Source of the DNA: Streptomyces rapamycinicus NRRL 5491
GTDB lineage: Bacteria; Actinomycetota; Actinomycetes; Streptomycetales; Streptomycetaceae
Assembly (NCBI RefSeq): GCF_024298965.1
Contig: NZ_CP085193.1
Location: 10,478,001 to 10,542,000, forward strand
DNA: 64,000 nt
Direction: 5' to 3'
How positions within the stretch are numbered: the stretch's first letter is position 1; each line of letters begins with the position of its first letter. The notes under the pieces were generated by a model, which saw only the letters and a program-made list of their open reading frames with translations, had not been told where the DNA came from and searched no databases. Shown one piece after another: positions 1-64,000 of this stretch. The position numbers and the translations under genes were made by a program.

Positions 1-117
1 TACCGGCCGCTCATGACAGGACCGTTCAAGCGGGGCCGTGGCATGAGCCGAGCCGATGGGGGCAGGAAAAACTGCGGTGGTGCGGGTGTGGCGCAGGAGG
101 ATTTCCCGTACCGTCGC

Positions 118-146
118 TTGAGCGAGGGAGCGTCCATAGATACGGT
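118..146 (+). promoter_or_regulatory. Possible promoter of the DUF6421 operon
   Basis: TTGAGC (118-123) and TACGGT (141-146) are separated by 17 nt, a plausible housekeeping sigma promoter for a high-GC actinomycete. It lies about 35 nt upstream of the first gene. Seen by eye only. Confidence 0.35.
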
Positions 147-181
147 GGTCATACGCGAGTTTCTCCGGTGAAGGAGTGGTC

Positions 182-1579
182 ATGGCGAAAATCCTTTCGT
201 CTGCGATAGCTGAAGGTGTCGTTCTGCCTGCAGAGCGTGTGGTCGATCATTCGGCCTGGGCAACCCTCAAGACCGCTGTCGAAACGTTTCGCCCGTGGCA
301 GTCCAAGGACGGTTCCATCGACTTCGACGCCGAGGGCGCGCCCACTCGGGAGGCGGCCGCGGCGACCGTCGACCGGGTGATCGGGGCCATCGAGGAGCTC
401 GCCCCGCTGCTTCCGCACGACGCCGACTACCACCGGGCGGTCGTCGCGGATCTGCGCCGCTGGACCGAGGAGGGATTCGGCGTCCCCGACTTCCTCGACT
501 CGCTGCTCGCCTTCCAGCCCGCCCGCACGCGCGCCGACGGCCTCCAGCACCTCGTGGTCTTCCCCATGTACACGCAGAACGGCAATCCGGACCGCAACCT
601 GGAAGCCGTGGTGCTGCGCATGGTCTGGCCGGAGTGGCTGGCCGAGCTGGAGCGCACCCGCTATGACAACGCGCTCTACTGCGGACTGGCCTTCGAGGAC
701 TTCACCTCCGGCTACGACACCAACTCCGCGGTGCTCTTCCCCGAGACCATCGCCGTCCGCGAGGCCCCCGAGCGGTTCAGCTGGGGCGGCATCTTCTGCG
801 ACCGCGAGGCGGCCCGGTTCCGCCGGGTCAGCGAGGCGGCCGTCCGGGCCCTTGGCATCGAACTCCCCGACGACATCCGGGACATGCTCGCCGACCAGCG
901 CCGCTGCCAGGAGGCGTTCGCCCTGTGGGACATGGTCCACGACCGCACCCACAGCCATGGCGACCTGCCGTTCGACCCCTTCATGATCAAGCAGCGGCAG
1001 CCGTTCTGGATGTACGGACTGGAGGAGCTGCGCTGCGACCTCACCGCCTTCAAGGAGGCCGTGAAGCTGGACGCCGAGGGCGTCGCCCAGGGCCGTGACG
1101 TCCAGTACGCCGTGATCTTCGACCGGATGTTCCGGTTCCCGGTCACCGGCGCGCGGGTCCGCAACTACGACGGGCTCGGCGGCCAGTTGCTCTTCGCCTA
1201 CCTCCACCAGCACGACGTCGTACGCTGGACGGACAACACCCTGCACATCGACTGGTCCCGCGCCTCGCAGGTCACCAACCAGCTGTGCGGCGAGATCGAG
1301 AAGCTCTACCGTGACGGCATCGACCGCCCCAAGCTCGTCCACTGGTTCAAGGCGTACGAGCTGGTGTCGACCTATCTCGCCCCGCACCCCGGCTCGGTCT
1401 GGGCCAAGGGCCCCGAAGCCCTCGACCTGAGCCAGCCGCCGCGCAAACTCGTCGACGACGTGCTCCCCGACGAGTTTCCGCTGAGCATGTTCTACGAGGC
1501 GCTTGGGAAGAAGCTGCGAGACGTGGTCGCCTCCACCAAGGGCATCACGGCCGACAGCGATCTGCCGGCGGCGGCATGA
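182..1579 (+). CDS. DUF6421 family protein
   Basis: A 465-residue soluble protein without signal peptide or membrane segments, recognised as the actinomycete DUF6421 family, whose function is unknown. It is rich in Trp, Tyr and charged residues and shows no catalytic motif that I can name. I chose ATG 182 because AAGGAG ends 5 nt upstream; an in-frame GTG at 176 lies inside that ribosome site. Its stop overlaps the start of the next gene (ATGA at 1576-1579), so it is probably translationally coupled to the dehydrogenase and then the threonine aldolase. The overlaps suggest one shared pathway, but nothing in the sequence says which. Confidence 0.85.
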   Translation: MAKILSSAIAEGVVLPAERVVDHSAWATLKTAVETFRPWQSKDGSIDFDAEGAPTREAAAATVDRVIGAIEELAPLLPHDADYHRAVVADLRRWTEEGFGVPDFLDSLLAFQPARTRADGLQHLVVFPMYTQNGNPDRNLEAVVLRMVWPEWLAELERTRYDNALYCGLAFEDFTSGYDTNSAVLFPETIAVREAPERFSWGGIFCDREAARFRRVSEAAVRALGIELPDDIRDMLADQRRCQEAFALWDMVHDRTHSHGDLPFDPFMIKQRQPFWMYGLEELRCDLTAFKEAVKLDAEGVAQGRDVQYAVIFDRMFRFPVTGARVRNYDGLGGQLLFAYLHQHDVVRWTDNTLHIDWSRASQVTNQLCGEIEKLYRDGIDRPKLVHWFKAYELVSTYLAPHPGSVWAKGPEALDLSQPPRKLVDDVLPDEFPLSMFYEALGKKLRDVVASTKGITADSDLPAAA

Positions 1580-2415
1580 GCACCGCGCCGGCGCACAGCC
1601 CCCAGGCGGGGCAGGACGAGGAGGCGGCGAGCATGACCACACCGACATCGAGCCCCAGCCCGAACGAGCCGGGCGAGAGGCCGCTGGACGGTGCGGTGGT
1701 GGCGGTGGCCGGCGCGGCCGGCCCCGCGGGCCGGGCCACGCTGCTCCGCCTCGCCGAGGCGGGCGCCACCGTCGTCGCCTCCGACGCCGACCCGGCGCGG
1801 CTGGCCGAGGCGGTGGACACGGCGCGCTACGCCCACGGCGGCGCCAGCGTCACCGGCGAGACGGTCGACCTGCTCGACCTCGGCGCCGCCCGCGCCTGGG
1901 CCGACCGCACCGAGAAGGAGTTCGGCCGGGTCGACGGGCTGATCCACCTGGTCGGCGGCTGGCGCGGCGGCAAGACCTTCGCCGACGCCCCGCTCGCCGA
2001 CTGGGACACCCTGCACAATCTGCTGATCCGCACCGCCCAGCACACCTCCCTCGCCTTCCACGACGCCCTGCTGCGCAGCGGCAAGGGCCGCTATGTGCTG
2101 ATCAGCGCGGCGGGCGCGTCCAAGCCCACCGCGGGCAACGCCGCGTACGCCGCCGCCAAGGCCGCCGCCGAGGCCTGGACGCTCGCGCTCGCCGACTCCT
2201 TCCGCAAACTGGGGGGCGAGAGCGGTCCGCCGGCGGCCGCTGCCATCCTGGTGGTCAAGGCGCTGGTGCACGACGCCATGCGGGCGGAGCGCCCCAACGC
2301 GAAGTTCGCGGGCTTCACGGACGTCAAGGAGCTGGCCGAGGCCATCACCGGACTCTGGGACCGGCCCGCCCAGGAAGTGAACGGAACCCGCCTGTGGCTG
2401 ACCCCCGAGCAGTGA
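1576..2415 (+). CDS. Short-chain dehydrogenase/reductase (SDR)
   Basis: A 279-residue Rossmann-fold oxidoreductase. After a polar N-terminal tail of about 35 residues comes the cofactor-binding glycine motif (GAAGPAG), and later the catalytic Tyr-x-x-x-Lys as YAAAK preceded by an ISAAGAS serine region. This is the classical SDR arrangement, using NAD(H) or NADP(H). The substrate cannot be inferred. It is the middle gene of a three-gene overlap: its ATG sits in the stop of DUF6421, and its TGA is shared with the GTG start of the aldolase. Coupled translation and stoichiometric production are therefore likely. Confidence 0.88.
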   Translation: MSTAPAHSPQAGQDEEAASMTTPTSSPSPNEPGERPLDGAVVAVAGAAGPAGRATLLRLAEAGATVVASDADPARLAEAVDTARYAHGGASVTGETVDLLDLGAARAWADRTEKEFGRVDGLIHLVGGWRGGKTFADAPLADWDTLHNLLIRTAQHTSLAFHDALLRSGKGRYVLISAAGASKPTAGNAAYAAAKAAAEAWTLALADSFRKLGGESGPPAAAAILVVKALVHDAMRAERPNAKFAGFTDVKELAEAITGLWDRPAQEVNGTRLWLTPEQ

Positions 2416-3473
2416 GGACCGACGCCCGCCGCCACCACGACCCCGAGGTGCGCGGCTTCGCCAGCGACAATTACGCCGGCACCCACCCGGAGATCCTCGC
2501 CGCGCTCGCCCTGGCCGACGGAGGCCATCAGGTCTCCTACGGCGAGGATGACTACACCGCGCATCTGCAGTTCGTCATGCGCAGCCACTTCGGCCCGCAC
2601 GCCCAGGCGTTCCCGGTCTTCAACGGCACCGGCTCCAACGTCGTCGCCCTCCAGGCCCTCACCGACCGCTGGGGCGCGGTCATCTGCGCCGAGTCCGCCC
2701 ATATCAACGTGGACGAGTGCGGGGCGCCCGAGCGCGTCGGCGGGCTGAAGCTGCTCACCGTCCCCACCGAGGACGGCAAGCTCAGCCCCGAGCTCATCGA
2801 CCGCCAGGCATGGGGCTGGGACGATGAGCACCGGGCGATGCCACAGGTGGTCTCGATCGCCCAGAACACCGAGCTCGGCACCGTCTATACGGTGGACGAG
2901 ATCCGCGCCATCTGCGACCACGCGCACGAGCGCGGGATGAAGGTCCACCTCGACGGCGCCCGGATAGCCAACGCGGCCGCGTCCCTGGACGTGCCGATGC
3001 GCGCGTTCACCAACGCGGCGGGCGTCGACATCCTGTCGTTCGGCGGCACCAAGAACGGAATGCTCTTCGGCGAGGCCGTCGTCGTCCTCGACCCGGACGC
3101 GGTGGGCGCCATGAAGCATCTGCGCAAGCTGTCCATGCAGCTGGCGTCCAAGATGCGGTTCATCTCCGTCCAGCTGGAGGCCCTGCTCGCCCGCGACCTG
3201 TGGCTGCGCAACGCCCGCCACGCCAACACCATGGCCCAGCGGCTGGCGGACGGCGTGCGCGCGGTGGACGGGGTGGAGATCCTCCACCCGGTCCAGGCCA
3301 ACGCGGTCTTCGCCCGGCTCCCGCACGAGGTGAGCGAACGCCTCCAGAAGCGCTACCGCTTCTACTTCTGGGACGAGACCGCGGGCGATGTGCGCTGGAT
3401 GTGCTCCTTCGACACCACGGAGGAGGACGTGGACGGCTTCCTCACGGCCCTCAAGGAGGAGATGGGCCGGTAG
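2412..3473 (+). CDS. ltaE: Low-specificity L-threonine aldolase (beta-eliminating lyase family)
   Basis: A 353-residue fold-type I PLP enzyme that would cleave threonine or allo-threonine to glycine and acetaldehyde. Recognisable pieces are the N-terminal FASDNYAGTHPEIL, the HLDGARIANAA aspartate segment, and the PLP-binding lysine in SFGGTKNGML. GTG 2412 is the start because it gives the family's usual N-terminus and overlaps the preceding TGA (GTGA, 2412-2415). The much longer upstream reading frame is not coding. A GC-rich hairpin follows the stop. Related beta-hydroxy-amino acids are possible substrates. Confidence 0.9.
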   Translation: MRTDARRHHDPEVRGFASDNYAGTHPEILAALALADGGHQVSYGEDDYTAHLQFVMRSHFGPHAQAFPVFNGTGSNVVALQALTDRWGAVICAESAHINVDECGAPERVGGLKLLTVPTEDGKLSPELIDRQAWGWDDEHRAMPQVVSIAQNTELGTVYTVDEIRAICDHAHERGMKVHLDGARIANAAASLDVPMRAFTNAAGVDILSFGGTKNGMLFGEAVVVLDPDAVGAMKHLRKLSMQLASKMRFISVQLEALLARDLWLRNARHANTMAQRLADGVRAVDGVEILHPVQANAVFARLPHEVSERLQKRYRFYFWDETAGDVRWMCSFDTTEEDVDGFLTALKEEMGR

Positions 3474-3497
3474 GCCGTTTCCGGGAACGAGCGCACG

Positions 3498-3519
3498 GGG
3501 CGGGCCGCACGGCCCGCCC
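3498..3519. terminator. Hairpin terminator between convergent genes
   Basis: Perfect 9-bp stem GGGCGGGCC / GGCCCGCCC with a 4-nt loop, 25 bp after the aldolase stop. It lies between two converging transcripts and could serve both. Confidence 0.6.
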
Positions 3520-3572
3520 TGCGGCCTTCCGTCCCCTAAGCGGATCGGCGGAAGTCGGCTTGCGGTTCGGTG

Positions 3573-3660
3573 GCGCCCCGAAGGGGCGCGGGCCTGTGTC
3601 GAGGTGCGGCTCCGCCGCGCGGGCGCGACCAGCCACGACGCAGCCGCGGATGAACGACGG
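3573..3660. repeat. Extragenic GC-rich hairpin repeat typical of Streptomyces
   Basis: Two adjacent hairpins: GCGCCCC-GAA-GGGGCGC (3573-3589) and GCGGC-TCC-GCCGC (3606-3618), followed by a GCGACCAGCC stretch. Such sequences recur between genes in Streptomyces, from memory of the genus. A related core recurs in this window at 27187-27199. Confidence 0.5.
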
Positions 3661-3687
3661 CACCTCGCGCCACTTCCCGCGGAGCGC

Positions 3688-4419
3688 TCAGCGGCCCCGG
3701 TCCAGGGCCAGCGCCTCGGCCGGGGTGGGAGCGGTGCCGCCCAGGTGGGCCGGGACCCACCAGGTGTCCTCCGGGCCCTTGGGCCGCACCGGATACGCCC
3801 GCTGCGCCGCCTCCAGCAGATCCTGCACCCGGCCGCGCAGCCGCTCGGTCAGGGTGTCCGAGGGCTCGGTCGGGTCGGCCTCCATCGGCTCGCCGATCCG
3901 CATCGTGATCGGGAAGTGATGGCGGCCCAGCGCCCGCTTCTGGCCCTTGGTCCACAGCCGCTGGGTGCCCCACAGCGCCATGGGCAACAGCGGGACGCCC
4001 GCCTCCTGCGCCAGCCGGGCCGCGCCCGACTTGAAGTTCTTGAGGGTGAAGGACCGCGAGATCGTCGCCTCCGGGAAGACGCCGATGATCTCGCCGGAGC
4101 GCAGCGCCCGCAGGGCGTGCTTGTACGCGTCCATACCCGCCGCGCGGTCCACCGGAATGTGCTTCATCGCGCGCATCAGCGGCCCGGAGACCTTGTGCCG
4201 GAAGACCGACTCCTTGGCCATGAACCGCACCAGCCGCTTGGCCGGACGGGCGGTCAGCCCGCAGAAGACGAAGTCGAGATAGCCGATGTGGTTGCTCACC
4301 AGAACCGCGCCACCCGTCTGCGGGACATTCTCGGTGCCCTTGATGTCGAAGCGCAGATCGAGCGCCTTGAACATGGTGCGGGCGATGCCGATCACCGGCG
4401 GGTAGACGAGCTCTGCCAT
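3688..4419 (-). CDS. 1-acyl-sn-glycerol-3-phosphate acyltransferase (PlsC family)
   Basis: A 243-residue lysophospholipid acyltransferase. It carries the catalytic H-x4-D motif (NHIGYLD, about residues 43-49) and the substrate-binding VFPEATIS motif, and would acylate lysophosphatidate or a similar acceptor at the inner membrane face. The chosen start gives the normal family length; the open frame runs further upstream but lacks family features. The C-terminus after about residue 215 is a Pro-rich tail. It faces the aldolase gene and is divergent from the thioredoxin gene. Confidence 0.88.
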   Translation of the reverse strand: MAELVYPPVIGIARTMFKALDLRFDIKGTENVPQTGGAVLVSNHIGYLDFVFCGLTARPAKRLVRFMAKESVFRHKVSGPLMRAMKHIPVDRAAGMDAYKHALRALRSGEIIGVFPEATISRSFTLKNFKSGAARLAQEAGVPLLPMALWGTQRLWTKGQKRALGRHHFPITMRIGEPMEADPTEPSDTLTERLRGRVQDLLEAAQRAYPVRPKGPEDTWWVPAHLGGTAPTPAEALALDRGR

Positions 4420-4635
4420 CGAGGACCCTTCGTCGTATGCCTGGGGAGGGTTCTCCCGGCGGAAGTTACGCGGCCGTAGGTATCCGGCTTCTGGCAGATG
4501 GTGCCCGATGTCGTCTCTTTGTGCTACCGCGCGGCGCGGCCCGGCCGAGAGATCCTCATCACGTCGGGGAGCCACCTGGGAATCCCCGGGCCGCCCAGGA
4601 CGCTGCACCAGGGAGGCCCGACCGGGAGGAGACAG

Positions 4636-4962
4636 GTGCGAGACGGCGACGGAAGCCGGCGGCTGGGCGCCGCCGAGCTCGGCGCGGAGCTGGGGGAGCG
4701 GGCGACGCTGGTCCAGTTCTCCAGCGCCTTCTGCCAGCCCTGCCGGGCCACCCGGCGGACGCTGTCCGAGGTGGCCGCCATGGTGGACGGCGTGGCGCAT
4801 ATCGAGATCGACGCCGAGTCGCGGCTGGAGCTCGTCCGGGCGCTGGACATCGCCCGTACCCCCACCGTGCTGGTGCTCGACGCGGCCGGGCGGGTCGTAC
4901 GGCGGGCCTCCGGGCTGCCGCGCCGGGCCGATGTCATCGCCGCTCTGGGTGATGCCGTGTGA
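4636..4962 (+). CDS. Thioredoxin-fold protein with CQPC active site
   Basis: A 108-residue single-domain thioredoxin. The redox pair is Cys33-Gln-Pro-Cys36, and the cis-proline loop appears as ARTPTVLVLD. GTG 4636 is chosen for its GGAGGA site 5 nt upstream; a longer frame to 4498 adds only low-complexity sequence. The motif differs from the classical WCGPC (here FCQPC), so it may serve a specialised disulfide substrate rather than general thioredoxin duty. It lies just before the leader peptide and flavin reductase, a setting consistent with sulfur or redox metabolism. Confidence 0.82.
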   Translation: MRDGDGSRRLGAAELGAELGERATLVQFSSAFCQPCRATRRTLSEVAAMVDGVAHIEIDAESRLELVRALDIARTPTVLVLDAAGRVVRRASGLPRRADVIAALGDAV

Positions 4963-5020
4963 GCCACCGCGCCCCGGCCCCACTTGACGGTCCGCACCCG
5001 GCGTGGTCAGGGTGAACGGC

Positions 5021-5101
5021 ATGCGGCCTGGACCCCTTCTTTACGGACGTGTGCACGTGGACCTGATGCGGACCGCCGGCGCACGGTGTCCGGGCGGGTG
5101 A
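5021..5101 (+). CDS. Putative regulatory leader peptide (HVDL type)
   Basis: A 26-codon ORF ending 55 nt before the flavin reductase gene. The middle reads GRVHVDLMRTAGARC. It matches a pattern I know from short actinomycete leader peptides (R-x-H-V-D-L-x-R-x-A-x-x-x-C) found ahead of sulfur and cysteine metabolism genes. A single Cys codon sits near the end, as in cysteine-sensing leader peptides. An in-frame GTG at 5012 is an alternative start; the ribosome site is weak (AGGG). No clear attenuator hairpin is visible between it and the reductase. Confidence 0.6.
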   Translation: MRPGPLLYGRVHVDLMRTAGARCPGG

Positions 5102-5156
5102 GCGAACCAAGGACAAGCGCAGCCCCCGCCCGTACCTCCGGCAGAAGGACAACTCC

Positions 5157-5663
5157 ATGACGGCAACGCACGACCTCGGCACGTCCGCGCCGGCGACGTC
5201 CGACCTCTTCCGCTCCGTCTTCCGCAGGCACGCCTCCGGCGTCGCCGTGATCACCGCCCAGGGCACCCGCCCGGTCGGCTTCACCGCCACCTCCCTCGCC
5301 TCCGTGGCCGCCGAGCCGCCGCTGCTCTCCTTCGGCGTGGGCACCGGCTCCTCGAGCTGGCCGGTGCTCTCCGAGGCCGAGTACGTCGGTGTCCACATTC
5401 TGGGCGAGCACCAGCGGGAGCTGGCCGCGACCTTCGCGCGCAGCGGTGCCGACCGCTTCGGACCGGCCACCGGCTGGCGCTCGGGACCGGAGGGTGTGCC
5501 GGTGCTCGACGGGGTGCTGGCGTGGCTGGTGTGCCGGGTGGTGGCCCGGATACCCGCCGGGGACCACCGAGTGCTGATCGGCGAGGTCACCACGGGTACG
5601 GCGGCCGGGACCGGCCGTCCGCTGCTGTACCACCAGGGGCGCTTCCACGCGCTCCGCGACTGA
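5157..5663 (+). CDS. Flavin reductase family protein
   Basis: A 168-residue FMN-binding split-barrel protein that would reduce flavin with NAD(P)H, usually to supply a partner monooxygenase. Diagnostic stretches are the N-terminal FRRHASGVAVITA, then PVGFTATS and the PPLLSFGV strand. ATG 5157 has AGAAGGA about 7 nt upstream. A putative Cys-containing leader peptide lies directly upstream, hinting at control by sulfur supply. No monooxygenase is adjacent; the nearest flavoprotein genes are etfB and etfA. Confidence 0.88.
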   Translation: MTATHDLGTSAPATSDLFRSVFRRHASGVAVITAQGTRPVGFTATSLASVAAEPPLLSFGVGTGSSSWPVLSEAEYVGVHILGEHQRELAATFARSGADRFGPATGWRSGPEGVPVLDGVLAWLVCRVVARIPAGDHRVLIGEVTTGTAAGTGRPLLYHQGRFHALRD

Positions 5664-5926
5664 CCTGTCACGCGCTCCTCGGCCGACCCGCGCCCCTCCG
5701 ATTGGCATGTACGCCTCGCGTTGATCACCGCCGTTGGCAAGGTCACAGTTCAAGCGGGTTGCGTATGGGGAAGGAGCTGGGTGTACTGACGAGTAATATT
5801 TTGCTGCGGTGCATGGGCCGCCCGGCAGGAAACCGCCCGCGGTACCGCCCGGGTCCCGCCCCCGAAGGCGCCTATGCTGCCAGCAACAAGGCAGCTCGGT
5901 AGAGACGATGCAGTAGGAGAGCCGGC

Positions 5927-6712
5927 GTGAGCTTGAGGATCGTTGTCTGTGTGAAGTACGTGCCCGACGCCACCGGCGACCGGCACTTCGCCGAGGACCT
6001 GACCGTTGATCGCGATGACGTGGACGGTCTGCTCTCGGAGCTGGATGAGTACGCGGTCGAGCAGGCGCTGCAGATCGCCGACGAGGCCGATGAGGCCGAG
6101 ATCACCGTTCTGACCGTCGGTCCGGAGGACGCCAAGGACGCGCTGCGCAAGGCGCTGTCGATGGGTGCGGACAAGGCCGTGCACGTCGAGGACGAGGATC
6201 TGCACGGCACGGACGCGCTGGGGACCTCGCTGGTGCTGGCCAGGGCGGTGGAGAAGACGGGTTACGACCTGGTCGTCTGCGGGATGGCTTCCACCGACGG
6301 CACGATGGGTGTGCTCCCGGCGATGCTGGCGGAGCGCCTGGGTGTGCCGCAGGTGTCGCTGTTGTCGGAGGTGTCGGTCGGGGACGGCATCGTGAAGGGG
6401 CGCCGTGACGGGGACACCGCGACCGAGCAGTTGGAGGCGCAGCTTCCGGCGGTGGTGTCGGTGACCGATCAGTCGGGTGAGGCGCGTTACCCGTCGTTCA
6501 AGGGCATCATGGCGGCGAAGAAGAAGCCGGTGACCTCCTGGGACCTGTCCGACCTCGACATCGAGGCCGAGGACGTGGGGCTGGAGGGTGCCTGGACGGC
6601 GGTCGAGGGTGCCACCGAGCGTCCGGCCCGTACGGCGGGCACGATCGTCAAGGACGAGGGCGAGGGCGGCAAGCAGCTCGCCGAGTTCCTGGCGGGTCAG
6701 AAGTTCATCTGA
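5927..6712 (+). CDS. etfB: Electron transfer flavoprotein, beta subunit
   Basis: A 261-residue EtfB. The N-terminus RIVVCVKYVPD and the central VCGMASTDGTMGVLP nucleotide-binding region are typical. With EtfA it takes electrons from acyl-CoA and other dehydrogenases and passes them to the quinone pool through ETF dehydrogenase. GTG 5927 follows AGGAG by 7 nt. The 263-bp gap before it contains an AT-rich patch around 5791-5802 that probably belongs to the promoter. etfA follows after 54 nt, so the two are co-transcribed. Confidence 0.95.
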   Translation: MSLRIVVCVKYVPDATGDRHFAEDLTVDRDDVDGLLSELDEYAVEQALQIADEADEAEITVLTVGPEDAKDALRKALSMGADKAVHVEDEDLHGTDALGTSLVLARAVEKTGYDLVVCGMASTDGTMGVLPAMLAERLGVPQVSLLSEVSVGDGIVKGRRDGDTATEQLEAQLPAVVSVTDQSGEARYPSFKGIMAAKKKPVTSWDLSDLDIEAEDVGLEGAWTAVEGATERPARTAGTIVKDEGEGGKQLAEFLAGQKFI

Positions 6713-6766
6713 GCCGCGCTGCCCCTACCGCCCAGATCTTTCGCATTTCGCAGGAGAGCGATTCCC

Positions 6767-7729
6767 ATGGCTGAAGTCCTTGTCTTTGTCGACCACGTGG
6801 ACGGTGCCGTCCGCAAGCCCACCCTGGAGCTGCTGACCCTGGCCCGCCGCATCGGTGAGCCGGTCGCGGTCTCCCTCGGCGCCGGTGCCGAGAACACCGC
6901 GTCCGCTCTCGCCGAGCACGGTGCGGTGCGGGTGCTGACCGCTGACGCGCCCGAGTTCGCCGACTACCTCGTCGTTCCGAAGGTGGACGCGGTCCAGGCC
7001 GCGTACGAGGCCGTGTCGCCGTCCGCGGTGCTGTTCCCGTCTTCCGCGGAGGGCAAGGAGATCGCGGCCCGGCTGGCGGTCCGTATCGGCTCGGGGATCA
7101 TCACCGACGCGGTGGACCTGGAGGCCGGTGAGGAGGGTCCGGTGGCGACGCAGTCGGTGTTCGCCGCCGCCTTCACGACCAGGTCCCGGGTCAGCAGGGG
7201 CACTCCGGTGATCACCGTGAAGCCGAACTCGGCCGCCGTGGAGGCCGCCCCGGCCGCGGGCGCGGTCGAGGTGCTTCAGGTGTCCTTCTCTGAGCGCGCC
7301 ACCGGCACGAAGGTCGTCTCGCGCACGCCGCGTGAGTCGACCGGGCGCCCCGACCTGACCGAGGCCGCGATTGTGGTCTCCGGTGGCCGTGGTGTGGGCG
7401 GTGCGGAGAACTTCCCCGTCGTCGAGGCCCTGGCCGACTCCCTCGGCGCGGCTGTTGGTGCTTCGCGTGCGGCGGTGGACGCGGGCTGGTATCCGCATAC
7501 CAATCAGGTGGGGCAGACGGGTAAGACCGTCTCGCCGCAGTTGTATGTCGCGGCGGGTATCTCGGGCGCGATTCAGCACCGGGCGGGTATGCAGACTTCG
7601 AAGACCATTGTGGCTGTGAACAAGGATGCCGAGGCGCCGATCTTCGATCTGGTCGACTACGGCGTGGTCGGCGACCTCTTCGAGGTCGTCCCGCAGCTGA
7701 CCGAGGAGGTCAAGGCACGCAAGGGCTGA
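6767..7729 (+). CDS. etfA: Electron transfer flavoprotein, alpha subunit
   Basis: A 320-residue EtfA. The C-terminal FAD-binding domain is clear: [12 protein letters not shown], the [13 protein letters not shown] stretch, and [17 protein letters not shown] before VAVNKD. The N-terminal half matches the alpha-subunit domain I. ATG 6767 has AGGAG about 9 nt upstream. It forms a heterodimer with the preceding EtfB and carries electrons from fatty or amino acid oxidation. Transcription probably stops at the hairpin at 7748-7780. Confidence 0.95.
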
Positions 7730-7747
7730 CACCCGCCGGACCTCCGC

Positions 7748-7780
7748 GAGGCCCCGTACGCGATGCGCGTGCGGGGCCTC
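7748..7780 (+). terminator. Terminator after etfBA
   Basis: Arms GAGGCCCCGTACGC and GCGTGCGGGGCCTC (one G-T mismatch) with a 5-nt loop, 18 bp downstream of the etfA stop. Confidence 0.7.
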
Positions 7781-7798
7781 GCGGCTGCCGGGAGGGTG

Positions 7799-7828
7799 TT
7801 GACCCGCCGTTCCACGGCTGGCTAACTT
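7799..7828 (+). promoter_or_regulatory. Predicted promoter of the DUF6986 gene
   Basis: TTGACC (7799-7804) and TAACTT (7823-7828) with an 18-nt spacer. The predicted start of transcription, around 7835, is just upstream of the palindrome at 7844-7864. Confidence 0.5.
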
Positions 7829-7843
7829 CACCGTACGGATCAT

Positions 7844-7864
7844 CGTTTCCGTACAGCGGAAACG
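7844..7864. promoter_or_regulatory. Palindromic operator, IclR type
   Basis: Perfect inverted repeat CGTTTCCG - 5 nt - CGGAAACG, just downstream of the predicted -10 box and 22 nt before the start codon. The TTTCCG/CGGAAA arms with short spacer resemble binding sites of IclR-family repressors such as AllR of the Streptomyces allantoin pathway. Binding there would block transcription. Confidence 0.55.
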
Positions 7865-7886
7865 GCGGGAAGGGTGGCGAACGGAC

Positions 7887-9179
7887 ATGGAGCCTCAGGA
7901 GACGGTGCGGACCAGCCTGCCCGGTGCCGTACGGGCGTCAATCGCCGACTCCCTCGCCGCCGTCGACGCCGACCTCGCCCGCCGCTACCCCGGTGACCCG
8001 GGCACCCGTCAGCCCGTCCACACCGTTTACGTCCCCGCCGACCTCTTCACCGCCGGTACGGTGCGCGACTGGGGCGACCAGGCGCTGGCTGCCCTCGACC
8101 GGCACGCCCCCGACGCCGCCTCCTTCGCCGCCGTCCTCGGCCTCCCCGGCGAACTCGCCGAGCCCGTCCACGCCCGGGTGCGGGCCAAGCTGGAGCGCGA
8201 GCCCGTGGAGGATCTGCGGATCGACTTCGAGGACGGTTACGGCCTCCGCCCCGACGCCGAGGAGGACGCCGCGGCCGCCCGCGCCGCCTCGCTCGTCGCG
8301 GCCGCCTGCGCCGGGGGCACCGCGCCGCCCTACACCGGCATCCGCATGAAGTGCCTGGAGGCCGCCGTACGCGACCGCGGGATCCGCACCCTCGACATCT
8401 TCCTCACCGGGCTGATGGCGGCCGGGGGGCTGCCGGCCGGTCTGGTGCTCACCCTCCCCAAGGTGACGTACGCCGAGCAGGTCACCGCGATGGCCCGGCT
8501 GTGCGGGGAGTTCGAGAAGGCGCACGGACTCGCCCCGGGCCGTATCGGCTTCGAGATCCAGATCGAGACCACCCAGGCCATCCTCGGCCCCGACGGCCGC
8601 GCCACCGTCGCCCGGATGATCGACGCCGCCGAGGGGCGGGCCACCGGACTGCACTACGGCACCTTCGACTACAGCGCCTCCTGTGGCGTCGGCGCCGCCC
8701 ATCAGTCCATGGACCACCCCGTGGCCGACCACGCCAAGGCCGTCATGCAGGTCGCCGCCGCCGGAACCGGCGTACGGCTCTCCGACGGCTCCACCAACGT
8801 GCTGCCGGTCGGCCCCACCGAGCGGGTCCACGACGCCTGGCGGCTCCACCACCGCCTGGTCCGGCGGTCGTTGGCGCGCGCCTACTACCAGGGCTGGGAC
8901 ATGCATCCCGGCCACCTCCCGACCCGCTACGCCGCCGTCTACGCGTTCTACCGCGAGGGCCTGGAGGCGGCCGCGGAACGGCTCGCCGCATATGTGGCCC
9001 GTACGGCCGGAGGCACCGGCATCGCCGACGAACCGGCCACCGCGAAGGCGCTCAGCGGCCATCTGGTGCGCGGGCTGGACTGCGGGGCGCTCGACGGCGC
9101 CGAGGTCGAGCGGCTGACCGGGCTCGGCCGCGCCGAACTCGACGCGCTGGCGGGCCGCGCCGCCCCGGCCGCCTCCTGA
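7887..9179 (+). CDS. DUF6986 / HpcH-HpaI aldolase-citrate lyase superfamily protein
   Basis: A 430-residue TIM-barrel enzyme. DLRIDFEDGYG (acidic metal-ligand strand), VLTLPKVTY and FEIQIETTQAI (metal-ligand Glu) are the hallmarks of the citrate lyase beta-subunit, malyl-CoA lyase and aldolase superfamily; the family resembles DUF6986. It probably cleaves or condenses a short keto-acid with Mg2+. The IclR-type operator in front suggests induction by a small carboxylate or by purine-derived glyoxylate metabolism, which is inference. It is monocistronic by spacing. Confidence 0.75.
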   Translation: MEPQETVRTSLPGAVRASIADSLAAVDADLARRYPGDPGTRQPVHTVYVPADLFTAGTVRDWGDQALAALDRHAPDAASFAAVLGLPGELAEPVHARVRAKLEREPVEDLRIDFEDGYGLRPDAEEDAAAARAASLVAAACAGGTAPPYTGIRMKCLEAAVRDRGIRTLDIFLTGLMAAGGLPAGLVLTLPKVTYAEQVTAMARLCGEFEKAHGLAPGRIGFEIQIETTQAILGPDGRATVARMIDAAEGRATGLHYGTFDYSASCGVGAAHQSMDHPVADHAKAVMQVAAAGTGVRLSDGSTNVLPVGPTERVHDAWRLHHRLVRRSLARAYYQGWDMHPGHLPTRYAAVYAFYREGLEAAAERLAAYVARTAGGTGIADEPATAKALSGHLVRGLDCGALDGAEVERLTGLGRAELDALAGRAAPAAS

Positions 9180-9318
9180 CCGACCCGGAACACCGGACCC
9201 GGGCGAGCCCACGGATCGGCCCGTCCCGCCGGGCCCGCTGATCCGCTTGGCCACATCCGCTCACCCGCACGTGTCACCCGGGATGCGGCCCCGCCGGTGA
9301 AGGCGGGAGATGGGTGTC

Positions 9319-10530
9319 ATGGCCAGAAGCGCCGTGTCGGCCCTGCTGATCCTGCTCGGTTGCCTCCTCGTACCGGTGTCCGTGCTGACGGTCTGGGTCC
9401 ACGACATCGTCCTGGACACCGACCGCTATGTGGCGACCGTCGCCCCGCTCGCGAAGGACCCGGCGATCCAGGACACCGCCGTGGAACAGGTCAGCCAGGC
9501 CGTCGACATCCGCCACAACAGCCAAGAGATCACCGCGGACATCGCCTCCTGGCTGCGTGCCCACGGCCTCCCGGAGCGGGCCGCCGACACCATCGAGGGG
9601 CTGGCACCGCAACTGGACTCGGCCCTGGACCAGGCGGTGCGGAAGGTGGCCGCCCACATCGTGCGCAGCGAGCAGTTCCCCGCCGTGTGGACCGGCGCCA
9701 ACCGGGCCGCCCACACCGCCGTCGTGAGCGCCCTCACCGGCAAGGGCGGCGGGCCGGTCGGCGTCCAGGGCCACACCGTCACCCTCAACGTCGGCGCCGC
9801 CGTGGAGCGGGTCAGACAGCAGCTGGTGGACGCCGGGCTCCCCGCGGTGACCGGCGTCCCGGACATCCACCAGCGGCTCGTCCTCTTCCACTCCGACCGG
9901 CTCGACACCATTCGACGGTCGGCGCGCCTGCTCGACCTGGCCGGGAACTGGCTGCCCGCGCTGACGGTGACCCTCGGCGGTACGGGAGTGCTGCTCGCCC
10001 GCCGGCGCCGCCGGGCGCTCGCCCGCGCGGCCCTGGGCACCGCGCTCGCCTCCCTCGCCCTGGCCCTGGTCCTGGTGGTCGGCCGCCGCTACTACCTCGA
10101 CCATGTGCCGACGAGCGTGCTGTCCAGGGAGGCCGCCTCGGTCCTCTTCGACACGGTGGTGCGCTTCCTGCGGGTCACCGTGCTCACCGTGCTGGTGCTC
10201 GGTCTCGTGGTCGCGCTCGGCGCCTATCTGGCAGGGCCGGGGCGGCTGCCGAGCACCGTGCGCGGCCGGGCCGAGGTCCTCGCCGACGGCGCGGCCCGCT
10301 GGGGCGCGGCCCATGGGATGCGTACCGGCCGGGCCGGCACCTGGACCGCCGACCACCGGCGGGGACTGACGACGACGGCCCTGCTGGTGCCGGTCGCGGT
10401 GTTCGCCCTGTGGAACCACCCCACCGTGCTGACGGTGGTCTTCCTGGTGCTGATCCTGCTGGCGGCCCTCGGGGTGATCGCCCTGCTGGCCGCCACGGGC
10501 CGCACGGGCGCACCCGGCCGGGGCGGTTGA
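9319..10530 (+). CDS. Integral membrane protein of unknown function
   Basis: A 403-residue membrane protein. One N-terminal hydrophobic helix (about residues 4-25) is followed by a roughly 190-residue extracytoplasmic region rich in Asp and Val, then four or more helices in the C-terminal half separated by Arg-rich loops (LLARRRRRALARA). No enzymatic motif was recognised. ATG 9319 is preferred over ATG 9310 because GGGAG lies 9 nt upstream of the former and directly abuts the latter. The architecture suggests an envelope sensor or assembly role, but I cannot assign one. Its stop is followed by tandem repeats. Confidence 0.75.
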   Translation: MARSAVSALLILLGCLLVPVSVLTVWVHDIVLDTDRYVATVAPLAKDPAIQDTAVEQVSQAVDIRHNSQEITADIASWLRAHGLPERAADTIEGLAPQLDSALDQAVRKVAAHIVRSEQFPAVWTGANRAAHTAVVSALTGKGGGPVGVQGHTVTLNVGAAVERVRQQLVDAGLPAVTGVPDIHQRLVLFHSDRLDTIRRSARLLDLAGNWLPALTVTLGGTGVLLARRRRRALARAALGTALASLALALVLVVGRRYYLDHVPTSVLSREAASVLFDTVVRFLRVTVLTVLVLGLVVALGAYLAGPGRLPSTVRGRAEVLADGAARWGAAHGMRTGRAGTWTADHRRGLTTTALLVPVAVFALWNHPTVLTVVFLVLILLAALGVIALLAATGRTGAPGRGG

Positions 10531-10540
10531 AGCCGGGCCG

Positions 10541-10637
10541 GGGGTCCGCCCACACGACGTCAGCCGGGGCCCGCCCACACCCCGTCAGCCGGGGCCCGCC
10601 CACACCCCGTCAGCCGGGGCCCGCGCACAGACCGTCA
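10541..10637. repeat. 25-bp tandem repeat, about 3.8 copies
   Basis: Unit CAGCCGGGGCCCGCCCACAC plus CCCGT, exact at 10561-10585 and 10586-10610, diverged at 10611-10635, partial before. The last junction contains the stop codon (TCA, 10635-10637) of the minus-strand GAP-family gene, so this is the duplicated 3' end of that gene. Confidence 0.85.
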
Positions 10638-11267
10638 GGGGGCCAGGATGAGCACGATGAAGATCAGGCACGCGGCGACATTGACCACCCAGCTATGGGT
10701 GGTGAGCCATTCCCGGAGCCGGGGCATCGCATGCCGCGCCCGGTCGCCGAGAAGGAGGTAGACCAGCAGTGGCAGTGCCGCGATGAACACGGTGGCGGCG
10801 ACGAACGGCAGCGCCGCCGTCCATTGCGCGTCGTGCTGCTCCAGATTCGCCCCCACCGTCAGCATGACCGCGATGTCGGACGGCATGAGCAGGATGATCA
10901 GAATGCCGGTCGTGAGCGCCTTACGGGGACCGACTTCCATCAGCGAGCCCAGCCACTTCGGCGGCTCGGCCGTCCGCCGCTTCACCACGTTCTTCACGGC
11001 CACCAGCGCCAGCAGTCCCACCAGTACCAGCTGGACGACGACCGCAGCCACCCCCCGATCGGACGGGTCGCCCGGTGCGATCGCCTGCCCCAGCAGCGCG
11101 AAGATCCCCCGGGCCAGGGCGACTCCCACCGCCGTGGCGATCGCCACCCCCAGCAGAAACGCCAGACACACCCGCACCGGCCGCGCCGTGGTCACGAGGA
11201 CGACGGCGGCCACGATCTGCGGCCCCGCCATCATCGTGACGGCCAGGGGGAGAACCTGGAGCTCCAT
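10635..11267 (-). CDS. GAP family membrane protein
   Basis: A 210-residue protein with about six hydrophobic helices. The start (LQVLPLAVTMMAGPQIVAAVVLVT) and the helix pairs match the actinobacterial GAP (Sap, peptidoglycolipid/sulfolipid-addressing) family, thought to assist surface glycolipid export; it also recalls LysE-like transporters. ATG 11267 is preceded by a GGAAGGG-type site. Its stop codon lies within a 25-bp tandem repeat. It is divergent from the SHOCT-domain gene. Confidence 0.75.
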   Translation of the reverse strand: MELQVLPLAVTMMAGPQIVAAVVLVTTARPVRVCLAFLLGVAIATAVGVALARGIFALLGQAIAPGDPSDRGVAAVVVQLVLVGLLALVAVKNVVKRRTAEPPKWLGSLMEVGPRKALTTGILIILLMPSDIAVMLTVGANLEQHDAQWTAALPFVAATVFIAALPLLVYLLLGDRARHAMPRLREWLTTHSWVVNVAACLIFIVLILAP

Positions 11268-11444
11268 GGCCCACCCGCCCTTCCGGCCTCCGCCGCGCGG
11301 TGACGCCCCGCCTTCCCATTGGTACGCACCGCTCGCCCCCGTGGCATCCGCTGCTACGCCGACCGGGGGCCGTCGTAAGCTGAGGATGTGGGCCCTGGTG
11401 GGGCCCTGGCGGCCCCGCCGGGCGTGTCCGACGGGAGGCAGACG

Positions 11445-11828
11445 ATGGGCTACCCACTGCTGAATATATTTCTGACCACGATGTGGGTCTTTCTGTGGAT
11501 CCTGTGGCTGTTTCTGCTGTTCCGCGTGCTCGCCGATCTCTTCCGCGACGACTCGCTGAACGGATGGGCCAAGGCGGGCTGGACCGTCTTCGTCCTGGTG
11601 CTGCCCTTCCTCGGCGTCTTCGTATATCTGGTGGCGCGTGGCCGGGGGATGGGCATGCGCGAGACGAAGCGGGCCGAGAAGGCGGAGGCGGACTTCCGGG
11701 AGTTCATGCGGACGACCGCCACCACGGGCCGCGCGGCGGAGCTCGAGCACCTCGTGGAGCTCAAGAACCACGGCGACCTCACGCCCGAGGAGTACGAGCG
11801 CGCCAAGGCCAAGGTGCTCGCCGCCTGA
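11445..11828 (+). CDS. Small membrane protein with PLDc_N and SHOCT domains
   Basis: 127 residues. Two hydrophobic helices (about residues 5-28 and 42-62) form a PLDc_N-like membrane unit, followed by a charged stretch and a C-terminal SHOCT motif (ELEHLVELKNHGDLTPEEYERAK in overlap). SHOCT modules are short oligomerisation helices at the ends of many small proteins. GGGAGG 6 nt before ATG 11445 fixes the start. The function is unknown; such proteins are common and conserved in Streptomyces. Confidence 0.82.
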   Translation: MGYPLLNIFLTTMWVFLWILWLFLLFRVLADLFRDDSLNGWAKAGWTVFVLVLPFLGVFVYLVARGRGMGMRETKRAEKAEADFREFMRTTATTGRAAELEHLVELKNHGDLTPEEYERAKAKVLAA

Positions 11829-11878
11829 GCTGCCGTGGAACCGACCGGCACGGGCGGGGTGCCGGGGTGTGTGCGGGT

Positions 11879-12751
11879 TCAGCGCGCGCCCACGTGGGCG
11901 CCGAGGAACTTCCGCATCAGGGGGACCACCTCGTCCAGGCCCGTTTCGAGGAGGAAGTGACCGCCGTCCTGGAGGTGGACCTCGGCCTTCGGGTTGTCGC
12001 GGGCGAAGGCGCGGGCGCCGTCGGGGCCGAAGATGGGGTCGTCACGGCCCCATACGGCGAGCAGGGGCGGCTGGTGGGCGCGGAAGTACTCGTGCACCCG
12101 GGGGTACAGGGGGCTGTTGGTGGCGTAGTCCCGGAAGAGCTGGAGCTGGACCAGGTCGTTGCCGGGGCGGGACACCTGCTGGAAGTCGTGGTGCCAGGTG
12201 TCGGGGCTGACCAGGCTCTCGTCGGGAGCTCCGGTGACGTACTGCCATTTGATCAGGTCCAGGGAGAGGGCCTGGCGGATGGCCTCCTCGTTCTTCGGGC
12301 TCCGATCCTCCTGATAGGCCCAGACCGGTCGCCAGAAGTCCTCGACGAAGCCCTCGTCGTAGGCGTTGCCGTTCTGCGTCACGATGGCGGTGACCGCTTC
12401 AGGGGTGCGCAGGGCCAGGCGCCAGCCGATGGGCGCGCCGTAGTCCTGGACGTAGAGGGCGTATCGGTCGAGGCCGAGGTGGTCGAGGAGACCGGCGGTG
12501 AGGTCGGTGAGGGCGTCGAAGGTGTAGTCGAAGTCGTCGACGCCGGGGGCGTCGGAGAAGCCGAAGCCGAGGTGGTCGGGGGCGATCAGACGGTAGCCGT
12601 CCGCCAGGCGCGGCATGAGGTCGCGGAACATGAACGAGCTGGTGGGGAAGCCGTGCAGGAGGACGAGCGCGGGGGCGTCCGCGGGACCGGCCTCGCGGTA
12701 GAACAGCCGTCGGCCTTGGATGTCCGCGAACCGGTGGTGCACCTGTGGCAT
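11879..12751 (-). CDS. Alpha/beta hydrolase, haloalkane dehalogenase or epoxide hydrolase type
   Basis: A 290-residue alpha/beta hydrolase. The oxyanion motif is LLHGFPTSSFMF, and the nucleophile elbow reads VQDYGAP with Asp as nucleophile rather than Ser. The acid loop is WGRDDPIFGP and the catalytic His lies in QDGGHFLLE. An Asp nucleophile points to the haloalkane dehalogenase, epoxide hydrolase or fluoroacetate dehalogenase branch. The cap region (residues about 130-220) is Trp-rich. The substrate is unknown. A 19-bp tandem repeat lies upstream. Confidence 0.82.
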   Translation of the reverse strand: MPQVHHRFADIQGRRLFYREAGPADAPALVLLHGFPTSSFMFRDLMPRLADGYRLIAPDHLGFGFSDAPGVDDFDYTFDALTDLTAGLLDHLGLDRYALYVQDYGAPIGWRLALRTPEAVTAIVTQNGNAYDEGFVEDFWRPVWAYQEDRSPKNEEAIRQALSLDLIKWQYVTGAPDESLVSPDTWHHDFQQVSRPGNDLVQLQLFRDYATNSPLYPRVHEYFRAHQPPLLAVWGRDDPIFGPDGARAFARDNPKAEVHLQDGGHFLLETGLDEVVPLMRKFLGAHVGAR

Positions 12752-12822
12752 GGCTTCTGCGCCTTTCGAGCCTGGTTCCTGGTCCCCCGGGGCCTTGCGC
12801 CCTCGGGTCCTCGGGTCCTGGT

Positions 12823-12887
12823 GGTCAGTGCCGGTCGGTACGGTCAGTGCCGGTCGGTACGGTCAGTGCCGGTCGGTACGGTCAGTA
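12823..12887. repeat. 19-bp tandem repeat, 3.4 copies
   Basis: Three identical copies of GGTCAGTGCCGGTCGGTAC at 12823-12879, then a partial GGTCAGTA copy whose TCA (12882-12884) is the stop codon of the lipoprotein gene. The array extends from that stop codon downstream of the gene. Confidence 0.9.
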
Positions 12888-13334
12888 CCGCACCGCCGTG
12901 CCCACGTTCGCCGTGATGCGGCCGGTGAGCTTGCGGTGGCTGCGGGCGGTGGCCGGAGTGGGCTGGTTCGGGGGCACCTTGGTCAGCCGCAGGACGACGG
13001 CGTCCACCAAGTCCCCGCTCGTGTTGCGGAAGTTGACCTCGATGGCGTAGCCGGCCGGGTGCTTGCTGCCGTTGGTCACGGTCAGCGGGGCCACGGCACG
13101 TCCCGCGCCGTCGCGGCTCACCCGGCCGACCTTCACCTCGCGCTTGGCCTGGGAGCCGCCCTTGATCTTGTCCAGCTCGGCCTGGGCCGACGCCCTCGCG
13201 GACGCGATGGCGGCGGAGGCCCGGGACACTTCGGACGACGGGGTGCCCCCGTCGTCCGAACAGCCGACGGCGGCCGGCGCCAGCACGGCCATGAGGCTCA
13301 CCGCGCAGATCGTCCGCGTTCGGCGCCCGCTCAT
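12882..13334 (-). CDS. Secreted lipoprotein of unknown function
   Basis: 150 residues with a type II signal peptide: Arg-rich start, hydrophobic core and lipobox LAPAAVGC, so it should be lipid-anchored on the outer face of the membrane. Beyond an Asp/Ser-rich linker and an Ala-rich helical stretch is a compact domain of about 90 residues with alternating beta strands (VAPLTVTNGSKHPAGYAIEV), resembling immunoglobulin-like FxLYD-type modules. GAGGGAG before ATG 13334 supports the start. No partner is evident. Confidence 0.75.
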   Translation of the reverse strand: MSGRRTRTICAVSLMAVLAPAAVGCSDDGGTPSSEVSRASAAIASARASAQAELDKIKGGSQAKREVKVGRVSRDGAGRAVAPLTVTNGSKHPAGYAIEVNFRNTSGDLVDAVVLRLTKVPPNQPTPATARSHRKLTGRITANVGTAVRY

Positions 13335-13509
13335 CGCGTCTCCCTCGTTCCGTCGGACGGGCCCCGGGCCCTCCGCCTCCACCCTCGGGGGAGTGGGAGA
13401 CCGAGGCAACCGGAGCGGGGCCGTCCAGGCGTTCGGAGAAAGCGGGCCGTTCGGGGAAAGGCCGATCGGGCATTCGGGGGAGGCGTGCCGCTGGAGGGGA
13501 GAGGGGCGC

Positions 13510-14577
13510 TCAGGATGTCGCGGGCGGGGGCAGTTCGCCCGAGCCGCGCGGGATCAGCCGGGTCGGCAGGACGAGCCGCCGGGGGTCCCCGCCCGCGCCG
13601 TCGAGGCGGCGGAAGAGCAGATCGGCGGCGGTGCGGCCGAGCTGGGCCGAGTCCTGGGCTATGACGGTGATCCCGGGGGAGAGCAGATCGGCGAGCTCGA
13701 AGTCGTCGAAGCCGACGAGGGCCACCGGCGTGGGGGGCGCGGGGCGCTCGGCCAGGACCCGTACGACCGTGACGGTGACCCGGTTGTTGCCCGCGAAGAT
13801 CGCGGTGACCGGCTCGGCGGCGTCCAGCATCGCGGTGGCCGCCGCCCGGACCCGCTCCGGATCGGTGGGGCCGAGCGAGACCCAGGCGTCATGGACCGGC
13901 AACCCGGCCTCGCTCATCGCCGCGTGGTAGCCGCGCAGCCGCTCGGCGGCGGTGTGGATGCCCGGCAGGTCGCCGAGGAAGCCGATCCGGCGGTGGCCGT
14001 GGGCGATCAGATGGGCGACGGCGTCGTGGGAACCGCCGAAGCTGTCGGCGAGCACGGCGTCGGCGTCGATACGCCCCGCCGGCCGGTCGACGAAGACGGT
14101 GGCGACTCCGGCCGCCATCTCGGGCGCCAGATAGCGGTGGTCATGGCCGGCCGGGATGATGACGAGGCCGTCGACCCGGCGTGCGCACAGCGCGAGCACC
14201 AGCTCCTGCTCCCGCTCGGGGTCCTCCGCGCTGGACCCGTTGATCAGCAGCGCGCCATGGGCCCGGGCGACCTCCTCGACGGCGCGGCTCAGGGGACCGT
14301 AGAAGGGGTCGGCCAGATCTTCCAGGACCAGTCCGATGCTGGCCGTACGGCCCTTGCGCAGAATGCGGGCGCTGTCGTTGCGGCGGAAGCCGAGCGCGGT
14401 GATGGCCTCCTGGACGCGGCGCTCGGTGTCGGGGGTGACGCCCGGCTCGCCGTTGACCACCCTGGAGACGGTCTTGAGGCCGACCCCGGCCCGTGCGGCT
14501 ACGTCCTTCATGGTGGGGCGGGTGCCGTAACGGCGTGTGGGGGTGCGGCTGGCGGTGCCCGGGGCGGTGTCGGTCAC
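13510..14577 (-). CDS. LacI family transcriptional regulator
   Basis: A 355-residue LacI/GalR repressor. The helix-turn-helix reads MKDVAARAGVGLKTVSRVVNG (residues about 23-43), then a periplasmic-binding-protein-like effector domain with the expected FVDRPAGR and HGHRRIGFLGD segments. GTG 14577 is my start; internal ATG 14514 would give a minimal protein. It is divergent from a ROK sugar kinase, with a perfect 12-bp palindrome between them, so it probably represses both genes until a sugar ligand binds. Confidence 0.9.
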   Translation of the reverse strand: MTDTAPGTASRTPTRRYGTRPTMKDVAARAGVGLKTVSRVVNGEPGVTPDTERRVQEAITALGFRRNDSARILRKGRTASIGLVLEDLADPFYGPLSRAVEEVARAHGALLINGSSAEDPEREQELVLALCARRVDGLVIIPAGHDHRYLAPEMAAGVATVFVDRPAGRIDADAVLADSFGGSHDAVAHLIAHGHRRIGFLGDLPGIHTAAERLRGYHAAMSEAGLPVHDAWVSLGPTDPERVRAAATAMLDAAEPVTAIFAGNNRVTVTVVRVLAERPAPPTPVALVGFDDFELADLLSPGITVIAQDSAQLGRTAADLLFRRLDGAGGDPRRLVLPTRLIPRGSGELPPPATS

Positions 14578-14635
14578 AGTGCGCTCGTCCCGTCGCTGGT
14601 CGTCGTGGGGGAAGGAGTGACGAGCATAGCCCCTG

Positions 14636-14647
14636 GACAACGTTGTC
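14636..14647. promoter_or_regulatory. LacI-family operator
   Basis: Perfect 12-bp palindrome GACAACGTTGTC, with the central CG typical of LacI-type operators, in the divergent gap between the regulator and the ROK kinase. Confidence 0.65.
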
Positions 14648-14723
14648 AGCGCCGGGAAGACTATTGCCGCACACTGAACGCGTCCATGCCCATCAGCATG
14701 CCCCACCAGGAGAGTCGACACCT

Positions 14724-15701
14724 ATGCCACGTGACCTCATCGCCGCACTGGACATCGGCGGGACCAAGATCGCGGGCGCTCTGGTGGACGGGAGCGGAAA
14801 GCTGGCCGTGCGGACCCGCCGCGCCACCCGCGCCCAGGAGGACGGCGCCACGGTGATGGGCCAGGTCACCGCCGTGCTCGAGGAGCTCGCGGCCACCGCG
14901 CACTGGTCGCGGGTCGCCGCCGTCGGCATCGGCAGCGCGGGCCCGGTGGACGCCTCCGTGGGCACCGTCAGCCCCGTCAACATCCCCGGCTGGCGTGACT
15001 TCCCGCTGGTCGCCGGGGTCCGGGAGACCACCGGCGCGCTGCCGCTGTCGCTGGTCGGCGACGGACCGGCGATGACGGCCGCCGAACACTGGCAGGGCGC
15101 GGCACGCGGCCGTAAGAGCGCGCTGTGCATGGTGGTCTCCACCGGCGTGGGCGGCGGGCTGGTCCTGGGCGGCCGACTGCACCCGGGCCCCACCGGGAAC
15201 GCCGGGCACATCGGCCACATCAGCGTGGAGCTGAACGGCGACCTGTGCCCCTGTGGCGGACGCGGCTGTGTGGAGCGGATCGCCAGCGGCCCCAACATCG
15301 CCCGCCGCGCCCTGGACGTCGGCTGGCGCCCGGGGCCGGACGGCGACACCAGCGCCGAGGCCGTCGCCGCCTCGGCGCGGGCCGGAGACCCCGTCGCGCG
15401 GGCCTCCTTCGAACGGGCCGCCCAGGCCCTGGCCGCCGGGATCGCCGCGACCGCCGCGCTCGTCGAGATCGAGGTGGCGGTCGTCGGAGGCGGCGTGGCG
15501 GGCGCCGGGGACGTGCTCTTCGCGCCCCTGCGGCGCGCCCTGCGCGACTACGCGACCCTGTCGTTCGTCCAGGGGCTGGAGGTCGTCCCGGCGCAGATGG
15601 GCACCGACGCCGGGCTGGTGGGCGCGGCCGCCGCGGCGGCGCAGGAGGCGCGTCTTGAGGGGTTCGGCCCGGCGGCGGGCACACCGCCCACCGGGGACTG
15701 A
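14724..15701 (+). CDS. ROK family sugar kinase
   Basis: A 325-residue ROK kinase without a DNA-binding domain. The phosphate loop DIGGTKIAGALVD (residues about 8-20), the VGDGPAMTAAEHW substrate segment and the zinc site CPCGGRGCVE are intact; the second ATP loop is AVVGGGVAGAG. It would phosphorylate a hexose such as glucose, fructose or N-acetylmannosamine. AGGAG lies about 9-11 nt upstream. The divergent LacI regulator and shared operator suggest it is inducible by its sugar. Confidence 0.88.
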   Translation: MPRDLIAALDIGGTKIAGALVDGSGKLAVRTRRATRAQEDGATVMGQVTAVLEELAATAHWSRVAAVGIGSAGPVDASVGTVSPVNIPGWRDFPLVAGVRETTGALPLSLVGDGPAMTAAEHWQGAARGRKSALCMVVSTGVGGGLVLGGRLHPGPTGNAGHIGHISVELNGDLCPCGGRGCVERIASGPNIARRALDVGWRPGPDGDTSAEAVAASARAGDPVARASFERAAQALAAGIAATAALVEIEVAVVGGGVAGAGDVLFAPLRRALRDYATLSFVQGLEVVPAQMGTDAGLVGAAAAAAQEARLEGFGPAAGTPPTGD

Positions 15702-15801
15702 GCCCCGGTCCTTCACCGTTTGACCATGACCCGCTGTCACCGTCTGCCCCTAAGCTGTTCGCCCTGAGCCCGGCAGTGGCCGGGCGGGACCGAGGAGCGC
15801 G

Positions 15802-15969
15802 CTAGGGTCTGTCGTCAAAGGGGGCGCCCGCCGCGAGCGGCGTCTGGTGCGGTCGATCGCAAGGCGGAGCATCGCCCTCGTACTGGGCGTACTCGGGTGA
15901 TGCGACAACGCGGCGAGCGGCCGTGCCAGGCGTCGGGAGCAGGGCGCTCCCTTTGACGACAGACCCTAG
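15802..15969. mobile_element. 168-bp MITE-like element with terminal inverted repeats
   Basis: The ends CTAGGGTCTGTCGTCAAAGG (15802-15821) and its inverse at 15950-15969 form 28-bp terminal inverted repeats with a single mismatch. Both ends terminate in CTAG, consistent with insertion at a CTAG/TA target as in the IS427 group of the IS5 family. The 112-bp interior has no ORF of note, so this is a non-autonomous element. It ends 12 bp before the start of the kinase gene. Confidence 0.75.
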
Positions 15970-15981
15970 GGGAGGCGGGCG

Positions 15982-17589
15982 GTGGCACCGGCGGACATGG
16001 GCGGCGATCTGTCCGGGCGGCTGCTGGGCGGGCGGTACCGGGTGACGGGCCGTCTCGGCCGGGGCGGCATGGGCGTGGTCTGCAGGGCCGTGGACGCGGT
16101 GCTCGGCCGGGAGGTCGCGGTCAAGGTGCTGCGCACCCACACCGACGCCTCCAGCGCCGAACTGGCCGATCTGCGCACCCGGATGCAGCGGGAGGCGCGG
16201 GCGGCGGCCCGGATCCGGCACTCCGGTGTGATCACGGTCCACGACGTGGCCGAGGAGGGCGGGCTGCCGCTCATCGTCATGGAGCTGATCGACGGGCCCT
16301 CGCTCGACGATGTGCTCGACGAGCGGGGCACCCTCGACCCCCGGGAGGCCGCGGGGATCGGCGCCGAGGTCGCGGACGCGCTCGGCGCGGCCCATGGCGC
16401 CGGGGTGCTGCACCGGGATGTGAAGCCCGGCAACGTGCTGCTGGACCGCGAGGGCCGTGTCGCCCTCACGGACTTCGGCATCGCGAGCCTGGAGGCGCCC
16501 GAGGACGGTGCGACCACCAAGCTGACCCGCAGCGGCGAGCTGATCGGCTCCCTGGACTATCTCGCGCCGGAGCGCGCCCAGGGCCAGGACCCGAGCCCGG
16601 CCTCGGACATCTGGGCGCTGGGGATGACGCTGTACGCGGCGGTGGAGGGTTCGTCGCCGTTCCGCCGTACCTCCGTATGGTCCACGCTCACCGCGATCGT
16701 CAATGAGCCGCTGCCCGAGCCCCGGCTGGCCGGGCCGCTGGCGCCCGTGCTGCGCGCGCTGATGGACAAGGATCCGCGAGGGCGGCCGTCCGCCGCCGAG
16801 GCGCGCCGGATGCTGGCGGAGGTCGCGGCGCGGGAGACGCCGCGCGGCGCGGCCGGGCCGCCGTCCGTTCCACCGGGCGAGCCGGTCCCCTCCGCCCCGC
16901 CTCCGGGCTTCGGCCCGCCGCCCGTGGTGGAACCGCTGGTGAGCGGGGAGCCGGGCGCGGGGGACGGAGACGGGGCCGGGGACGGGGCCGGGGCGCGAAG
17001 CGCGGGGCGCAGACGCCGCGGAGCGCTCATCGCGGCCGCGGCCGCCACCGTCGTGCTCATCGGCGGCGGGCTGACGTACGCCCTGGTCGGAGGCGATGAC
17101 CACACTACGGGGCCGGGGCGCACGAAGGATCAGCCGAGCGAATCGGCGGGCCCGGGGAAGAGCGCCGCACCGGGCGGCGGAAAGGCGAGCGCCACGGCCG
17201 GGCAGGGCAGCGCGCGGCCGGATGACACGGCCTCACCCACTCCGGGCGGCGGCAACGGCGATCAGGGCGGCCCGGCGGCCTCCTCGGCCCCGCCCTCGGG
17301 CGCCGCGCCCGTCTGCCATGGCGGCGACGGCGGGCGGTACGACTGCGAGGTGTGGCGCGACGCCACCTCGTACACCCACGCCGGTGAGCCGGTCGGCACC
17401 CTCGAGCACGGCGTGAACTACTTCTACTGCCAGGAGAACCTGGGCCGCCGGGAGACCTATGGCAAGTGGACGAACGTGTGGTGGGCCAGGACCGACGACG
17501 ACAACGGCCATCGGGACGTCTATGTGAGCGTCGTCTACGTCAAGGGCGGCGACAATGACGCGCCCCTTCCCGGGCTGCCCGAGTGCTGA
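15982..17589 (+). CDS. Membrane-anchored Ser/Thr protein kinase (PknB type)
   Basis: 535 residues. The N-terminal Hanks-type kinase is complete: GRGGMGVV loop, VAVKVL lysine, HRDVKPGN catalytic loop, TDFGIA and an APE-equivalent (LAPERAQG). A Pro-rich linker leads to one membrane helix (about residues 347-369), then a Ser/Gly/Pro-rich spacer and a C-terminal extracellular domain of about 85 residues with three Cys (PVCHGGDGGRYDCEVW). There are no PASTA repeats, so the sensor domain differs from PknB. GGAGG precedes GTG 15982. The MITE sits directly upstream and may supply or disrupt its promoter. Confidence 0.92.
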   Translation: MAPADMGGDLSGRLLGGRYRVTGRLGRGGMGVVCRAVDAVLGREVAVKVLRTHTDASSAELADLRTRMQREARAAARIRHSGVITVHDVAEEGGLPLIVMELIDGPSLDDVLDERGTLDPREAAGIGAEVADALGAAHGAGVLHRDVKPGNVLLDREGRVALTDFGIASLEAPEDGATTKLTRSGELIGSLDYLAPERAQGQDPSPASDIWALGMTLYAAVEGSSPFRRTSVWSTLTAIVNEPLPEPRLAGPLAPVLRALMDKDPRGRPSAAEARRMLAEVAARETPRGAAGPPSVPPGEPVPSAPPPGFGPPPVVEPLVSGEPGAGDGDGAGDGAGARSAGRRRRGALIAAAAATVVLIGGGLTYALVGGDDHTTGPGRTKDQPSESAGPGKSAAPGGGKASATAGQGSARPDDTASPTPGGGNGDQGGPAASSAPPSGAAPVCHGGDGGRYDCEVWRDATSYTHAGEPVGTLEHGVNYFYCQENLGRRETYGKWTNVWWARTDDDNGHRDVYVSVVYVKGGDNDAPLPGLPEC

Positions 17590-17643
17590 GCCCGGGACGG
17601 CGGCGGGAAGGGGCGGATCTCATCGGTGGATCCCGGCGGGGCG

Positions 17644-17706
17644 CAGACGTCTCAGCGCGGTGGTCCCGGCCAGACGTCTCCACGTGGTGGTCTCAGCGGG
17701 GTCTCA
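17644..17706. repeat. 27-bp tandem repeat, about 2.3 copies
   Basis: CAGACGTCTC starts copies at 17644 and 17671, each followed by a CG(C/T)GGTGGTC core; a partial GTCTCAGC copy runs into the stop codon (TCA 17704-17706) of the GH27 gene. Confidence 0.7.
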
Positions 17707-19761
17707 GCAGGTGAAGGCCGCGTCGGCCCAGTCCCCGTGGTCGCTGGTCACCCCGTCCCCGCCGTCGGTGACGACGAGCCGGACCGTCTTCGCCCCGCCG
17801 ATGGCGGCGTCGAGGGCGGTGGCCGGATCGGCGTTGGTCAGCGTCTTCGACGATGCCACCTTGGCGTCGTCCGCCCAGACCTCGAAGCCGACCGTCCCGG
17901 CGGTGCCCTCCTCGTCGTCCACGCCGACCTGCGCGGTGAAGCGCGAGCACCGGCCGCCGGTGTAGTACGTGACCTCACTCGGCGCGTGCACGCCCAGGCC
18001 CTTGTCGTACCTGGTGCCGCCGAGGGTGAGCGGATGGCCGTCACCCGCCTCGTTCTCGCCGACGCTGGTGTTCTTCTCCACCGGGCCCCAGCCGTTGAGC
18101 GCGCTCAGCCAGGGCAGATCGCTCGCGTACGAGTTGCCGGAGGGCGGTGCGACCACCACATGGACCGCCGATACCAGCCGGGCGGCGGCCTTGTCGCCTC
18201 CGGGTGAGCGGTAGTCGGCGCTGACCGTCAGGTCGTACGCACCGGGCGCGGCCCCGGCGGGCGCGGTCACCTGCCAGCGGGTGGCCAGCTTCGAGCCGGT
18301 GGGCAGCGAGGCGGCCCGGGTCGGGGAGGTGGCCCTGATCCGCCAGCCGTCGGGGCCGGTGAGCCGGACCGAGACCTGCTGGGCCGGGGTGCGGCCGAGG
18401 TCGGTGAGCGTGGTGCCGACCTGGGCCGTGGCCCCGGCCTCGGTCAGCGCCGTGCCGTCGAGGCCGAGTTCGGCGGCGGGCGGGTAGGAGGCCCAGCGGG
18501 TGTCGGCCGAGGCCCGGTAGAGCACGGTGCCATGGGCCGGGACGGTGGCCGAGATGGCTCCGGCGGTGTTGTAGTCCTTGTGCGCCCACAGGTCGCGCAG
18601 CCCGTAGGCGGTCGCCCGGGGCAGCCCGACCCCGGTCGCCGTGGTGGCGATGTGCTGCGGCCGGTCGGTCTCGTTGAACAGCGCGACGGCGCGGCTGCCG
18701 TCCGCCATCTCCTTGGCGATGACCCAGCGTCCGCCCTCGGAGGAGACCACGGTGCCCTGCTTGCCCAGCGGGTCCTGATCGACGGCGATCACTTCGTGAT
18801 TGCCGAGGATCTCGTACGTCTCGGCGTTGGCCTTGCGCAGATCGGTACCGATCAGCAGCGGTGCGGCCATGACCGACCACAGCGAGAAGTGGCTGCGGTA
18901 CTCGGTGGCCGTCATCCCGCCGTTGCCGACCTCCAGCATGTCGGGGTCGTTCCAGTGGCCGGGCCCGGCGTACTTCGCGAGCGGCAGGTTCTGCTTGGCG
19001 ATCGACAGCATGCTGCCCCAGCTGTCGCTGATGTCGCCCGTGGTCCGCCACAGCTGGCCGACTTCCCCGGCCCATTCCCAGGGCTTGTTCTCGCCCCATT
19101 CGCAGATGCTGTAGACGATGGGGCGGCCGGTGGTCTCGGTCGCGGCCTTCAGTGCGTCGCGCATGGTGCGGTAGCGCTGCTTGGCGTCGACACCCTGGTT
19201 ATTGCAGTTGTCGTACTTGAGGTAGTCGATGCCCCAGTCGGCGAACTGCTGGGCGTCGGACTTCTCATGGCCGAGCCCCCCGGGGAAGCCGGCGCTGTTG
19301 CAGGTCTTGGTGCCCGCGCTGGTGTAGATGCCGATCTTCAGTCCCTTGGAGTGGACATAGTCGGCGACGGCCTTGATGCCGTTCGGGAAGCGGACCGGGT
19401 CGGGCACCAGCTTGCCGTTGGCATCGCGCTGCGGCAGCGCCCAGCAGTCGTCGAGGTTGACGTACTGGTATCCGGCGTCCTTCAGTCCCTTGGCCACGAA
19501 GATGTCGGCGATGCCCTTGACCATCGCCTCGTTGAACTCCGCCCGGCAGTGGGTGGAGTTCCAGTTGTTGAAGCCCATCGGAGGGGTGAGGGCGAGCCCG
19601 TCACCGGGCGCGGCGCCCGGGTCGGAGGCCGGTGTGGTGACCTCGGCGGGCCGCGCGGGCTGGGCGGCGGCGGGGAGGGCCAGGCCGACCGTGGCCAGCA
19701 GACCGGCGCTCAATGCTCCGATGACTCTTCGTCTCGCGGGTCGAAAACAGCGGTGGCGCAC
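17704..19761 (-). CDS. Secreted alpha-galactosidase, glycoside hydrolase family 27
   Basis: 685 residues. A Sec-type signal peptide ends near Ala33. The GH27 catalytic barrel starts at TPPMGFNNWN; the nucleophile is Asp184 in YLKYDNC and the acid/base is Asp243 in RTTGDISDSW. It is followed by an all-beta domain to about residue 415, a NEW3-like module (about 430-520) and a C-terminal NPCBM carbohydrate-binding module. It would release alpha-linked galactose from melibiose-type oligosaccharides or galactomannan outside the cell. It is divergent from a sugar ABC transporter that probably imports the products. Confidence 0.93.
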   Translation of the reverse strand: MRHRCFRPARRRVIGALSAGLLATVGLALPAAAQPARPAEVTTPASDPGAAPGDGLALTPPMGFNNWNSTHCRAEFNEAMVKGIADIFVAKGLKDAGYQYVNLDDCWALPQRDANGKLVPDPVRFPNGIKAVADYVHSKGLKIGIYTSAGTKTCNSAGFPGGLGHEKSDAQQFADWGIDYLKYDNCNNQGVDAKQRYRTMRDALKAATETTGRPIVYSICEWGENKPWEWAGEVGQLWRTTGDISDSWGSMLSIAKQNLPLAKYAGPGHWNDPDMLEVGNGGMTATEYRSHFSLWSVMAAPLLIGTDLRKANAETYEILGNHEVIAVDQDPLGKQGTVVSSEGGRWVIAKEMADGSRAVALFNETDRPQHIATTATGVGLPRATAYGLRDLWAHKDYNTAGAISATVPAHGTVLYRASADTRWASYPPAAELGLDGTALTEAGATAQVGTTLTDLGRTPAQQVSVRLTGPDGWRIRATSPTRAASLPTGSKLATRWQVTAPAGAAPGAYDLTVSADYRSPGGDKAAARLVSAVHVVVAPPSGNSYASDLPWLSALNGWGPVEKNTSVGENEAGDGHPLTLGGTRYDKGLGVHAPSEVTYYTGGRCSRFTAQVGVDDEEGTAGTVGFEVWADDAKVASSKTLTNADPATALDAAIGGAKTVRLVVTDGGDGVTSDHGDWADAAFTC

Positions 19762-19882
19762 GATGCGGGTCCTCCGTTCTCAACGGGGGTAACGCAGTGT
19801 CATGGCTGCGTCACATGCGAGCGTTTACGGTAGACCCTGTTCGAGTCTGTTGGAAGAGATGCGATAACAGTTGTTCGATATC

Positions 19883-19901
19883 TCGTCAAAACCCTTGACG
19901 A
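19883..19901. promoter_or_regulatory. Operator overlapping the -35 box of the ABC sugar operon
   Basis: Perfect inverted repeat TCGTCAA - 5 nt - TTGACGA. The right arm contains the -35 hexamer TTGACG (19895-19900), with TGAGAT (19919-19924) 18 nt downstream as -10. A regulator bound here would block the promoter, and possibly also the divergent GH27 promoter. Confidence 0.55.
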
Positions 19902-19974
19902 TTTGCCCGGCTGCCGGGTGAGATCCGATCACTCGCGTTCGGTTGTGTTTGATTGAACCTCTGTGGAGGGGCAC

Positions 19975-21258
19975 ATGGCACCGTCATCGTCAGGACATCG
20001 GATCTCCCGCCGTGCGCTACTACGAGGCACCGCGGCCGGAGCCGGCGCGGTAGCCCTTCCGACGCTGCTGACCGCCTGCGGTGGTCCGGGCAACGAAGTG
20101 AAGATCGGCTCCAACGCCTCCGACGCCGTCCCCCGCAAGGCGTTCGCCGAGGTGTTCGACGCGTACGAGAAGAAGTCGGACAAGAAGGTCAAGGTCAATA
20201 CCGTCAACCACGAGGCCTTCCAGGAGGGCATCAACCGCTATCTGAAGGGCACCCCCGACGACGTCTTCATGTGGTTCGCCGGGTACCGCATGCAGTTCTT
20301 CGCGGAACAGGGGCAGCTCGCCGAGATCAGCGACCTCTGGAAGGGCTTCGACGGGTTCTCGGACGCGCTCAAGGCGCAGTCCACCGGCAAGGACGGCAAG
20401 CAGTACCTCGTGCCGTACTACTACTACCCCTGGGCCGTCTTCTACCGGAAGAGCGTCTTCGCCCAGCGCGGCTACGAGGTTCCGAAGACCTTCGACGAGT
20501 TCCGGGCGCTCGCCAAGCGGATGGACAAGGACGGCCTCGACGCCATCGCCTTCGGCGACAAGGACGGCTGGCCCGCCATGGGGACCTTCGACTATCTCAA
20601 TATGCGGGCCAACGGCTACGACTTCCATATCTCGCTCATGGGCGGCAAGGAGTCCTGGACCGATCCCAAGGTCCGAAACGTCTTCGACCTGTGGCGCGGG
20701 CTGATGCCGTATCACCAGAAGGGCGCCAACGGGCGGACCTGGCAGGAGGCCGCCCAGAGCCTGGCGCAGAAGAAGTCCGGTATGGCGGTCTTCGGGCTGC
20801 CCCACCCCGGGCAGCAGTTCTCCGCCGCCGACCGCGATGATCTGGACTTCTTCCCCTTCCCCGAGATCGACTCCGCCTATGGACAGGACGCGGTGGAGGC
20901 GCCGATCGACGGCTTCCTGCTGGCGAAGAAGTCCAAGCGGCAGAAGGAGGGCAAGGAGCTGATGAAGTACCTCGCCACCCCCGCCGCCGAGGAGATCTAC
21001 CTGAAGCGGGACCCGAACAACATCGCCGTCAACGACAAGGCGTCCACCTCCTCGTACAACGCGCTCCAGAAGAAGGCCGTCGACCTCGTCTCGAACGCCA
21101 AGCAGATATCGCAGTTCATGGACCGCGACACCCGGCCGGACTTCGCGTCCCAGGTGATGATCCGGGCCATTCAGCAGTTCATCAACAAGCCGAACGACAT
21201 CGACTCCCTCACCAAGGACATCGAGTCCCAGAAGAAGACCATCTTCGCCAGCGACTAG
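19975..21258 (+). CDS. Sugar ABC transporter substrate-binding lipoprotein
   Basis: A 427-residue family 1 extracellular solute-binding protein. The N-terminus has a twin-arginine motif (ISRRALLRG) and the lipobox LLTAC, so it is probably Tat-exported and lipid-anchored. The mature part has the expected carbohydrate-binding features, including aromatic clusters such as YLVPYYYYPWAVFY. ATG 19975 follows GGAGGG by 4 nt. It heads an operon with two permeases. The neighbouring alpha-galactosidase suggests alpha-galactosides or galactose-containing oligosaccharides as ligand. Confidence 0.92.
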   Translation: MAPSSSGHRISRRALLRGTAAGAGAVALPTLLTACGGPGNEVKIGSNASDAVPRKAFAEVFDAYEKKSDKKVKVNTVNHEAFQEGINRYLKGTPDDVFMWFAGYRMQFFAEQGQLAEISDLWKGFDGFSDALKAQSTGKDGKQYLVPYYYYPWAVFYRKSVFAQRGYEVPKTFDEFRALAKRMDKDGLDAIAFGDKDGWPAMGTFDYLNMRANGYDFHISLMGGKESWTDPKVRNVFDLWRGLMPYHQKGANGRTWQEAAQSLAQKKSGMAVFGLPHPGQQFSAADRDDLDFFPFPEIDSAYGQDAVEAPIDGFLLAKKSKRQKEGKELMKYLATPAAEEIYLKRDPNNIAVNDKASTSSYNALQKKAVDLVSNAKQISQFMDRDTRPDFASQVMIRAIQQFINKPNDIDSLTKDIESQKKTIFASD

Positions 21259-21270
21259 GAGATTCGCGCC

Positions 21271-22185
21271 GTGCCGCTCCCGACCGCGCGGCGTGCCAAA
21301 CGGCGGGGTCCGCGGAGATTCACCTCCCGCGACCTCGCCGTCATCGGCGTGCTGCTGGGCATACCCATCCTGCTCGAACTGGCCCTGATCTGGGGCCCGA
21401 CCCTCGCCTCCATCGGCCTGTCCTTCACCAACTGGGACGGCATCGGCGATATCCACTGGGTGGGCATCGACAACTACAAGACGCTCTTCACCGACTATCC
21501 GCCGTTCTGGCCCGCGGTCCGCAACAATCTGCTCTGGGTGGCCTTTCTCGGCTTGGTCGCGACGCCCTTCGGGCTGCTGCTGGCCGTACTGCTGGACAAG
21601 GGTGTCCGGTTCAGCCGCTTCTACCAGTCCACCCTCTATATGCCGGTGGTGCTCTCCCTCGCCATCGTCGGCTTCATCGCGCAGCTGGTCTTCTCCCGTG
21701 ACCAGGGTGCGCTGAACGCGATCCTCGCCAACAAGAACGACCCGGTGGACTGGCTCGGAGACCCGGACCTCAATATCTGGATGGTGCTGCTGGCGGCCGC
21801 CTGGCGGCACACCGGGTATGTGATGATCCTCTATCTGGCCGGGCTGAAATCCGTCGATCCCTCGCTCAAGGAAGCGGCCGCGATCGACGGCGCCAGCGAG
21901 ACCCAGACCTTCTTCCGGGTGGTGCTGCCCACCCTGCGGCCGGTCAATATCATCGTCGGCGTCATCACCGTGATCGAGGCATTGCGCGCCTTCGACATCG
22001 TCTATGCCATCAACCATGGCCGTAACGGGCTCGAACTGCTCTCGGTGCTGGTCACCGACAACATCATCGGCGAGGCCAGCCGGATCGGATTCGGCTCCGC
22101 GATCGCCGTCGTCCTGCTGACCGTGTCCCTGGGATTCATCGTGACCTATCTGGTCCAGGAGTTGCGAGGGGGGAAGAAGGGATGA
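21271..22185 (+). CDS. Sugar ABC transporter permease (MalF type)
   Basis: 304 residues with six predicted membrane helices. The permease EAA loop reads EAAAIDGASETQTFFRVVLPTLRP, matching the contact site for the ATPase. GTG 21271 has AGGAG 7-8 nt upstream and lies 12 bp after the binding-protein gene. Its stop overlaps the next start (ATGA). It forms the membrane channel with the MalG-type partner. Confidence 0.93.
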   Translation: MPLPTARRAKRRGPRRFTSRDLAVIGVLLGIPILLELALIWGPTLASIGLSFTNWDGIGDIHWVGIDNYKTLFTDYPPFWPAVRNNLLWVAFLGLVATPFGLLLAVLLDKGVRFSRFYQSTLYMPVVLSLAIVGFIAQLVFSRDQGALNAILANKNDPVDWLGDPDLNIWMVLLAAAWRHTGYVMILYLAGLKSVDPSLKEAAAIDGASETQTFFRVVLPTLRPVNIIVGVITVIEALRAFDIVYAINHGRNGLELLSVLVTDNIIGEASRIGFGSAIAVVLLTVSLGFIVTYLVQELRGGKKG

Positions 22186-23102
22186 CCGTCACCACTCCGC
22201 CCGCCCCCGTACGGACCGCGACCCCGGTGACCGGCACCGGTAAGCGCCGGGTGACCCGTGGCCGGCTGGGGCTGCACGCCTTTCTGATGGTCGTGTCGCT
22301 CGCCTTCCTCGCCCCGCTGCTGCTCGCCGTCTACGCCTCGCTGCGGCCGTACGAGGAGACCGCGAAATACGGCTATTTCTCGCTGCCGCGCCATCTGTCG
22401 TTCGACTACTACGCCAAGGCGTTCAATGACTCCGGGATGGGCAAGTACTTCGTCAACTCGCTCATCATCGCGGTGCCCGGGGTCCTGCTGACGCTGTTTC
22501 TCGCCTCGTTCGTCGCCTTCTGCGTGACCCGGCTGAGAATACGCGGCGGGCTGGTGCTGCTGATGGTGTTCACGGCGGGAAATCTGCTGCCCCAGCAGGT
22601 CATCGTCACCCCGCTCTATGTGCTCTTCACCAAGATCAATCTGCCCTATTGGATGTCGGACTCGATGACGATGTACGACTCCTACTGGGCCGTGCTCGCC
22701 GTTCAGGTCGCCTTCCAGGTGGGATTCTGCGTCTTCGTCCTGGCCAACTTCATGCGCACCATTCCCGATGAGATCGTGGAGGCGGCGCGGGTGGACGGGG
22801 CGGGGGTCTGGACGCAGTACTGGAACATCACGCTTCCGCTGTGCCGGCCCGCGCTGGCCGCGCTCGCCACCCTGCAATTCACCTGGATGTACAACGACTT
22901 CCTGTGGGCGCTGGTCTTCATCTCCGACGGCGACAAGCTGCCCATCACCTCCGCGCTCAACAATCTGCGCGGCCAGTTCTTCACCGACTACAACCTGCTC
23001 GCGGCGGGCTCGGTGATCGTGGCGCTTCCCACGGTGCTGGTCTTCCTGCTGTTGCAGCGCCACTTCATCGCGGGACTCACCCTCGGCGCCAGCAAGGGCT
23101 GA
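22182..23102 (+). CDS. Sugar ABC transporter permease (MalG type)
   Basis: 306 residues, six helices, with the EAA-loop sequence EAARVDGAGVWTQYWNITLP. It overlaps the MalF-type gene by 4 nt. No ATPase gene follows: a strong terminator comes 5 nt later. In Streptomyces, carbohydrate importers of this kind commonly share the ATPase MsiK encoded elsewhere, which is the likely case here. Confidence 0.93.
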   Translation: MTVTTPPAPVRTATPVTGTGKRRVTRGRLGLHAFLMVVSLAFLAPLLLAVYASLRPYEETAKYGYFSLPRHLSFDYYAKAFNDSGMGKYFVNSLIIAVPGVLLTLFLASFVAFCVTRLRIRGGLVLLMVFTAGNLLPQQVIVTPLYVLFTKINLPYWMSDSMTMYDSYWAVLAVQVAFQVGFCVFVLANFMRTIPDEIVEAARVDGAGVWTQYWNITLPLCRPALAALATLQFTWMYNDFLWALVFISDGDKLPITSALNNLRGQFFTDYNLLAAGSVIVALPTVLVFLLLQRHFIAGLTLGASKG

Positions 23103-23107
23103 TACGG

Positions 23108-23146
23108 CAGGGGTCACCGTGGCTCATGTGGCCACGGTGACCCCTG
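23108..23146 (+). terminator. Strong terminator of the sugar ABC operon
   Basis: Perfect 16-bp stem CAGGGGTCACCGTGGC / GCCACGGTGACCCCTG with a 7-nt loop, starting 6 nt after the last stop codon. No U-tract, as is usual in this genus. Confidence 0.8.
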
Positions 23147-23309
23147 TGGCACAAGCGCCACAAGATCCCCGACCACGCTCCGCCGCCCCGTCCCGCGTCC
23201 CCCGCCCAACCCGTCCGGAGCGACGCGATCCGTCACTCGGTCGTCTTCGCGCGTTTCCGTGACAGGGTGATGCGGGCAACTGTCAGGAGGCGATGGAATA
23301 GGGGGAAAT

Positions 23310-24344
23310 GTGATCGTCTGGCTGAACGGTGCGTTCGGTGCGGGTAAGACCTCCGCGGCCCGCGAATTGGTGGACTTCATGCCCGGCAGTACGTTCTACG
23401 ACCCGGAGCTGGTCGGTAACGGTCTGCGGATGATGCTCCCGCGGAAACGTCTTGAGCAGGTTTCCGACTACCAGGATCTGCCCTCCTGGCGCCGGCTGGT
23501 GGTGGACACCGGAGCGGCGCTGATCGCGGAGGTCGGCGGCCCGCTCGTGGTCCCGATGACGGTCCTCAGACAGGAGTACCGGGATGAGATCTTCGGCGGT
23601 TTCGCGGCCCGCCGCATCCCCGTACGGCATCTTCTGCTGCACACCGATGAAACGATCCTTCGCGAGCGCATAGCCGAACGCGAGGAGATACCCGGGGACG
23701 CGGACGCGAGCGAGTCCGTACGCCAGTGGTGCCTGGCCCATCTCGCGCCCTACCGGGCCGCCCTGACCTGGCTGACCACCGATGCCCATGTCGTGGACAC
23801 CACCGGGCTCAGCCCGCGCCAGACCGCCCAGCACATCGCCGACGCGGTCCGCGAGGGCGCCGGGATCTGCGACATCGTGCAGACCCCCGAGCCGAGGGCG
23901 GAGACGCTGGCCGCCGGGGTCCTGCTCTTCGACGAGGAGGACCGGGTGCTGCTCGTCGACCCCACCTACAAGCCCGGCTGGGAGTTCCCCGGTGGCGTCG
24001 TCGAACCGGGCGAACCCCCGATGTGCGCCGGGGTGCGCGAGGTCACCGAGGAACTGGGGGTACGGCTGGACGAACCGCTGCGGCTGCTGGTGGCCGACTG
24101 GGAACGCCCCCAGCCGCCCGGCTACGGGGGCCTGCGGCTGCTCTTCGACGGCGGCAAGCTCTCCAGCGCGGCCGCCCAGGAGGTGCTGCTGCCCGGCTCC
24201 GAACTGCGCGGCTGGCGCTTCGTCACCGAGAGCGAGGCCGCCGAGCTGCTGCCACCGGTGCGGCTGAGCCGGCTGCGTTGGGCGCTGCGCGCCCGTGAGC
24301 AGGGCCGTCCGCTGTACCTCGAAGCGGGCGTCCCCACGGGCTGA
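23310..24344 (+). CDS. P-loop kinase-like / Nudix hydrolase fusion
   Basis: 344 residues with two domains. Residues 1-185 are a P-loop ATPase with Walker A GAFGAGKT (7-14), of the AAA/zeta-toxin or TmrB-like type that often phosphorylates small molecules or confers resistance. Residues about 200-335 are a Nudix domain with the box GGVVEPGEPPMCAGVREVTEELG (in overlap at 228-251, catalytic Glu pair present). Together they could phosphorylate and hydrolyse a nucleoside diphosphate-linked substrate. GTG 23310 has a GGGGGA site. It stands alone between terminator and a convergent peptidase gene. Confidence 0.82.
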   Translation: MIVWLNGAFGAGKTSAARELVDFMPGSTFYDPELVGNGLRMMLPRKRLEQVSDYQDLPSWRRLVVDTGAALIAEVGGPLVVPMTVLRQEYRDEIFGGFAARRIPVRHLLLHTDETILRERIAEREEIPGDADASESVRQWCLAHLAPYRAALTWLTTDAHVVDTTGLSPRQTAQHIADAVREGAGICDIVQTPEPRAETLAAGVLLFDEEDRVLLVDPTYKPGWEFPGGVVEPGEPPMCAGVREVTEELGVRLDEPLRLLVADWERPQPPGYGGLRLLFDGGKLSSAAAQEVLLPGSELRGWRFVTESEAAELLPPVRLSRLRWALRAREQGRPLYLEAGVPTG

Positions 24345-24399
24345 CCGGGCCGGCCCAGCCCGTGGGCCGCCCGCCGACCCGCTGCGAGGTGAAGGGGGA

Positions 24400-25761
24400 T
24401 CAGCCGTTGCCCGCCGCGTACATCCCCAGGAACAGTGCCTCGGTGAGCGAGAGCTTCTCCAACTCCTCGGGCGAGACGCTCTCGTTGACCGCGTGGATCT
24501 GTGCCTCCGGCTCGCTCAGCCCGATCAGCAGGATCTCCGCCTCCGGGTAGAGCGAGGCCAGCGTGTTGCACAGCGGGATCGAGCCGCCCTGCCCGGCGAC
24601 CGCCATCTCCTGGCCGTCGTACGCCAGGCGCATCGCCTCCCGCATCGCCGCGTACGCCGGGCTCGTGGTGTCCGCGCGGAACGGCTGGCCCTGGCCGAGC
24701 TGCTCGACCGAAAGCCGCGCGCCCCACGGCACCGAGGACCGCAGGTGCTCGGCGAGCAGCCGGTTGGCCTCGGCCGCGTCCACGCCCGGCGGCACCCGCA
24801 GGCTGATCAGCGCCCGCGCGCCCGCCTGGACGGACGGGGTGGCGCCGACCACCGGCGGGCAGTCGATGCCGAGCACGGTGACCGCCGGGCGCGCCCAGAC
24901 CCGGTCGGCGACCGTACCGGAGCCGATCAGCCCGACCCCGTCGAGCACCTTGGCGTCCTTGCGGAACTCCTCGTCCGGGTACTGCAGCCCGTCCCACGCC
25001 GCGTCCGCGTCGAGGCCCTTGACGGTGGTCGAGCCGTCCTCGGCGCGCAGCGAGTCCAGGACGCGGATCAGCGCGGCGAGCGCGTCCGGGGCCGCCCCGC
25101 CGAACTGGCCGGAGTGCAGATTGCCCTCCAGGGTCTCCACCGAGACCCGCAGCAGCGTCATCCCGCGCAGCGTGGCGGTGACAGTCGGCAGCCCGACCCG
25201 GAAGTTGCCCGCGTCTCCGATCACGATGGTGTCGGCGGTCAGCAGCTCCGGACGGGCCTCGGCGTAGCGCTCCAGACCGCCCGTGCCCTGCTCCTCCGAA
25301 CCCTCCACGATCACCTTGACGTTGACCGGGACCCCGCCGTTGGCCCTGAGCGCGCGCAGCGCGGTGAGATGCATGATCACGCCGCCCTTGCAGTCCGCGG
25401 CGCCCCGCCCGTACCAGCGGCCGTCACGCTCGGTCAGCTCGAAGGGCGGGGTGTGCCAGGCGTCCTCGTCCAGCGGGGGCTGCACGTCGTAGTGCGCGTA
25501 GAGCAGCACGGTCGGGGCACCGGCCGGACCGGGCAGGAAGCCGTAGACGGACTGGGTGCCGTCGGGCGTGTCCAGCAGCGCCACGTCCTCGAACCCCTCG
25601 GCGCGCAGCGCGTCGGCGACCCAGCGGGCGGCCGCCTCGCATTCGCCGGGCGGGAACTGCGCCGGGTCCGCCACCGACTTGAAGGCCACCAGCTCGGCCA
25701 GCTCGGCCCTGGCGCGCGGCTGCAGGGCGGCGACGGTGGCGGCGAGAGGCGCCTTCTCCAT
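24400..25761 (-). CDS. M20-family metallopeptidase (dipeptidase)
   Basis: A 453-residue zinc exopeptidase. The metal ligands are seen in AHYDVQPP (His, with Asp), GRGAADCKGG (bridging Asp) and EGSEEQG (catalytic Glu pair). The lid domain occupies about residues 190-320. The length and motifs match the M20/M25/M40 dipeptidases that cleave dipeptides such as Xaa-Gly or beta-Ala-His in the cytoplasm. No signal peptide. It is divergent from the reductase-like flavoprotein gene with a 169-bp gap. Confidence 0.9.
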   Translation of the reverse strand: MEKAPLAATVAALQPRARAELAELVAFKSVADPAQFPPGECEAAARWVADALRAEGFEDVALLDTPDGTQSVYGFLPGPAGAPTVLLYAHYDVQPPLDEDAWHTPPFELTERDGRWYGRGAADCKGGVIMHLTALRALRANGGVPVNVKVIVEGSEEQGTGGLERYAEARPELLTADTIVIGDAGNFRVGLPTVTATLRGMTLLRVSVETLEGNLHSGQFGGAAPDALAALIRVLDSLRAEDGSTTVKGLDADAAWDGLQYPDEEFRKDAKVLDGVGLIGSGTVADRVWARPAVTVLGIDCPPVVGATPSVQAGARALISLRVPPGVDAAEANRLLAEHLRSSVPWGARLSVEQLGQGQPFRADTTSPAYAAMREAMRLAYDGQEMAVAGQGGSIPLCNTLASLYPEAEILLIGLSEPEAQIHAVNESVSPEELEKLSLTEALFLGMYAAGNG

Positions 25762-25930
25762 GGGGGACCCTCCTGGGGTGCGACGGGCCGGCGGCGGGAT
25801 GCGCGGCGATGGGCACGTATGTACGGCTTGATGCCGCGTGGCCGATCATCCCACAGCGGGGTCATCCGCCGGGGAGCCGTAGGATGCCGGGTAGGCGCAT
25901 CAGGTCGGTCGATTGGGAGCGGATCCACAC

Positions 25931-27136
25931 GTGAGCAGCGACAACGCAGCCCCGGACAATGAGACGGTATGGGACGTCGTCGTAGTGGGCGCGGGTCCGG
26001 CGGGTGCCTCCGCGGCCCATGCCGCCGCCTGCGCCGGGCGCCGGGTGCTGTTGTTGGAGAAGGCCGAGTTGCCGCGCTACAAGACCTGCGGCGGTGGCAT
26101 CATCGGCCCCTCGCGCGACGCCCTTCCGCCCGGTTTCGAACTGCCCCTGCGGGAGCGGGTGCACGCGGTGACGTTCTCGCTGAACGGCAAGCTGTCCCGC
26201 ACCCGGCGCTCCAAGCACGCGCTCTTCGGGCTGATCAACCGGCCGGAGTTCGACGCGGCCCTGGTCGACGCCGCCAAGGACGCGGGCGCCGAGGTCCGTA
26301 CGGGCGTCGCGGTCACCCGCGTCGAGCAGCACGGCCCGGCCGTGCCCGACCGGCGGACGGTCGCCGTGGTGCTCTCCGACGGTGAGACCGTGCTGGCGCG
26401 GGCCGTGGTCGGCGCGGATGGCAGCGCGAGCCGCATAGGCGCGCACGTCGGCGTGAAGCTGGACCAGGTGGACCTCGGCCTGGAAGCGGAGATCCCCGTT
26501 CCGGAGACCGTCGCGGAGGACTGGGCGGGCCGCGTGCTCATCGACTGGGGCCCGATGCCGGGGAGTTACGGCTGGGTCTTCCCCAAGGGCGACACCCTTA
26601 CCGTCGGCGTCATCTCGGCGCGCGGCGAGGGCGCCGGGACCAAGCGCTACCTGGAGGACTTCATCGCCCGGCTCGGCCTCGCCGGATTCGAGCCGAGCAT
26701 CTCCTCCGGCCATCTGACCCGCTGCCGCGCCGACGACTCGCCGCTGTCGCGCGGCCGGGTCCTGGTGTGCGGCGACGCGGCCGGGCTGCTGGAACCGTGG
26801 ACCCGCGAGGGCATCTCCTACGCGCTGCGCTCGGGCCGGCTGGCGGGGGAGTGGGCGGTGCGCGTCGCCGAGGCCCACGACGCGGTGGACGCCCGCCGCC
26901 AGGCCCTGAACTACGCCTTCGCGATCAAGGCGGGGCTGGGTGTGGAGATGGGTGTCGGCCGCCGTCTGCACACGGTCTTCGCCCGCCGCCCCGGGATGTT
27001 CCACGCGGCGATCACCGGCTTCCGCCCGGCGTGGCGCGCCTTCACGAAGATCACCCGTGGCACGACCACGCTGGGCGACCTCGTCCGCACCCACCCGGCC
27101 GCCCGCCGCGCCCTGGGGGCGATGGACCGGGGCTAG
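25931..27136 (+). CDS. Geranylgeranyl reductase family FAD-dependent oxidoreductase
   Basis: A 401-residue flavoprotein. The dinucleotide motif VVVGAGPAGASAAHAAA is at residues about 19-35, followed by LLLEKAELPRYKTCGGG, the PRYKxCGGG signature of geranylgeranyl reductases, and the second FAD motif VCGDAAGLLEPWTREGISYAL. It probably saturates double bonds of a prenyl chain, for example on menaquinone, as in actinomycete homologues. GTG 25931 is chosen; TTG 25913 would add six residues. It is monocistronic by spacing. Confidence 0.9.
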   Translation: MSSDNAAPDNETVWDVVVVGAGPAGASAAHAAACAGRRVLLLEKAELPRYKTCGGGIIGPSRDALPPGFELPLRERVHAVTFSLNGKLSRTRRSKHALFGLINRPEFDAALVDAAKDAGAEVRTGVAVTRVEQHGPAVPDRRTVAVVLSDGETVLARAVVGADGSASRIGAHVGVKLDQVDLGLEAEIPVPETVAEDWAGRVLIDWGPMPGSYGWVFPKGDTLTVGVISARGEGAGTKRYLEDFIARLGLAGFEPSISSGHLTRCRADDSPLSRGRVLVCGDAAGLLEPWTREGISYALRSGRLAGEWAVRVAEAHDAVDARRQALNYAFAIKAGLGVEMGVGRRLHTVFARRPGMFHAAITGFRPAWRAFTKITRGTTTLGDLVRTHPAARRALGAMDRG

Positions 27137-27149
27137 GGAGTGTCCGACG

Positions 27150-27250
27150 GACCTTGACGCCTGCGGCGGGCTGCTCTGAACGATATGCGGCTCCGCCGCG
27201 TGCGGGCTCGCACGGGTCGTCGCCGGGCGCCGCAGGTGTTCGGTTTGGGC
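27150..27250. repeat. Partial extragenic GC-rich repeat
   Basis: Contains ATGCGGCTCCGCCGCGTG, with the GCGGC-TCC-GCCGC hairpin at 27187-27199, nearly identical to the second hairpin of the repeat at 3573-3660. The flanks have diverged. The rest of this 268-bp gap holds no gene. Confidence 0.4.
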
Positions 27251-27329
27251 TTGCCCCACGTCCGGCGCGGCGGGGCGCCGGGTTCGGGTCGGCCCTGTCC
27301 CGCGATCTGCTCGGCAGGGCACGGGCGTC

Positions 27330-27345
27330 TACTCCGCCGGGAGTA
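27330..27345. promoter_or_regulatory. Palindrome upstream of the two-component operon
   Basis: Inverted repeat TACTCC-GCCG-GGAGTA, 60 bp before the histidine kinase start. NarL/LuxR-type response regulators often bind such sites, so autoregulation is possible. Confidence 0.4.
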
Positions 27346-27404
27346 GGCGCGGGCACCGCGCAGGGGGGACGCCTGGGCCGCGCCGCCGGTTTAGCGTTGC
27401 CCGT

Positions 27405-28640
27405 ATGCACGGATTCACGGGGGAGCACGGCCCGGGGCAGCGGCCGGGCGGATGGCGGCGCGGGGCGCCCTTCGACCCAGCGCGTTCGGCCGTGCCCTGG
27501 CGCTCCTCGGTCGCCATCGCCGTCATCCAGATGGTGGGCACCGGGTTCGCCGCACATGATCAGCCCGCCCGGGCGGGCCTCGGGCCCGGGAGCGCCGCGC
27601 TGCTGCTCGCCGGGCCCGCGCTGCTGCTCATGCGCCATCGCCGCCCCGGGACGGTCGTGGTCGGCACGGCGGTGGTGACCGCCGTCTACCTCGCCGCCGG
27701 TTATCCGTACGGGCCCGTCTTCCTCAGCGTCGTCGTCGCCTGTGTGACGGCCATCGCGGCCGGGCGGCGGATCGCCGCGTGGAGCGCGCTCGGGCTGTTG
27801 TGGGGGAGCCATCTGCTCATCGGCCACTGGCTCTACCGCTGGCTGCCGCCGGGCGACGACGGGCCCGTCGGATGGGGGCAGGAGCTGGTGGTCACCGCCT
27901 GGGCGGCGGCGATCGTGGCCGCCTCCGAACTCGTCCGCGTACGGCGTGAGCAGTGGGCCCGGGAACGGGCCGAACGGGAGGCGGCGGCGCGCCGCCGGGC
28001 CGACGAGGAGCGGCTGCGGATCGCCCGCGAACTGCATGACGTCCTCGCCCACAGCATCTCGGTCATCAACGTCCAGGCGGGCGTCGGGCTGGCCCTCCTC
28101 GACCAGGACCCCGAGCAGGCCCGCACCGCGCTGACCACCATCAAGGCGGCCAGCAAGGAGGCGCTGGGCGAGGTCCGACAGGTCCTCGACACCCTGCGGG
28201 CCTCCGGCTCCGGCGCGCCCGGCGCCGCGCCGCGCTCACCCGCGCCCGGCCTGGACCGGCTGGCGGAGCTGACCGGTCAGGCGGCGGACGCGGGGCTCGC
28301 GGTGCGGGTGGAGGTGGAGGGCGTACGGACGGCTCTGCCGCCGGGCGCCGATCTCGCGGCGTTCCGTATCGTGCAGGAGGCCCTGACCAACATCGTCCGC
28401 CACTCCGGCTCCCGGAACGCCCGTGTGCTGCTGCGCTATGCCCCCGGTGAGTTGGAGCTACGGGTGGACGACGATGGCCCCGCGACCGGGGACGGGGCGA
28501 CGGGCGGCGGCAACGGCCTGGTCGGCATGCGCGAGCGGGCCGCCGCGCTCGGCGGCACAGCGGAGGCGGGCCCGCGCCCGGACGGCGGCTTCCGCGTCCG
28601 GGCCAGGATCCCGTTCAAGGGTGGGAGGGAGAACCCGTGA
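27405..28640 (+). CDS. Sensor histidine kinase, HisKA_3 type
   Basis: 411 residues. The N-terminal half (about 25-165) has four or five hydrophobic helices with short loops, a DesK-like membrane sensor. The H-box is IARELHDVLAHSISVINVQ with His near residue 211, followed by a HATPase domain (N-box ALTNIVRHS, G-box GNGLVGMRERAAALGG). It phosphorylates the LuxR-type regulator encoded next. The signal is unknown. Its TGA is overlapped by the first copy of a 29-bp repeat that fills the gap to the regulator. Confidence 0.92.
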   Translation: MHGFTGEHGPGQRPGGWRRGAPFDPARSAVPWRSSVAIAVIQMVGTGFAAHDQPARAGLGPGSAALLLAGPALLLMRHRRPGTVVVGTAVVTAVYLAAGYPYGPVFLSVVVACVTAIAAGRRIAAWSALGLLWGSHLLIGHWLYRWLPPGDDGPVGWGQELVVTAWAAAIVAASELVRVRREQWARERAEREAAARRRADEERLRIARELHDVLAHSISVINVQAGVGLALLDQDPEQARTALTTIKAASKEALGEVRQVLDTLRASGSGAPGAAPRSPAPGLDRLAELTGQAADAGLAVRVEVEGVRTALPPGADLAAFRIVQEALTNIVRHSGSRNARVLLRYAPGELELRVDDDGPATGDGATGGGNGLVGMRERAAALGGTAEAGPRPDGGFRVRARIPFKGGRENP

Positions 28641-28741
28641 GGGACAAGGGTGGGAGGGTGACCCCATGAGGGATGAGGACGGGAGGGTGACCCCATGAGG
28701 GATGAGGACGGGAGGGTGACCCCATGAGGGATGAGGACGGG
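28637..28741 (+). repeat. 29-bp tandem repeat encoding chained mini-ORFs
   Basis: Copies start at 28637, 28666, 28695 and 28724 (last one partial). Each of the first three begins with GTG or ATG, encodes VRDKGGRVTP or MRDEDGRVTP, and ends in TGA that overlaps the ATG of the next copy (ATGA). The unit carries GGGAGG as a ribosome site. The last copy supplies the response-regulator start. The first GTG overlaps the kinase stop. Confidence 0.9.
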
Positions 28742-29416
28742 CCCGGGACCGTGATCCGTGTCGCGCTCGCCGACGACCAGCTCCTCGTCCGCGCCGGATT
28801 CCGCGCGCTGCTGGCCGCGCAGCCGGATATCGAGGTGGTCGGCGAGGCGGCGGACGGGGAGCAGGCGCTGGCGCTGGTACGGGAGCGGCGTCCCGACGTC
28901 GTCCTCATGGACATCCGCATGCCGGTGCTCGACGGCCTCGCCGCCACCCGGGGGATCACCGGGGACCCGGCCCTCGGCGGGGTGAAGGTGGTCATGCTGA
29001 CCACCTTCGAACTCGATGAGTACGTCTTCGAGGCGATCCGCTCCGGCGCCTCCGGCTTCCTGGTCAAGGACACCGAACCGGAAGAGCTGCTGCGGGCCGT
29101 GCGCGCGGTCGTCGGCGGCGACGCGCTGCTGTCGCCCGGGGTGACCCGCCGTCTCATCGCCGAGTTCGCGGCCCGGTCCAGGGAACCCGCGCCCGCGGCT
29201 GCGCTGGCGGAGCTGACCGAGCGGGAGCGGGAGGTGATGGCCCTGGTCGGCATGGGGCTGTCGAACCAGGAGATCGCCAGGCGGCTCGTGGTCAGCCCGC
29301 TCACCGCCAAGACCCATGTGAGCCGCACGATGGTCAAACTGGACGCCCGGGACCGCGCCCAACTCGTCGTGCTCGCCTATGAGTCGGGCCTGGTCCGGCC
29401 GGGCTGGCTCGGCTGA
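28724..29416 (+). CDS. Response regulator, LuxR/NarL family
   Basis: 230 residues. Receiver domain with acidic pair DD (17-18), phosphorylated Asp63 in VLMDIRMP, and LVKDTEPEE containing the conserved Lys. The C-terminal LuxR helix-turn-helix reads LTEREREVMALVGMGLSNQEIARRLVVS. It is the partner of the preceding kinase. The first six residues (MRDEDG) derive from the 29-bp repeat; GTG 28751 would be a start outside the repeat. Translation is probably coupled to the mini-ORF chain. Confidence 0.92.
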   Translation: MRDEDGPGTVIRVALADDQLLVRAGFRALLAAQPDIEVVGEAADGEQALALVRERRPDVVLMDIRMPVLDGLAATRGITGDPALGGVKVVMLTTFELDEYVFEAIRSGASGFLVKDTEPEELLRAVRAVVGGDALLSPGVTRRLIAEFAARSREPAPAAALAELTEREREVMALVGMGLSNQEIARRLVVSPLTAKTHVSRTMVKLDARDRAQLVVLAYESGLVRPGWLG

Positions 29417-29457
29417 GCGAGGCTCGGTGGTCCGGGCTCAGTGGTCCGGGGGCGTAA

Positions 29458-29566
29458 CCCTCCCCTCGGAACAGCCCCCTCGGAACAGCCCTTCCCCTCG
29501 GAACAGCCCTTCCCCTCGGAACAGCCCCTCCCCTCGGAACAGCCCCTCCGCTCAGAACAGCCCCTC
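29458..29566. repeat. 18-bp tandem repeat at the end of the DUF2797 gene
   Basis: About six copies of CCTCGGAACAGC plus a 6-nt variable part. On the minus strand the unit reads as the last codons of the DUF2797 protein (EGLF). The real stop TGA differs by one base from the CGA present in the other copies, which lie downstream of the stop. Confidence 0.85.
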
Positions 29567-30487
29567 CGGGGCCTCCGCCTCCCGCTCCCGCCGCGCCACC
29601 GGCGCGGTCGTCGGGGCGTCCGCCGCGGCCGCCGCCAGTGGCCAGCCCGCCAGCTGCCGGGTGTCCAGCAGCAGGGCCCGGCCGTCCGTCGAGGTCAGAT
29701 GGATGTCAGGGCCCGCCACGGCGTCGATACGACCGGCCACGGTGGTCTCGGGGGCGAGCTGGATCAGCCCCGGCGCGGGGCGCACCCGGTCCAGGTGGAA
29801 CACCGAGTCATGGTGTACCGGCTCGAACGGTGCCAGGGCCAGCGACTCCGGCAGACCGCCCAGGCCGCGCGCCCGCTGGTGGAGCGCGGCGAGGTCGGCG
29901 GCCCGTCGCTCCGGGGGCGGCGGGGCCTCGCGGGCGGTGCGCTTGGCGGCGTACGGGAAGCGGTCCGGGACGCCGAGCGCGGCGCCCAGCACGGCCTCGG
30001 CGCGGCGCGCGGCCATCAGCGGGCCGCGGCCCAGCAGACAGTACGAGAGCGCGGCCTGCTCCAGCAGCCGTGCCCCCTCCCGCTCGGCCGCGGTGATCCC
30101 GACCTTGACCAACTCCGGTCCGAACCAGGCGAGATAGACGTCGTAAGGGCGCGGATCGTCCGTACGGGTGTCGGCGGCCACGGAGTACGAGCGGTCCAGC
30201 CGGGCGCAGTCCGGGCACTGCGCCGATACGGCGGCGGCCGGGACCTCGGCCCCGGCCGGGCACGGGGTGTGCCGGGCGCCCCTTCGGACGCCGACGCAGG
30301 CGCGCCGGGGCCCGGTGGTGAACGAGAGCGGGCGGTCCGGCGTCAGCGGGGAGAGCCGTTCCCCCTGGGCCGGATGGCGCCAGACCAGCGCGGGCCCGTC
30401 GCGGCGCCAGCGCGCCCCGGCGCACTGCCACCGTGCGGGCTGCGGGTCCTGGCTCTGGCCGTGGCGCCGGCCCTGGCCCTGGGTCAT
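29552..30487 (-). CDS. DUF2797 family protein
   Basis: 311 residues. DUF2797 proteins have an N-terminal region with conserved Cys (here RACVGVRRGARHTPCPAG and QCPDCARL, a possible zinc site) and a GIY-YIG-like core, seen as YDVYLAWFGPELVKVGITAAER. Whether it is an active nuclease is unknown. ATG 30487 overlaps the preceding stop by one base (TGATG), so it is translated with the small membrane protein. The C-terminus is low-complexity and its codons were tandemly duplicated downstream. Confidence 0.8.
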   Translation of the reverse strand: MTQGQGRRHGQSQDPQPARWQCAGARWRRDGPALVWRHPAQGERLSPLTPDRPLSFTTGPRRACVGVRRGARHTPCPAGAEVPAAAVSAQCPDCARLDRSYSVAADTRTDDPRPYDVYLAWFGPELVKVGITAAEREGARLLEQAALSYCLLGRGPLMAARRAEAVLGAALGVPDRFPYAAKRTAREAPPPPERRAADLAALHQRARGLGGLPESLALAPFEPVHHDSVFHLDRVRPAPGLIQLAPETTVAGRIDAVAGPDIHLTSTDGRALLLDTRQLAGWPLAAAAADAPTTAPVARREREAEAPEGLF

Positions 30488-30729
30488 CAGCGCCTCTGCC
30501 GGGAGAAGAGCCACAGCGCCCGCACCAGGCGGATGGCGAATCCGACGGTGGCCACCGCGAAGGCGGCTCCCTGCCAGGCCCGCTCGTGGGCCCGCTCCAG
30601 GTCGCCGAAGAGGGCGGGGCTCGCGACCGCCACATAGAGCACGGCCGCCAGCAGACCGGCCGTGACCAGGGCGAACACTATCTCGATGGTGAGCGCGTCG
30701 CGTTCGTCCTGGGTACGGGGTCCGGTCAT
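30487..30729 (-). CDS. Small two-helix membrane protein (DUF6332-like)
   Basis: 80 residues with two hydrophobic helices (about 17-38 and 52-72) and a basic C-terminus (SRQRR). The start TQDERDALTIEI recalls the Streptomyces DUF6332 family, from memory only. It lies between a hotdog-fold protein (6 nt upstream) and DUF2797 (1-nt overlap), so the three form one operon. The function is unknown. Confidence 0.65.
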   Translation of the reverse strand: MTGPRTQDERDALTIEIVFALVTAGLLAAVLYVAVASPALFGDLERAHERAWQGAAFAVATVGFAIRLVRALWLFSRQRR

Positions 30730-30735
30730 CTCGTC

Positions 30736-31266
30736 TCAGCCCTTCGCCTGGTGTCCGGTGGCCGCCGCCGGGTCGGTCCTCCCCGGCCCCGGCCCGCGCT
30801 GCCCGTCATGGTGCTTCCGGCGCACATACAGCTGCTTCCGTACGCGTGCCACGACCGTACCGTCCGCGGTGACCACCTCGTTCTCGAACCACGGCAGCGC
30901 CTTGCCGCCGTCCGCCGTGGCCTCGCGGATCTCCTCCAGCCGCTCCTCGGTGAGCTTGAAGTCGGCGAACACGTCACCGCGGCCGGGCGAGACGAAGTCG
31001 ATCTCGCCCGCCTTGTCCCAGACGATGTAGTCCCGGCCGAGCCGTCGCATCACCAGCAGCATCCAGAACGGGTCGCTCATCGAGAACAGCGAGCCGCCGA
31101 AATGGGTCCCCACGTAGTTGGAGTTGAAGCGGCGCAGCCGCAGGCTGACGCGGGCGCTGCTCCAGTCCTCCGCGAGGTGGACCACCCGCACTCCGGCGAA
31201 GAGATAGGGCGGCCACCAGTTCATCGCGCGGCGCAGTCCGCGCGGCGACATCGATCGACGTGACAT
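30736..31266 (-). CDS. DUF4442 hotdog-fold protein
   Basis: A 176-residue hotdog-fold protein of the DUF4442 (YiiD_C-like) type; the signature is FNSNYVGTHFGGSLFSMSDPF. The family is related to acyl-CoA thioesterases but has no proven substrate. The C-terminal 25 residues are a polar tail. It is the first gene of an apparent operon with the small membrane protein and DUF2797. The upstream gap contains TAAC/GTTA-rich sequence (31277-31304) that may hold the promoter. Confidence 0.82.
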   Translation of the reverse strand: MSRRSMSPRGLRRAMNWWPPYLFAGVRVVHLAEDWSSARVSLRLRRFNSNYVGTHFGGSLFSMSDPFWMLLVMRRLGRDYIVWDKAGEIDFVSPGRGDVFADFKLTEERLEEIREATADGGKALPWFENEVVTADGTVVARVRKQLYVRRKHHDGQRGPGPGRTDPAAATGHQAKG

Positions 31267-31316
31267 GACAGGAAGCTAACACGGGTTATTACCCACCGGT
31301 AACCCAAGTGGTCGGC

Positions 31317-31425
31317 TCACCCGGGCGGTGGGCGCGACCAAGCGGCGGGCGTACCCGAGCGGCGGGCGTACCCGGGCGGTGGGCGCGACCCGGGCGGTGT
31401 GGTCGCGCCCCGAGCGGCCGGGAGG
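31317..31425. repeat. Degenerate 17-bp tandem repeat
   Basis: About five copies of ACCCGGGCGGTGGGCG with variants, filling most of the gap between the hotdog gene and the end (31426) of the isomerase-fold gene. Confidence 0.75.
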
Positions 31426-32160
31426 TCAGATCCCCGAGTGCTCCCGCCACAGCTCGGCCAGCTTCTCGTCCCCCTCGGTGGTCAGCGCCGTGATCGGCAG
31501 CCGGTTCCAGAGCGCGAGATAGAGGTCGCGGGCCGGGCCGCTGAGCTCGCAGTCGGCCGCCCCCTCGCCGTGGCGCTCGGTGCGCGGGGCATCCTGGGAC
31601 AGCCGCATCGTCCAGACTGCCCCCTGGTCCGTGGTCCTCATCCGGAGCGTGCGCGGGGTGTCCGTGCGCACCCGGGACCGGTCCAGGCTGTGGAAACCGG
31701 CCAGCAGCTCATCGACCCCGTCGGCCGCGAACTCCGGGGTGAACGGGGAGAAGTCCCCGCCGCGCGCCGACTCCGCGTCGATCCGGTGGATGGCCGTCTC
31801 ATGGGCCTGGCGCCGGGTCCAGAACTCCAGCGGGGCCTCCGAGGGCAGGAAGGTGAAGCACTTCACCTCGGGGTCGGCATGGGTGAGGGCGTCGACCAGT
31901 CGGCCATGGACCTCGCGGTACCACGACACCAGCTCGGCGTCGGCCGGTGCCGCCTCGACCGTCGGCCGGACCGGCTCGGTCAGGCCCTCGGCGACGATCC
32001 GGGTGGCCCAGCCGTGCACCTGGCCGATGTGGGACAGCAGATCACGGACGCGCCAGTCGGGGCAGGTGGGCACGGGGGCGTCGACCCCGGCCTCGGCCGC
32101 GGCGTCGGCCAGCAACCGGCCCTCGCGGTCCACGATTTCGATCAACTCGGCAGTCTCCAT
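31426..32160 (-). CDS. Maleylpyruvate isomerase family, mycothiol-dependent-type protein
   Basis: A 244-residue DinB-like four-helix bundle of the mycothiol-dependent maleylpyruvate isomerase N-terminal family. CPDWRVRDLLSHIGQVHGW contains the first conserved metal-binding His, and QAHETAIHRIDAE the second His pair. The C-terminal half resembles the MDMPI_C domain. Many relatives are uncharacterised, so a detoxification role is only an inference. ATG 32160 is the natural N-terminus; the upstream extension has no family features. Confidence 0.8.
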   Translation of the reverse strand: METAELIEIVDREGRLLADAAAEAGVDAPVPTCPDWRVRDLLSHIGQVHGWATRIVAEGLTEPVRPTVEAAPADAELVSWYREVHGRLVDALTHADPEVKCFTFLPSEAPLEFWTRRQAHETAIHRIDAESARGGDFSPFTPEFAADGVDELLAGFHSLDRSRVRTDTPRTLRMRTTDQGAVWTMRLSQDAPRTERHGEGAADCELSGPARDLYLALWNRLPITALTTEGDEKLAELWREHSGI

Positions 32161-32212
32161 GGCGGAATCATGCCAGCCGCCTCCGACAACGCCCGGCCGG
32201 GCCGCCGGAACG

Positions 32213-33469
32213 TCAGCTTCCGGTCGTGCGCGCGGCATTCCGCGTGCCGTACGCGACGACGGCCGCCACGGCCGCCAGCGCCGCGACCGTGGTGAGCGCG
32301 ACCGGCAGCGAGTACCAGTCGGCGAGGAAGCCGATCGTCGGCGGGCCCAGCAGCATGCCGCCGTAGCCGAGCGTGGAGGCCGCGGCGACCCCGCCCGGCC
32401 CCGTCAGCGCGCCCGCCCGCGCGATGGCGACCGGGAAGAGGTTGGCCAGCCCCAGCCCGGTGACCGCGAAGCCGAGAAGGGCGAGCCAGATCGTGGGCGC
32501 GAGCGAGCCCAGCAGCATTCCGGCCGCGGCCGTGGCGCCGCCCGCGATCAACGTCCTGGTCTGGCCGAGCCGTTCGAGCAGCGCGGTGCCGCTCAGCCGC
32601 CCGACGGCCATCATCAGGGCGAAGACGGCGTAGCCCGCCGCGGCGAGCCCGGCGGACGTGCCGAGGTCCTGGTGCAGATGGAGCGCGGCCCAGTCGGCCA
32701 TGGCACCCTCGCCGTACGCCGTGCAGAGCGCGATCAGGCCGAATACGGCGACGAGCCACCGGGCGCGGCCCAGCCGCTGTGCGCCGGGGGGCGATCCGAG
32801 GTCGGTGGCCTGACCGGACTCGGCCGCGGGCCCCGTGCCGCCCCGCGGCGTGGGCACCGGCAGTGAGATCAGCGCCCGGCCCGCGACGGCCGTGAGCAGC
32901 AGCCCGAAGACCGCGAGCAGCGACAGATGGCGAGTGGGGGAGAGATGGCCGGCGATCAGCCCGCCCAGCCCGGCCCCGGCCATCCCGCCCAGGCTGAACG
33001 CGGCGTGGAAGCCGGGCATGACCGGGCGGCGCAGGGCGGCGATGAGGTCGACGGCCGCGCTGTTCATGGCCACGTTGAGTGCGCCGAACCCGGTGCCGAA
33101 GACCAGCAGCACCAGCCCGAGGGCGAGCGCGGAGTGGGCCAGCGGCGGCAGCGCGACCGAGCCCGCGAGCAGCACACCGGCGGCCACCGTCGTCGGATGG
33201 TTGCCGAAGCGGCGGCACAGGCGTCCGGTGGCCATCATCGTGGCCGTACCGCCCGCCGACACACCGAGCAGCGCCAGCCCCAGCGCGCCCTCCGAAGCGC
33301 TCGTCCGGTCCTTGATCGCGGGGATCCGGGCGACCCATCCGGCGAACACGAATCCGTCGAGGAAGAAGAACGCGGTGATGGCGGCGCGGAGTCGGGTGAG
33401 GTCGCGATCCGTGGAGACGGAACGGCGCGCGCCCGGAATGGCCGTCCGTGTTTTGTTTGGAGTCGGCAC
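32213..33469 (-). CDS. MFS transporter (YbjJ/FucP-like)
   Basis: 418 residues, about 12 membrane helices. The first helix reads AAITAFFFLDGFVFAGWVAR followed by IPAIKDR, typical of the YbjJ-like MFS branch related to sugar permeases. GTG 33469 is chosen: TATTCT lies 6 nt upstream with no ribosome site, which fits a leaderless transcript. It is divergent from a ROK-family repressor with only 17 bp between start codons, so the repressor probably controls it, likely for a sugar or sugar derivative. Confidence 0.85.
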   Translation of the reverse strand: MPTPNKTRTAIPGARRSVSTDRDLTRLRAAITAFFFLDGFVFAGWVARIPAIKDRTSASEGALGLALLGVSAGGTATMMATGRLCRRFGNHPTTVAAGVLLAGSVALPPLAHSALALGLVLLVFGTGFGALNVAMNSAAVDLIAALRRPVMPGFHAAFSLGGMAGAGLGGLIAGHLSPTRHLSLLAVFGLLLTAVAGRALISLPVPTPRGGTGPAAESGQATDLGSPPGAQRLGRARWLVAVFGLIALCTAYGEGAMADWAALHLHQDLGTSAGLAAAGYAVFALMMAVGRLSGTALLERLGQTRTLIAGGATAAAGMLLGSLAPTIWLALLGFAVTGLGLANLFPVAIARAGALTGPGGVAAASTLGYGGMLLGPPTIGFLADWYSLPVALTTVAALAAVAAVVAYGTRNAARTTGS

Positions 33470-33486
33470 AAAGTGAGAATAGAGGC

Positions 33487-34716
33487 GTGACCCAGACACG
33501 GACAAGGCTCGAGCGCGGCCGAAGCGCTCTTGGCCCGGCACTGGCACTCGTCCATACCGGCCGCGCCCCCACCCGCGCCGTGCTCACCGCCGAACTCGGG
33601 GTGACCCGAGCGACCGCGGGCGCCGTCGCCGCCGAGTTGGAGGCGCTCGGCCTGATCCAGGTCGACTCGCGGCCGCTCGGGGCCGCCGGGGCACAGGGCC
33701 GTCCCTCGCACCGGCTGTCGATCGCCCCTCACGGGCCGGTCGCGCTCGCCGCCCAGGTGCACGCCGACGGCTTCCGCGCGGCGCTGGTCGGGCTCGGCGG
33801 GCAGACCGTGGCCACCGCCCCCGGCTGCATGACCGTGCCCGCCGACCCGGCGCATGTCCTCGACGCGGTCGTCGAGGCCGGTGCCAGACTGCTGCGGGAG
33901 ACCGGCCGCCGCTGTGTCGGCGCGGGGCTCGCCGTCCCGTCCGCGGTCGCCGAACCGGAGGGCACCGCCCTGAACCCGCTGCACATCGCCTGGCCCGCGG
34001 GCACTCCGGTGCGCGAGCTGTTCAGCCGCAGCCTGGCCGCGGCCGGGATCCGCGGCGACGACGGTGAGCCGGTCACCGGCTTCGCGGGCAATGACGTCAA
34101 CCTGGCCGCGCTCGCCGAACACCGCCATGGCGCGGGCGGCGGCGCCCAGCACCTGCTCTGTGTCGCCACCGGGCACCGGGGCGTCGGCGGCGCGCTGGTG
34201 CTCGACGGACGGCTGCACACGGGCAGCGCCGGGCTCGCCCTCGAGGTGGGCCATCTGACCGTCAACCCCGAGGGCCCGCCCTGCCACTGCGGCAGCCGTG
34301 GCTGTCTGGACATCGAGACCGATCCGCTCGCCTTCCTCACGGCGGCCGGGCGCGCACCGGGCCCGGAGGTGTCCCTGCTGCAGCAGGCCCGCGATCTGCT
34401 GCGCGAGGAGTACGCCACGGCGGCGTCCGTAAGGGCGGCCACCGAGCAGCTCATCGACCGCCTCGGCCTCGGACTCGCCGGTCTGGTCAACATCCTCAAC
34501 CCGGACCGCATCATCCTCGGCGGGCTGCACCGCGAGCTCCTGGAAGCCGACCCGGAACGGCTGCGCGCGGTGGTGGCTGAGCGCAGCCTGTGGGGCCGGA
34601 GCGGGGGCGTGCCGATCCTGCCGTGCACGCTGGACCACAACAGCCTGGTCGGAGCGGCGGAGTTGGCCTGGCAGCCGGTGCTGGACGATCCGCTGGCGGC
34701 CCTGGGCGTGGGCTGA
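33487..34716 (+). CDS. ROK family transcriptional regulator
   Basis: 409 residues. The N-terminal winged helix (TRAVLTAELGVTRATAGAVAAELEALGLI) marks it as a regulator rather than a kinase. The ROK domain follows with a degenerate sugar-kinase loop and the zinc motif CHCGSRGCLD. GTG 33487 is preceded by GAGG at very short distance, so initiation may be leaderless. It is divergent from the MFS gene and converges on the DUF4865 gene with a 12-bp gap. Predicted local sugar-responsive repressor. Confidence 0.88.
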   Translation: MTQTRTRLERGRSALGPALALVHTGRAPTRAVLTAELGVTRATAGAVAAELEALGLIQVDSRPLGAAGAQGRPSHRLSIAPHGPVALAAQVHADGFRAALVGLGGQTVATAPGCMTVPADPAHVLDAVVEAGARLLRETGRRCVGAGLAVPSAVAEPEGTALNPLHIAWPAGTPVRELFSRSLAAAGIRGDDGEPVTGFAGNDVNLAALAEHRHGAGGGAQHLLCVATGHRGVGGALVLDGRLHTGSAGLALEVGHLTVNPEGPPCHCGSRGCLDIETDPLAFLTAAGRAPGPEVSLLQQARDLLREEYATAASVRAATEQLIDRLGLGLAGLVNILNPDRIILGGLHRELLEADPERLRAVVAERSLWGRSGGVPILPCTLDHNSLVGAAELAWQPVLDDPLAALGVG

Positions 34717-34728
34717 CCCGCTCAGCGG

Positions 34729-35316
34729 TCACCAGTGCCGGCCCCGGGGCAGCGCGTCCAGGTCCGGGGTCGACAGATGGAGCACCTGGTAGCGGTCGCC
34801 GGGCTCCGAGGGCGGTGCCGACTCCTCCCAGAGGGTGAAGTGGATCAGCTCCCAGCCGTGCGGGTCGACGCCGAGGGCCGTGGTGTGGACGCCGTCCTCA
34901 CGGGCGCGCTCGGCCAGCCGCGCGAGCGCGCCCCCGACGGCGGAGGCGGGATCGGCGGCGGCCGGGACCGGCTCGGCGTGGCGGGTGGCGGCGCGCGGCA
35001 CGGTGCCCGCGGCCGGGCCCCGCTCGAAGCCGAGCCCCTGCCAGTGCTCGACCGAGGGCCTGCCGAAGTCCCGGACGATGCCCTGGAACCCAGGGCCCCA
35101 CAGGAAGCGGTTCATGGCCTCGGGCGAGGTCCACAGATAGAACGGGGCGTACTGATGGACCGGCGAGCCGTCCACACCGCGCTCCCGGATGCCGTACGCC
35201 TTGAGGCCCAGCCCTGAGAAGTCGTCGAGCAGTGGCCCCTTCGTCTCCACCCGGTGCCGGATGATCTTCATGTCGTAGTCGGCGGGCAGGGTGATCCGGT
35301 ACTGCATGGCGAGCAT
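34729..35316 (-). CDS. DUF4865 family protein
   Basis: 195 residues matching DUF4865 from its opening MQYRITLPADYDMKIIRHRV and APFYLWTSPEAMNRFLWG. The fold is probably a ferredoxin-like alpha/beta barrel related to small monooxygenase-like proteins; no function is established. ATG 35316 follows CAGGAG by 8 nt; ATG 35307 is a second option. A palindrome upstream (35379-35396) suggests control by a TetR- or MarR-type regulator, as such genes often have. Confidence 0.82.
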   Translation of the reverse strand: MLAMQYRITLPADYDMKIIRHRVETKGPLLDDFSGLGLKAYGIRERGVDGSPVHQYAPFYLWTSPEAMNRFLWGPGFQGIVRDFGRPSVEHWQGLGFERGPAAGTVPRAATRHAEPVPAAADPASAVGGALARLAERAREDGVHTTALGVDPHGWELIHFTLWEESAPPSEPGDRYQVLHLSTPDLDALPRGRHW

Positions 35317-35378
35317 CGGTGAACTCCTGTCGGCGGGGCGTGCGTTCGCGTGGGTGTTCGTTCTCGGCTCCGTTGATC

Positions 35379-35396
35379 GTACACACTAGTAGGTAC
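35379..35396. promoter_or_regulatory. Palindromic operator upstream of DUF4865
   Basis: GTAC-2 nt-ACTAGT-2 nt-GTAC, symmetric around CTAG except for the two dinucleotide gaps, 63 bp from the DUF4865 start. The regulator is not identified. Confidence 0.4.
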
Positions 35397-35481
35397 AGAA
35401 TGCGGCCGAGCCGGTGCGCGTACTCCCCGGGAGGTACCGGAACTGTCGTCGGCCGTACGACGACCGGGGCACCGTAAGGGA

Positions 35482-35546
35482 GTGATCCTCGGGAGTGGCC
35501 ACGAGATGAGGGCCATGAGAAACCCACTCCCGAGGAGCGCGATCAC
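35482..35546 (+). promoter_or_regulatory. 5'-leader hairpin covering the SHOCT gene ribosome site
   Basis: CTCGGGAGTGG (35488-35498) pairs perfectly with CCACTCCCGAG (35524-35534); flanking GTGATC (35482-35487) pairs with GATCAC (35541-35546) across a 6-nt bulge. The right side includes GAGGAG, the ribosome site of the ATG at 35548, so the stem could shut translation. Confidence 0.55.
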
Positions 35547-35547
35547 C

Positions 35548-35850
35548 ATGAACACCCTGGCGCACGGCTTCGCCGACGGCGACGGCCCCGGACCGTGGAT
35601 TCTGCTCGTCCCGCTGATGTGGGCGCTGGTCGTCGGCGGCGCGGTCTTCGTGCTGCGGCGCGCCGGATGGCGCGGACGCGCCCCCTGGCGGCACGGCCCC
35701 GGCCCCGTGGACTTCGGCGAGCGATCGCCGATCGCGGTGCTGGGCCGTCGCTTCGCGGCCGGTGAGATCGACGAGGACGAGTACTGGCGCCGACTGTCGG
35801 TCCTGGACGAGCAGTTCGGCCGCCATGCGACGAAGGGCGGGGCCCTCTGA
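35548..35850 (+). CDS. Small membrane protein with SHOCT domain
   Basis: 100 residues: a Gly-rich N-terminus, one hydrophobic helix (about residues 14-36), a basic linker, and a C-terminal SHOCT motif (SPIAVLGRRFAAGEIDEDEY). The family is very common in Streptomyces and its function is unknown. ATG 35548 has GAGGAG upstream; the ribosome site is inside a predicted hairpin. A longer frame from 35482 reads through the hairpin and is not favoured. Confidence 0.75.
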   Translation: MNTLAHGFADGDGPGPWILLVPLMWALVVGGAVFVLRRAGWRGRAPWRHGPGPVDFGERSPIAVLGRRFAAGEIDEDEYWRRLSVLDEQFGRHATKGGAL

Positions 35851-35928
35851 CGGCGGAGGCCGGGGCGGTACGGACCGCCGGGCGCATCCGGGCTGTCCCG
35901 CCTCGCCGGAGGCGGGACGCTCGCATGC

Positions 35929-36675
35929 TCAGCGGGCGGCTGCCGACCGGGCGGCCGCGGGGGCCCGCTCGCGCACCGCGGGCGCCGGGGCGGCGGGCGC
36001 GGCCGGTGCCGGGGCCGGAGCGGCGACAGCGGGGGCCGGTGCCGCGGCGACGGGTTCGGGGGTGACGGGCGCGGGCGTCGGTGCCGGGGCGACGGGTGCC
36101 GGGGCGACAGGCGCCGGTGCCGGGGCGGTGGCGGGCTCGGGCACGGGGCCGGTGAGGGGCACGGTGGGCGCCGGCGCCGGACGGGAGGCACCTGTGCGAA
36201 GGGGCGGCGCGGCGCGGCCCGTTCCGGCGCGGCCCGTTCCATGCGACGCGAAGGGCGGCTTGGCGGTGGCGGTGGGCCGCGGCACGGCCAGCGTGAACCA
36301 GACGACCTTCCCGCCGCCATCGTCCCGTGCGTGCATCCCCCAGCTCTGGCTGACGGCCGCGACCAGCGCGAGCCCCCTGCCATGCGTGGCGAGGGGATCG
36401 CACGCCTGGACGCGAGGCAGTCGCGGATCCTGGTCGCGGACCGAGACGGTCAGCCGGTCCAGCATGAGAGCGATCTCCACCGTGCACTGCTTGTCCGGCT
36501 CGGCGTGCCGATGGACATTGGTGAGCAGTTCGGTGACGCCGAGCGCCGCCGGGTCGATGAGCGGATCCAGATGCCAGTAGCGCAACTGCGCCGACACGAT
36601 TCTGCGGACCTGTCCGATCCGCGACGGCAGGGCCTGCAGCTCCACCGTGCAATGCCTGCTAGGACGACTGATCAC
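35929..36675 (-). CDS. RsbW/SpoIIAB-like ATP-binding protein with Pro-Ala tail
   Basis: 248 residues. Residues 1-130 are a GHKL ATPase domain with N-box ELLTNVHRHAE and G-box THGRGLALVAAV, as in anti-sigma factor serine kinases, which are numerous in Streptomyces. Residues about 155-248 are an extreme Pro/Ala/Val low-complexity tail (repeated APAP and PAPV units), likely unstructured. It might phosphorylate an anti-sigma antagonist; no sigma factor or STAS gene is adjacent. Confidence 0.85.
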   Translation of the reverse strand: MISRPSRHCTVELQALPSRIGQVRRIVSAQLRYWHLDPLIDPAALGVTELLTNVHRHAEPDKQCTVEIALMLDRLTVSVRDQDPRLPRVQACDPLATHGRGLALVAAVSQSWGMHARDDGGGKVVWFTLAVPRPTATAKPPFASHGTGRAGTGRAAPPLRTGASRPAPAPTVPLTGPVPEPATAPAPAPVAPAPVAPAPTPAPVTPEPVAAAPAPAVAAPAPAPAAPAAPAPAVRERAPAAARSAAAR

Positions 36676-36859
36676 GGCTGCGACTCCCTGAAGACGTGGG
36701 GCTAGCCTGATTCAGATGCGGGCGACGAACACGTTCAGCAGTGGTGGCTGCTGGGCGCGACCGGTGGGACGGTTCTCAGCGTCACCGCTTGTTGACCCTC
36801 AGTGATACTGATACTCGTCCAGGGTCGGTCCCACCGCGCGCACGCGCAACTCGGCCGCG

Positions 36860-37195
36860 TCACCTCTTCGAGGCATGCCCCCGGGCGGACCGGACGGCGT
36901 CGAGGAAGCGGCTGGCGGCGCCCGAGCCGGACTTGGCCGAGGTGGACTTGGCGTCCTGCGAGCCGAGAGTGAGGCGGTAACGGGTGCCGTTCACCGTGGC
37001 CATGGCCTGGTCCCCGTCCACGAACCAGGGCTTGCTCGCACGCACCGACTGCACGGGCGCACTGTCGATCTCGCTGCCGTAACTGGTCAGCAACTGCAGC
37101 CTGCCGTCCTTGATCATGACCTGTCCGGCGCGGGTGACCGAGCGCAGGAATCGCTCGATCCGCACTCCTCTGGCGTTGAACTCCGTATCGGCCAT
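36860..37195 (-). CDS. Conserved actinomycete hypothetical protein
   Basis: 111 residues, soluble, predicted beta-rich core ([29 protein letters not shown]) and a Ser/Arg-rich C-terminus. GGGGAGG lies 8 nt upstream of ATG 37195. I recognise it only as a type seen across Streptomyces; no domain name or function can be given. It is divergent from the cysteine-synthase-like gene. Confidence 0.7.
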
Positions 37196-37323
37196 CACAA
37201 CCGCCTCCCCGATGGCTCCGGCTGGCACTGTGCCGCCGCCTCTCATTTTCCCTGTTGCGCAGTGTGCCCGTGACCGGCCCCGGACACCAGGGCGCACTGG
37301 GGGACAATGAGGATCGAAACGGC

Positions 37324-38496
37324 ATGAGTATGCCACCTGGGCTGGGCATGAGGCACAAGCAGGAGGAGTGGGCGTTGGACGGCACGGCGCGCGGGAGTAT
37401 CGAGACCATCGACGTGGATCGCAGCGACCACGGCTACCGCGCGTGGCTGAAGGAAGCCGTCCGTAAGGTGCAGGCCGATGCCCAGCGGTCCGCGGACACC
37501 CATCTGCTGGGCTTCCCGCTGCCCGAGCGCTGGGGGATCGACCTCTACCTCAAGGACGAGTCCACCCACCCCACGGGAAGTCTCAAGCACCGCCTGGCAC
37601 GCTCGCTGTTCCTCTACGGGCTGTGCAACGGCTGGATCCGGCCGGGCAAGCCCGTGATCGAGGCGTCCAGCGGCTCGACCGCCGTATCCGAGGCGTACTT
37701 CGCCAAGCTGATCGGGGTGCCCTTCATCGCGGTGATGCCCCGCACGACCAGCCGGGAGAAATGCCGCCTGATCGAATTCCATGGCGGCCAGTGCCATTTC
37801 GTGGACGACCCGCGGACGATGTACGAGGAGTCCGCCGCCCTCGCGGCGGAATCCGGGGGTCACTACATGGACCAGTTCACCTACGCCGAGCGGGCCACGG
37901 ACTGGCGCGGCAACAACAACATCGCCGAGTCGATCTATCAGCAGCTGCGTCTGGAGCGCTATCCCGAACCGGCATGGGTCGTGGCCACGGCGGGCACCGG
38001 CGGCACCTCGGCGACCATCGCCCGCTATGTCCACTACATGCAGTACGACACCCGGGTGTGCGTCGCCGACCCGGAGAACTCCTGCTTCTTCGACGGCTGG
38101 GTCCACCACGACACCCACGCCTCCAGCGACCACGGCTCACGCATCGAGGGCATCGGCCGCCCCCGGATGGAGCCCAGCTTCGTACCGGGCGCGATCGACC
38201 GGATGATGAAGGTCCCGGACGCGGCGAGCGTCGCGGCCGTGCGCGCCCTGGAGCGGGCCATCGGCCGTAAGGCGGGCGGCTCCACCGGTACCGGGCTGTG
38301 GAGCGCGCTGCGGATCGTCGCGGAGATGGTCGCCGCGGGGCGGACCGGGAGCGTGGTGACGCTGTTGTGCGATCCGGGGGAGCGGTATCTGGACAAGTAC
38401 TACTCGGACGCGTGGCTCGAGGAGCAGGGGCTGGACATCGAGCCGTATGTGAAGACGCTCGACATCTTCCTCACCACGGGCAACTGGACTGACTGA
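37324..38496 (+). CDS. Cysteine synthase/cystathionine beta-synthase family PLP enzyme
   Basis: 390 residues, fold-type II PLP enzyme. [20 protein letters not shown] contains the PLP-binding Lys (SLKHR), then [14 protein letters not shown] is the phosphate-side substrate loop and [15 protein letters not shown] the glycine-rich PLP phosphate loop. The insert [20 protein letters not shown] is unlike ordinary CysK, so the substrate may not be O-acetylserine. ATG 37324 is taken; TTG 37375 behind AGGAGGAG is a possible start. The Cys-related role is inferred from the fold. Confidence 0.85.
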
Positions 38497-38500
38497 CCTC

Positions 38501-38580
38501 CGCCCTTACGGCCACCGTCACGCGCGTATGGCCGCCGCCACGTCCTTACGGTCGCCGCCCCGCCCGTACGGCCTTCGTCA
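38501..38580. repeat. 20-bp tandem repeat, four copies
   Basis: Four units of 20 bp (38501, 38521, 38541, 38561), consensus CGCCCTTACGGCCGCCGTCA. The final TCA (38578-38580) is the stop codon of the minus-strand SRPBCC gene; the array starts 5 bp after the stop of the PLP enzyme gene. Confidence 0.85.
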
Positions 38581-39048
38581 GGCCGCCGCCACCATCCGGT
38601 CCAGGTTCCGCACCGCCTGGTGGAACGCGCGCCGCAGACCCGGCCGCATCGCCCGTACGGCACCGCGCAGCAGCGCCGTGCCGTCCACCGCGAAGACATA
38701 GCGCACCACGGTCCCGCCGTCCGAGGGCCGCAGCGTCCACTCCTCCAGCAGCGCCCGCAGCCCCGGTGCGTTGGTCTCGTCGACACGGTAGGCGTAGCGC
38801 TCATGCGGATCCGCCGCCATGACCGTCTCGCGGAAGCGGGTGCCGCCCATGAGGCGGATCTCCCTGCCCTTGCCGCCGTCCGTGGAGCGGGCGTCCTTCA
38901 CCTGCCGGAACCACCGCGGCCAGCCCTCGACGTCGGTGAACGCTTCGAACACCGCCTCCGGAGCGGCCGAGATCTTGGCGACGAAGACGAGCCGCACCGG
39001 GGCGGCCTCGGCGTACTCCAGCCCGACGGAACGCAACCGGTGTGTCAT
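38578..39048 (-). CDS. SRPBCC (START-like) family protein
   Basis: A 156-residue helix-grip fold protein: RLVFVAKISAAPEAVFEAFTDVEGWPRWFRQVKDAR is the usual opening of polyketide-cyclase/START-like proteins, with a long C-terminal helix ending HQAVRNLDRMVAAA. It binds a small hydrophobic ligand in relatives. ATG 39048 or GTG 39054 could be used; no ribosome site is evident. It follows the DeoR gene by 24 nt on the same strand. Its stop lies in a 20-bp tandem repeat. Confidence 0.82.
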   Translation of the reverse strand: MTHRLRSVGLEYAEAAPVRLVFVAKISAAPEAVFEAFTDVEGWPRWFRQVKDARSTDGGKGREIRLMGGTRFRETVMAADPHERYAYRVDETNAPGLRALLEEWTLRPSDGGTVVRYVFAVDGTALLRGAVRAMRPGLRRAFHQAVRNLDRMVAAA

Positions 39049-39072
39049 GGACACACGATAACTGCCGGGGTG

Positions 39073-39918
39073 TCAGATGTCTGCGGTGCGGACCGGCTCG
39101 CCCGCCACCACCAGCTCCGGCAGATACTCGGAGATCTCCGCCCGCGCCTCCTCCGGCAGCCCCGGGTCCGTGACCAGCGCGTCCACCTGGTCCAGCGAGG
39201 CGAAGGAACTCAGCCCCACCGTGCCCCACTTGGTGTGGTCCGCGACCACCACCACCCGCCGCGCGGCCCGGACGAAGTGGCGGTTGGTCTCCGCCTCGGC
39301 GAGGTTCGGCGTGGACAGACCGGCCTCCACCGATATCCCGTGCACCCCGAGGAAGAGCACATCGAAGTGGAGCGAGCGCACCGCCGCGTCCGCGACCGGC
39401 CCCACCAGCGTGTCCGACGGCGTCCGCACCCCGCCGGTGAGCACGACGGTGGCCGCGCCGGGGCGCGGGCCCACCCCGCCGAGCGCCGCCGACCGCTGGG
39501 CGTTGTAGAACACGTCGGCCACCCGGACCGAATTCGTGACCACCGTCAGATCGGGCACCTCCAGCAGCTGCTGGGCCAGCGCGAACGCCGTCGTGCCCCC
39601 GGCCAGGGCGATCGCGGTGCCCGGCGTGGCCATCGCGGCCGCCGCCTTGGCGATGTCCTCCTTGGCGCTCAGCTCGAGCCCCGACTTGGCCTCGAATCCG
39701 GGCTCGTACGTGCTCGCCTCGGCCACCGGCACGGCCCCGCCGTGCACCTTCTCCACCACGCCCAGCCTGGCCAGCGCGTCGAGATCGCGACGAACCGTCA
39801 TGTCCGAGACATTGAGCTTGCGCGTCAGCTCGTTGACCCGCACCCCGCCGCGCCGCCTGACCTCATCGAGAATCAGGGCACGCCGCTGCTCCGCGAGCAG
39901 GTTCTGGTTGTCGCTCAC
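39073..39918 (-). CDS. DeoR/GlpR family transcriptional regulator
   Basis: 281 residues. The N-terminal winged helix [40 protein letters not shown] is classic DeoR; the C-terminal DeoRC sensor domain shows the ALAGGTTAFALA phosphate-sugar site and KWGTVGLSSFA. It would repress sugar-phosphate metabolism genes until a phosphorylated sugar binds. GTG 39918 is the start. It is not next to an obvious sugar operon; the only same-strand neighbour is the SRPBCC gene. Confidence 0.88.
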   Translation of the reverse strand: MSDNQNLLAEQRRALILDEVRRRGGVRVNELTRKLNVSDMTVRRDLDALARLGVVEKVHGGAVPVAEASTYEPGFEAKSGLELSAKEDIAKAAAAMATPGTAIALAGGTTAFALAQQLLEVPDLTVVTNSVRVADVFYNAQRSAALGGVGPRPGAATVVLTGGVRTPSDTLVGPVADAAVRSLHFDVLFLGVHGISVEAGLSTPNLAEAETNRHFVRAARRVVVVADHTKWGTVGLSSFASLDQVDALVTDPGLPEEARAEISEYLPELVVAGEPVRTADI

Positions 39919-40054
39919 CCTGCCACGTCTCCCTCCGGCCGGCCCTCGTCGCCCGCGCGTTCATCTTCGCATGAGGCGAGGACAGCCGAGTGCCGGTGCA
40001 CCCAGGGTTACGATTTCGCCACGCCCGCCGTGTCAGGGTCGGGGAAGGTGGCCG

Positions 40055-42505
40055 ATGGGCACAATCCTGGAGCCGGCACGACCGCACCACACCGGATCGG
40101 GGGACACGGTGCCATCGACCATGCGTACGGACACACCGGCCGACGCGTCGGAACAGGCCATGACGGCCCGCAAGGGCGGGGCGCCACCACCCGATCTCGA
40201 ACTCCTCGTCCACGGGGTGGGCGGCACCACCCCCGAGGAGATGCTGGGCGATCCGCGCACCAGCCTGGTCACCGGCGACGAGACCGCGGCGGTCTACCGC
40301 AGGGCGGACGACATCGACGCCGAGCAGCGCCCGCCGGAGGACCGCGAGGGCCCGGACCGCGACGGCCCGATCCGCGAGGCGTACGTCTGGTGCAACCTCA
40401 CCTCGGGCAACAGCTCCCGCGCCCTGTGGCTGCTTTTACTGCCGTTCATGGTCGCCAACCTCGCCCACTGGATGCGGCCCCCGGCCGACCGGCGCGAGCG
40501 GACCGTGCGCACCTACGGCCTGCTCGTCCGGCTCGTGGCGCTCACCCTGACCGTGCTGCTGATCGCCGGGGCCTGCGAGGTGGCCCTGGACCTGGTCGCC
40601 TGGCAGTGCGCCGGTTCGGCCGACTGCGCCGGGGGCAAGTCCTGGCTCGGCTTCCTGTCCCCGGAGAACCACGGCTGGTGGAGCCAGCCCGGCCGCAGGC
40701 TCGCCCTCGCCGCGGTGCTGCCCGGCGCGCTCACCGGACTGCTGTGGTACCTGTCCAACCGCACCTGGAGCGCGTACGAGGCCTCCCCGCCGCTGGAGCG
40801 CCCCGTCGACGAGTCCGCCCCCGAGGCGGGCAACCGCCCCGCGCTGTGCCTGCCCGGCTTCTGGTACGGCCGCAGGATCGTCGCCCGGCTGCGCGCCGCG
40901 CACACCGCCGCGGGCTTCCTCACCATCGCGGCGGGCCTGACCCTGCCCACCACCACCTACGACCGCGAACCGGGCGGCAGCGGGCTGCACGACACCGCGG
41001 GCTGGGCGCTGCTCACGCTGCTCTGCGCGTGCGCGGTCACGGTGGTGGCCGTGGTGTGCTACCGCGGCCGCAGCGAGTCCAAGGTCGACGGCGAGCTTGA
41101 CCGCCTCACCATCACCGCGCTGCCCGGTGCGGCCCTCGCGGTGCTTGCCCTCTCCGTCCTGTACGCCGGCTGGTCCCGCCCGGGCTGGGTCTCCACCGGC
41201 CAGCTGCCGGGCAACGAGGCGTTCTGCGCCATCGCCATAGGGGAGGGCGCGCTGATCGTGGCCATGGCGGTGTGCGCCCTGGTCCTGCACCGGGCCGCGC
41301 CCGGCCGCACCCCGCTGTACGGGCTCGCCGGACCCGCGGTCGCCGTGCTCGCCTGCGGGCTCGGCGCGGTGCTGGCGGGCGGTGTCGGCCAGCGCTTCGC
41401 CGACTGGCTGGACGGCGGCGGCACCCCGGGTGAGGGGCCGGGGACAGCGCCGCCGGTGCTGCTGACCTGGCTGGCCACGGCCATCCCCGCGCTGCTGCTG
41501 GTCCTGGTCGTCCTGCTGGTGATCTTCACCGTAAGGGTGTGGCGGGTGCGCAACCGGCTGCTGCCGACCATCATGGACGGCTACCCGGGGGAGCGGCCCG
41601 ACGCCGTGCGGACCCGGCGGATCGCGGGCACGATCGCCCGCGCGGGACTCACCGACTCCGCCCCCTGGATCGTCGGCCCCGTCGCGCTGCTCACCCTGCT
41701 GTTCGGCGCCCTGGCCGTCACCGCGGCCTGGGTCACCCACGAGGTGCCGGGGCGGGCCGCCGACGGCGCGCCCGGAGCCGTGGACGCCGCCGCCCAGACC
41801 GCGCAGGCGCTGGGCTCCTGGCTGATGGGGCTGGCCTTCCTGATGCTGGTCACCTGGGCCCGCCGCGCCTACCGCAGCCCCTCCGCGCGCCGCACCATCG
41901 GCATCCTGTGGGACGTGGGCACCTTCTGGCCGCGCGCCGCCCACCCCTTCGCGCCGCCGTGCTACGCCGAGCGGGCGGTACCCGATCTCACCTGGCGGAT
42001 GGAGACCTGGACCCGCCGGCACGGCGGCCGGCTGGTCATCTCCGGCCACTCCCAGGGCAGTGTGCTGGCCGCCGCCGCGGTCTGGCAGGTGGACCACCGC
42101 ACCCGCGGCCAGGTCGCGCTGCTCACCTACGGCTCACCGCTGGAGCGGCTCTACGGACGCTGGTTCCCCGCCTACTTCGGGCCCACCCAGCTGCTCTCGC
42201 TCCACGGCGAGGTGCGCTGCTGGCGCAATCTGTGGCGCTACACCGACCCGATCGGCGGCCCCATCAAGCTGCCCGACGGCAGCGGGCCCGAGGTCGACTG
42301 CGGCGCGCTCAAGGACCCGCTGGCCTACGGCCGTACGACCGAACACCCGCTGCCCGCGCCGATCCTGGGACACGGCGACTACCAGGCCGACCCCGTCTTC
42401 GACCGGGAGCGGGCCGGGCTGCTGGCCCGGCTCCCGGAGCAGACGCCGCCACCGGCGGAGGAGGAGGCCGTCGGTCAGATGAGCTCCGGCAGGTCCTCGG
42501 GGTAG
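40055..42505 (+). CDS. Large integral membrane protein with GHSQGS lipase-like motif
   Basis: 816 residues. The N-terminal cytoplasmic part begins PDLELLVHGVGGTTPEEMLGDP, like an alpha/beta-hydrolase oxyanion strand. About ten hydrophobic helices fill residues 115-620, and a C-terminal soluble part contains the nucleophile elbow VISGHSQGSVLAAAAVW, then LLTYGSPLERLYGRWFP. It resembles a lipase whose fold is interrupted by a membrane unit. ATG 40055 has GGAAGG 7 nt upstream; the longer open frame to 39536 is antisense to deoR. Its last 31 bp overlap the end of the convergent beta-helix/AAA+ gene. Confidence 0.78.
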   Translation: MGTILEPARPHHTGSGDTVPSTMRTDTPADASEQAMTARKGGAPPPDLELLVHGVGGTTPEEMLGDPRTSLVTGDETAAVYRRADDIDAEQRPPEDREGPDRDGPIREAYVWCNLTSGNSSRALWLLLLPFMVANLAHWMRPPADRRERTVRTYGLLVRLVALTLTVLLIAGACEVALDLVAWQCAGSADCAGGKSWLGFLSPENHGWWSQPGRRLALAAVLPGALTGLLWYLSNRTWSAYEASPPLERPVDESAPEAGNRPALCLPGFWYGRRIVARLRAAHTAAGFLTIAAGLTLPTTTYDREPGGSGLHDTAGWALLTLLCACAVTVVAVVCYRGRSESKVDGELDRLTITALPGAALAVLALSVLYAGWSRPGWVSTGQLPGNEAFCAIAIGEGALIVAMAVCALVLHRAAPGRTPLYGLAGPAVAVLACGLGAVLAGGVGQRFADWLDGGGTPGEGPGTAPPVLLTWLATAIPALLLVLVVLLVIFTVRVWRVRNRLLPTIMDGYPGERPDAVRTRRIAGTIARAGLTDSAPWIVGPVALLTLLFGALAVTAAWVTHEVPGRAADGAPGAVDAAAQTAQALGSWLMGLAFLMLVTWARRAYRSPSARRTIGILWDVGTFWPRAAHPFAPPCYAERAVPDLTWRMETWTRRHGGRLVISGHSQGSVLAAAAVWQVDHRTRGQVALLTYGSPLERLYGRWFPAYFGPTQLLSLHGEVRCWRNLWRYTDPIGGPIKLPDGSGPEVDCGALKDPLAYGRTTEHPLPAPILGHGDYQADPVFDRERAGLLARLPEQTPPPAEEEAVGQMSSGRSSG

Positions 42506-44910
42506 AGCAGCGTGAGGTCGTCCGTGGTCGGGTCGCTCAGCTGGGCGACCCGACCCGCGTGCCGCTCCACCATCGCCTCGAAGGTCTGCCGGGCGGTGCG
42601 GCCGTTACCGAACGCCGGGCCCTTCGGAAGCGCCGTGAAGTACTTCAGCAGCCCCTCCGACGCACCCTCGCCGATCCGGTACTCATGCTCCTCGGCCTGC
42701 TGCTCCACGATCCGCAGCAGCTCCTCCGGGCTGTAGTCGCCGAAGGTGATGGTGCGCGAGAAACGGGAGGCCACACCGGGGTTGACGGACAGGAAGCGCT
42801 CCATCTCCGCCGTGTACCCCGCGACGATGACCACGACCGAGTCCCGGTGGTCCTCCATCAGCTTGACCAGCGTGTCTATGGCCTCCCGGCCGAAGTCCCG
42901 GCCGGAGTCCTCCGGGGAGAGGGCGTACGCCTCGTCGATGAACAGCACCCCGCCGCGCGCCCGGTCGAACGCCTCCTGGGTGCGGATGGCCGTGGAGCCG
43001 ATGTGCTCACCGACCAGGTCCACCCGGGAGACCTCCACCAGATGGCCGCGCTCCAGCACCCCGAGGGAGGCCAGGATCTCCCCGTAGAGCCGGGCCACCG
43101 TCGTCTTACCGGTGCCGGGGGAGCCGGTGAAGACCAGATGGCGGCGGACGGAGGCGGCCTTGAGCCCGGCCTCCTGACGCCGCCGGCCCACCTCGATCAT
43201 GTCGGTGAGGGCCCGCACCTCGCGCTTGACGCTCTCCAGCCCGACCAGCGCGTCCAGCTCGCCCAGCACCGCCGTGGACGGGCGGACGGCGACCGGGGGC
43301 TCGGCGGCGGGCGCGGAGGTCTGGGCGGCCCGCTGCGCCGGGACGCCGCCCAGCAGCCCGCCCGTCGAGACGGTCTCCACGGCGGGCGCGGTGATCTGGG
43401 GCTGGGCGGGCGCGCCCGGGGAGCCCAGCGCCGTGGTGGCGCTCTCGTCGCTGGTGCAGTCCTCGACGATCGGACCCGCCTCGGAGAACTCGTAGCCCCC
43501 GCGCGCACAGCGCTCCGTACGGCACCGGGTCAGCGTGGTGCGGCAGCCGTCGATGATGTGGAAGCCATAGCCCCCGCTGCCGGTCACCCGGCAGCCGGTG
43601 AAGGTGCCGCGGCCCTCGGCGGAGACGTAGAACCCGGCCTCCGTCGGCCCGGAGACCGTGGTGCGCTCGACCGTCGGATCGGCGCCCTTGGTGACGATCA
43701 CTCCGGTGGCCGCGCCGTCTATGGTGCAGTTGGCGAGCGTGCCGCCGCTGCCGTGGTCGCGGAACCACGCCCCGGTGGCCGCCTCCCGGATGCGGCAGTC
43801 GTCGAGCTGGACGATGGCCCCGTCGCTGACCGAGACCGCGGTGGAGCGCACCTGGGACAGATCGCTGTCGACCACGTCGACCCGCGACCCCCGGTCCAGG
43901 ACGAACAGCGCGTCCGGCACCTCGCGCACCCGGCACGAGTCGAGCACCGCGGTGGCCCCGTCGCTCACCCACACCGCCGGATAGTCGCCGGTGCTCTCGT
44001 GCAGCTCGCACTGGTTGGCGTCCACCCGGGTGCCCGGATCCCACACCGACAGCCCGTTGCGCCCGAACCGGCGCACCGTGGAGCGGGTCAGCGTCAGCAC
44101 CGAACGCGACCTCAGGTCGATCGCGTTCTCCGGGACGTCATGGATCTCGCAGTCGGCGAGCGTGAGCACCGCGTCCGTGTCCAGGTTGACCCCGTCGCCC
44201 GTCGTACGGTGCACCCGGCAGTCGGTCAGATTCCCCGTCGCACGCCCGGAGACCTGCACCCCGGCGCCCCGGATCTCATACACCTCACAGCCGACGGCCT
44301 CCAGCGAGGAGCCCTCGCCGGTCAGCGAGAACCCCGCGCCGGACGCGTGGTGCACCCGGCAGCGGTCCAGGCGCGGGCGGGCGCCGCCGCGCACCGCCAC
44401 CCCGGACTGCCCGGCGGCCACCACCTCGCACTCCTCGAACACCCCGCCCGCGCCGTCCAGCACGCTGAGCCCGACGCCCGCGGGGTTGTCCACGGTGCAG
44501 CGCCGCACGGTCGGGCGGGCGCCGCCGCGCACCTCGATGCCGACCGCCGAGCGCGTGGCCACCCGTACGTCCGTCAGCTCCGGGGTGGCGTCCTCGATCA
44601 GCAGCGCGGGGGCGGCCGAGTCCTGGCCCTCGACATGCAGATCCTGGACCACGGCGGAGGCCCGTATCGTCAGCGCGACTCCGTCCACCGGCGCGATCCG
44701 CACCGAACCGCGTGCCGAGCCCTCGGGCCCGCGCAGGGTGACGGCCCGGCCCACCACCAGATTCTCGCGGTAGGTGCCGGGCGAGATGGAGAGCACGTCA
44801 CCGTCCCCGGCGGCCTCCAGGGCCGCCGTGAGGGAGGCGTACTCTCCGGTGCGGCGCCGCCACCGAGACGTTCCGCTGTGCGTCACCTGGACGACCGAGC
44901 CCTGTGCCAT
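42475..44910 (-). CDS. Right-handed beta-helix / CbxX-type AAA+ ATPase fusion
   Basis: 811 residues. Residues about 15-500 form a right-handed parallel beta-helix, visible as regularly spaced turns such as GVGLSVLDGAGGVFEECEV of about 22-25 residues. A Pro/Ala linker follows, then a CbxX/CfxQ (SpoVK, EccA-like) AAA+ domain with Walker A GSPGTGKTT (about 594-602), Walker B VLFIDEAYALSPEDSG and the RFSRTITF arginine-finger segment. EccA-like ATPases act in type VII secretion, SpoVK in sporulation. The beta-helix probably recognises a substrate or polymer. No secretion genes are adjacent. Confidence 0.88.
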   Translation of the reverse strand: MAQGSVVQVTHSGTSRWRRRTGEYASLTAALEAAGDGDVLSISPGTYRENLVVGRAVTLRGPEGSARGSVRIAPVDGVALTIRASAVVQDLHVEGQDSAAPALLIEDATPELTDVRVATRSAVGIEVRGGARPTVRRCTVDNPAGVGLSVLDGAGGVFEECEVVAAGQSGVAVRGGARPRLDRCRVHHASGAGFSLTGEGSSLEAVGCEVYEIRGAGVQVSGRATGNLTDCRVHRTTGDGVNLDTDAVLTLADCEIHDVPENAIDLRSRSVLTLTRSTVRRFGRNGLSVWDPGTRVDANQCELHESTGDYPAVWVSDGATAVLDSCRVREVPDALFVLDRGSRVDVVDSDLSQVRSTAVSVSDGAIVQLDDCRIREAATGAWFRDHGSGGTLANCTIDGAATGVIVTKGADPTVERTTVSGPTEAGFYVSAEGRGTFTGCRVTGSGGYGFHIIDGCRTTLTRCRTERCARGGYEFSEAGPIVEDCTSDESATTALGSPGAPAQPQITAPAVETVSTGGLLGGVPAQRAAQTSAPAAEPPVAVRPSTAVLGELDALVGLESVKREVRALTDMIEVGRRRQEAGLKAASVRRHLVFTGSPGTGKTTVARLYGEILASLGVLERGHLVEVSRVDLVGEHIGSTAIRTQEAFDRARGGVLFIDEAYALSPEDSGRDFGREAIDTLVKLMEDHRDSVVVIVAGYTAEMERFLSVNPGVASRFSRTITFGDYSPEELLRIVEQQAEEHEYRIGEGASEGLLKYFTALPKGPAFGNGRTARQTFEAMVERHAGRVAQLSDPTTDDLTLLYPEDLPELI

Positions 44911-45101
44911 GGTGCTGCTGTGCCCCCACCTCGTGCGTTGCCGGTGTGCGCGCCTGACCGCCGCTGCTGACTGCCGCTGCGCATATGGAATGCCCCACCG
45001 TAGCGTGCGCGAGGCGCCATGAGTTGACGTGGCTGTGGAGCACGGGGGGAGTTGTGTGTTCGTATGACAACTCCCGGCCGGGCGGTGCCCGCTCGCACAG
45101 G

Positions 45102-45704
45102 TCAGCTGTCGGCGTCCGCCCGTCCCCAGTCCTGACCGGCCCGCTCCCAGGCGATGCCCCACTGTGTGTAGCGCCGGCGCATGAGCCGCCATACGACCAG
45201 CCGCCGGGCGCCGTCCACCAGGACCACCGTCACCCCGGCCGCGCCGATTCCGGCCAGCACGGCGTGGGTGGCGGCCGTCGCGGTGTCCAGCGGGCGGCCC
45301 ACCGGGCTGCCGTGGTCGTCGGTCCAGATCCGGAACCGCTCACCGGGATCCGCGCCGGGATGAGCACCCAGCGTGCCCTCGTGTCTGCTGCCGTCCGGCC
45401 CCGTCCAGCGGGCGAGGACGCGGCGATGGGCGTCCCTCGCGGAAGCGGTCTCGGGATCGGAGTCGATGGGTGGATGCGGCAGCACCTTCACCACGGTGGC
45501 CGAGAGCGGATGGCGCTCGGCGCGCTGCTTCTGCGCGGCCTTCATCAGCGCCCCGTGTGCCAGGGACCCCGACGTCCAGCCGACGGCGGGGGCGACGAGC
45601 AGGATGAGCACCGCGGCGACCAGCGCCGCGCACGCCTCCAGCACGTCCGTCTTACGGCGCAGCGGGTTGCGCCGCCAGCGCCACAGCCCCCAGATCATTC
45701 GCAT
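45102..45704 (-). CDS. Rv1733c-like membrane protein
   Basis: 200 residues with two membrane helices (about 24-45 and 148-170) flanking an extracytoplasmic domain. The opening WGLWRWRRNPLRRKTDVLEA is the signature of the mycobacterial Rv1733c family, a member of the dormancy DosR regulon. It lies just downstream, on the same strand, of a GAF-type sensor kinase similar to DosS/OsdK. The function is unknown; membership in the same stress response is plausible. Confidence 0.8.
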   Translation of the reverse strand: MRMIWGLWRWRRNPLRRKTDVLEACAALVAAVLILLVAPAVGWTSGSLAHGALMKAAQKQRAERHPLSATVVKVLPHPPIDSDPETASARDAHRRVLARWTGPDGSRHEGTLGAHPGADPGERFRIWTDDHGSPVGRPLDTATAATHAVLAGIGAAGVTVVLVDGARRLVVWRLMRRRYTQWGIAWERAGQDWGRADADS

Positions 45705-45784
45705 GGATCACATACCCCCTTCCCCATTCGTGAGTACCGCATGGCGGGCCGGATATGCGCGTATTCGGCGGAGAGAGAGCAATA

Positions 45785-48707
<2,923 letters not shown>

Positions 48708-48798
48708 CGCCTCTCCTGCCGGCACCTGGGAATGTCCCTTCCCATTGTCCCGCCGATTGTCCCGCCGAAGCGGTCGCCGAGGGAGCCCGGCGGCTCAC

Positions 48799-49263
48799 TC
48801 AGCGCAGCCGCATGGCCAGCGTCACCACGGCGCCCACCGCCCCCGCGCTGATCACCAGCCGGTCGGTGACCAGCTGGGTCAGCCACAGCCCGCGGCCGCT
48901 GGTCGCGCCGTCCAGCCCCGGCAGGATCCGCGGGATGACGTCCTCGGAGAAGCCGGGCCCGGAGTCGCTGATCCGGCACTCCAGTTCGTCGCCGATCCGC
49001 CGCAGCAGCAGGGATCCGGTGCCGCCCGCGTGCTCGATGGCGTTGTTGGCGATCTCGTCCACGGCCAGCACGAAGTCCCCGCGGCGGGTCTCGCTGAGCC
49101 CGGCCCAGGCCGCGCACTCCTCGACCTGCACCCGCAGCCGGGGCAGCTCATCGGCGGTGAAATGACGGTGGAGCAGGTGTTCTCCGGCTCGATCGGCGGA
49201 CCGACGACGAGGGTCGGCTAGCACCAGTGCCTCCCGTTTGGTGACGAGTACGAGCGACAACAC
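48799..49263 (-). CDS. RsbW-like anti-sigma/serine kinase domain protein
   Basis: 154 residues, GHKL ATPase fold: N-box DFVLAVDEIANNAIEHAGG, D-box SDSGPGF, G-box TSGRGLWLTQLV. Such proteins bind and inhibit sigma factors or phosphorylate STAS antagonists. GTG 49263 is the only reasonable start. It is the first gene of the minus-strand half of the stress module, divergent from the cyclic-nucleotide-binding gene, with a 30-bp palindrome in the intervening region. Confidence 0.85.
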   Translation of the reverse strand: MLSLVLVTKREALVLADPRRRSADRAGEHLLHRHFTADELPRLRVQVEECAAWAGLSETRRGDFVLAVDEIANNAIEHAGGTGSLLLRRIGDELECRISDSGPGFSEDVIPRILPGLDGATSGRGLWLTQLVTDRLVISAGAVGAVVTLAMRLR

Positions 49264-49368
49264 AGGGTCGGTGAAGCAGCCGAGGGTACGGGGAGCGGCA
49301 TCTCATTGGGCACGACGACCACGAATGACGTGTCATATCGGAAACGTGACTGAAAATGGGTAAGGGTG

Positions 49369-49398
49369 AAGCGATACCCGATCGACGGTGTATCGCTT
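49369..49398. promoter_or_regulatory. Long inverted repeat in the divergent stress-module promoter
   Basis: Perfect 9-bp arms AAGCGATAC and GTATCGCTT separated by 12 nt, 86-115 bp upstream of the cyclic-nucleotide-binding gene and about 106 bp upstream of the RsbW-like gene. Candidate dimeric regulator site. Confidence 0.55.
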
Positions 49399-49483
49399 TG
49401 GATCGGCTGCCTCTCGTATCCACAGCTCGTTCGCTCAGAGACGCCGAGGGGCGAGGGGGGAGAGGAGACGGCAGAGTGAGGTC

Positions 49484-49933
49484 ATGATGGGACTGCTGAG
49501 CGCGCTGAAGACCGAACACCGTGAGCGGCTGATGGCGCTCGCCCACGATGTGTCCTTCCCCTCGGGCGGCCGCATCTTCGAGGAAGGCCGTAAGGCCGAC
49601 CGCTTCTGGATCATCCGGACCGGCGCGGTCACCCTCGATCTGCATGTCCCGGGGCGGCGGGCCGCGGTGATCGAAACCCTCGGCCCCGGAGAGCTCATCG
49701 GCTGGTCCTGGCTCTTCCCGCCGGACACCTGGCACCTGGGCGCGGAAGCGCTCAGCCCGGTGCGCGCACACGAGTTCAACGCCGAGGCGGTGCGCCGGCT
49801 GTGCGACGAGGACCCGGAACTCGGCTACGCCCTCGCGCTGGCCTGCGCCCAGGTGATCGGGCGGCGGCTGCAGAGCGCCCGCACCCGGCTGCTGGACCTG
49901 TACGGACCCTACGCGGGCGGGATCTCGCCATGA
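49484..49933 (+). CDS. Cyclic-nucleotide-binding domain protein (Crp-like, no HTH)
   Basis: 149 residues, essentially one cNMP-binding domain: FPSGGRIFEEGRKADRFWIIRTGAVTLDLHVPGRRAAVIETLGPGELIGWSWLFPP shows the beta-roll and the phosphate-binding region, though the canonical RxS is not obvious. There is no helix-turn-helix, so it is not a transcription factor by itself. ATG 49484 or 49487 is used (GAGG upstream). Such proteins accompany Usp genes in Osd-type clusters. Its stop overlaps a 24-codon ORF (49930-50004). Confidence 0.82.
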   Translation: MMGLLSALKTEHRERLMALAHDVSFPSGGRIFEEGRKADRFWIIRTGAVTLDLHVPGRRAAVIETLGPGELIGWSWLFPPDTWHLGAEALSPVRAHEFNAEAVRRLCDEDPELGYALALACAQVIGRRLQSARTRLLDLYGPYAGGISP

Positions 49934-49962
49934 CCGGGCCGGAAGGCGCGGCGGGCGGCCCG

Positions 49963-49978
49963 GGGGCCGAATGGCCCC
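49963..49978. promoter_or_regulatory. GC palindrome upstream of the response regulator
   Basis: Perfect GGGGCC-GAAT-GGCCCC, 79 bp before the regulator start. A near-identical site (GGGCC-GAAC-GGCCC) lies at 51032-51045 on the other side of the gene. Candidate autoregulatory sites. Confidence 0.5.
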
Positions 49979-50056
49979 TTACGCTGCCCTGCGCCAGAAC
50001 GTAAAGCTGGGCAGCCGGATCGCGACCGGCGACCCGCGCGCCATGGAGGAGAGGCC

Positions 50057-50749
50057 GTGCCCCAGACAGCCGACCCCGACGGCCCCATCGGGGTCTTCCT
50101 GCTCGACGACCACGAGGTGGTGCGGCGCGGACTGCGTGATCTGCTCGACGCCGAATCCGATCTGAAGGTGGTCGGCGAGGCGGCCAACGCCCGCGAGGCC
50201 ATCGCCCGCGCCCCCGCCGTACGGCCACACGTCGCGGTGCTCGACGTACGGCTCGGCTCCTCGGGCGAGGGCGGGGACCACGAAGGGATCGAGGTCTGCC
50301 GGGAGTTGCGGGCCCGGCTCCCCGACCTCGCCTGTCTGATGCTGACGTCCTTCGACGACGACGAGGCGCTGTTCGACGCCATCATGGCCGGGGCCGCGGG
50401 CTATGTGCTCAAGCAGATCAACGGGTCCGACCTGGTGTCCGCGGTGCGCACCGTGGCCGAAGGCCGCTCCATGCTGGACCCCGGCGCCACCTCCCGGGTG
50501 ATGGCCCGGCTGCGCGGCCCCGCGCCGAGCGGGCCCGTGGAGCTGGAGAAGCTGTCCCCGCGGGAGCGGGAGATCCTCCAGCTCATCGGCGACGGGCTGA
50601 CCAACCGGCAGATCGCAGAGCGGCTGTTCCTGGCCGAGAAGACCGTCAAGAACCGCATCTCCTCGATCCTGTCCAAGCTGGGCGTGGGACGGCGGATCCA
50701 GGCCGCGGTGATCGCCGAGCGGATCAAGGAGCGCGAAGCGGGTCAGTGA
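50057..50749 (+). CDS. Response regulator, LuxR/NarL family (DosR/OsdR-like)
   Basis: 230 residues. Receiver with DD (17-18) and phospho-Asp63 in VAVLDVRLG, followed by the short Gly-rich insert GSSGEGGDHEG typical of DosR-type receivers; LKQINGSD carries the conserved Lys. The C-terminal LuxR helix-turn-helix is LSPREREILQLIGDGLTNRQIAERLFLAEKTVKNRISSIL, close to mycobacterial DosR in the recognition-helix region. GTG 50057 follows GGAGAGG. It is the likely partner of the GAF-GAF kinase at 45785-47542. Confidence 0.9.
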   Translation: MPQTADPDGPIGVFLLDDHEVVRRGLRDLLDAESDLKVVGEAANAREAIARAPAVRPHVAVLDVRLGSSGEGGDHEGIEVCRELRARLPDLACLMLTSFDDDEALFDAIMAGAAGYVLKQINGSDLVSAVRTVAEGRSMLDPGATSRVMARLRGPAPSGPVELEKLSPREREILQLIGDGLTNRQIAERLFLAEKTVKNRISSILSKLGVGRRIQAAVIAERIKEREAGQ

Positions 50750-50767
50750 GCCCGTGGGCGATGCCCG

Positions 50768-50794
50768 GTAAGGGTGTCCGGATGACACCCTTAC
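50768..50794 (+). terminator. Terminator after the response regulator
   Basis: Perfect 11-bp stem GTAAGGGTGTC / GACACCCTTAC, 5-nt loop, 19 bp after the stop codon. Confidence 0.75.
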
Positions 50795-50859
50795 GGTGGC
50801 CGTCACGGTGACCGCGTGCGTCTCGTACGGTGGCCGTCACGCTGAACACGTGCGTTTCG
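50792..50859. repeat. 34-bp tandem duplication
   Basis: Two copies beginning TACGGTGGCCGTCACG (50792 and 50826) with a few differences, directly after the terminator. The remainder of the gap up to 51083 holds only the palindrome at 51032-51045; no convincing gene. Confidence 0.75.
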
Positions 50860-51031
50860 CGCGGAGCGCGAGACCGGTCCCCTCCCGGCCCCGCGCCCCA
50901 CGCCGAACGGGACGGGACCGGTCGACATGCTCATCACCACAGTGGAGTGAGAGCCCGGCCCGCCCCCGGTGGTGGAGTTGGCTCGCGGAACTGCTCGGTC
51001 CAGCATCGCGGTGCGCCCCGCCGCCGGGTAG

Positions 51032-51045
51032 GGGCCGAACGGCCC
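51032..51045. promoter_or_regulatory. GC palindrome similar to the site at 49963
   Basis: Perfect GGGCC-GAAC-GGCCC in the 414-bp gap between the response regulator and the DUF6643-like gene. Confidence 0.4.
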
Positions 51046-51083
51046 TCATAAATCGGGCGCGAACGGTCCTCACAACGAATCAG

Positions 51084-51145
51084 GGGCCGGACGGGGATAC
51101 CCCATCCGGCCCGGACCTTCCCGCGACCGGGCACTGCCCGGTCGC
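51084..51145 (-). terminator. Double hairpin terminator
   Basis: Two stems: GGGCCGGA...TCCGGCCC with inner GGGG/CCCC (51084-51112) and GCGACCGGGC-ACT-GCCCGGTCGC (51123-51145). They lie 19 bp beyond the stop of the minus-strand DUF6643-like gene. Confidence 0.7.
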
Positions 51146-51163
51146 ATCACCTCCCGACGTGTG

Positions 51164-51658
51164 TCAGTAGCCGCCTCCCGGCTGCGGCCCTCGGCCGCCC
51201 GGGTACTGCTGACGCCCGTAAGGGTCGTCGTACGGAGAGGGCGCGGGTGCCGCCGGGCGAGGCGCGACCGGACGCGTCATGGCCGGGCGCATCGCCTCGT
51301 ACCCCATCGGCGAGGCCGGCGCGGGGCGCTGCATCTGCGGCTGCTGGGCGCCCGGGTAGCCCCGCGGTCCCGTCGGCTGCGGCGGGATGTAGGGCGAGTG
51401 CGCCTGCTGCAGGCCGGTGGGCTGCGGCGCGTGCTGCTGGTACCCCTGGTTGGGCTGCGGGGAGGGGGCGGCCGGCAGCGCGGGGAGCGCCGAGGGCAGC
51501 GCCGGAAGATGACTTCCGGTGTCATAGGCCGACGGCACCCTGATGGGTGCGATCTGCGGTGTCCCCCGCTCGGCGACAAGACTGTCGTAGATGGGGGTGT
51601 CCGGGAAGGACGGCGAGGAGTAGTAGCCGCCACCGTAAGTGCTGCGGGGGGAGGTCAT
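51164..51658 (-). CDS. Pro/Gln-rich protein, DUF6643-like
   Basis: 164 residues. The first 50 (MTSPRSTYGGGYYSSPSFPD, then TPIYDSLVAERGTPQIAPIRVP) are a well-ordered, conserved segment that I associate with the Streptomyces DUF6643 family; the rest is Pro, Gln, Tyr and Gly rich and likely disordered. No ribosome site is visible at ATG 51658. It is divergent from the TerD-domain gene, and the shared Pro-rich character of both may indicate a functional pair. The function is unknown. Confidence 0.7.
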   Translation of the reverse strand: MTSPRSTYGGGYYSSPSFPDTPIYDSLVAERGTPQIAPIRVPSAYDTGSHLPALPSALPALPAAPSPQPNQGYQQHAPQPTGLQQAHSPYIPPQPTGPRGYPGAQQPQMQRPAPASPMGYEAMRPAMTRPVAPRPAAPAPSPYDDPYGRQQYPGGRGPQPGGGY

Positions 51659-51889
51659 AGACCATAAGTTAAGCCCACCATGTGCTGATTGGGGAGTCCG
51701 GTAGGAGGGTTGTTTTCAGTGTTCGGAGTGGCCATGGATCCCCAATCCGAGCGAACCCGGGAAAATCGGTCGTCAGGGTACGTTGAGATCGTGTAAAGAG
51801 CGCGTTTTCAGCGGGTAGCCACCCGTCGTCCGCGCTGTGCGACGGCCGAGCGGCCCGATCCGAGCGAACAGAAAGGCAGGGGGACGGAA

Positions 51890-53290
51890 ATGGCGATGCG
51901 CAAGGGCGGTAACACGCCAGTACCGGCTGAGGCGGTGCGGATCGAGCTGGGCTGGCGCGCCGGACCAGGGGCGCCGGACGTGGACGCCTCGGCGCTGCTG
52001 CTGGTGTCCGGAAAGGTCAGGTCCGACGGGGACTTCGTGTTCTACAACCAGGCGGCGCACTCCTCCGGCGCGGTGCGCCACGAGGGGAAGCGGACCGCGG
52101 GTGACACCGTGACCGACACCCTTTCGGTGGACCTCGCCCGGGTCGAGCCCGCCGTCGACACCGTAATCCTCGCGGCCTCGGCCGATGGCGGAACGTTCGG
52201 CCAGGTCCCCGGTCTGAACATCCGGGTGCTGAACGCGGCGGGCGGCGCGGAGATCGCCCGCTTCGACAGCGAGGACGCCACCGTCGAGACCGCCTTCGTC
52301 CTCGGCGAGCTGTACCGCAGGCAGGGCTCCTGGAAGTTCCGCGCGGTGGGCCAGGGGTACCAGAGCGGTCTCGCGGGGCTCGCCACGGACTTCGGCATCT
52401 CGGTCGACGAGCCGCAGCAGGCACCGGCTCGGCCCGCCGCCCCCGTCCCGGCTCCCGCCGCCCCGCCGAACGCCGGGCAGAACCCGTACGCGACCCAGAA
52501 CCCGTACGCCGCCCCGGCGCCGCCGGCCGCCCCCGCGCCGCCGTCCGGCCCGCCCGCCGGGGCGTACCCGCCTCCGACGCCCACCGCCGTCTCCACGCCC
52601 CTGCCGCCGCCCCCGCCCACCGCCCCGGCCCCCGCGCCCGCCGGGGCGCCGGTGAGCCTCAGCAAGGTCACCCTGACGAAGGAGGCGCCCTCGGTCTCGC
52701 TGACCAAACAGGGCGGCACCTCCGGCACCATGCGGGTCAACCTCAACTGGCAGGTGCACAAGCAGTTCTCGGGATGGGCCTCCAAGCTCGGCCGGGCCAT
52801 GGCCATGCACAGCGACCTCGATCTCGACCTGGGGGCGCTGTTCGAACTCGCCGACGGCAGCAAGGGCGTGGTCCAGGCACTCGGCAACTCCTTCGGCTCG
52901 CTGCACCAGCCGCCCTTCATCCACCTGGACGCCGACGACCGCACCGGTGCCCGGGCGGCCGGTGAGAACCTCACCATCAACCTCGACCACCAGAAGCTGT
53001 TCCGCCGGATCCTGATCTTCGTGACCATCTACGAAGGTGCCCGCAGCTTCGCCAACCTCCACGCCACGGTCACCCTGCAGCCGCAGTTCGGCGCCCCGAT
53101 CGACTTCTCGCTCGACGAGTGCACCGTGCCGTCCCCGGTCTGCGCGCTCGCACTCATCACCAACACCGGCGGCGAACTCGTCGTCCAGCGCGAGGCCCGC
53201 TATCTGGTGCCGCAGCGCGGCACCAGCCCGCAGCGCACCCTCGACCACGCCTACGGCTGGGGCATGAACTGGACCCCCGGCCGCAAGTGA
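51890..53290 (+). CDS. TerD family protein with second TerD-like domain
   Basis: 466 residues. Residues 1-172 are a TerD domain: [26 protein letters not shown] with the acidic Ca2+-binding residues, and [23 protein letters not shown] Pro/Ala-rich linker (173-253) joins a C-terminal domain beginning [20 protein letters not shown] and ending in a jelly-roll-like region. Ter proteins sense stress with Ca2+ and act at the membrane; S. coelicolor TerD-like proteins affect differentiation. It is not within a full ter operon. Confidence 0.9.
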
Positions 53291-53315
53291 AACCCCGGTG
53301 CACGGGGCGCGGCCG

Positions 53316-54611
53316 TCAGGGCGCGGCGCTGGGGCGGGCGTAGGTGCGCCCCTTCCAGGCCGCGCCCTGCCCCAGGTGGTGCCGCACCGCCGAGTCCACC
53401 GTCATCAGCAGATAGAGAAGCGCCGTCAGGGGCAGCAGCGGCGCCAGCCACAGCGTCTGACGGTAGTAGCGCAGCATCGGGATGTAGCTGCCCGCCATCA
53501 GCGCCCAGGCGGCGGCGCCCAGCACCAGCGGGACGGAACGCCCCGTCAGCACCCCGGCGACCACGGCCGCGGGCGGCACGAGATACACCACCGCCAGCCC
53601 CGCGACCGTCACCAGCAACAGCAGCGGATTGTGCCGCAGCTGGGTGTACGCGCTGCGCGAGACCATCCGCCACAGCTCGCCCAGCCGCGGATACGGCCGC
53701 ACGCTGTCGACCCGGTCGGCCAGCCCCAGCCAGATCCGACCGCCGGACCGTTTCACCGCGCGGGCCAGCGCCACGTCGTCGATGACCGCCTGCCGGATCG
53801 CCTCCGGGACCCCGGCCCGCTCGGCCGCCTCCCGGCGCAGCAGCACACAGCCGCCCGCGGCCGCCGCGGTGCGCCCCCGGGGCCGGTTGACCCACCGAAA
53901 GGGGTACAGCTGCGCGAAGAAGTAGACAAAGGCGGGCACGATCAGCCGCTCCCAGTAGGTCACCACCCGCAGCCGCGCCATCTGGGAGACCAGATCCAGC
54001 CCGTCCACCTCGGCCGCGCGCACCAACTCCCGCAGGGAGTCCGGCTCATGGGCGATGTCCGCGTCCGTCAGCAGCAGGTAGTCCACGCCGCCGTCGTCGC
54101 CCTTACGGTCCGCGTCCCGGCCGTCCGCGTCCTTACGGTCCGCACCGTCCGCGTTCCCACGGTCCGCGGCGAGGCGGGTCGTGGCGAGCGCCATGCCGTG
54201 CCGCACCGCCCACAGCTTGCCGGTCCAGCCGGGGCCGGGTTCGCCGGGGGAGTCGACGGTCAGCGGCAGCCCGCCGTGTTCGTCGGCCAGTTCACGGGCC
54301 AGCTTTCCGGTGCCGTCCGAGCTGCCGTCGTCGATCAGGAAGATCTCCGCCGGGCCCGGATAGTCCTGGGCGAGCAGCGAGGGCAGACTGGCCGGAAGCA
54401 CCGCGGACTCGTCCCGGGCGGGCACCACGACGGCCACCGAGGGCCACAACGCGGGCTCCGGCGGCCCGGACCCGTCCGGTTCCGGCGGCCCCGAGCCACC
54501 CGGGCCGCTCCGGGGCAGCCGTACGTCCGTACGCCAGAAGAAGCCCTGGCCCAGCAGCAGCCACAGCCATGCGGCCAACGACCCGGCGGCGATCCACATC
54601 AGCGCGCTCAC
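53316..54611 (-). CDS. Glycosyltransferase family 2, HpnB (hopene-associated) type
   Basis: 431 residues. One N-terminal helix, then a GT2 domain with VAVVVPARDESAVLPASLPS, EIFLIDDGSSDGT, DADIAHEPD and the QAVIDDVALA/R-type acceptor region; four hydrophobic helices close the C-terminus. It resembles the HpnB proteins of hopanoid gene clusters, although no other hpn gene is here. Residues about 148-172 (NADGADRKDADGRDADRKGD) are an expanded linker encoded by a 15-bp repeat. It overlaps nothing and converges with the TerD gene. Confidence 0.85.
   Translation of the reverse strand: MSALMWIAAGSLAAWLWLLLGQGFFWRTDVRLPRSGPGGSGPPEPDGSGPPEPALWPSVAVVVPARDESAVLPASLPSLLAQDYPGPAEIFLIDDGSSDGTGKLARELADEHGGLPLTVDSPGEPGPGWTGKLWAVRHGMALATTRLAADRGNADGADRKDADGRDADRKGDDGGVDYLLLTDADIAHEPDSLRELVRAAEVDGLDLVSQMARLRVVTYWERLIVPAFVYFFAQLYPFRWVNRPRGRTAAAAGGCVLLRREAAERAGVPEAIRQAVIDDVALARAVKRSGGRIWLGLADRVDSVRPYPRLGELWRMVSRSAYTQLRHNPLLLLVTVAGLAVVYLVPPAAVVAGVLTGRSVPLVLGAAAWALMAGSYIPMLRYYRQTLWLAPLLPLTALLYLLMTVDSAVRHHLGQGAAWKGRTYARPSAAP
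54101..54166. repeat. 15-bp in-frame repeat inside the glycosyltransferase gene
   Basis: Units CCTTACGGTCCGCGT and variants (54101, 54116, 54131, then 54156) encode ADRKD/ADGRD pentapeptides on the minus strand. Confidence 0.65.
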
Positions 54612-54679
54612 CCGCCGAAGTCTGCCCGAAGGTGTGCCCGGCCGCCGGGCGCACGGGACCGATCCATTAAAGTGACCGG

Positions 54680-55474
54680 GTGAAGATCGCGCTTATGGAC
54701 TCCGGAATCGGGCTGTTGCCCACCGCCGCCGCGATGCGCCGACTGCGACCGGACGCCGATCTCGTCGTCTCCTCCGACCCCGCCACCATGCCGTGGGGCC
54801 CGCGCACCCCCGAGGACGTCACCGGGCTGGCCCTGGGCTGCGCCCGGGCCGCCGCCGCGCACCGTCCCGACGCGCTGATCGTCGCCTGCAACACCGCCTC
54901 CGTCCACGCCCTGCCCGCACTGCGCGCCGAACTGGAGCCCGGGTTGCCGATCATCGGCACCGTGCCCGCCATCAAGCCCGCGGCGGCAGGGGGAGGGCCG
55001 ATCGCGATCTGGGCCACCCCGGCCACCACCGGCAGCCCGTACCAGCGCGGACTGATCCGTGACTTCGCGGACGGCGTCGAGGTGACCGAGGTGCCGTGCC
55101 CGGGGCTCGCGGACGCGGTGCAGCACGCCGACAACGAGGGGATCGACGCCGCGGTGGCCGCCGCGGCGGCCCGCACCCCGCGCGATGTCACGACCGTCGT
55201 CCTGGGCTGCACCCATTACGAACTCGTCGCCGACCGGATCCGGACCGCCGTACAGCGGCCGGACGCGCCGCCGATCGTCCTCCACGGCTCGGCCGGAGCC
55301 GTCGCCGCCCAGGCCCTGCGCCGGATCGGCGCCGACCCCTTCCCGCCGGACGGCCCGGTCACCCCGGGTGGTCTGACCGTCATCCTCAGCGGACGCGAGG
55401 CCGTCCTGCCGGAGGTCGCCCTGACCTACGCCGAAGGCGTGCTGCTGGCACCCGTCGCCCCGACGCGCGCCTGA
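54680..55474 (+). CDS. Glutamate racemase-like protein (Asp/Glu racemase family)
   Basis: 264 residues. Both catalytic Cys are present: Cys70 in IVACNTAS and Cys177 in LGCTHYEL, with the N-terminal DSGIGLLP replacing the usual DSGxGGLT. It would interconvert L- and D-glutamate (or aspartate) for peptidoglycan or D-amino-acid metabolism. Streptomyces usually have a separate housekeeping MurI, so this may be a paralogue; hence no gene symbol. GTG 54680 is 68 bp from the divergent glycosyltransferase gene. Confidence 0.85.
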   Translation: MKIALMDSGIGLLPTAAAMRRLRPDADLVVSSDPATMPWGPRTPEDVTGLALGCARAAAAHRPDALIVACNTASVHALPALRAELEPGLPIIGTVPAIKPAAAGGGPIAIWATPATTGSPYQRGLIRDFADGVEVTEVPCPGLADAVQHADNEGIDAAVAAAAARTPRDVTTVVLGCTHYELVADRIRTAVQRPDAPPIVLHGSAGAVAAQALRRIGADPFPPDGPVTPGGLTVILSGREAVLPEVALTYAEGVLLAPVAPTRA

Positions 55475-55572
55475 CGGCGACGCCTCCTGCGGTGAGCTGA
55501 CCGAAACGCTCCTCACCAGCGGATTCACCCGCCCCGCTGCCGTGGTGCCGGAAGGTGGGTACGCTGCCAACC

Positions 55573-56130
55573 ATGAGGCACCACGACCACGGAGAGCCGA
55601 GCGCCCACGGGCAGCCGCCCGCGGTCTGGATCGGACGCGCCCACAATCGCGTGCAGTGGCTGCTGGCCGTGGCGGGCGCCGCGTGCCTGGCGCTCGGTGT
55701 CGACCTCGCCGTCGACTCGCCCTGGGGCTCGGGCATCGCCCCGCTCCTGATGGCCGTCATCGGCTGTGTCGCCGCCGGGCTGCTGATGCTCTTCGGCACC
55801 CTCGCCTTCGTCCATGTGGCGGTACGGGTCGACGACGAGGTGCTGGAGATCCGCTGCGGCCATATGGGGCTCCCACGCCGCCGCATCCGGCTCAGCGACG
55901 TGGTCCACGCCGATGTGGCCCGTAAGGTCACCCCCTGCCAGTGGGGCGGCTGGGGCTACCGCTGGCGCCCGGAGAAGGGCACGGCGGTGGTCGTGCGCCG
56001 GGGCGAGGGCCTGGTGGTCCGCCTCGGGGACGGCCGCGTCTTCACGGTCACGGTGGACGACGCGGAGGCGGCGGTCCGGGTCATCCGCGACCGGCTGCGG
56101 CTGATCGCGGCCCGCACCTCCCAGGTCTAG
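55573..56130 (+). CDS. Two-helix membrane protein of unknown function
   Basis: 185 residues. Two helices (about 28-50 and 55-82) are followed by a 100-residue cytoplasmic domain of alternating beta strands (VRVDDEVLEIRCGHMGLPRRRIRLSDVV, then WGGWGYRW), resembling PH-like bPH domains of actinomycete membrane proteins. ATG 55573 lies 7 nt after TACGCT with no ribosome site, so a leaderless mRNA is likely; GTG 55555 is an alternative. The role is unknown. Confidence 0.75.
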   Translation: MRHHDHGEPSAHGQPPAVWIGRAHNRVQWLLAVAGAACLALGVDLAVDSPWGSGIAPLLMAVIGCVAAGLLMLFGTLAFVHVAVRVDDEVLEIRCGHMGLPRRRIRLSDVVHADVARKVTPCQWGGWGYRWRPEKGTAVVVRRGEGLVVRLGDGRVFTVTVDDAEAAVRVIRDRLRLIAARTSQV

Positions 56131-56201
56131 GGGTCTTCTGACGGATCCCCGTTCCCCTCTTTCGGGGGACGCGTTCCCCCTCGCGGCCTCCGGGGGCTCG
56201 C

Positions 56202-57227
56202 TCATGGCACCGCTCCCGGGCCGTCGTCCAGGCGGCGGGCGGTCGCCAGTCCGGCGAGGAGGCCCGCCCCCGCGGTGATCTGGGAGAAACTGAGGGCGTT
56301 GCCCAGACAGGACTCGACGGCCAGGGCCGTGAGGGTCGCGGCCGCCGTAAGGACCACGGGAGTGGGGCGCGGGGAGCGCCACAGGGCGTGGAGCAGCCAG
56401 CCGAAGGCCGCGCCCAGCAGGGCCACCCCCGGCAGCCCCTGACCGGCCGCCTGCTGGAGCGGCGCCGAATGCGGCTTGGCCTCCGGGCCCAGCGGCTGGG
56501 CCGCCGCGGGGCTCAGCTCACCGAAGCGGTCCGGGCCCACGCCGCGCAGCGGATCCGTCTCCCCGATGCGGGCGGCGTCCTGCCACAGCCGGATCCGGTG
56601 CTCGGTGAGATGGGCGCGCAGGGCGGGCGGCAGTCCACCCGGGAACGAGCCCTTGGCCACCGCCCAGGTGCCGCCGACCGAGACCGCCGCGATCAGCGCG
56701 CAGGCGGCGAGCGCCGGCAGCCGCCGCCGGGGCCGGGCGGCGAGGAGCGAGCACACCAGGACGGCGCCGCTCGCCACCCAGCCGACCGTCGAGCCGGCCG
56801 CCACCGCCGTGAGCGTGATCGCCGCGGCCGGCAGCCACAGCGCCGGGCGGAGGATCCGCGGGGCGGCCCAGGCCGCGCAGCAGAGGGCGCCCGTGGCCAG
56901 GGTGAGCTGGGCCGCGCCCGGTCCCTCGTGGCCGGTGAGCCCGTACGGCGAGGTGCAGGCCAGACCGAACCCGGCGAACCCGGCGGCCGCCGCTCCGGCG
57001 ACCGGCAGCAGTGCTCCGGCGATCCGGCCGCAGGCGTACCCGGCGGCCACCGCCAACACCGCCAGCAGGACCCCCTCGGGGCGGGCCGGGCGCCCCATGG
57101 CCGCGATCAGCGCCCATACGGCGCAACCGGCGAGGATCAGAACCCCCGCGACATCGGACGCACCGGCGCAGCCGGTGGCCGGTCTGCCGTGGTCCTGCAC
57201 GACAGGTTCCACCACTGATGACGTCAT
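56202..57227 (-). CDS. O-antigen ligase-like membrane protein
   Basis: 341 residues, about ten hydrophobic helices. The region DPLRGVGPDRFGELSP followed by KPHSAPLQQAAGQGLPGVALLGA matches the large-loop signature (GxGPxxF...PHxxxLQ) of the Wzy_C/O-antigen ligase superfamily, which transfers or polymerises glycan chains. Streptomyces has no O-antigen, so it may act on a cell-surface glycan or teichoic acid. ATG 57227 is chosen behind a G-rich stretch; the longer upstream frame has no supporting feature. Confidence 0.78.
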   Translation of the reverse strand: MTSSVVEPVVQDHGRPATGCAGASDVAGVLILAGCAVWALIAAMGRPARPEGVLLAVLAVAAGYACGRIAGALLPVAGAAAAGFAGFGLACTSPYGLTGHEGPGAAQLTLATGALCCAAWAAPRILRPALWLPAAAITLTAVAAGSTVGWVASGAVLVCSLLAARPRRRLPALAACALIAAVSVGGTWAVAKGSFPGGLPPALRAHLTEHRIRLWQDAARIGETDPLRGVGPDRFGELSPAAAQPLGPEAKPHSAPLQQAAGQGLPGVALLGAAFGWLLHALWRSPRPTPVVLTAAATLTALAVESCLGNALSFSQITAGAGLLAGLATARRLDDGPGAVP

Positions 57228-57430
57228 CCCGCCGACCCCCCGTCGTGACGGGCATCGCGCCGGCGCCCTTACGGCCGTCGCGCGAGCCATGACACCCGAA
57301 ACCGTAGCGCTTGTCGTAAGGAATGTGTATATGGTGCGCAGAAACGATGAGTCGGTCGTGAATCGCCCGCCGTGGAGGGCGCCGTACGGCCGCCGCGCGC
57401 GCCCCCATTTCCGCCCGATACCCTCGGCCC

Positions 57431-57910
57431 ATGGCGACCCCCGACTTCATCCGTGACCTCAGGGCCTCCATCGGCCACGAACTGCTCTATCTGCCGGGCG
57501 TGAGCGCCGTGGTCTTCGACGACCAGGACCGGGTGCTGCTGGGCCGCCGGGCCGACAACGGCCGCTGGACCATCATCTGCGGCATCCCCGAACCCGGTGA
57601 GCAGCCGGCCACGGCGGTGGTCCGCGAGGTCGAGGAGGAGACCGCGGTGCGCTGCGTCCCCGAACGCATCGTGCTCGTACGGACCCTGGCGCCGGTGACC
57701 TACCCCAACGACGACAAGTGCCAGTTCGTGGACGTCTGCTTCCGCTGCCGCGCCGTCGGCGGCGAGGCGCGGGTGAACGACGACGAGTCGCTGGACGTCG
57801 GCTGGTTCCCGCTCGACGCGCTGCCCGAGATGGAGGACTTCTCCCGGTCCCGGATCAAGCAGGCGATCGAGGACGGCCCGACATGGTTCGAGCCCATCGT
57901 CGAGGAGTGA
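57431..57910 (+). CDS. Nudix hydrolase
   Basis: A 159-residue single Nudix domain. The box GIPEPGEQPATAVVREVEEETAV has the required Gly, Arg and Glu cluster; preceding strands are SAVVFDDQDRVLLGRRADNG. It hydrolyses a nucleoside diphosphate-linked compound; the exact substrate cannot be read. ATG 57431 is 6 nt after TACCCT (57419-57424) with no ribosome site, consistent with a leaderless message. A sugar-nucleotide or oxidised-nucleotide role is possible. Confidence 0.9.
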   Translation: MATPDFIRDLRASIGHELLYLPGVSAVVFDDQDRVLLGRRADNGRWTIICGIPEPGEQPATAVVREVEEETAVRCVPERIVLVRTLAPVTYPNDDKCQFVDVCFRCRAVGGEARVNDDESLDVGWFPLDALPEMEDFSRSRIKQAIEDGPTWFEPIVEE

Positions 57911-57965
57911 AGTATGTGCCGCCCCCACATCGGTCCGGGCCCGACGGCTGCCTAATGTGCCCCTC

Positions 57966-58772
57966 ATGAGCGCGTCCACCACACCAGGCCCGGACTCACG
58001 GCCGTCCGGCGGCCTCGACCTCTCCGGCCGTACCGCACTCGTCACGGGCGCCGCCGGGGGCATCGGCCGGGCCTGCGCGCTGCGGCTGGCCACCGCCGGG
58101 GCGCGGGTGCGGGCCGTCGACCTGGATGCCGAGGGCCTCAGCGACCTCGTCGCCGCGGCCACCGGACTGCCGGGCCCGGTCGAGGCCCACCCCTTGGACC
58201 TCACCGGCCTCGACGCGGCCGAGCGGGTCGCCGCGGGCACCGACATCCTGGTCAACAACGCCGGGCTCCAACTCGTCCGGCCCATCGAGGACTTTCCGCC
58301 CGAGGTCTTCTCCCGGGTGCTCACCGTGATGCTCGAGGCCCCCTTCCGGCTGGTGCGCGGCGCGCTGCCGCATATGTACGCCCAGGGCTGGGGCCGGATC
58401 GTGAACATCTCATCGGTGCACGGGCTGCGCGCCTCCCCCTACAAGTCGGCCTATGTGGCCGCCAAACACGGTCTGGAAGGGCTCTCCAAGGTCGCCGCCC
58501 TGGAGGGCGCGGAGCACGGGGTGACCTCCAACTGCGTCAACCCCGGCTATGTGCGCACCCCGCTCGTCGAGCGGCAGATCGCCGACCAGGCCGAGGCCCA
58601 CGGGATCTCGCCGGAGCGGGTGGTCTCCGAGGTGATGCTGGCCGACGCGGCGGTCAAGCGGTTGGTCGAGCCCGAGGAGGTCGCCGAGGCCGTCGCGTAC
58701 CTCTGCGGTCCGCACACGTCCTTCATCACCGGGGCCTCGCTCAGCATGGACGGCGGATGGACCGCCCACTGA
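57966..58772 (+). CDS. 3-hydroxybutyrate dehydrogenase (SDR)
   Basis: 268 residues, SDR fold: TGAAGGIGRACALRLA cofactor motif, NNAG, catalytic Ser in NISSVHGL and Tyr-x-x-x-Lys as YVAAK. The context sequence YKSAYVAAKHGLEGLSK and CVNPGYVRTPLVERQI, with length near 260, match D-3-hydroxybutyrate dehydrogenases, which oxidise 3-hydroxybutyrate to acetoacetate with NAD+. ATG 57966 lies 7 nt after TAATGT, so it is probably leaderless. The MHS transporter and GAF/PucR regulator nearby fit a hydroxybutyrate uptake and use unit. Confidence 0.85.
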   Translation: MSASTTPGPDSRPSGGLDLSGRTALVTGAAGGIGRACALRLATAGARVRAVDLDAEGLSDLVAAATGLPGPVEAHPLDLTGLDAAERVAAGTDILVNNAGLQLVRPIEDFPPEVFSRVLTVMLEAPFRLVRGALPHMYAQGWGRIVNISSVHGLRASPYKSAYVAAKHGLEGLSKVAALEGAEHGVTSNCVNPGYVRTPLVERQIADQAEAHGISPERVVSEVMLADAAVKRLVEPEEVAEAVAYLCGPHTSFITGASLSMDGGWTAH

Positions 58773-58800
58773 GCGGCCCGTCGGATCGGCCACCGGCCCT

Positions 58801-58920
58801 CGATGGCCGATTGGCTCAGCCACTGGACCATGAAAGCGGATTGGCCGGGCCACCGGCGGACAGTGGCCGATTGACCGAGCCACCTCCGGACGATGGCCAA
58901 TTGGCTCAGCCACCGGACCG
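58801..58920. repeat. 30-bp tandem repeat with hairpin core, four copies
   Basis: Units start at 58801, 58831, 58861, 58891. Copies 1 and 4 carry TGGCT-C-AGCCA; copy 2 has TGGCC-G-GGCCA with compensating changes that keep the palindrome; copy 3 is imperfect. The array starts 29 bp after the dehydrogenase stop and ends 79 bp before the regulator start. Confidence 0.85.
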
Positions 58921-58999
58921 CCTGCTGCCCGGCCGCCCCGTCGACAAGGCACCGGGCCGCCTTACAGCTGGCGCCGCCGCGCCCGGCGGGAGTATGCCT

Positions 59000-61030
59000 G
59001 TGCCCATGCCCGACGACCGGCCGGAGAACCCCTACCTGGAACTGCTCGCACGCGGCGCGCCCGCCGAGGCGTACGAGCGTCCGGTGCTGCGTGCCCGTGC
59101 CGACAAAGCCCCGGCCGACCGGCTGGCGGCCCTGGAGGCCGCCAAGCTGCTCGCTCTGCGGGTGCGCGGTGAGCTGGAGGGGCGGCGGCGCCGCGAGGCC
59201 GAGCTCTCCGCGCTCTTCGAGACCGCCCACGACCTGGCGGGGCTGCGCGACCTGGACGCGGTGCTCCAGGCCATCGTGCAGCGCGCCCGCTCGCTGCTGG
59301 GTACCGAGGTGGCCTATCTGACGCTCAACGACCCGACGGCCGGTGACACCTATATGAGGGTCACCGACGGTTCGGTCTCGGCCCGCTTCCAGCAGCTGCG
59401 GCTCGGCATGGGGGAGGGGCTCGGCGGTCTGGTGGCCCAGACCGCCCGCCCATACGTGACCGAGAGCTACTTCCACGATCCGCGGTTCCAGCACACCCAC
59501 GCCATCGACGCGGGCGTCAGGGACGAGGGGCTCGTCGCCATCCTCGGGGTGCCGCTGCTGCTCGGCAGCGGTGTCATCGGGGTGCTGTTCGCGGCCGACC
59601 GCCGGGCCCGGGTGTTCGAACGCGAGCAGATCGCGCTGGTCGGCTCGTTCGCCGCCCACGCGGCCGTGGCCATCGACACCGCCCATCTGCTCGCCGAGAC
59701 CCGTACGGCGCTCGCCGAGCTGGAGGCCGCCAACGAGATCATCCGGGACCGCAGCCGGGTCATCGAGCGCGCCTCGGACGTCCACGACCGGCTCACCGAG
59801 CTGGTGCTGCGCGGTGGCGGGGTGCACGACGTGGCCGACGCCGTGGCCGAGGTGCTCAGCGGCTCGGTGGAGTTCCTCGAGTCCGGCGAGGCGCCCGCGG
59901 CAGCCGTCGACCGGTCCCGGGCCGACGGCCACGCGGTGCGCGACGGCGAGGAGGACTGGGTCGCCGCGGTCTCGGCGGGCGGCGAACTGCTCGGCGCGCT
60001 CGTGCTGCGCGGCCACCCCCGGCTCGACCCCGTGGACCAGCGCACCCTGGAACGCGCGGCGATGGTCACCTCACTGCTGCAGCTTGCCCGCCGCTCAGCG
60101 GGCGAGGCCGAACAGCGGGTGCGCGGCGAGCTCCTGGACGACCTACTCGACGCCCCCGACCGCGAGCCCCGGCTGCTGCGCGAGCGCGCCGCGCGGCTCC
60201 AGGCGGACCTGGACACGCCCCATGTGGTGCTCGCGGCGGGCATCGAGGCCCCGGGCATGGGCACACCCAGCACCGGGTCCGGCAACGCCCACGGCACCCC
60301 GCACGCCGCCGCACACGGAAGCGGGCCCGGAAGCACGTCCGGCACGTCCGGCACGTCCAGCGGCGCGCCCGCCGAGGACGCCGCGGGCCGGCGGCGGCTG
60401 TGGTCCGCCGCGTCCCATCTGGCGGCCACTCGGCACGGTCTGGCCGCCGCCCGCGACGGCGGCACCGTCCTGCTGCTGCCGCTCGCCGACGGCGACACCG
60501 CCGACGCCCTCGCCCGCCGCACCGCCCGGCAACTGGGCACCGCCGTGCACGCCGCGGTCACCGTGGGCGCCTCCGCGTCCGTTCCCGCGCCCGCCGCACG
60601 GCCCGGGGAGGTCGCCGCGGGCTACGCCGAGGCGCGACGCTGTCTGGCCGCCCTGCGGGTGCTGGGCCGGGCCGGGCAGGGCGCCGCCGCCGAGGACTTC
60701 GGCTTCCTCGGTCTGCTGCTGGCCGGGACCCGCGAGGGTGCCCCGGACGGCACCGGCGTCCAGGACTTCGTGCACCGCACCGTGGGCGCCGTCATCGACT
60801 ACGACGAGCGGCGCGGCACCGAACTGATCCGCACGCTCGACGCGTACTTCGCCGGCGGGATGAGCCCGGCCCGTACGAAGGACGCCCTCCACGTGCACGT
60901 CAACACGGTGGCGCAGCGGCTGGAGCGGGTCGGGCGGCTGCTCGGTCCCGACTGGCAGTCGCCCGCCCGCTCCCTGGAGATCCAGCTCGCCCTGCGGCTG
61001 CACCGCCTGACCTCGGCCGTGGGCTACTGA
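59000..61030 (+). CDS. GAF domain / PucR-type helix-turn-helix regulator
   Basis: 676 residues. An N-terminal helical segment, a GAF domain (about residues 65-225: VLQAIVQRARSLLGTEVAYLTLN to GVLFAADRRARVF), a coiled coil (ELEAANEIIRDRSRVIERA), a GGDEF-like linker with a Gly/Ser/His low-complexity insert (about 417-460), and a C-terminal PucR helix-turn-helix LDAYFAGGMSPARTKDALHVHVNTVAQRL. It probably activates the dehydrogenase and transporter genes in response to a ligand. GTG 59000 is 7 nt after GGGAG; ATG 58994 and 59006 are alternatives. Confidence 0.85.
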   Translation: MPMPDDRPENPYLELLARGAPAEAYERPVLRARADKAPADRLAALEAAKLLALRVRGELEGRRRREAELSALFETAHDLAGLRDLDAVLQAIVQRARSLLGTEVAYLTLNDPTAGDTYMRVTDGSVSARFQQLRLGMGEGLGGLVAQTARPYVTESYFHDPRFQHTHAIDAGVRDEGLVAILGVPLLLGSGVIGVLFAADRRARVFEREQIALVGSFAAHAAVAIDTAHLLAETRTALAELEAANEIIRDRSRVIERASDVHDRLTELVLRGGGVHDVADAVAEVLSGSVEFLESGEAPAAAVDRSRADGHAVRDGEEDWVAAVSAGGELLGALVLRGHPRLDPVDQRTLERAAMVTSLLQLARRSAGEAEQRVRGELLDDLLDAPDREPRLLRERAARLQADLDTPHVVLAAGIEAPGMGTPSTGSGNAHGTPHAAAHGSGPGSTSGTSGTSSGAPAEDAAGRRRLWSAASHLAATRHGLAAARDGGTVLLLPLADGDTADALARRTARQLGTAVHAAVTVGASASVPAPAARPGEVAAGYAEARRCLAALRVLGRAGQGAAAEDFGFLGLLLAGTREGAPDGTGVQDFVHRTVGAVIDYDERRGTELIRTLDAYFAGGMSPARTKDALHVHVNTVAQRLERVGRLLGPDWQSPARSLEIQLALRLHRLTSAVGY

Positions 61031-61052
61031 GCCTCGGCCGTGGGCTACTGAG
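61011..61052. repeat. 21-bp tandem duplication containing stop codons
   Basis: Two identical copies of CCTCGGCCGTGGGCTACTGA plus G (61011-61031 and 61032-61052). Copy 1 holds the stop of the GAF/PucR gene (61028-61030); copy 2 holds the stop of the convergent MHS transporter gene (61045-61047). Confidence 0.9.
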
Positions 61053-62478
61053 GCGAGGACGAACGGGCCGCGCGCTTCGCCGTCTCCGTCTCCGTCGTCG
61101 GCCCGGGGGAGGGGGCCGAGGTCGGTTCGACGGCGGCCAGATCGCGGTCCCGGGTCTCCTTGGCGACGCCCACGGCCACCAGGGTGAGCAGGGCCGCCGC
61201 GATCACGTAGAGGGCGATCGGCGTGGCGCTGTCGTAGTCGGCCAGCAGCGCGGTGGCGATGAGCGGGGCGGGCGCACCGGCCGCGACGGACGAGAACTGC
61301 GCGCCGATCGACGCCCCCGAATACCGCATCCGGGTCGCGAACATCTCGGAGAAGAAGGCCGCCTGCGGCGCGTACATCGCCCCGTGGAAGACCAGCCCGA
61401 CCGTCACGGCGAGTACCAGGGCCGGGAAGCCCTTGGTGTCGATGAGGAGGAAGAACGGAAAGGCCCACGCGCCCACGCCGACCGCGCCCAGGAGGTACAC
61501 CGGGCGGCGCCCGACCCGGTCCGACAGCGCGCCCCACGCCGGGATGACCGCGAAGTGCACGGCCGAGGCGATCAGTACGGCGTTGAGCGCGGTCTGCTTG
61601 CCGAGGTCCACATGGTCGGAGGTCGCGTAGACGAGGACGAAGGCGGTGATGACGTAGTAGCTGATGTTCTCGGCCATGCGCGCGCCCATGGCGATCAGCA
61701 CATCCCGCCAGTGGTCGCGCAGGACCGCCACCAGCGGCATCTTCTCGTCGGCGCCCTCGTCCCCGCCCGCGGCCGCCTTACGGGCCTCGGCCCGGGCCAG
61801 CGCGGCCTTGAACACCGGCGATTCATCGACAGAGAGACGAATCCACAAGCCGACCAGCACCAGCACCCCCGAGAGCAGGAACGGCACCCGCCAGCCCCAT
61901 GACTCGAAGGCGTGGTCGGAGAGCGTGGCCGTCAGCGCGGAGAGCACCCCGGTGGCCAGCAGCTGACCCGCGGGGGCGCCGGTCTGCGGCCAGGACGCCC
62001 AGAACCCGCGCCGCCGCGCGTCCCCGTGCTCCGACACCAGCAGCACCGCCCCGCCCCATTCGCCGCCCAGCGCGAACCCCTGCAGCAGACGCAGCGCGGT
62101 GAGCAGTACGGGCGCCGCCGAGCCGACCGTGGCGTGGGTGGGCAGCAGCCCGATGGCGCAGGTCGCGCCGCCCATCATCAGCAGACTCAGGATCAGCAGC
62201 TTCTTACGGCCGAGCCGGTCGCCGTAGTGGCCGAATACCAGGGCACCGACCGGCCGGGCGGCGAAGCCGACCGCGTAGGTCAGGAACGACAGCAGCGTCC
62301 CGACGAGCGGGTCGGAGTCCGGGAAGAAGAGCTTGTTGAAGACGAGCGCGGCGGCCGAGCCGTAGAGGAAGAAGTCGTACCACTCGATGGTGGTGCCGAT
62401 CAGGCTCGCGGCGACGATACGGCGCAGCGAGCCGGGTGGGGTCGGGGGAGCGGAGGCCGGAGAATCCGGGGTGGGCAT
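61045..62478 (-). CDS. MHS family MFS transporter (metabolite:H+ symporter)
   Basis: 477 residues, 12 helices. ASLIGTTIEWYDFFLYGSAAALVF and the inter-helix loop GHYGDRLGRKKLL are diagnostic of the MHS group, which imports carboxylates such as alpha-ketoglutarate, shikimate or hydroxybutyrate. GGEWGGAVLLVSEH and ESPVF follow. With a 3-hydroxybutyrate dehydrogenase nearby, 3-hydroxybutyrate or a similar acid is the likely substrate. It converges with the GAF/PucR gene and ends in the second copy of the 21-bp duplication. Confidence 0.92.
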   Translation of the reverse strand: MPTPDSPASAPPTPPGSLRRIVAASLIGTTIEWYDFFLYGSAAALVFNKLFFPDSDPLVGTLLSFLTYAVGFAARPVGALVFGHYGDRLGRKKLLILSLLMMGGATCAIGLLPTHATVGSAAPVLLTALRLLQGFALGGEWGGAVLLVSEHGDARRRGFWASWPQTGAPAGQLLATGVLSALTATLSDHAFESWGWRVPFLLSGVLVLVGLWIRLSVDESPVFKAALARAEARKAAAGGDEGADEKMPLVAVLRDHWRDVLIAMGARMAENISYYVITAFVLVYATSDHVDLGKQTALNAVLIASAVHFAVIPAWGALSDRVGRRPVYLLGAVGVGAWAFPFFLLIDTKGFPALVLAVTVGLVFHGAMYAPQAAFFSEMFATRMRYSGASIGAQFSSVAAGAPAPLIATALLADYDSATPIALYVIAAALLTLVAVGVAKETRDRDLAAVEPTSAPSPGPTTETETAKRAARSSSPQ

Positions 62479-62640
62479 GGGTCACCACTTCCGAGCGGGG
62501 TGCGGGGACGGTTTCGTGTTGCCACACCGTAGAAATGCGCAGTTCGGCTCGGATATGTAGGCGGGCGACATACTTCACCCGGCCACTGTGGTGACACGCC
62601 CCGCCCAGGGACGTCCTGGACGTCCCGCCCCGGACGCCCC

Positions 62641-63321
62641 CTAGTCGGCGCGTCCCGTGCGCGGCCGACGTACCTTGCCGAGCTGGAGCATGGCGGCGTT
62701 GAGCTGCTCCGGGGTGAGCGAGGGGGCCGGGAGCGGATGGGATCCCTCGGGGCGCAGCCCGTCGAGCAGCAGGGCCAGATAGCGGCGCCAGGCCAGCGGC
62801 GCGGCGACGGTCGAGCCGGGGACCGCGCGGCCGAGCGCGGCCAGCATGAACTGCAGGTCCTCCGCGGTGGCGTCCGGCCGGACCTTGCCCTGCTTCTGGG
62901 CACGGCCCAGAAGGTCGTCGAGCGTCTTGTGGTTCTCCTTACGGAGCGCGTCGAGCGAGGGGACGCCCTGGATGCCGGTGGTCATCAGGTCGTTGGTGCC
63001 CCGGTCGGCGGCGAGCAGTCCGAAGATGCGCTCCAGGTAGGCTGTGAGCCCGGCCCAGGCGTCGGTCGCGGAGCGGGCCTCCTCGGCGGCCCGCAGAATG
63101 TCCCGAAGGGAATCGCCGAATACCGCCTCGATGAGTTCCGCCCGGCCGGCGAACCGCCGGTAGAGGGTGGCGCTGCCGACTCCGGCCCGACGGGCGATGT
63201 CGTCGAGCGGGGCGTCCACACCCTGATCCGTGTAGATCTCCCGGGCGGCAGCTATCAGCATCTCGCGGTTGCGCCGTGCGTCTCGGCGCAACGGTGTCTC
63301 TTTCTCCACACGGCTGCCCAT
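62641..63321 (-). CDS. TetR/AcrR family transcriptional regulator
   Basis: 226 residues. N-terminal helix-turn-helix APLDDIARRAGVGSATLYRRFAGRAELIEAVF is TetR-like; the all-helical C-terminal domain binds an unknown ligand. ATG 63321 is used; GTG 63339 would overlap the operator. It is divergent from the cytochrome P450 gene, with a near-perfect inverted repeat between them, so it should repress both. Confidence 0.9.
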   Translation of the reverse strand: MGSRVEKETPLRRDARRNREMLIAAAREIYTDQGVDAPLDDIARRAGVGSATLYRRFAGRAELIEAVFGDSLRDILRAAEEARSATDAWAGLTAYLERIFGLLAADRGTNDLMTTGIQGVPSLDALRKENHKTLDDLLGRAQKQGKVRPDATAEDLQFMLAALGRAVPGSTVAAPLAWRRYLALLLDGLRPEGSHPLPAPSLTPEQLNAAMLQLGKVRRPRTGRAD

Positions 63322-63333
63322 GGCCCGCAACCC

Positions 63334-63370
63334 TAACACTAACCGGGGGAATCTCTCCGGTTAGGTGTTA
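63334..63370. promoter_or_regulatory. TetR operator between regulator and P450
   Basis: Arms TAACACTAACCGG (63334-63346) and CCGGTTAGGTGTTA (63357-63370) with a 10-nt spacer; they differ only by one inserted base. The inner CTAACCGG/CCGGTTAG is perfect. Confidence 0.65.
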
Positions 63371-63444
63371 AGATCATCGCCAGGGCGGGGAACGATCCCC
63401 GGTTCTGGCTTCGGGGGAAGCCGCCAACCGACTGAGGGGATCAC

Positions 63445-64000
63445 ATGCCCCAGGATCTGTCCGCGCTCGGCGCGGATTTCGTCGTCAACCCGTATCCGGT
63501 CTACGCACGGCTGCGGGAGCGGGGCCCGGTCCACCGGGTGCGTACCGACGCCTCCGGTGAGTTCTGGCTCGTCGTCGGCCATGAGGAGGCCCGCACCGCG
63601 CTGACCGACCCCCGGCTGAGCAATGACGTCCGGCACTCGGCAGCGTGGCAGGACGACGGCGGCAACGCCATCGGACGGAACATGGTGCAGACCGACCCGC
63701 CGCACCACACCCGGCTGCGGGGGCTGGTGGCCCGCGCGTTCACCCCGGCCCGGATCGAGGCCCTGCGTCCCCGCGTCCGGCAGATCGCGGACGAACTGCT
63801 GGCCGCGATGGCCCCGCTGGGCCGGGCCGACCTCGTCGAGGACTACGCGCTGCCGCTGCCCCTGGCCGTCATCTGCGAGCTGCTGGGGGTGCCGGAGACG
63901 GATCGCAAGGCGTTCCACGACTGGTACCTCGAGAGCACCGACCTGACCCGCCCGGAGGCCGCCGGTGCCGCCGCCCAGGCCCTGACGGGCTACTTCGCGG
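63445..64000 (+). CDS. Cytochrome P450, 5' part (truncated by window end)
   Basis: The first 185 codons of a P450. FVVNPYPVYARLRERGPVHRV is the usual bacterial P450 opening, and QTDPPHHTRLRGLVARAFTP is the C-helix with the His and Arg that contact haem propionates. ICELLGVPETDR follows. The haem-Cys region lies beyond the window. ATG 63445 has GAGGGG 5 nt upstream. It is divergent from and probably repressed by the TetR regulator, which suggests induction by a xenobiotic or secondary metabolite. Confidence 0.88.
   Translation, partial: MPQDLSALGADFVVNPYPVYARLRERGPVHRVRTDASGEFWLVVGHEEARTALTDPRLSNDVRHSAAWQDDGGNAIGRNMVQTDPPHHTRLRGLVARAFTPARIEALRPRVRQIADELLAAMAPLGRADLVEDYALPLPLAVICELLGVPETDRKAFHDWYLESTDLTRPEAAGAAAQALTGYFA

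Follow-up and report, generated by a model that had tools for sequence, protein, structure and literature searches.

What does a tandem repeat do when it sets a row of start-stop overlaps between a histidine kinase gene and the gene of its response regulator? A sequence-only reading of the window (the whole 64,000-nucleotide stretch of Streptomyces rapamycinicus NRRL 5491 DNA that was analysed) had taken such a repeat for a phase-variable or tunable rheostat of the kinase:regulator ratio. The two genes, both on the plus strand, encode a sensor histidine kinase of 411 aa (27405..28640; HisKA_3, E 8.1e-21; HATPase_c, E 1.1e-8) and, when read from ATG 28724, a NarL/LuxR-type response regulator of 230 aa (28724..29416; Response_reg, E 1.4e-25; GerE, E 3.5e-16). 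Because of these Pfam domains, we assign the open reading frames to a NarL-type two-component pair. Against ncbifam, none of the 6 rows for the kinase lay above the curated cut-off, nor did any among the best 25 of the 85 matches for the regulator. The closest named match to the pair is in S. sabulosicollis, with a nucleotide identity of 95.2% in the kinase part and 97.0% in the regulator part.

Anatomy of the 29-bp array and the regulator start

The array (28623..28741, plus strand) takes in the end of the kinase gene, three mini-ORFs and the 5' end of the regulator gene. TRF reported 4.1 copies with 92% matches and a score of 189, the highest among its 71 rows for the window. At 29-bp steps, a start and a stop codon overlap by 4 nt, as GTGA at 28637 and as ATGA at 28666, 28695 and 28724. 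The terminal TGA of the kinase ORF overlaps GTG 28637, from which mini-ORF 1 (28637..28669, plus strand) reads VRDKGGRVTP up to its stop at 28667-28669. Mini-ORF 2, from ATG 28666 (28666..28698, plus strand; stop 28696-28698), and mini-ORF 3, from ATG 28695 (28695..28727, plus strand; stop 28725-28727), both read MRDEDGRVTP, and the regulator reading frame from ATG 28724 begins MRDEDGPGTVIRVALADDQ... Three 10-codon mini-ORFs join the kinase stop to the regulator, and the earlier description of four overlaps spaced by 29 bp, with 10-residue mini-ORFs and a first GTG lying on the kinase stop, is confirmed by both the sequence and TRF.

What has been duplicated in tandem is the kinase-regulator junction, together with its Shine-Dalgarno (SD) site. 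Copies 1 and 2 share 24 of 29 positions; copies 2 and 3 are identical (29/29) and, therefore, recent. When both strands of 2.464 Mb of the organism's own genome, the window included, were searched for four RTGA motifs separated by one and the same 2-mod-3 distance (14-119 bp), with open mini-ORFs between them, this array was the single occurrence, and a chance origin of the four-overlap chain was ruled out on that count. Reading from the internal starts of the repeats, at 28673, 28687, 28702 and 28717, also ends on additional RTGA overlaps, and the array is thereby linked in a second frame. Two other tandem arrays were seen in the window, one of 18 bp in 6.3 copies right after the regulator (29458-29567) and one of 19 bp in 3.6 copies elsewhere (12823-12890).

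Where does the regulator begin? There are two candidate starts, ATG 28724 and the GTG at 28751..28753 (plus strand), which is in the same frame. A GGGAGG SD precedes every start in the array by about 8 nt. The predicted anti-SD pairing for 28637, 28666, 28695 and 28724 is -12.5, -12.5, -13.1 and -13.1 kcal/mol; for comparison, 1500 random 18-mers drawn from the window have their 1% tail at -12.0, and all four values lie at or past it. Strong SDs of this kind before each start could allow ribosome entry without coupling. The pairing predicted before GTG 28751 is -8.2 kcal/mol, and the start at 28724 is favoured for this reason, in line with the proposal that the last ATG of the array is the regulator start. 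On the other hand, most orthologous regulators start at the position of GTG 28751. A 7-codon mini-ORF, MRTGPGP (28731..28754, plus strand), ends in a TGA that overlaps GTG 28751; consequently, both starts are connected to the kinase.

Copy number at the junction in relatives and at a second array

The same junction was examined at 198 loci (L001-L198), with orthology assigned by best match only, so that distant rows may be paralogues. Thirteen loci were dropped, eleven because no start codon lay close to the conserved position (L058, L062, L067, L079, L087, L088, L094, L099, L105, L106 and L109), L068 for being too far and L185 for giving no kinase match, and the collapse of identical junctions left 173 distinct ones. 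At 142 of the 173, the kinase stop directly overlaps a start codon at the conserved position, and there is no insert; 30 carry an insert, and one (L074) has an overlap reading D=-22.

Among relatives with 91-97% nucleotide identity, the array takes different forms. In S. sabulosicollis and three other genomes (G096, G055 and G165), no 29-bp copy is present and a single RTGA lies 27 bp ahead of the conserved start. The nearest genome by identity (G396; 96.4/96.9%) has two RTGA motifs 28 bp apart, while in G381 a degenerate upstream copy is fused to, or read into, the kinase. The three-copy state is confined to the organism's own genome among the genomes examined, and a search of 61 genomes plus a second draw from the genus brought no new close relatives. 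The steps are unclean: the organism's own genome has three copies, G396 has one with a 28-bp step, G381 keeps a fused remnant and the other four relatives lack a copy. Compared between species, with one genome per species, copy number at the kinase-regulator junction is not conserved across close species; the comparison that the sequence-only reading had called for gave different numbers in close relatives.

Clear duplications of the flank that carries the SD and the start were found at the same junction in three other lineages, G139 (L009), Streptomyces sp. ISL-36 (L044) and Nonomuraea guangzhouensis (L086), where 16, 14 and 16, respectively, of 20 upstream positions are shared (the 99th percentile of the background is 13). 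At L066, in Virgisporangium ochraceum, a 128-nt mini-ORF built of ~15-bp repeats lies between kinase and regulator.

Sampled stretches of the same genome also contained a second chain array (L215:3168-3246, which corresponds to G000:C1:7503168). It separates a gene for a GFO/IDH/MocA oxidoreductase from a DUF993 gene and consists of two 38-bp copies, with a mini-ORF reading VTIHRLDVPEPSL up to its stop, and its SDs are weaker (predicted anti-SD pairing of -5.8 to -7.1). Ten genomes were searched and seven junctions were read, G180, G262 and G241 being left out. The number of extra 38-bp copies is three in G396, two in the organism's own genome, one in G096 and G381 and none in G165, G055 and G069; in all seven, the steps are whole 38-bp units and the mini-ORF is open. 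Copy number at the second array varies in whole units among close relatives.

How common are such events? In the 2.464 Mb of the own genome (L203-L322 plus the window), 53 tandem duplications span the stop of a coding-like frame, a count that depends on the chosen thresholds and a crude GC3 rule. Five of the 53, picked by eye, had copied the start of a coupled gene, with units of 29 and 38 bp (2 mod 3) and of 42, 30 and 15 bp (0 mod 3) and none of 1 mod 3, which are too few for a test. The three in-frame ones (L245, minus strand, 42 bp; L250:6170, plus strand, 30 bp; L306, minus strand, 15 bp) would lengthen the downstream protein. Long RTGA-rich arrays with units of 78 bp (L233:15785-16100) and 63 bp (L237:405-720) were also seen and, as far as tested, lie outside any two-gene chain.

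Reading frame and continuity across junctions

Since 29 is 2 mod 3, the start in each copy runs in frame into the TGA of the next. We simulated tandem duplications of 200 native -4 junctions of the own genome with 1-4 extra copies, coding calls being made by the crude GC3 rule. Over this whole range, 99.0-99.6% of the duplications with units of 2 mod 3 resulted in a mini-ORF chain. Units of 0 mod 3 gave an in-frame extension of the downstream protein in ~96%, and units of 1 mod 3 were broken in ~94% at 1 and 3 extra copies and connected in ~91-92% at 2 and 4. A simple rule for a duplicated 4-nt overlap follows: coupling is kept by units of 2 mod 3 whatever the copy number, it is lost at 1 and 3 extra copies with units of 1 mod 3, and units of 0 mod 3 lengthen the downstream protein. 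The claim that both genes survive a change in the number of copies was, thus, borne out in simulation, with the 2 mod 3 chain kept in at least 99% of cases.

The chain is nearly automatic, being what one third of all possible unit lengths should produce, and the array alone is, therefore, no proof of selection. We rejected on the same grounds the argument that the chain proves selection. The change of frame from copy to copy with a mini-ORF open in each, which the sequence-only reading had pointed out, is real; as a sign of design it loses its force, because it arises almost by itself when a 4-nt overlap is duplicated with a 2 mod 3 unit.

Do the inserts at related junctions keep the kinase connected to the regulator? 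The start on the kinase stop was followed through in-frame reading or -4 overlaps, with length-jittered shuffles as the null and L074 (D<0) left out. The P values of this test assume independence of genomes that are related and are, therefore, optimistic: 25 of 26 inserts connected to the regulator against 14.6 expected (P 4e-6), 27 of 28 against 15.7 when G396 and G381 were added (P 1.5e-6), and 21 of 22 against 12.2 with one row for the window's clade (P 2.8e-5). The 27 connected junctions comprise 13 that run through mini-ORFs and 14 that do so by in-frame extension, and 12 of the 13 junctions with an insert length that is not a multiple of 3 connect. The only unconnected junction is that of S. 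violens (L028), where the chain is broken; in four of the 30 junctions with inserts (L046, L091, L133 and L152), there is no start on the kinase stop. In G396 (35 then 20 nt) and G381 (20 nt), the 29-bp register is lost and the mini-ORFs still connect, both routes using an ATG that precedes the conserved GTG by 20 bp and corresponds to ATG 28731 in the window. Judged from these sequences, translational continuity does look protected across related junctions.

Explanations and known systems

We consider it probable that the array arose when a start/stop junction with translational coupling was duplicated in tandem, and that the resulting repeat is labile, safe for both reading frames and kept harmless by the preserved coupling, with a graded effect or none. 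The ancestral kinase and regulator would have overlapped by 4 nt. In the organism's own lineage, a first gain of ~27 bp at the junction would have been followed by the repeated duplication, 29 bp at a time, of a piece with the kinase tail, the SD and the ATGA; slippage between GGG runs is a probable cause. Ribosomes coming off the kinase could then pass along the copies by a series of terminations and restarts and so arrive at the regulator. Copy number would drift at little cost, since every copy is a 10-codon relay ORF, and it may slightly lower or raise regulator output, without switching it. According to PMC10666635, gaps of ~20-38 nt nearly abolished coupling in E. coli and H. volcanii reporters, the last 15 nt of the upstream gene were enough for it, and other studies are cited that describe coupling over longer gaps. 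By analogy with these reporter results, an uncoupled insert this long would be costly, and a 10-codon relay could work.

Could the copy number itself be under selection? A rheostat, in which the kinase:regulator ratio is set by a number of copies that selection tunes or that differs inside populations, would accord with the differences between close species at this junction, with those in 38-bp steps at the second array and with the addition of one termination-restart event per copy. Nevertheless, the effect expected per copy is small, because each copy has a full SD, and the second array lies between metabolic genes (GFO/IDH/MocA and DUF993) with no kinase ratio at stake. We regard such a selected rheostat as unlikely.

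Plain neutral slippage, with the regulator translated from its own SD at 28724, mini-ORFs that have no effect and no role for coupling, is in our judgement quite unlikely. The anti-SD pairing before 28724 (-13.1 kcal/mol) does lie beyond the 1% tail of the random 18-mers, and the site looks accessible, because the RNA there is not unusually structured (z +1.63); furthermore, stop-spanning tandem duplications are common in this genome (53 in 2.464 Mb). However, neutral slippage would not lead one to expect the excess of connected junctions, including the two close relatives that still connect in a changed register. This excess counts in favour of the reading as a coupling-preserving duplication.

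The insertion of a dispersed, mobile element of the MIRU type is highly improbable, even though the location between kinase and regulator and the -4 coupling are as in the MIRUs described in PMC12548453 and PMC4213456. The own genome (one contig of 12,466,108 bases) matches the array at one place, and four of 392 genus genomes match, the own genome included, at one place each. In the three relatives, the matches directly precede the same regulator start, and what stands at the relatives' junction is a degenerate copy of that junction and no sequence from elsewhere. The dispersed element was rejected, since neither the own genome nor the 392 genus genomes held dispersed copies. The least probable reading, that the repeat acts as an RNA structure, promoter or terminator between the genes, can point to promoter activity reported elsewhere for MIRU-containing intergenic DNA (PMC4213456) and was rejected because the array folds less stably than its shuffles (z +1.63) and a scan of 27100-29600, for one promoter type, gave no sigma-70-like promoter and no terminator-like site.

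What would follow if such repeats were widespread? It is a doubtful idea that start-stop junction repeats are recurrent, frame-safe tuners of expression in Streptomyces and related actinomycetes, in which a coupled overlap duplicated with a 2 mod 3 unit would yield a row of relay mini-ORFs and their fast-mutating number would set the ratio of two proteins in graded steps. If copy number did set output, operons would gain a graded, reversible and frame-safe way of evolving protein ratios. With 0 to 3 copies, the close relatives form a natural series in which the cost of each termination and restart could be measured.

Phase-variable simple-sequence repeats (contingency loci) share with the array a labile copy number and a unit that is not a multiple of 3. 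The array differs from them in that its copy changes put no gene out of frame, and it is for this reason not an ON/OFF switch. The earlier suggestion of phase variation, consequently, does not fit in the ON/OFF sense; kinase and regulator are intact at every copy number, and nothing is switched at any of them. The same distinction separates the proposed class of tuners from classical phase-variable repeats, as neither reading frame is at risk.

In bicistronic designs, a short leader ORF delivers ribosomes to the next start, as the mini-ORFs of the array would. Those leaders belong to synthetic biology (they are mentioned in PMC12548453), whereas the array is natural, tandemly repeated and placed between two genes of an operon.

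The closest precedent is the mycobacterial MIRUs between senX3 and regX3. In PMC12548453 and PMC4213456, the unit there is described as holding a short ORF coupled by a -4 overlap, and strains of the Mycobacterium tuberculosis complex as carrying three 77-bp units, or two of 77 and one of 53. Among titles and abstract openings in the open-access literature, none described start-stop mini-ORFs arrayed in tandem in Streptomyces. By those descriptions, MIRUs and the array have in common tandem repeats between histidine kinase and regulator genes, a short ORF in the unit and -4 coupling; 77 and 53 are, by arithmetic, also 2 mod 3, as is 29. The same descriptions set the two apart, as MIRUs are dispersed, apparently mobile and inserted at start codons, whereas the array is a local copy of its junction, at a single locus and with a 29-bp unit. 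Its pair is of the HisKA_3/NarL type, unlike that of the MIRU system. The array may, therefore, resemble the MIRU series in its working, and it is not one of them. The -4 overlap itself is the commonest gene spacing, according to PMC10666635, and each link of the array is a standard overlap of this kind for termination-reinitiation (TeRe) at ATGA/GTGA, with the SD inside the upstream ORF. TeRe usually involves one overlap between two genes; in the array, four stand in series, joined through mini-ORFs.
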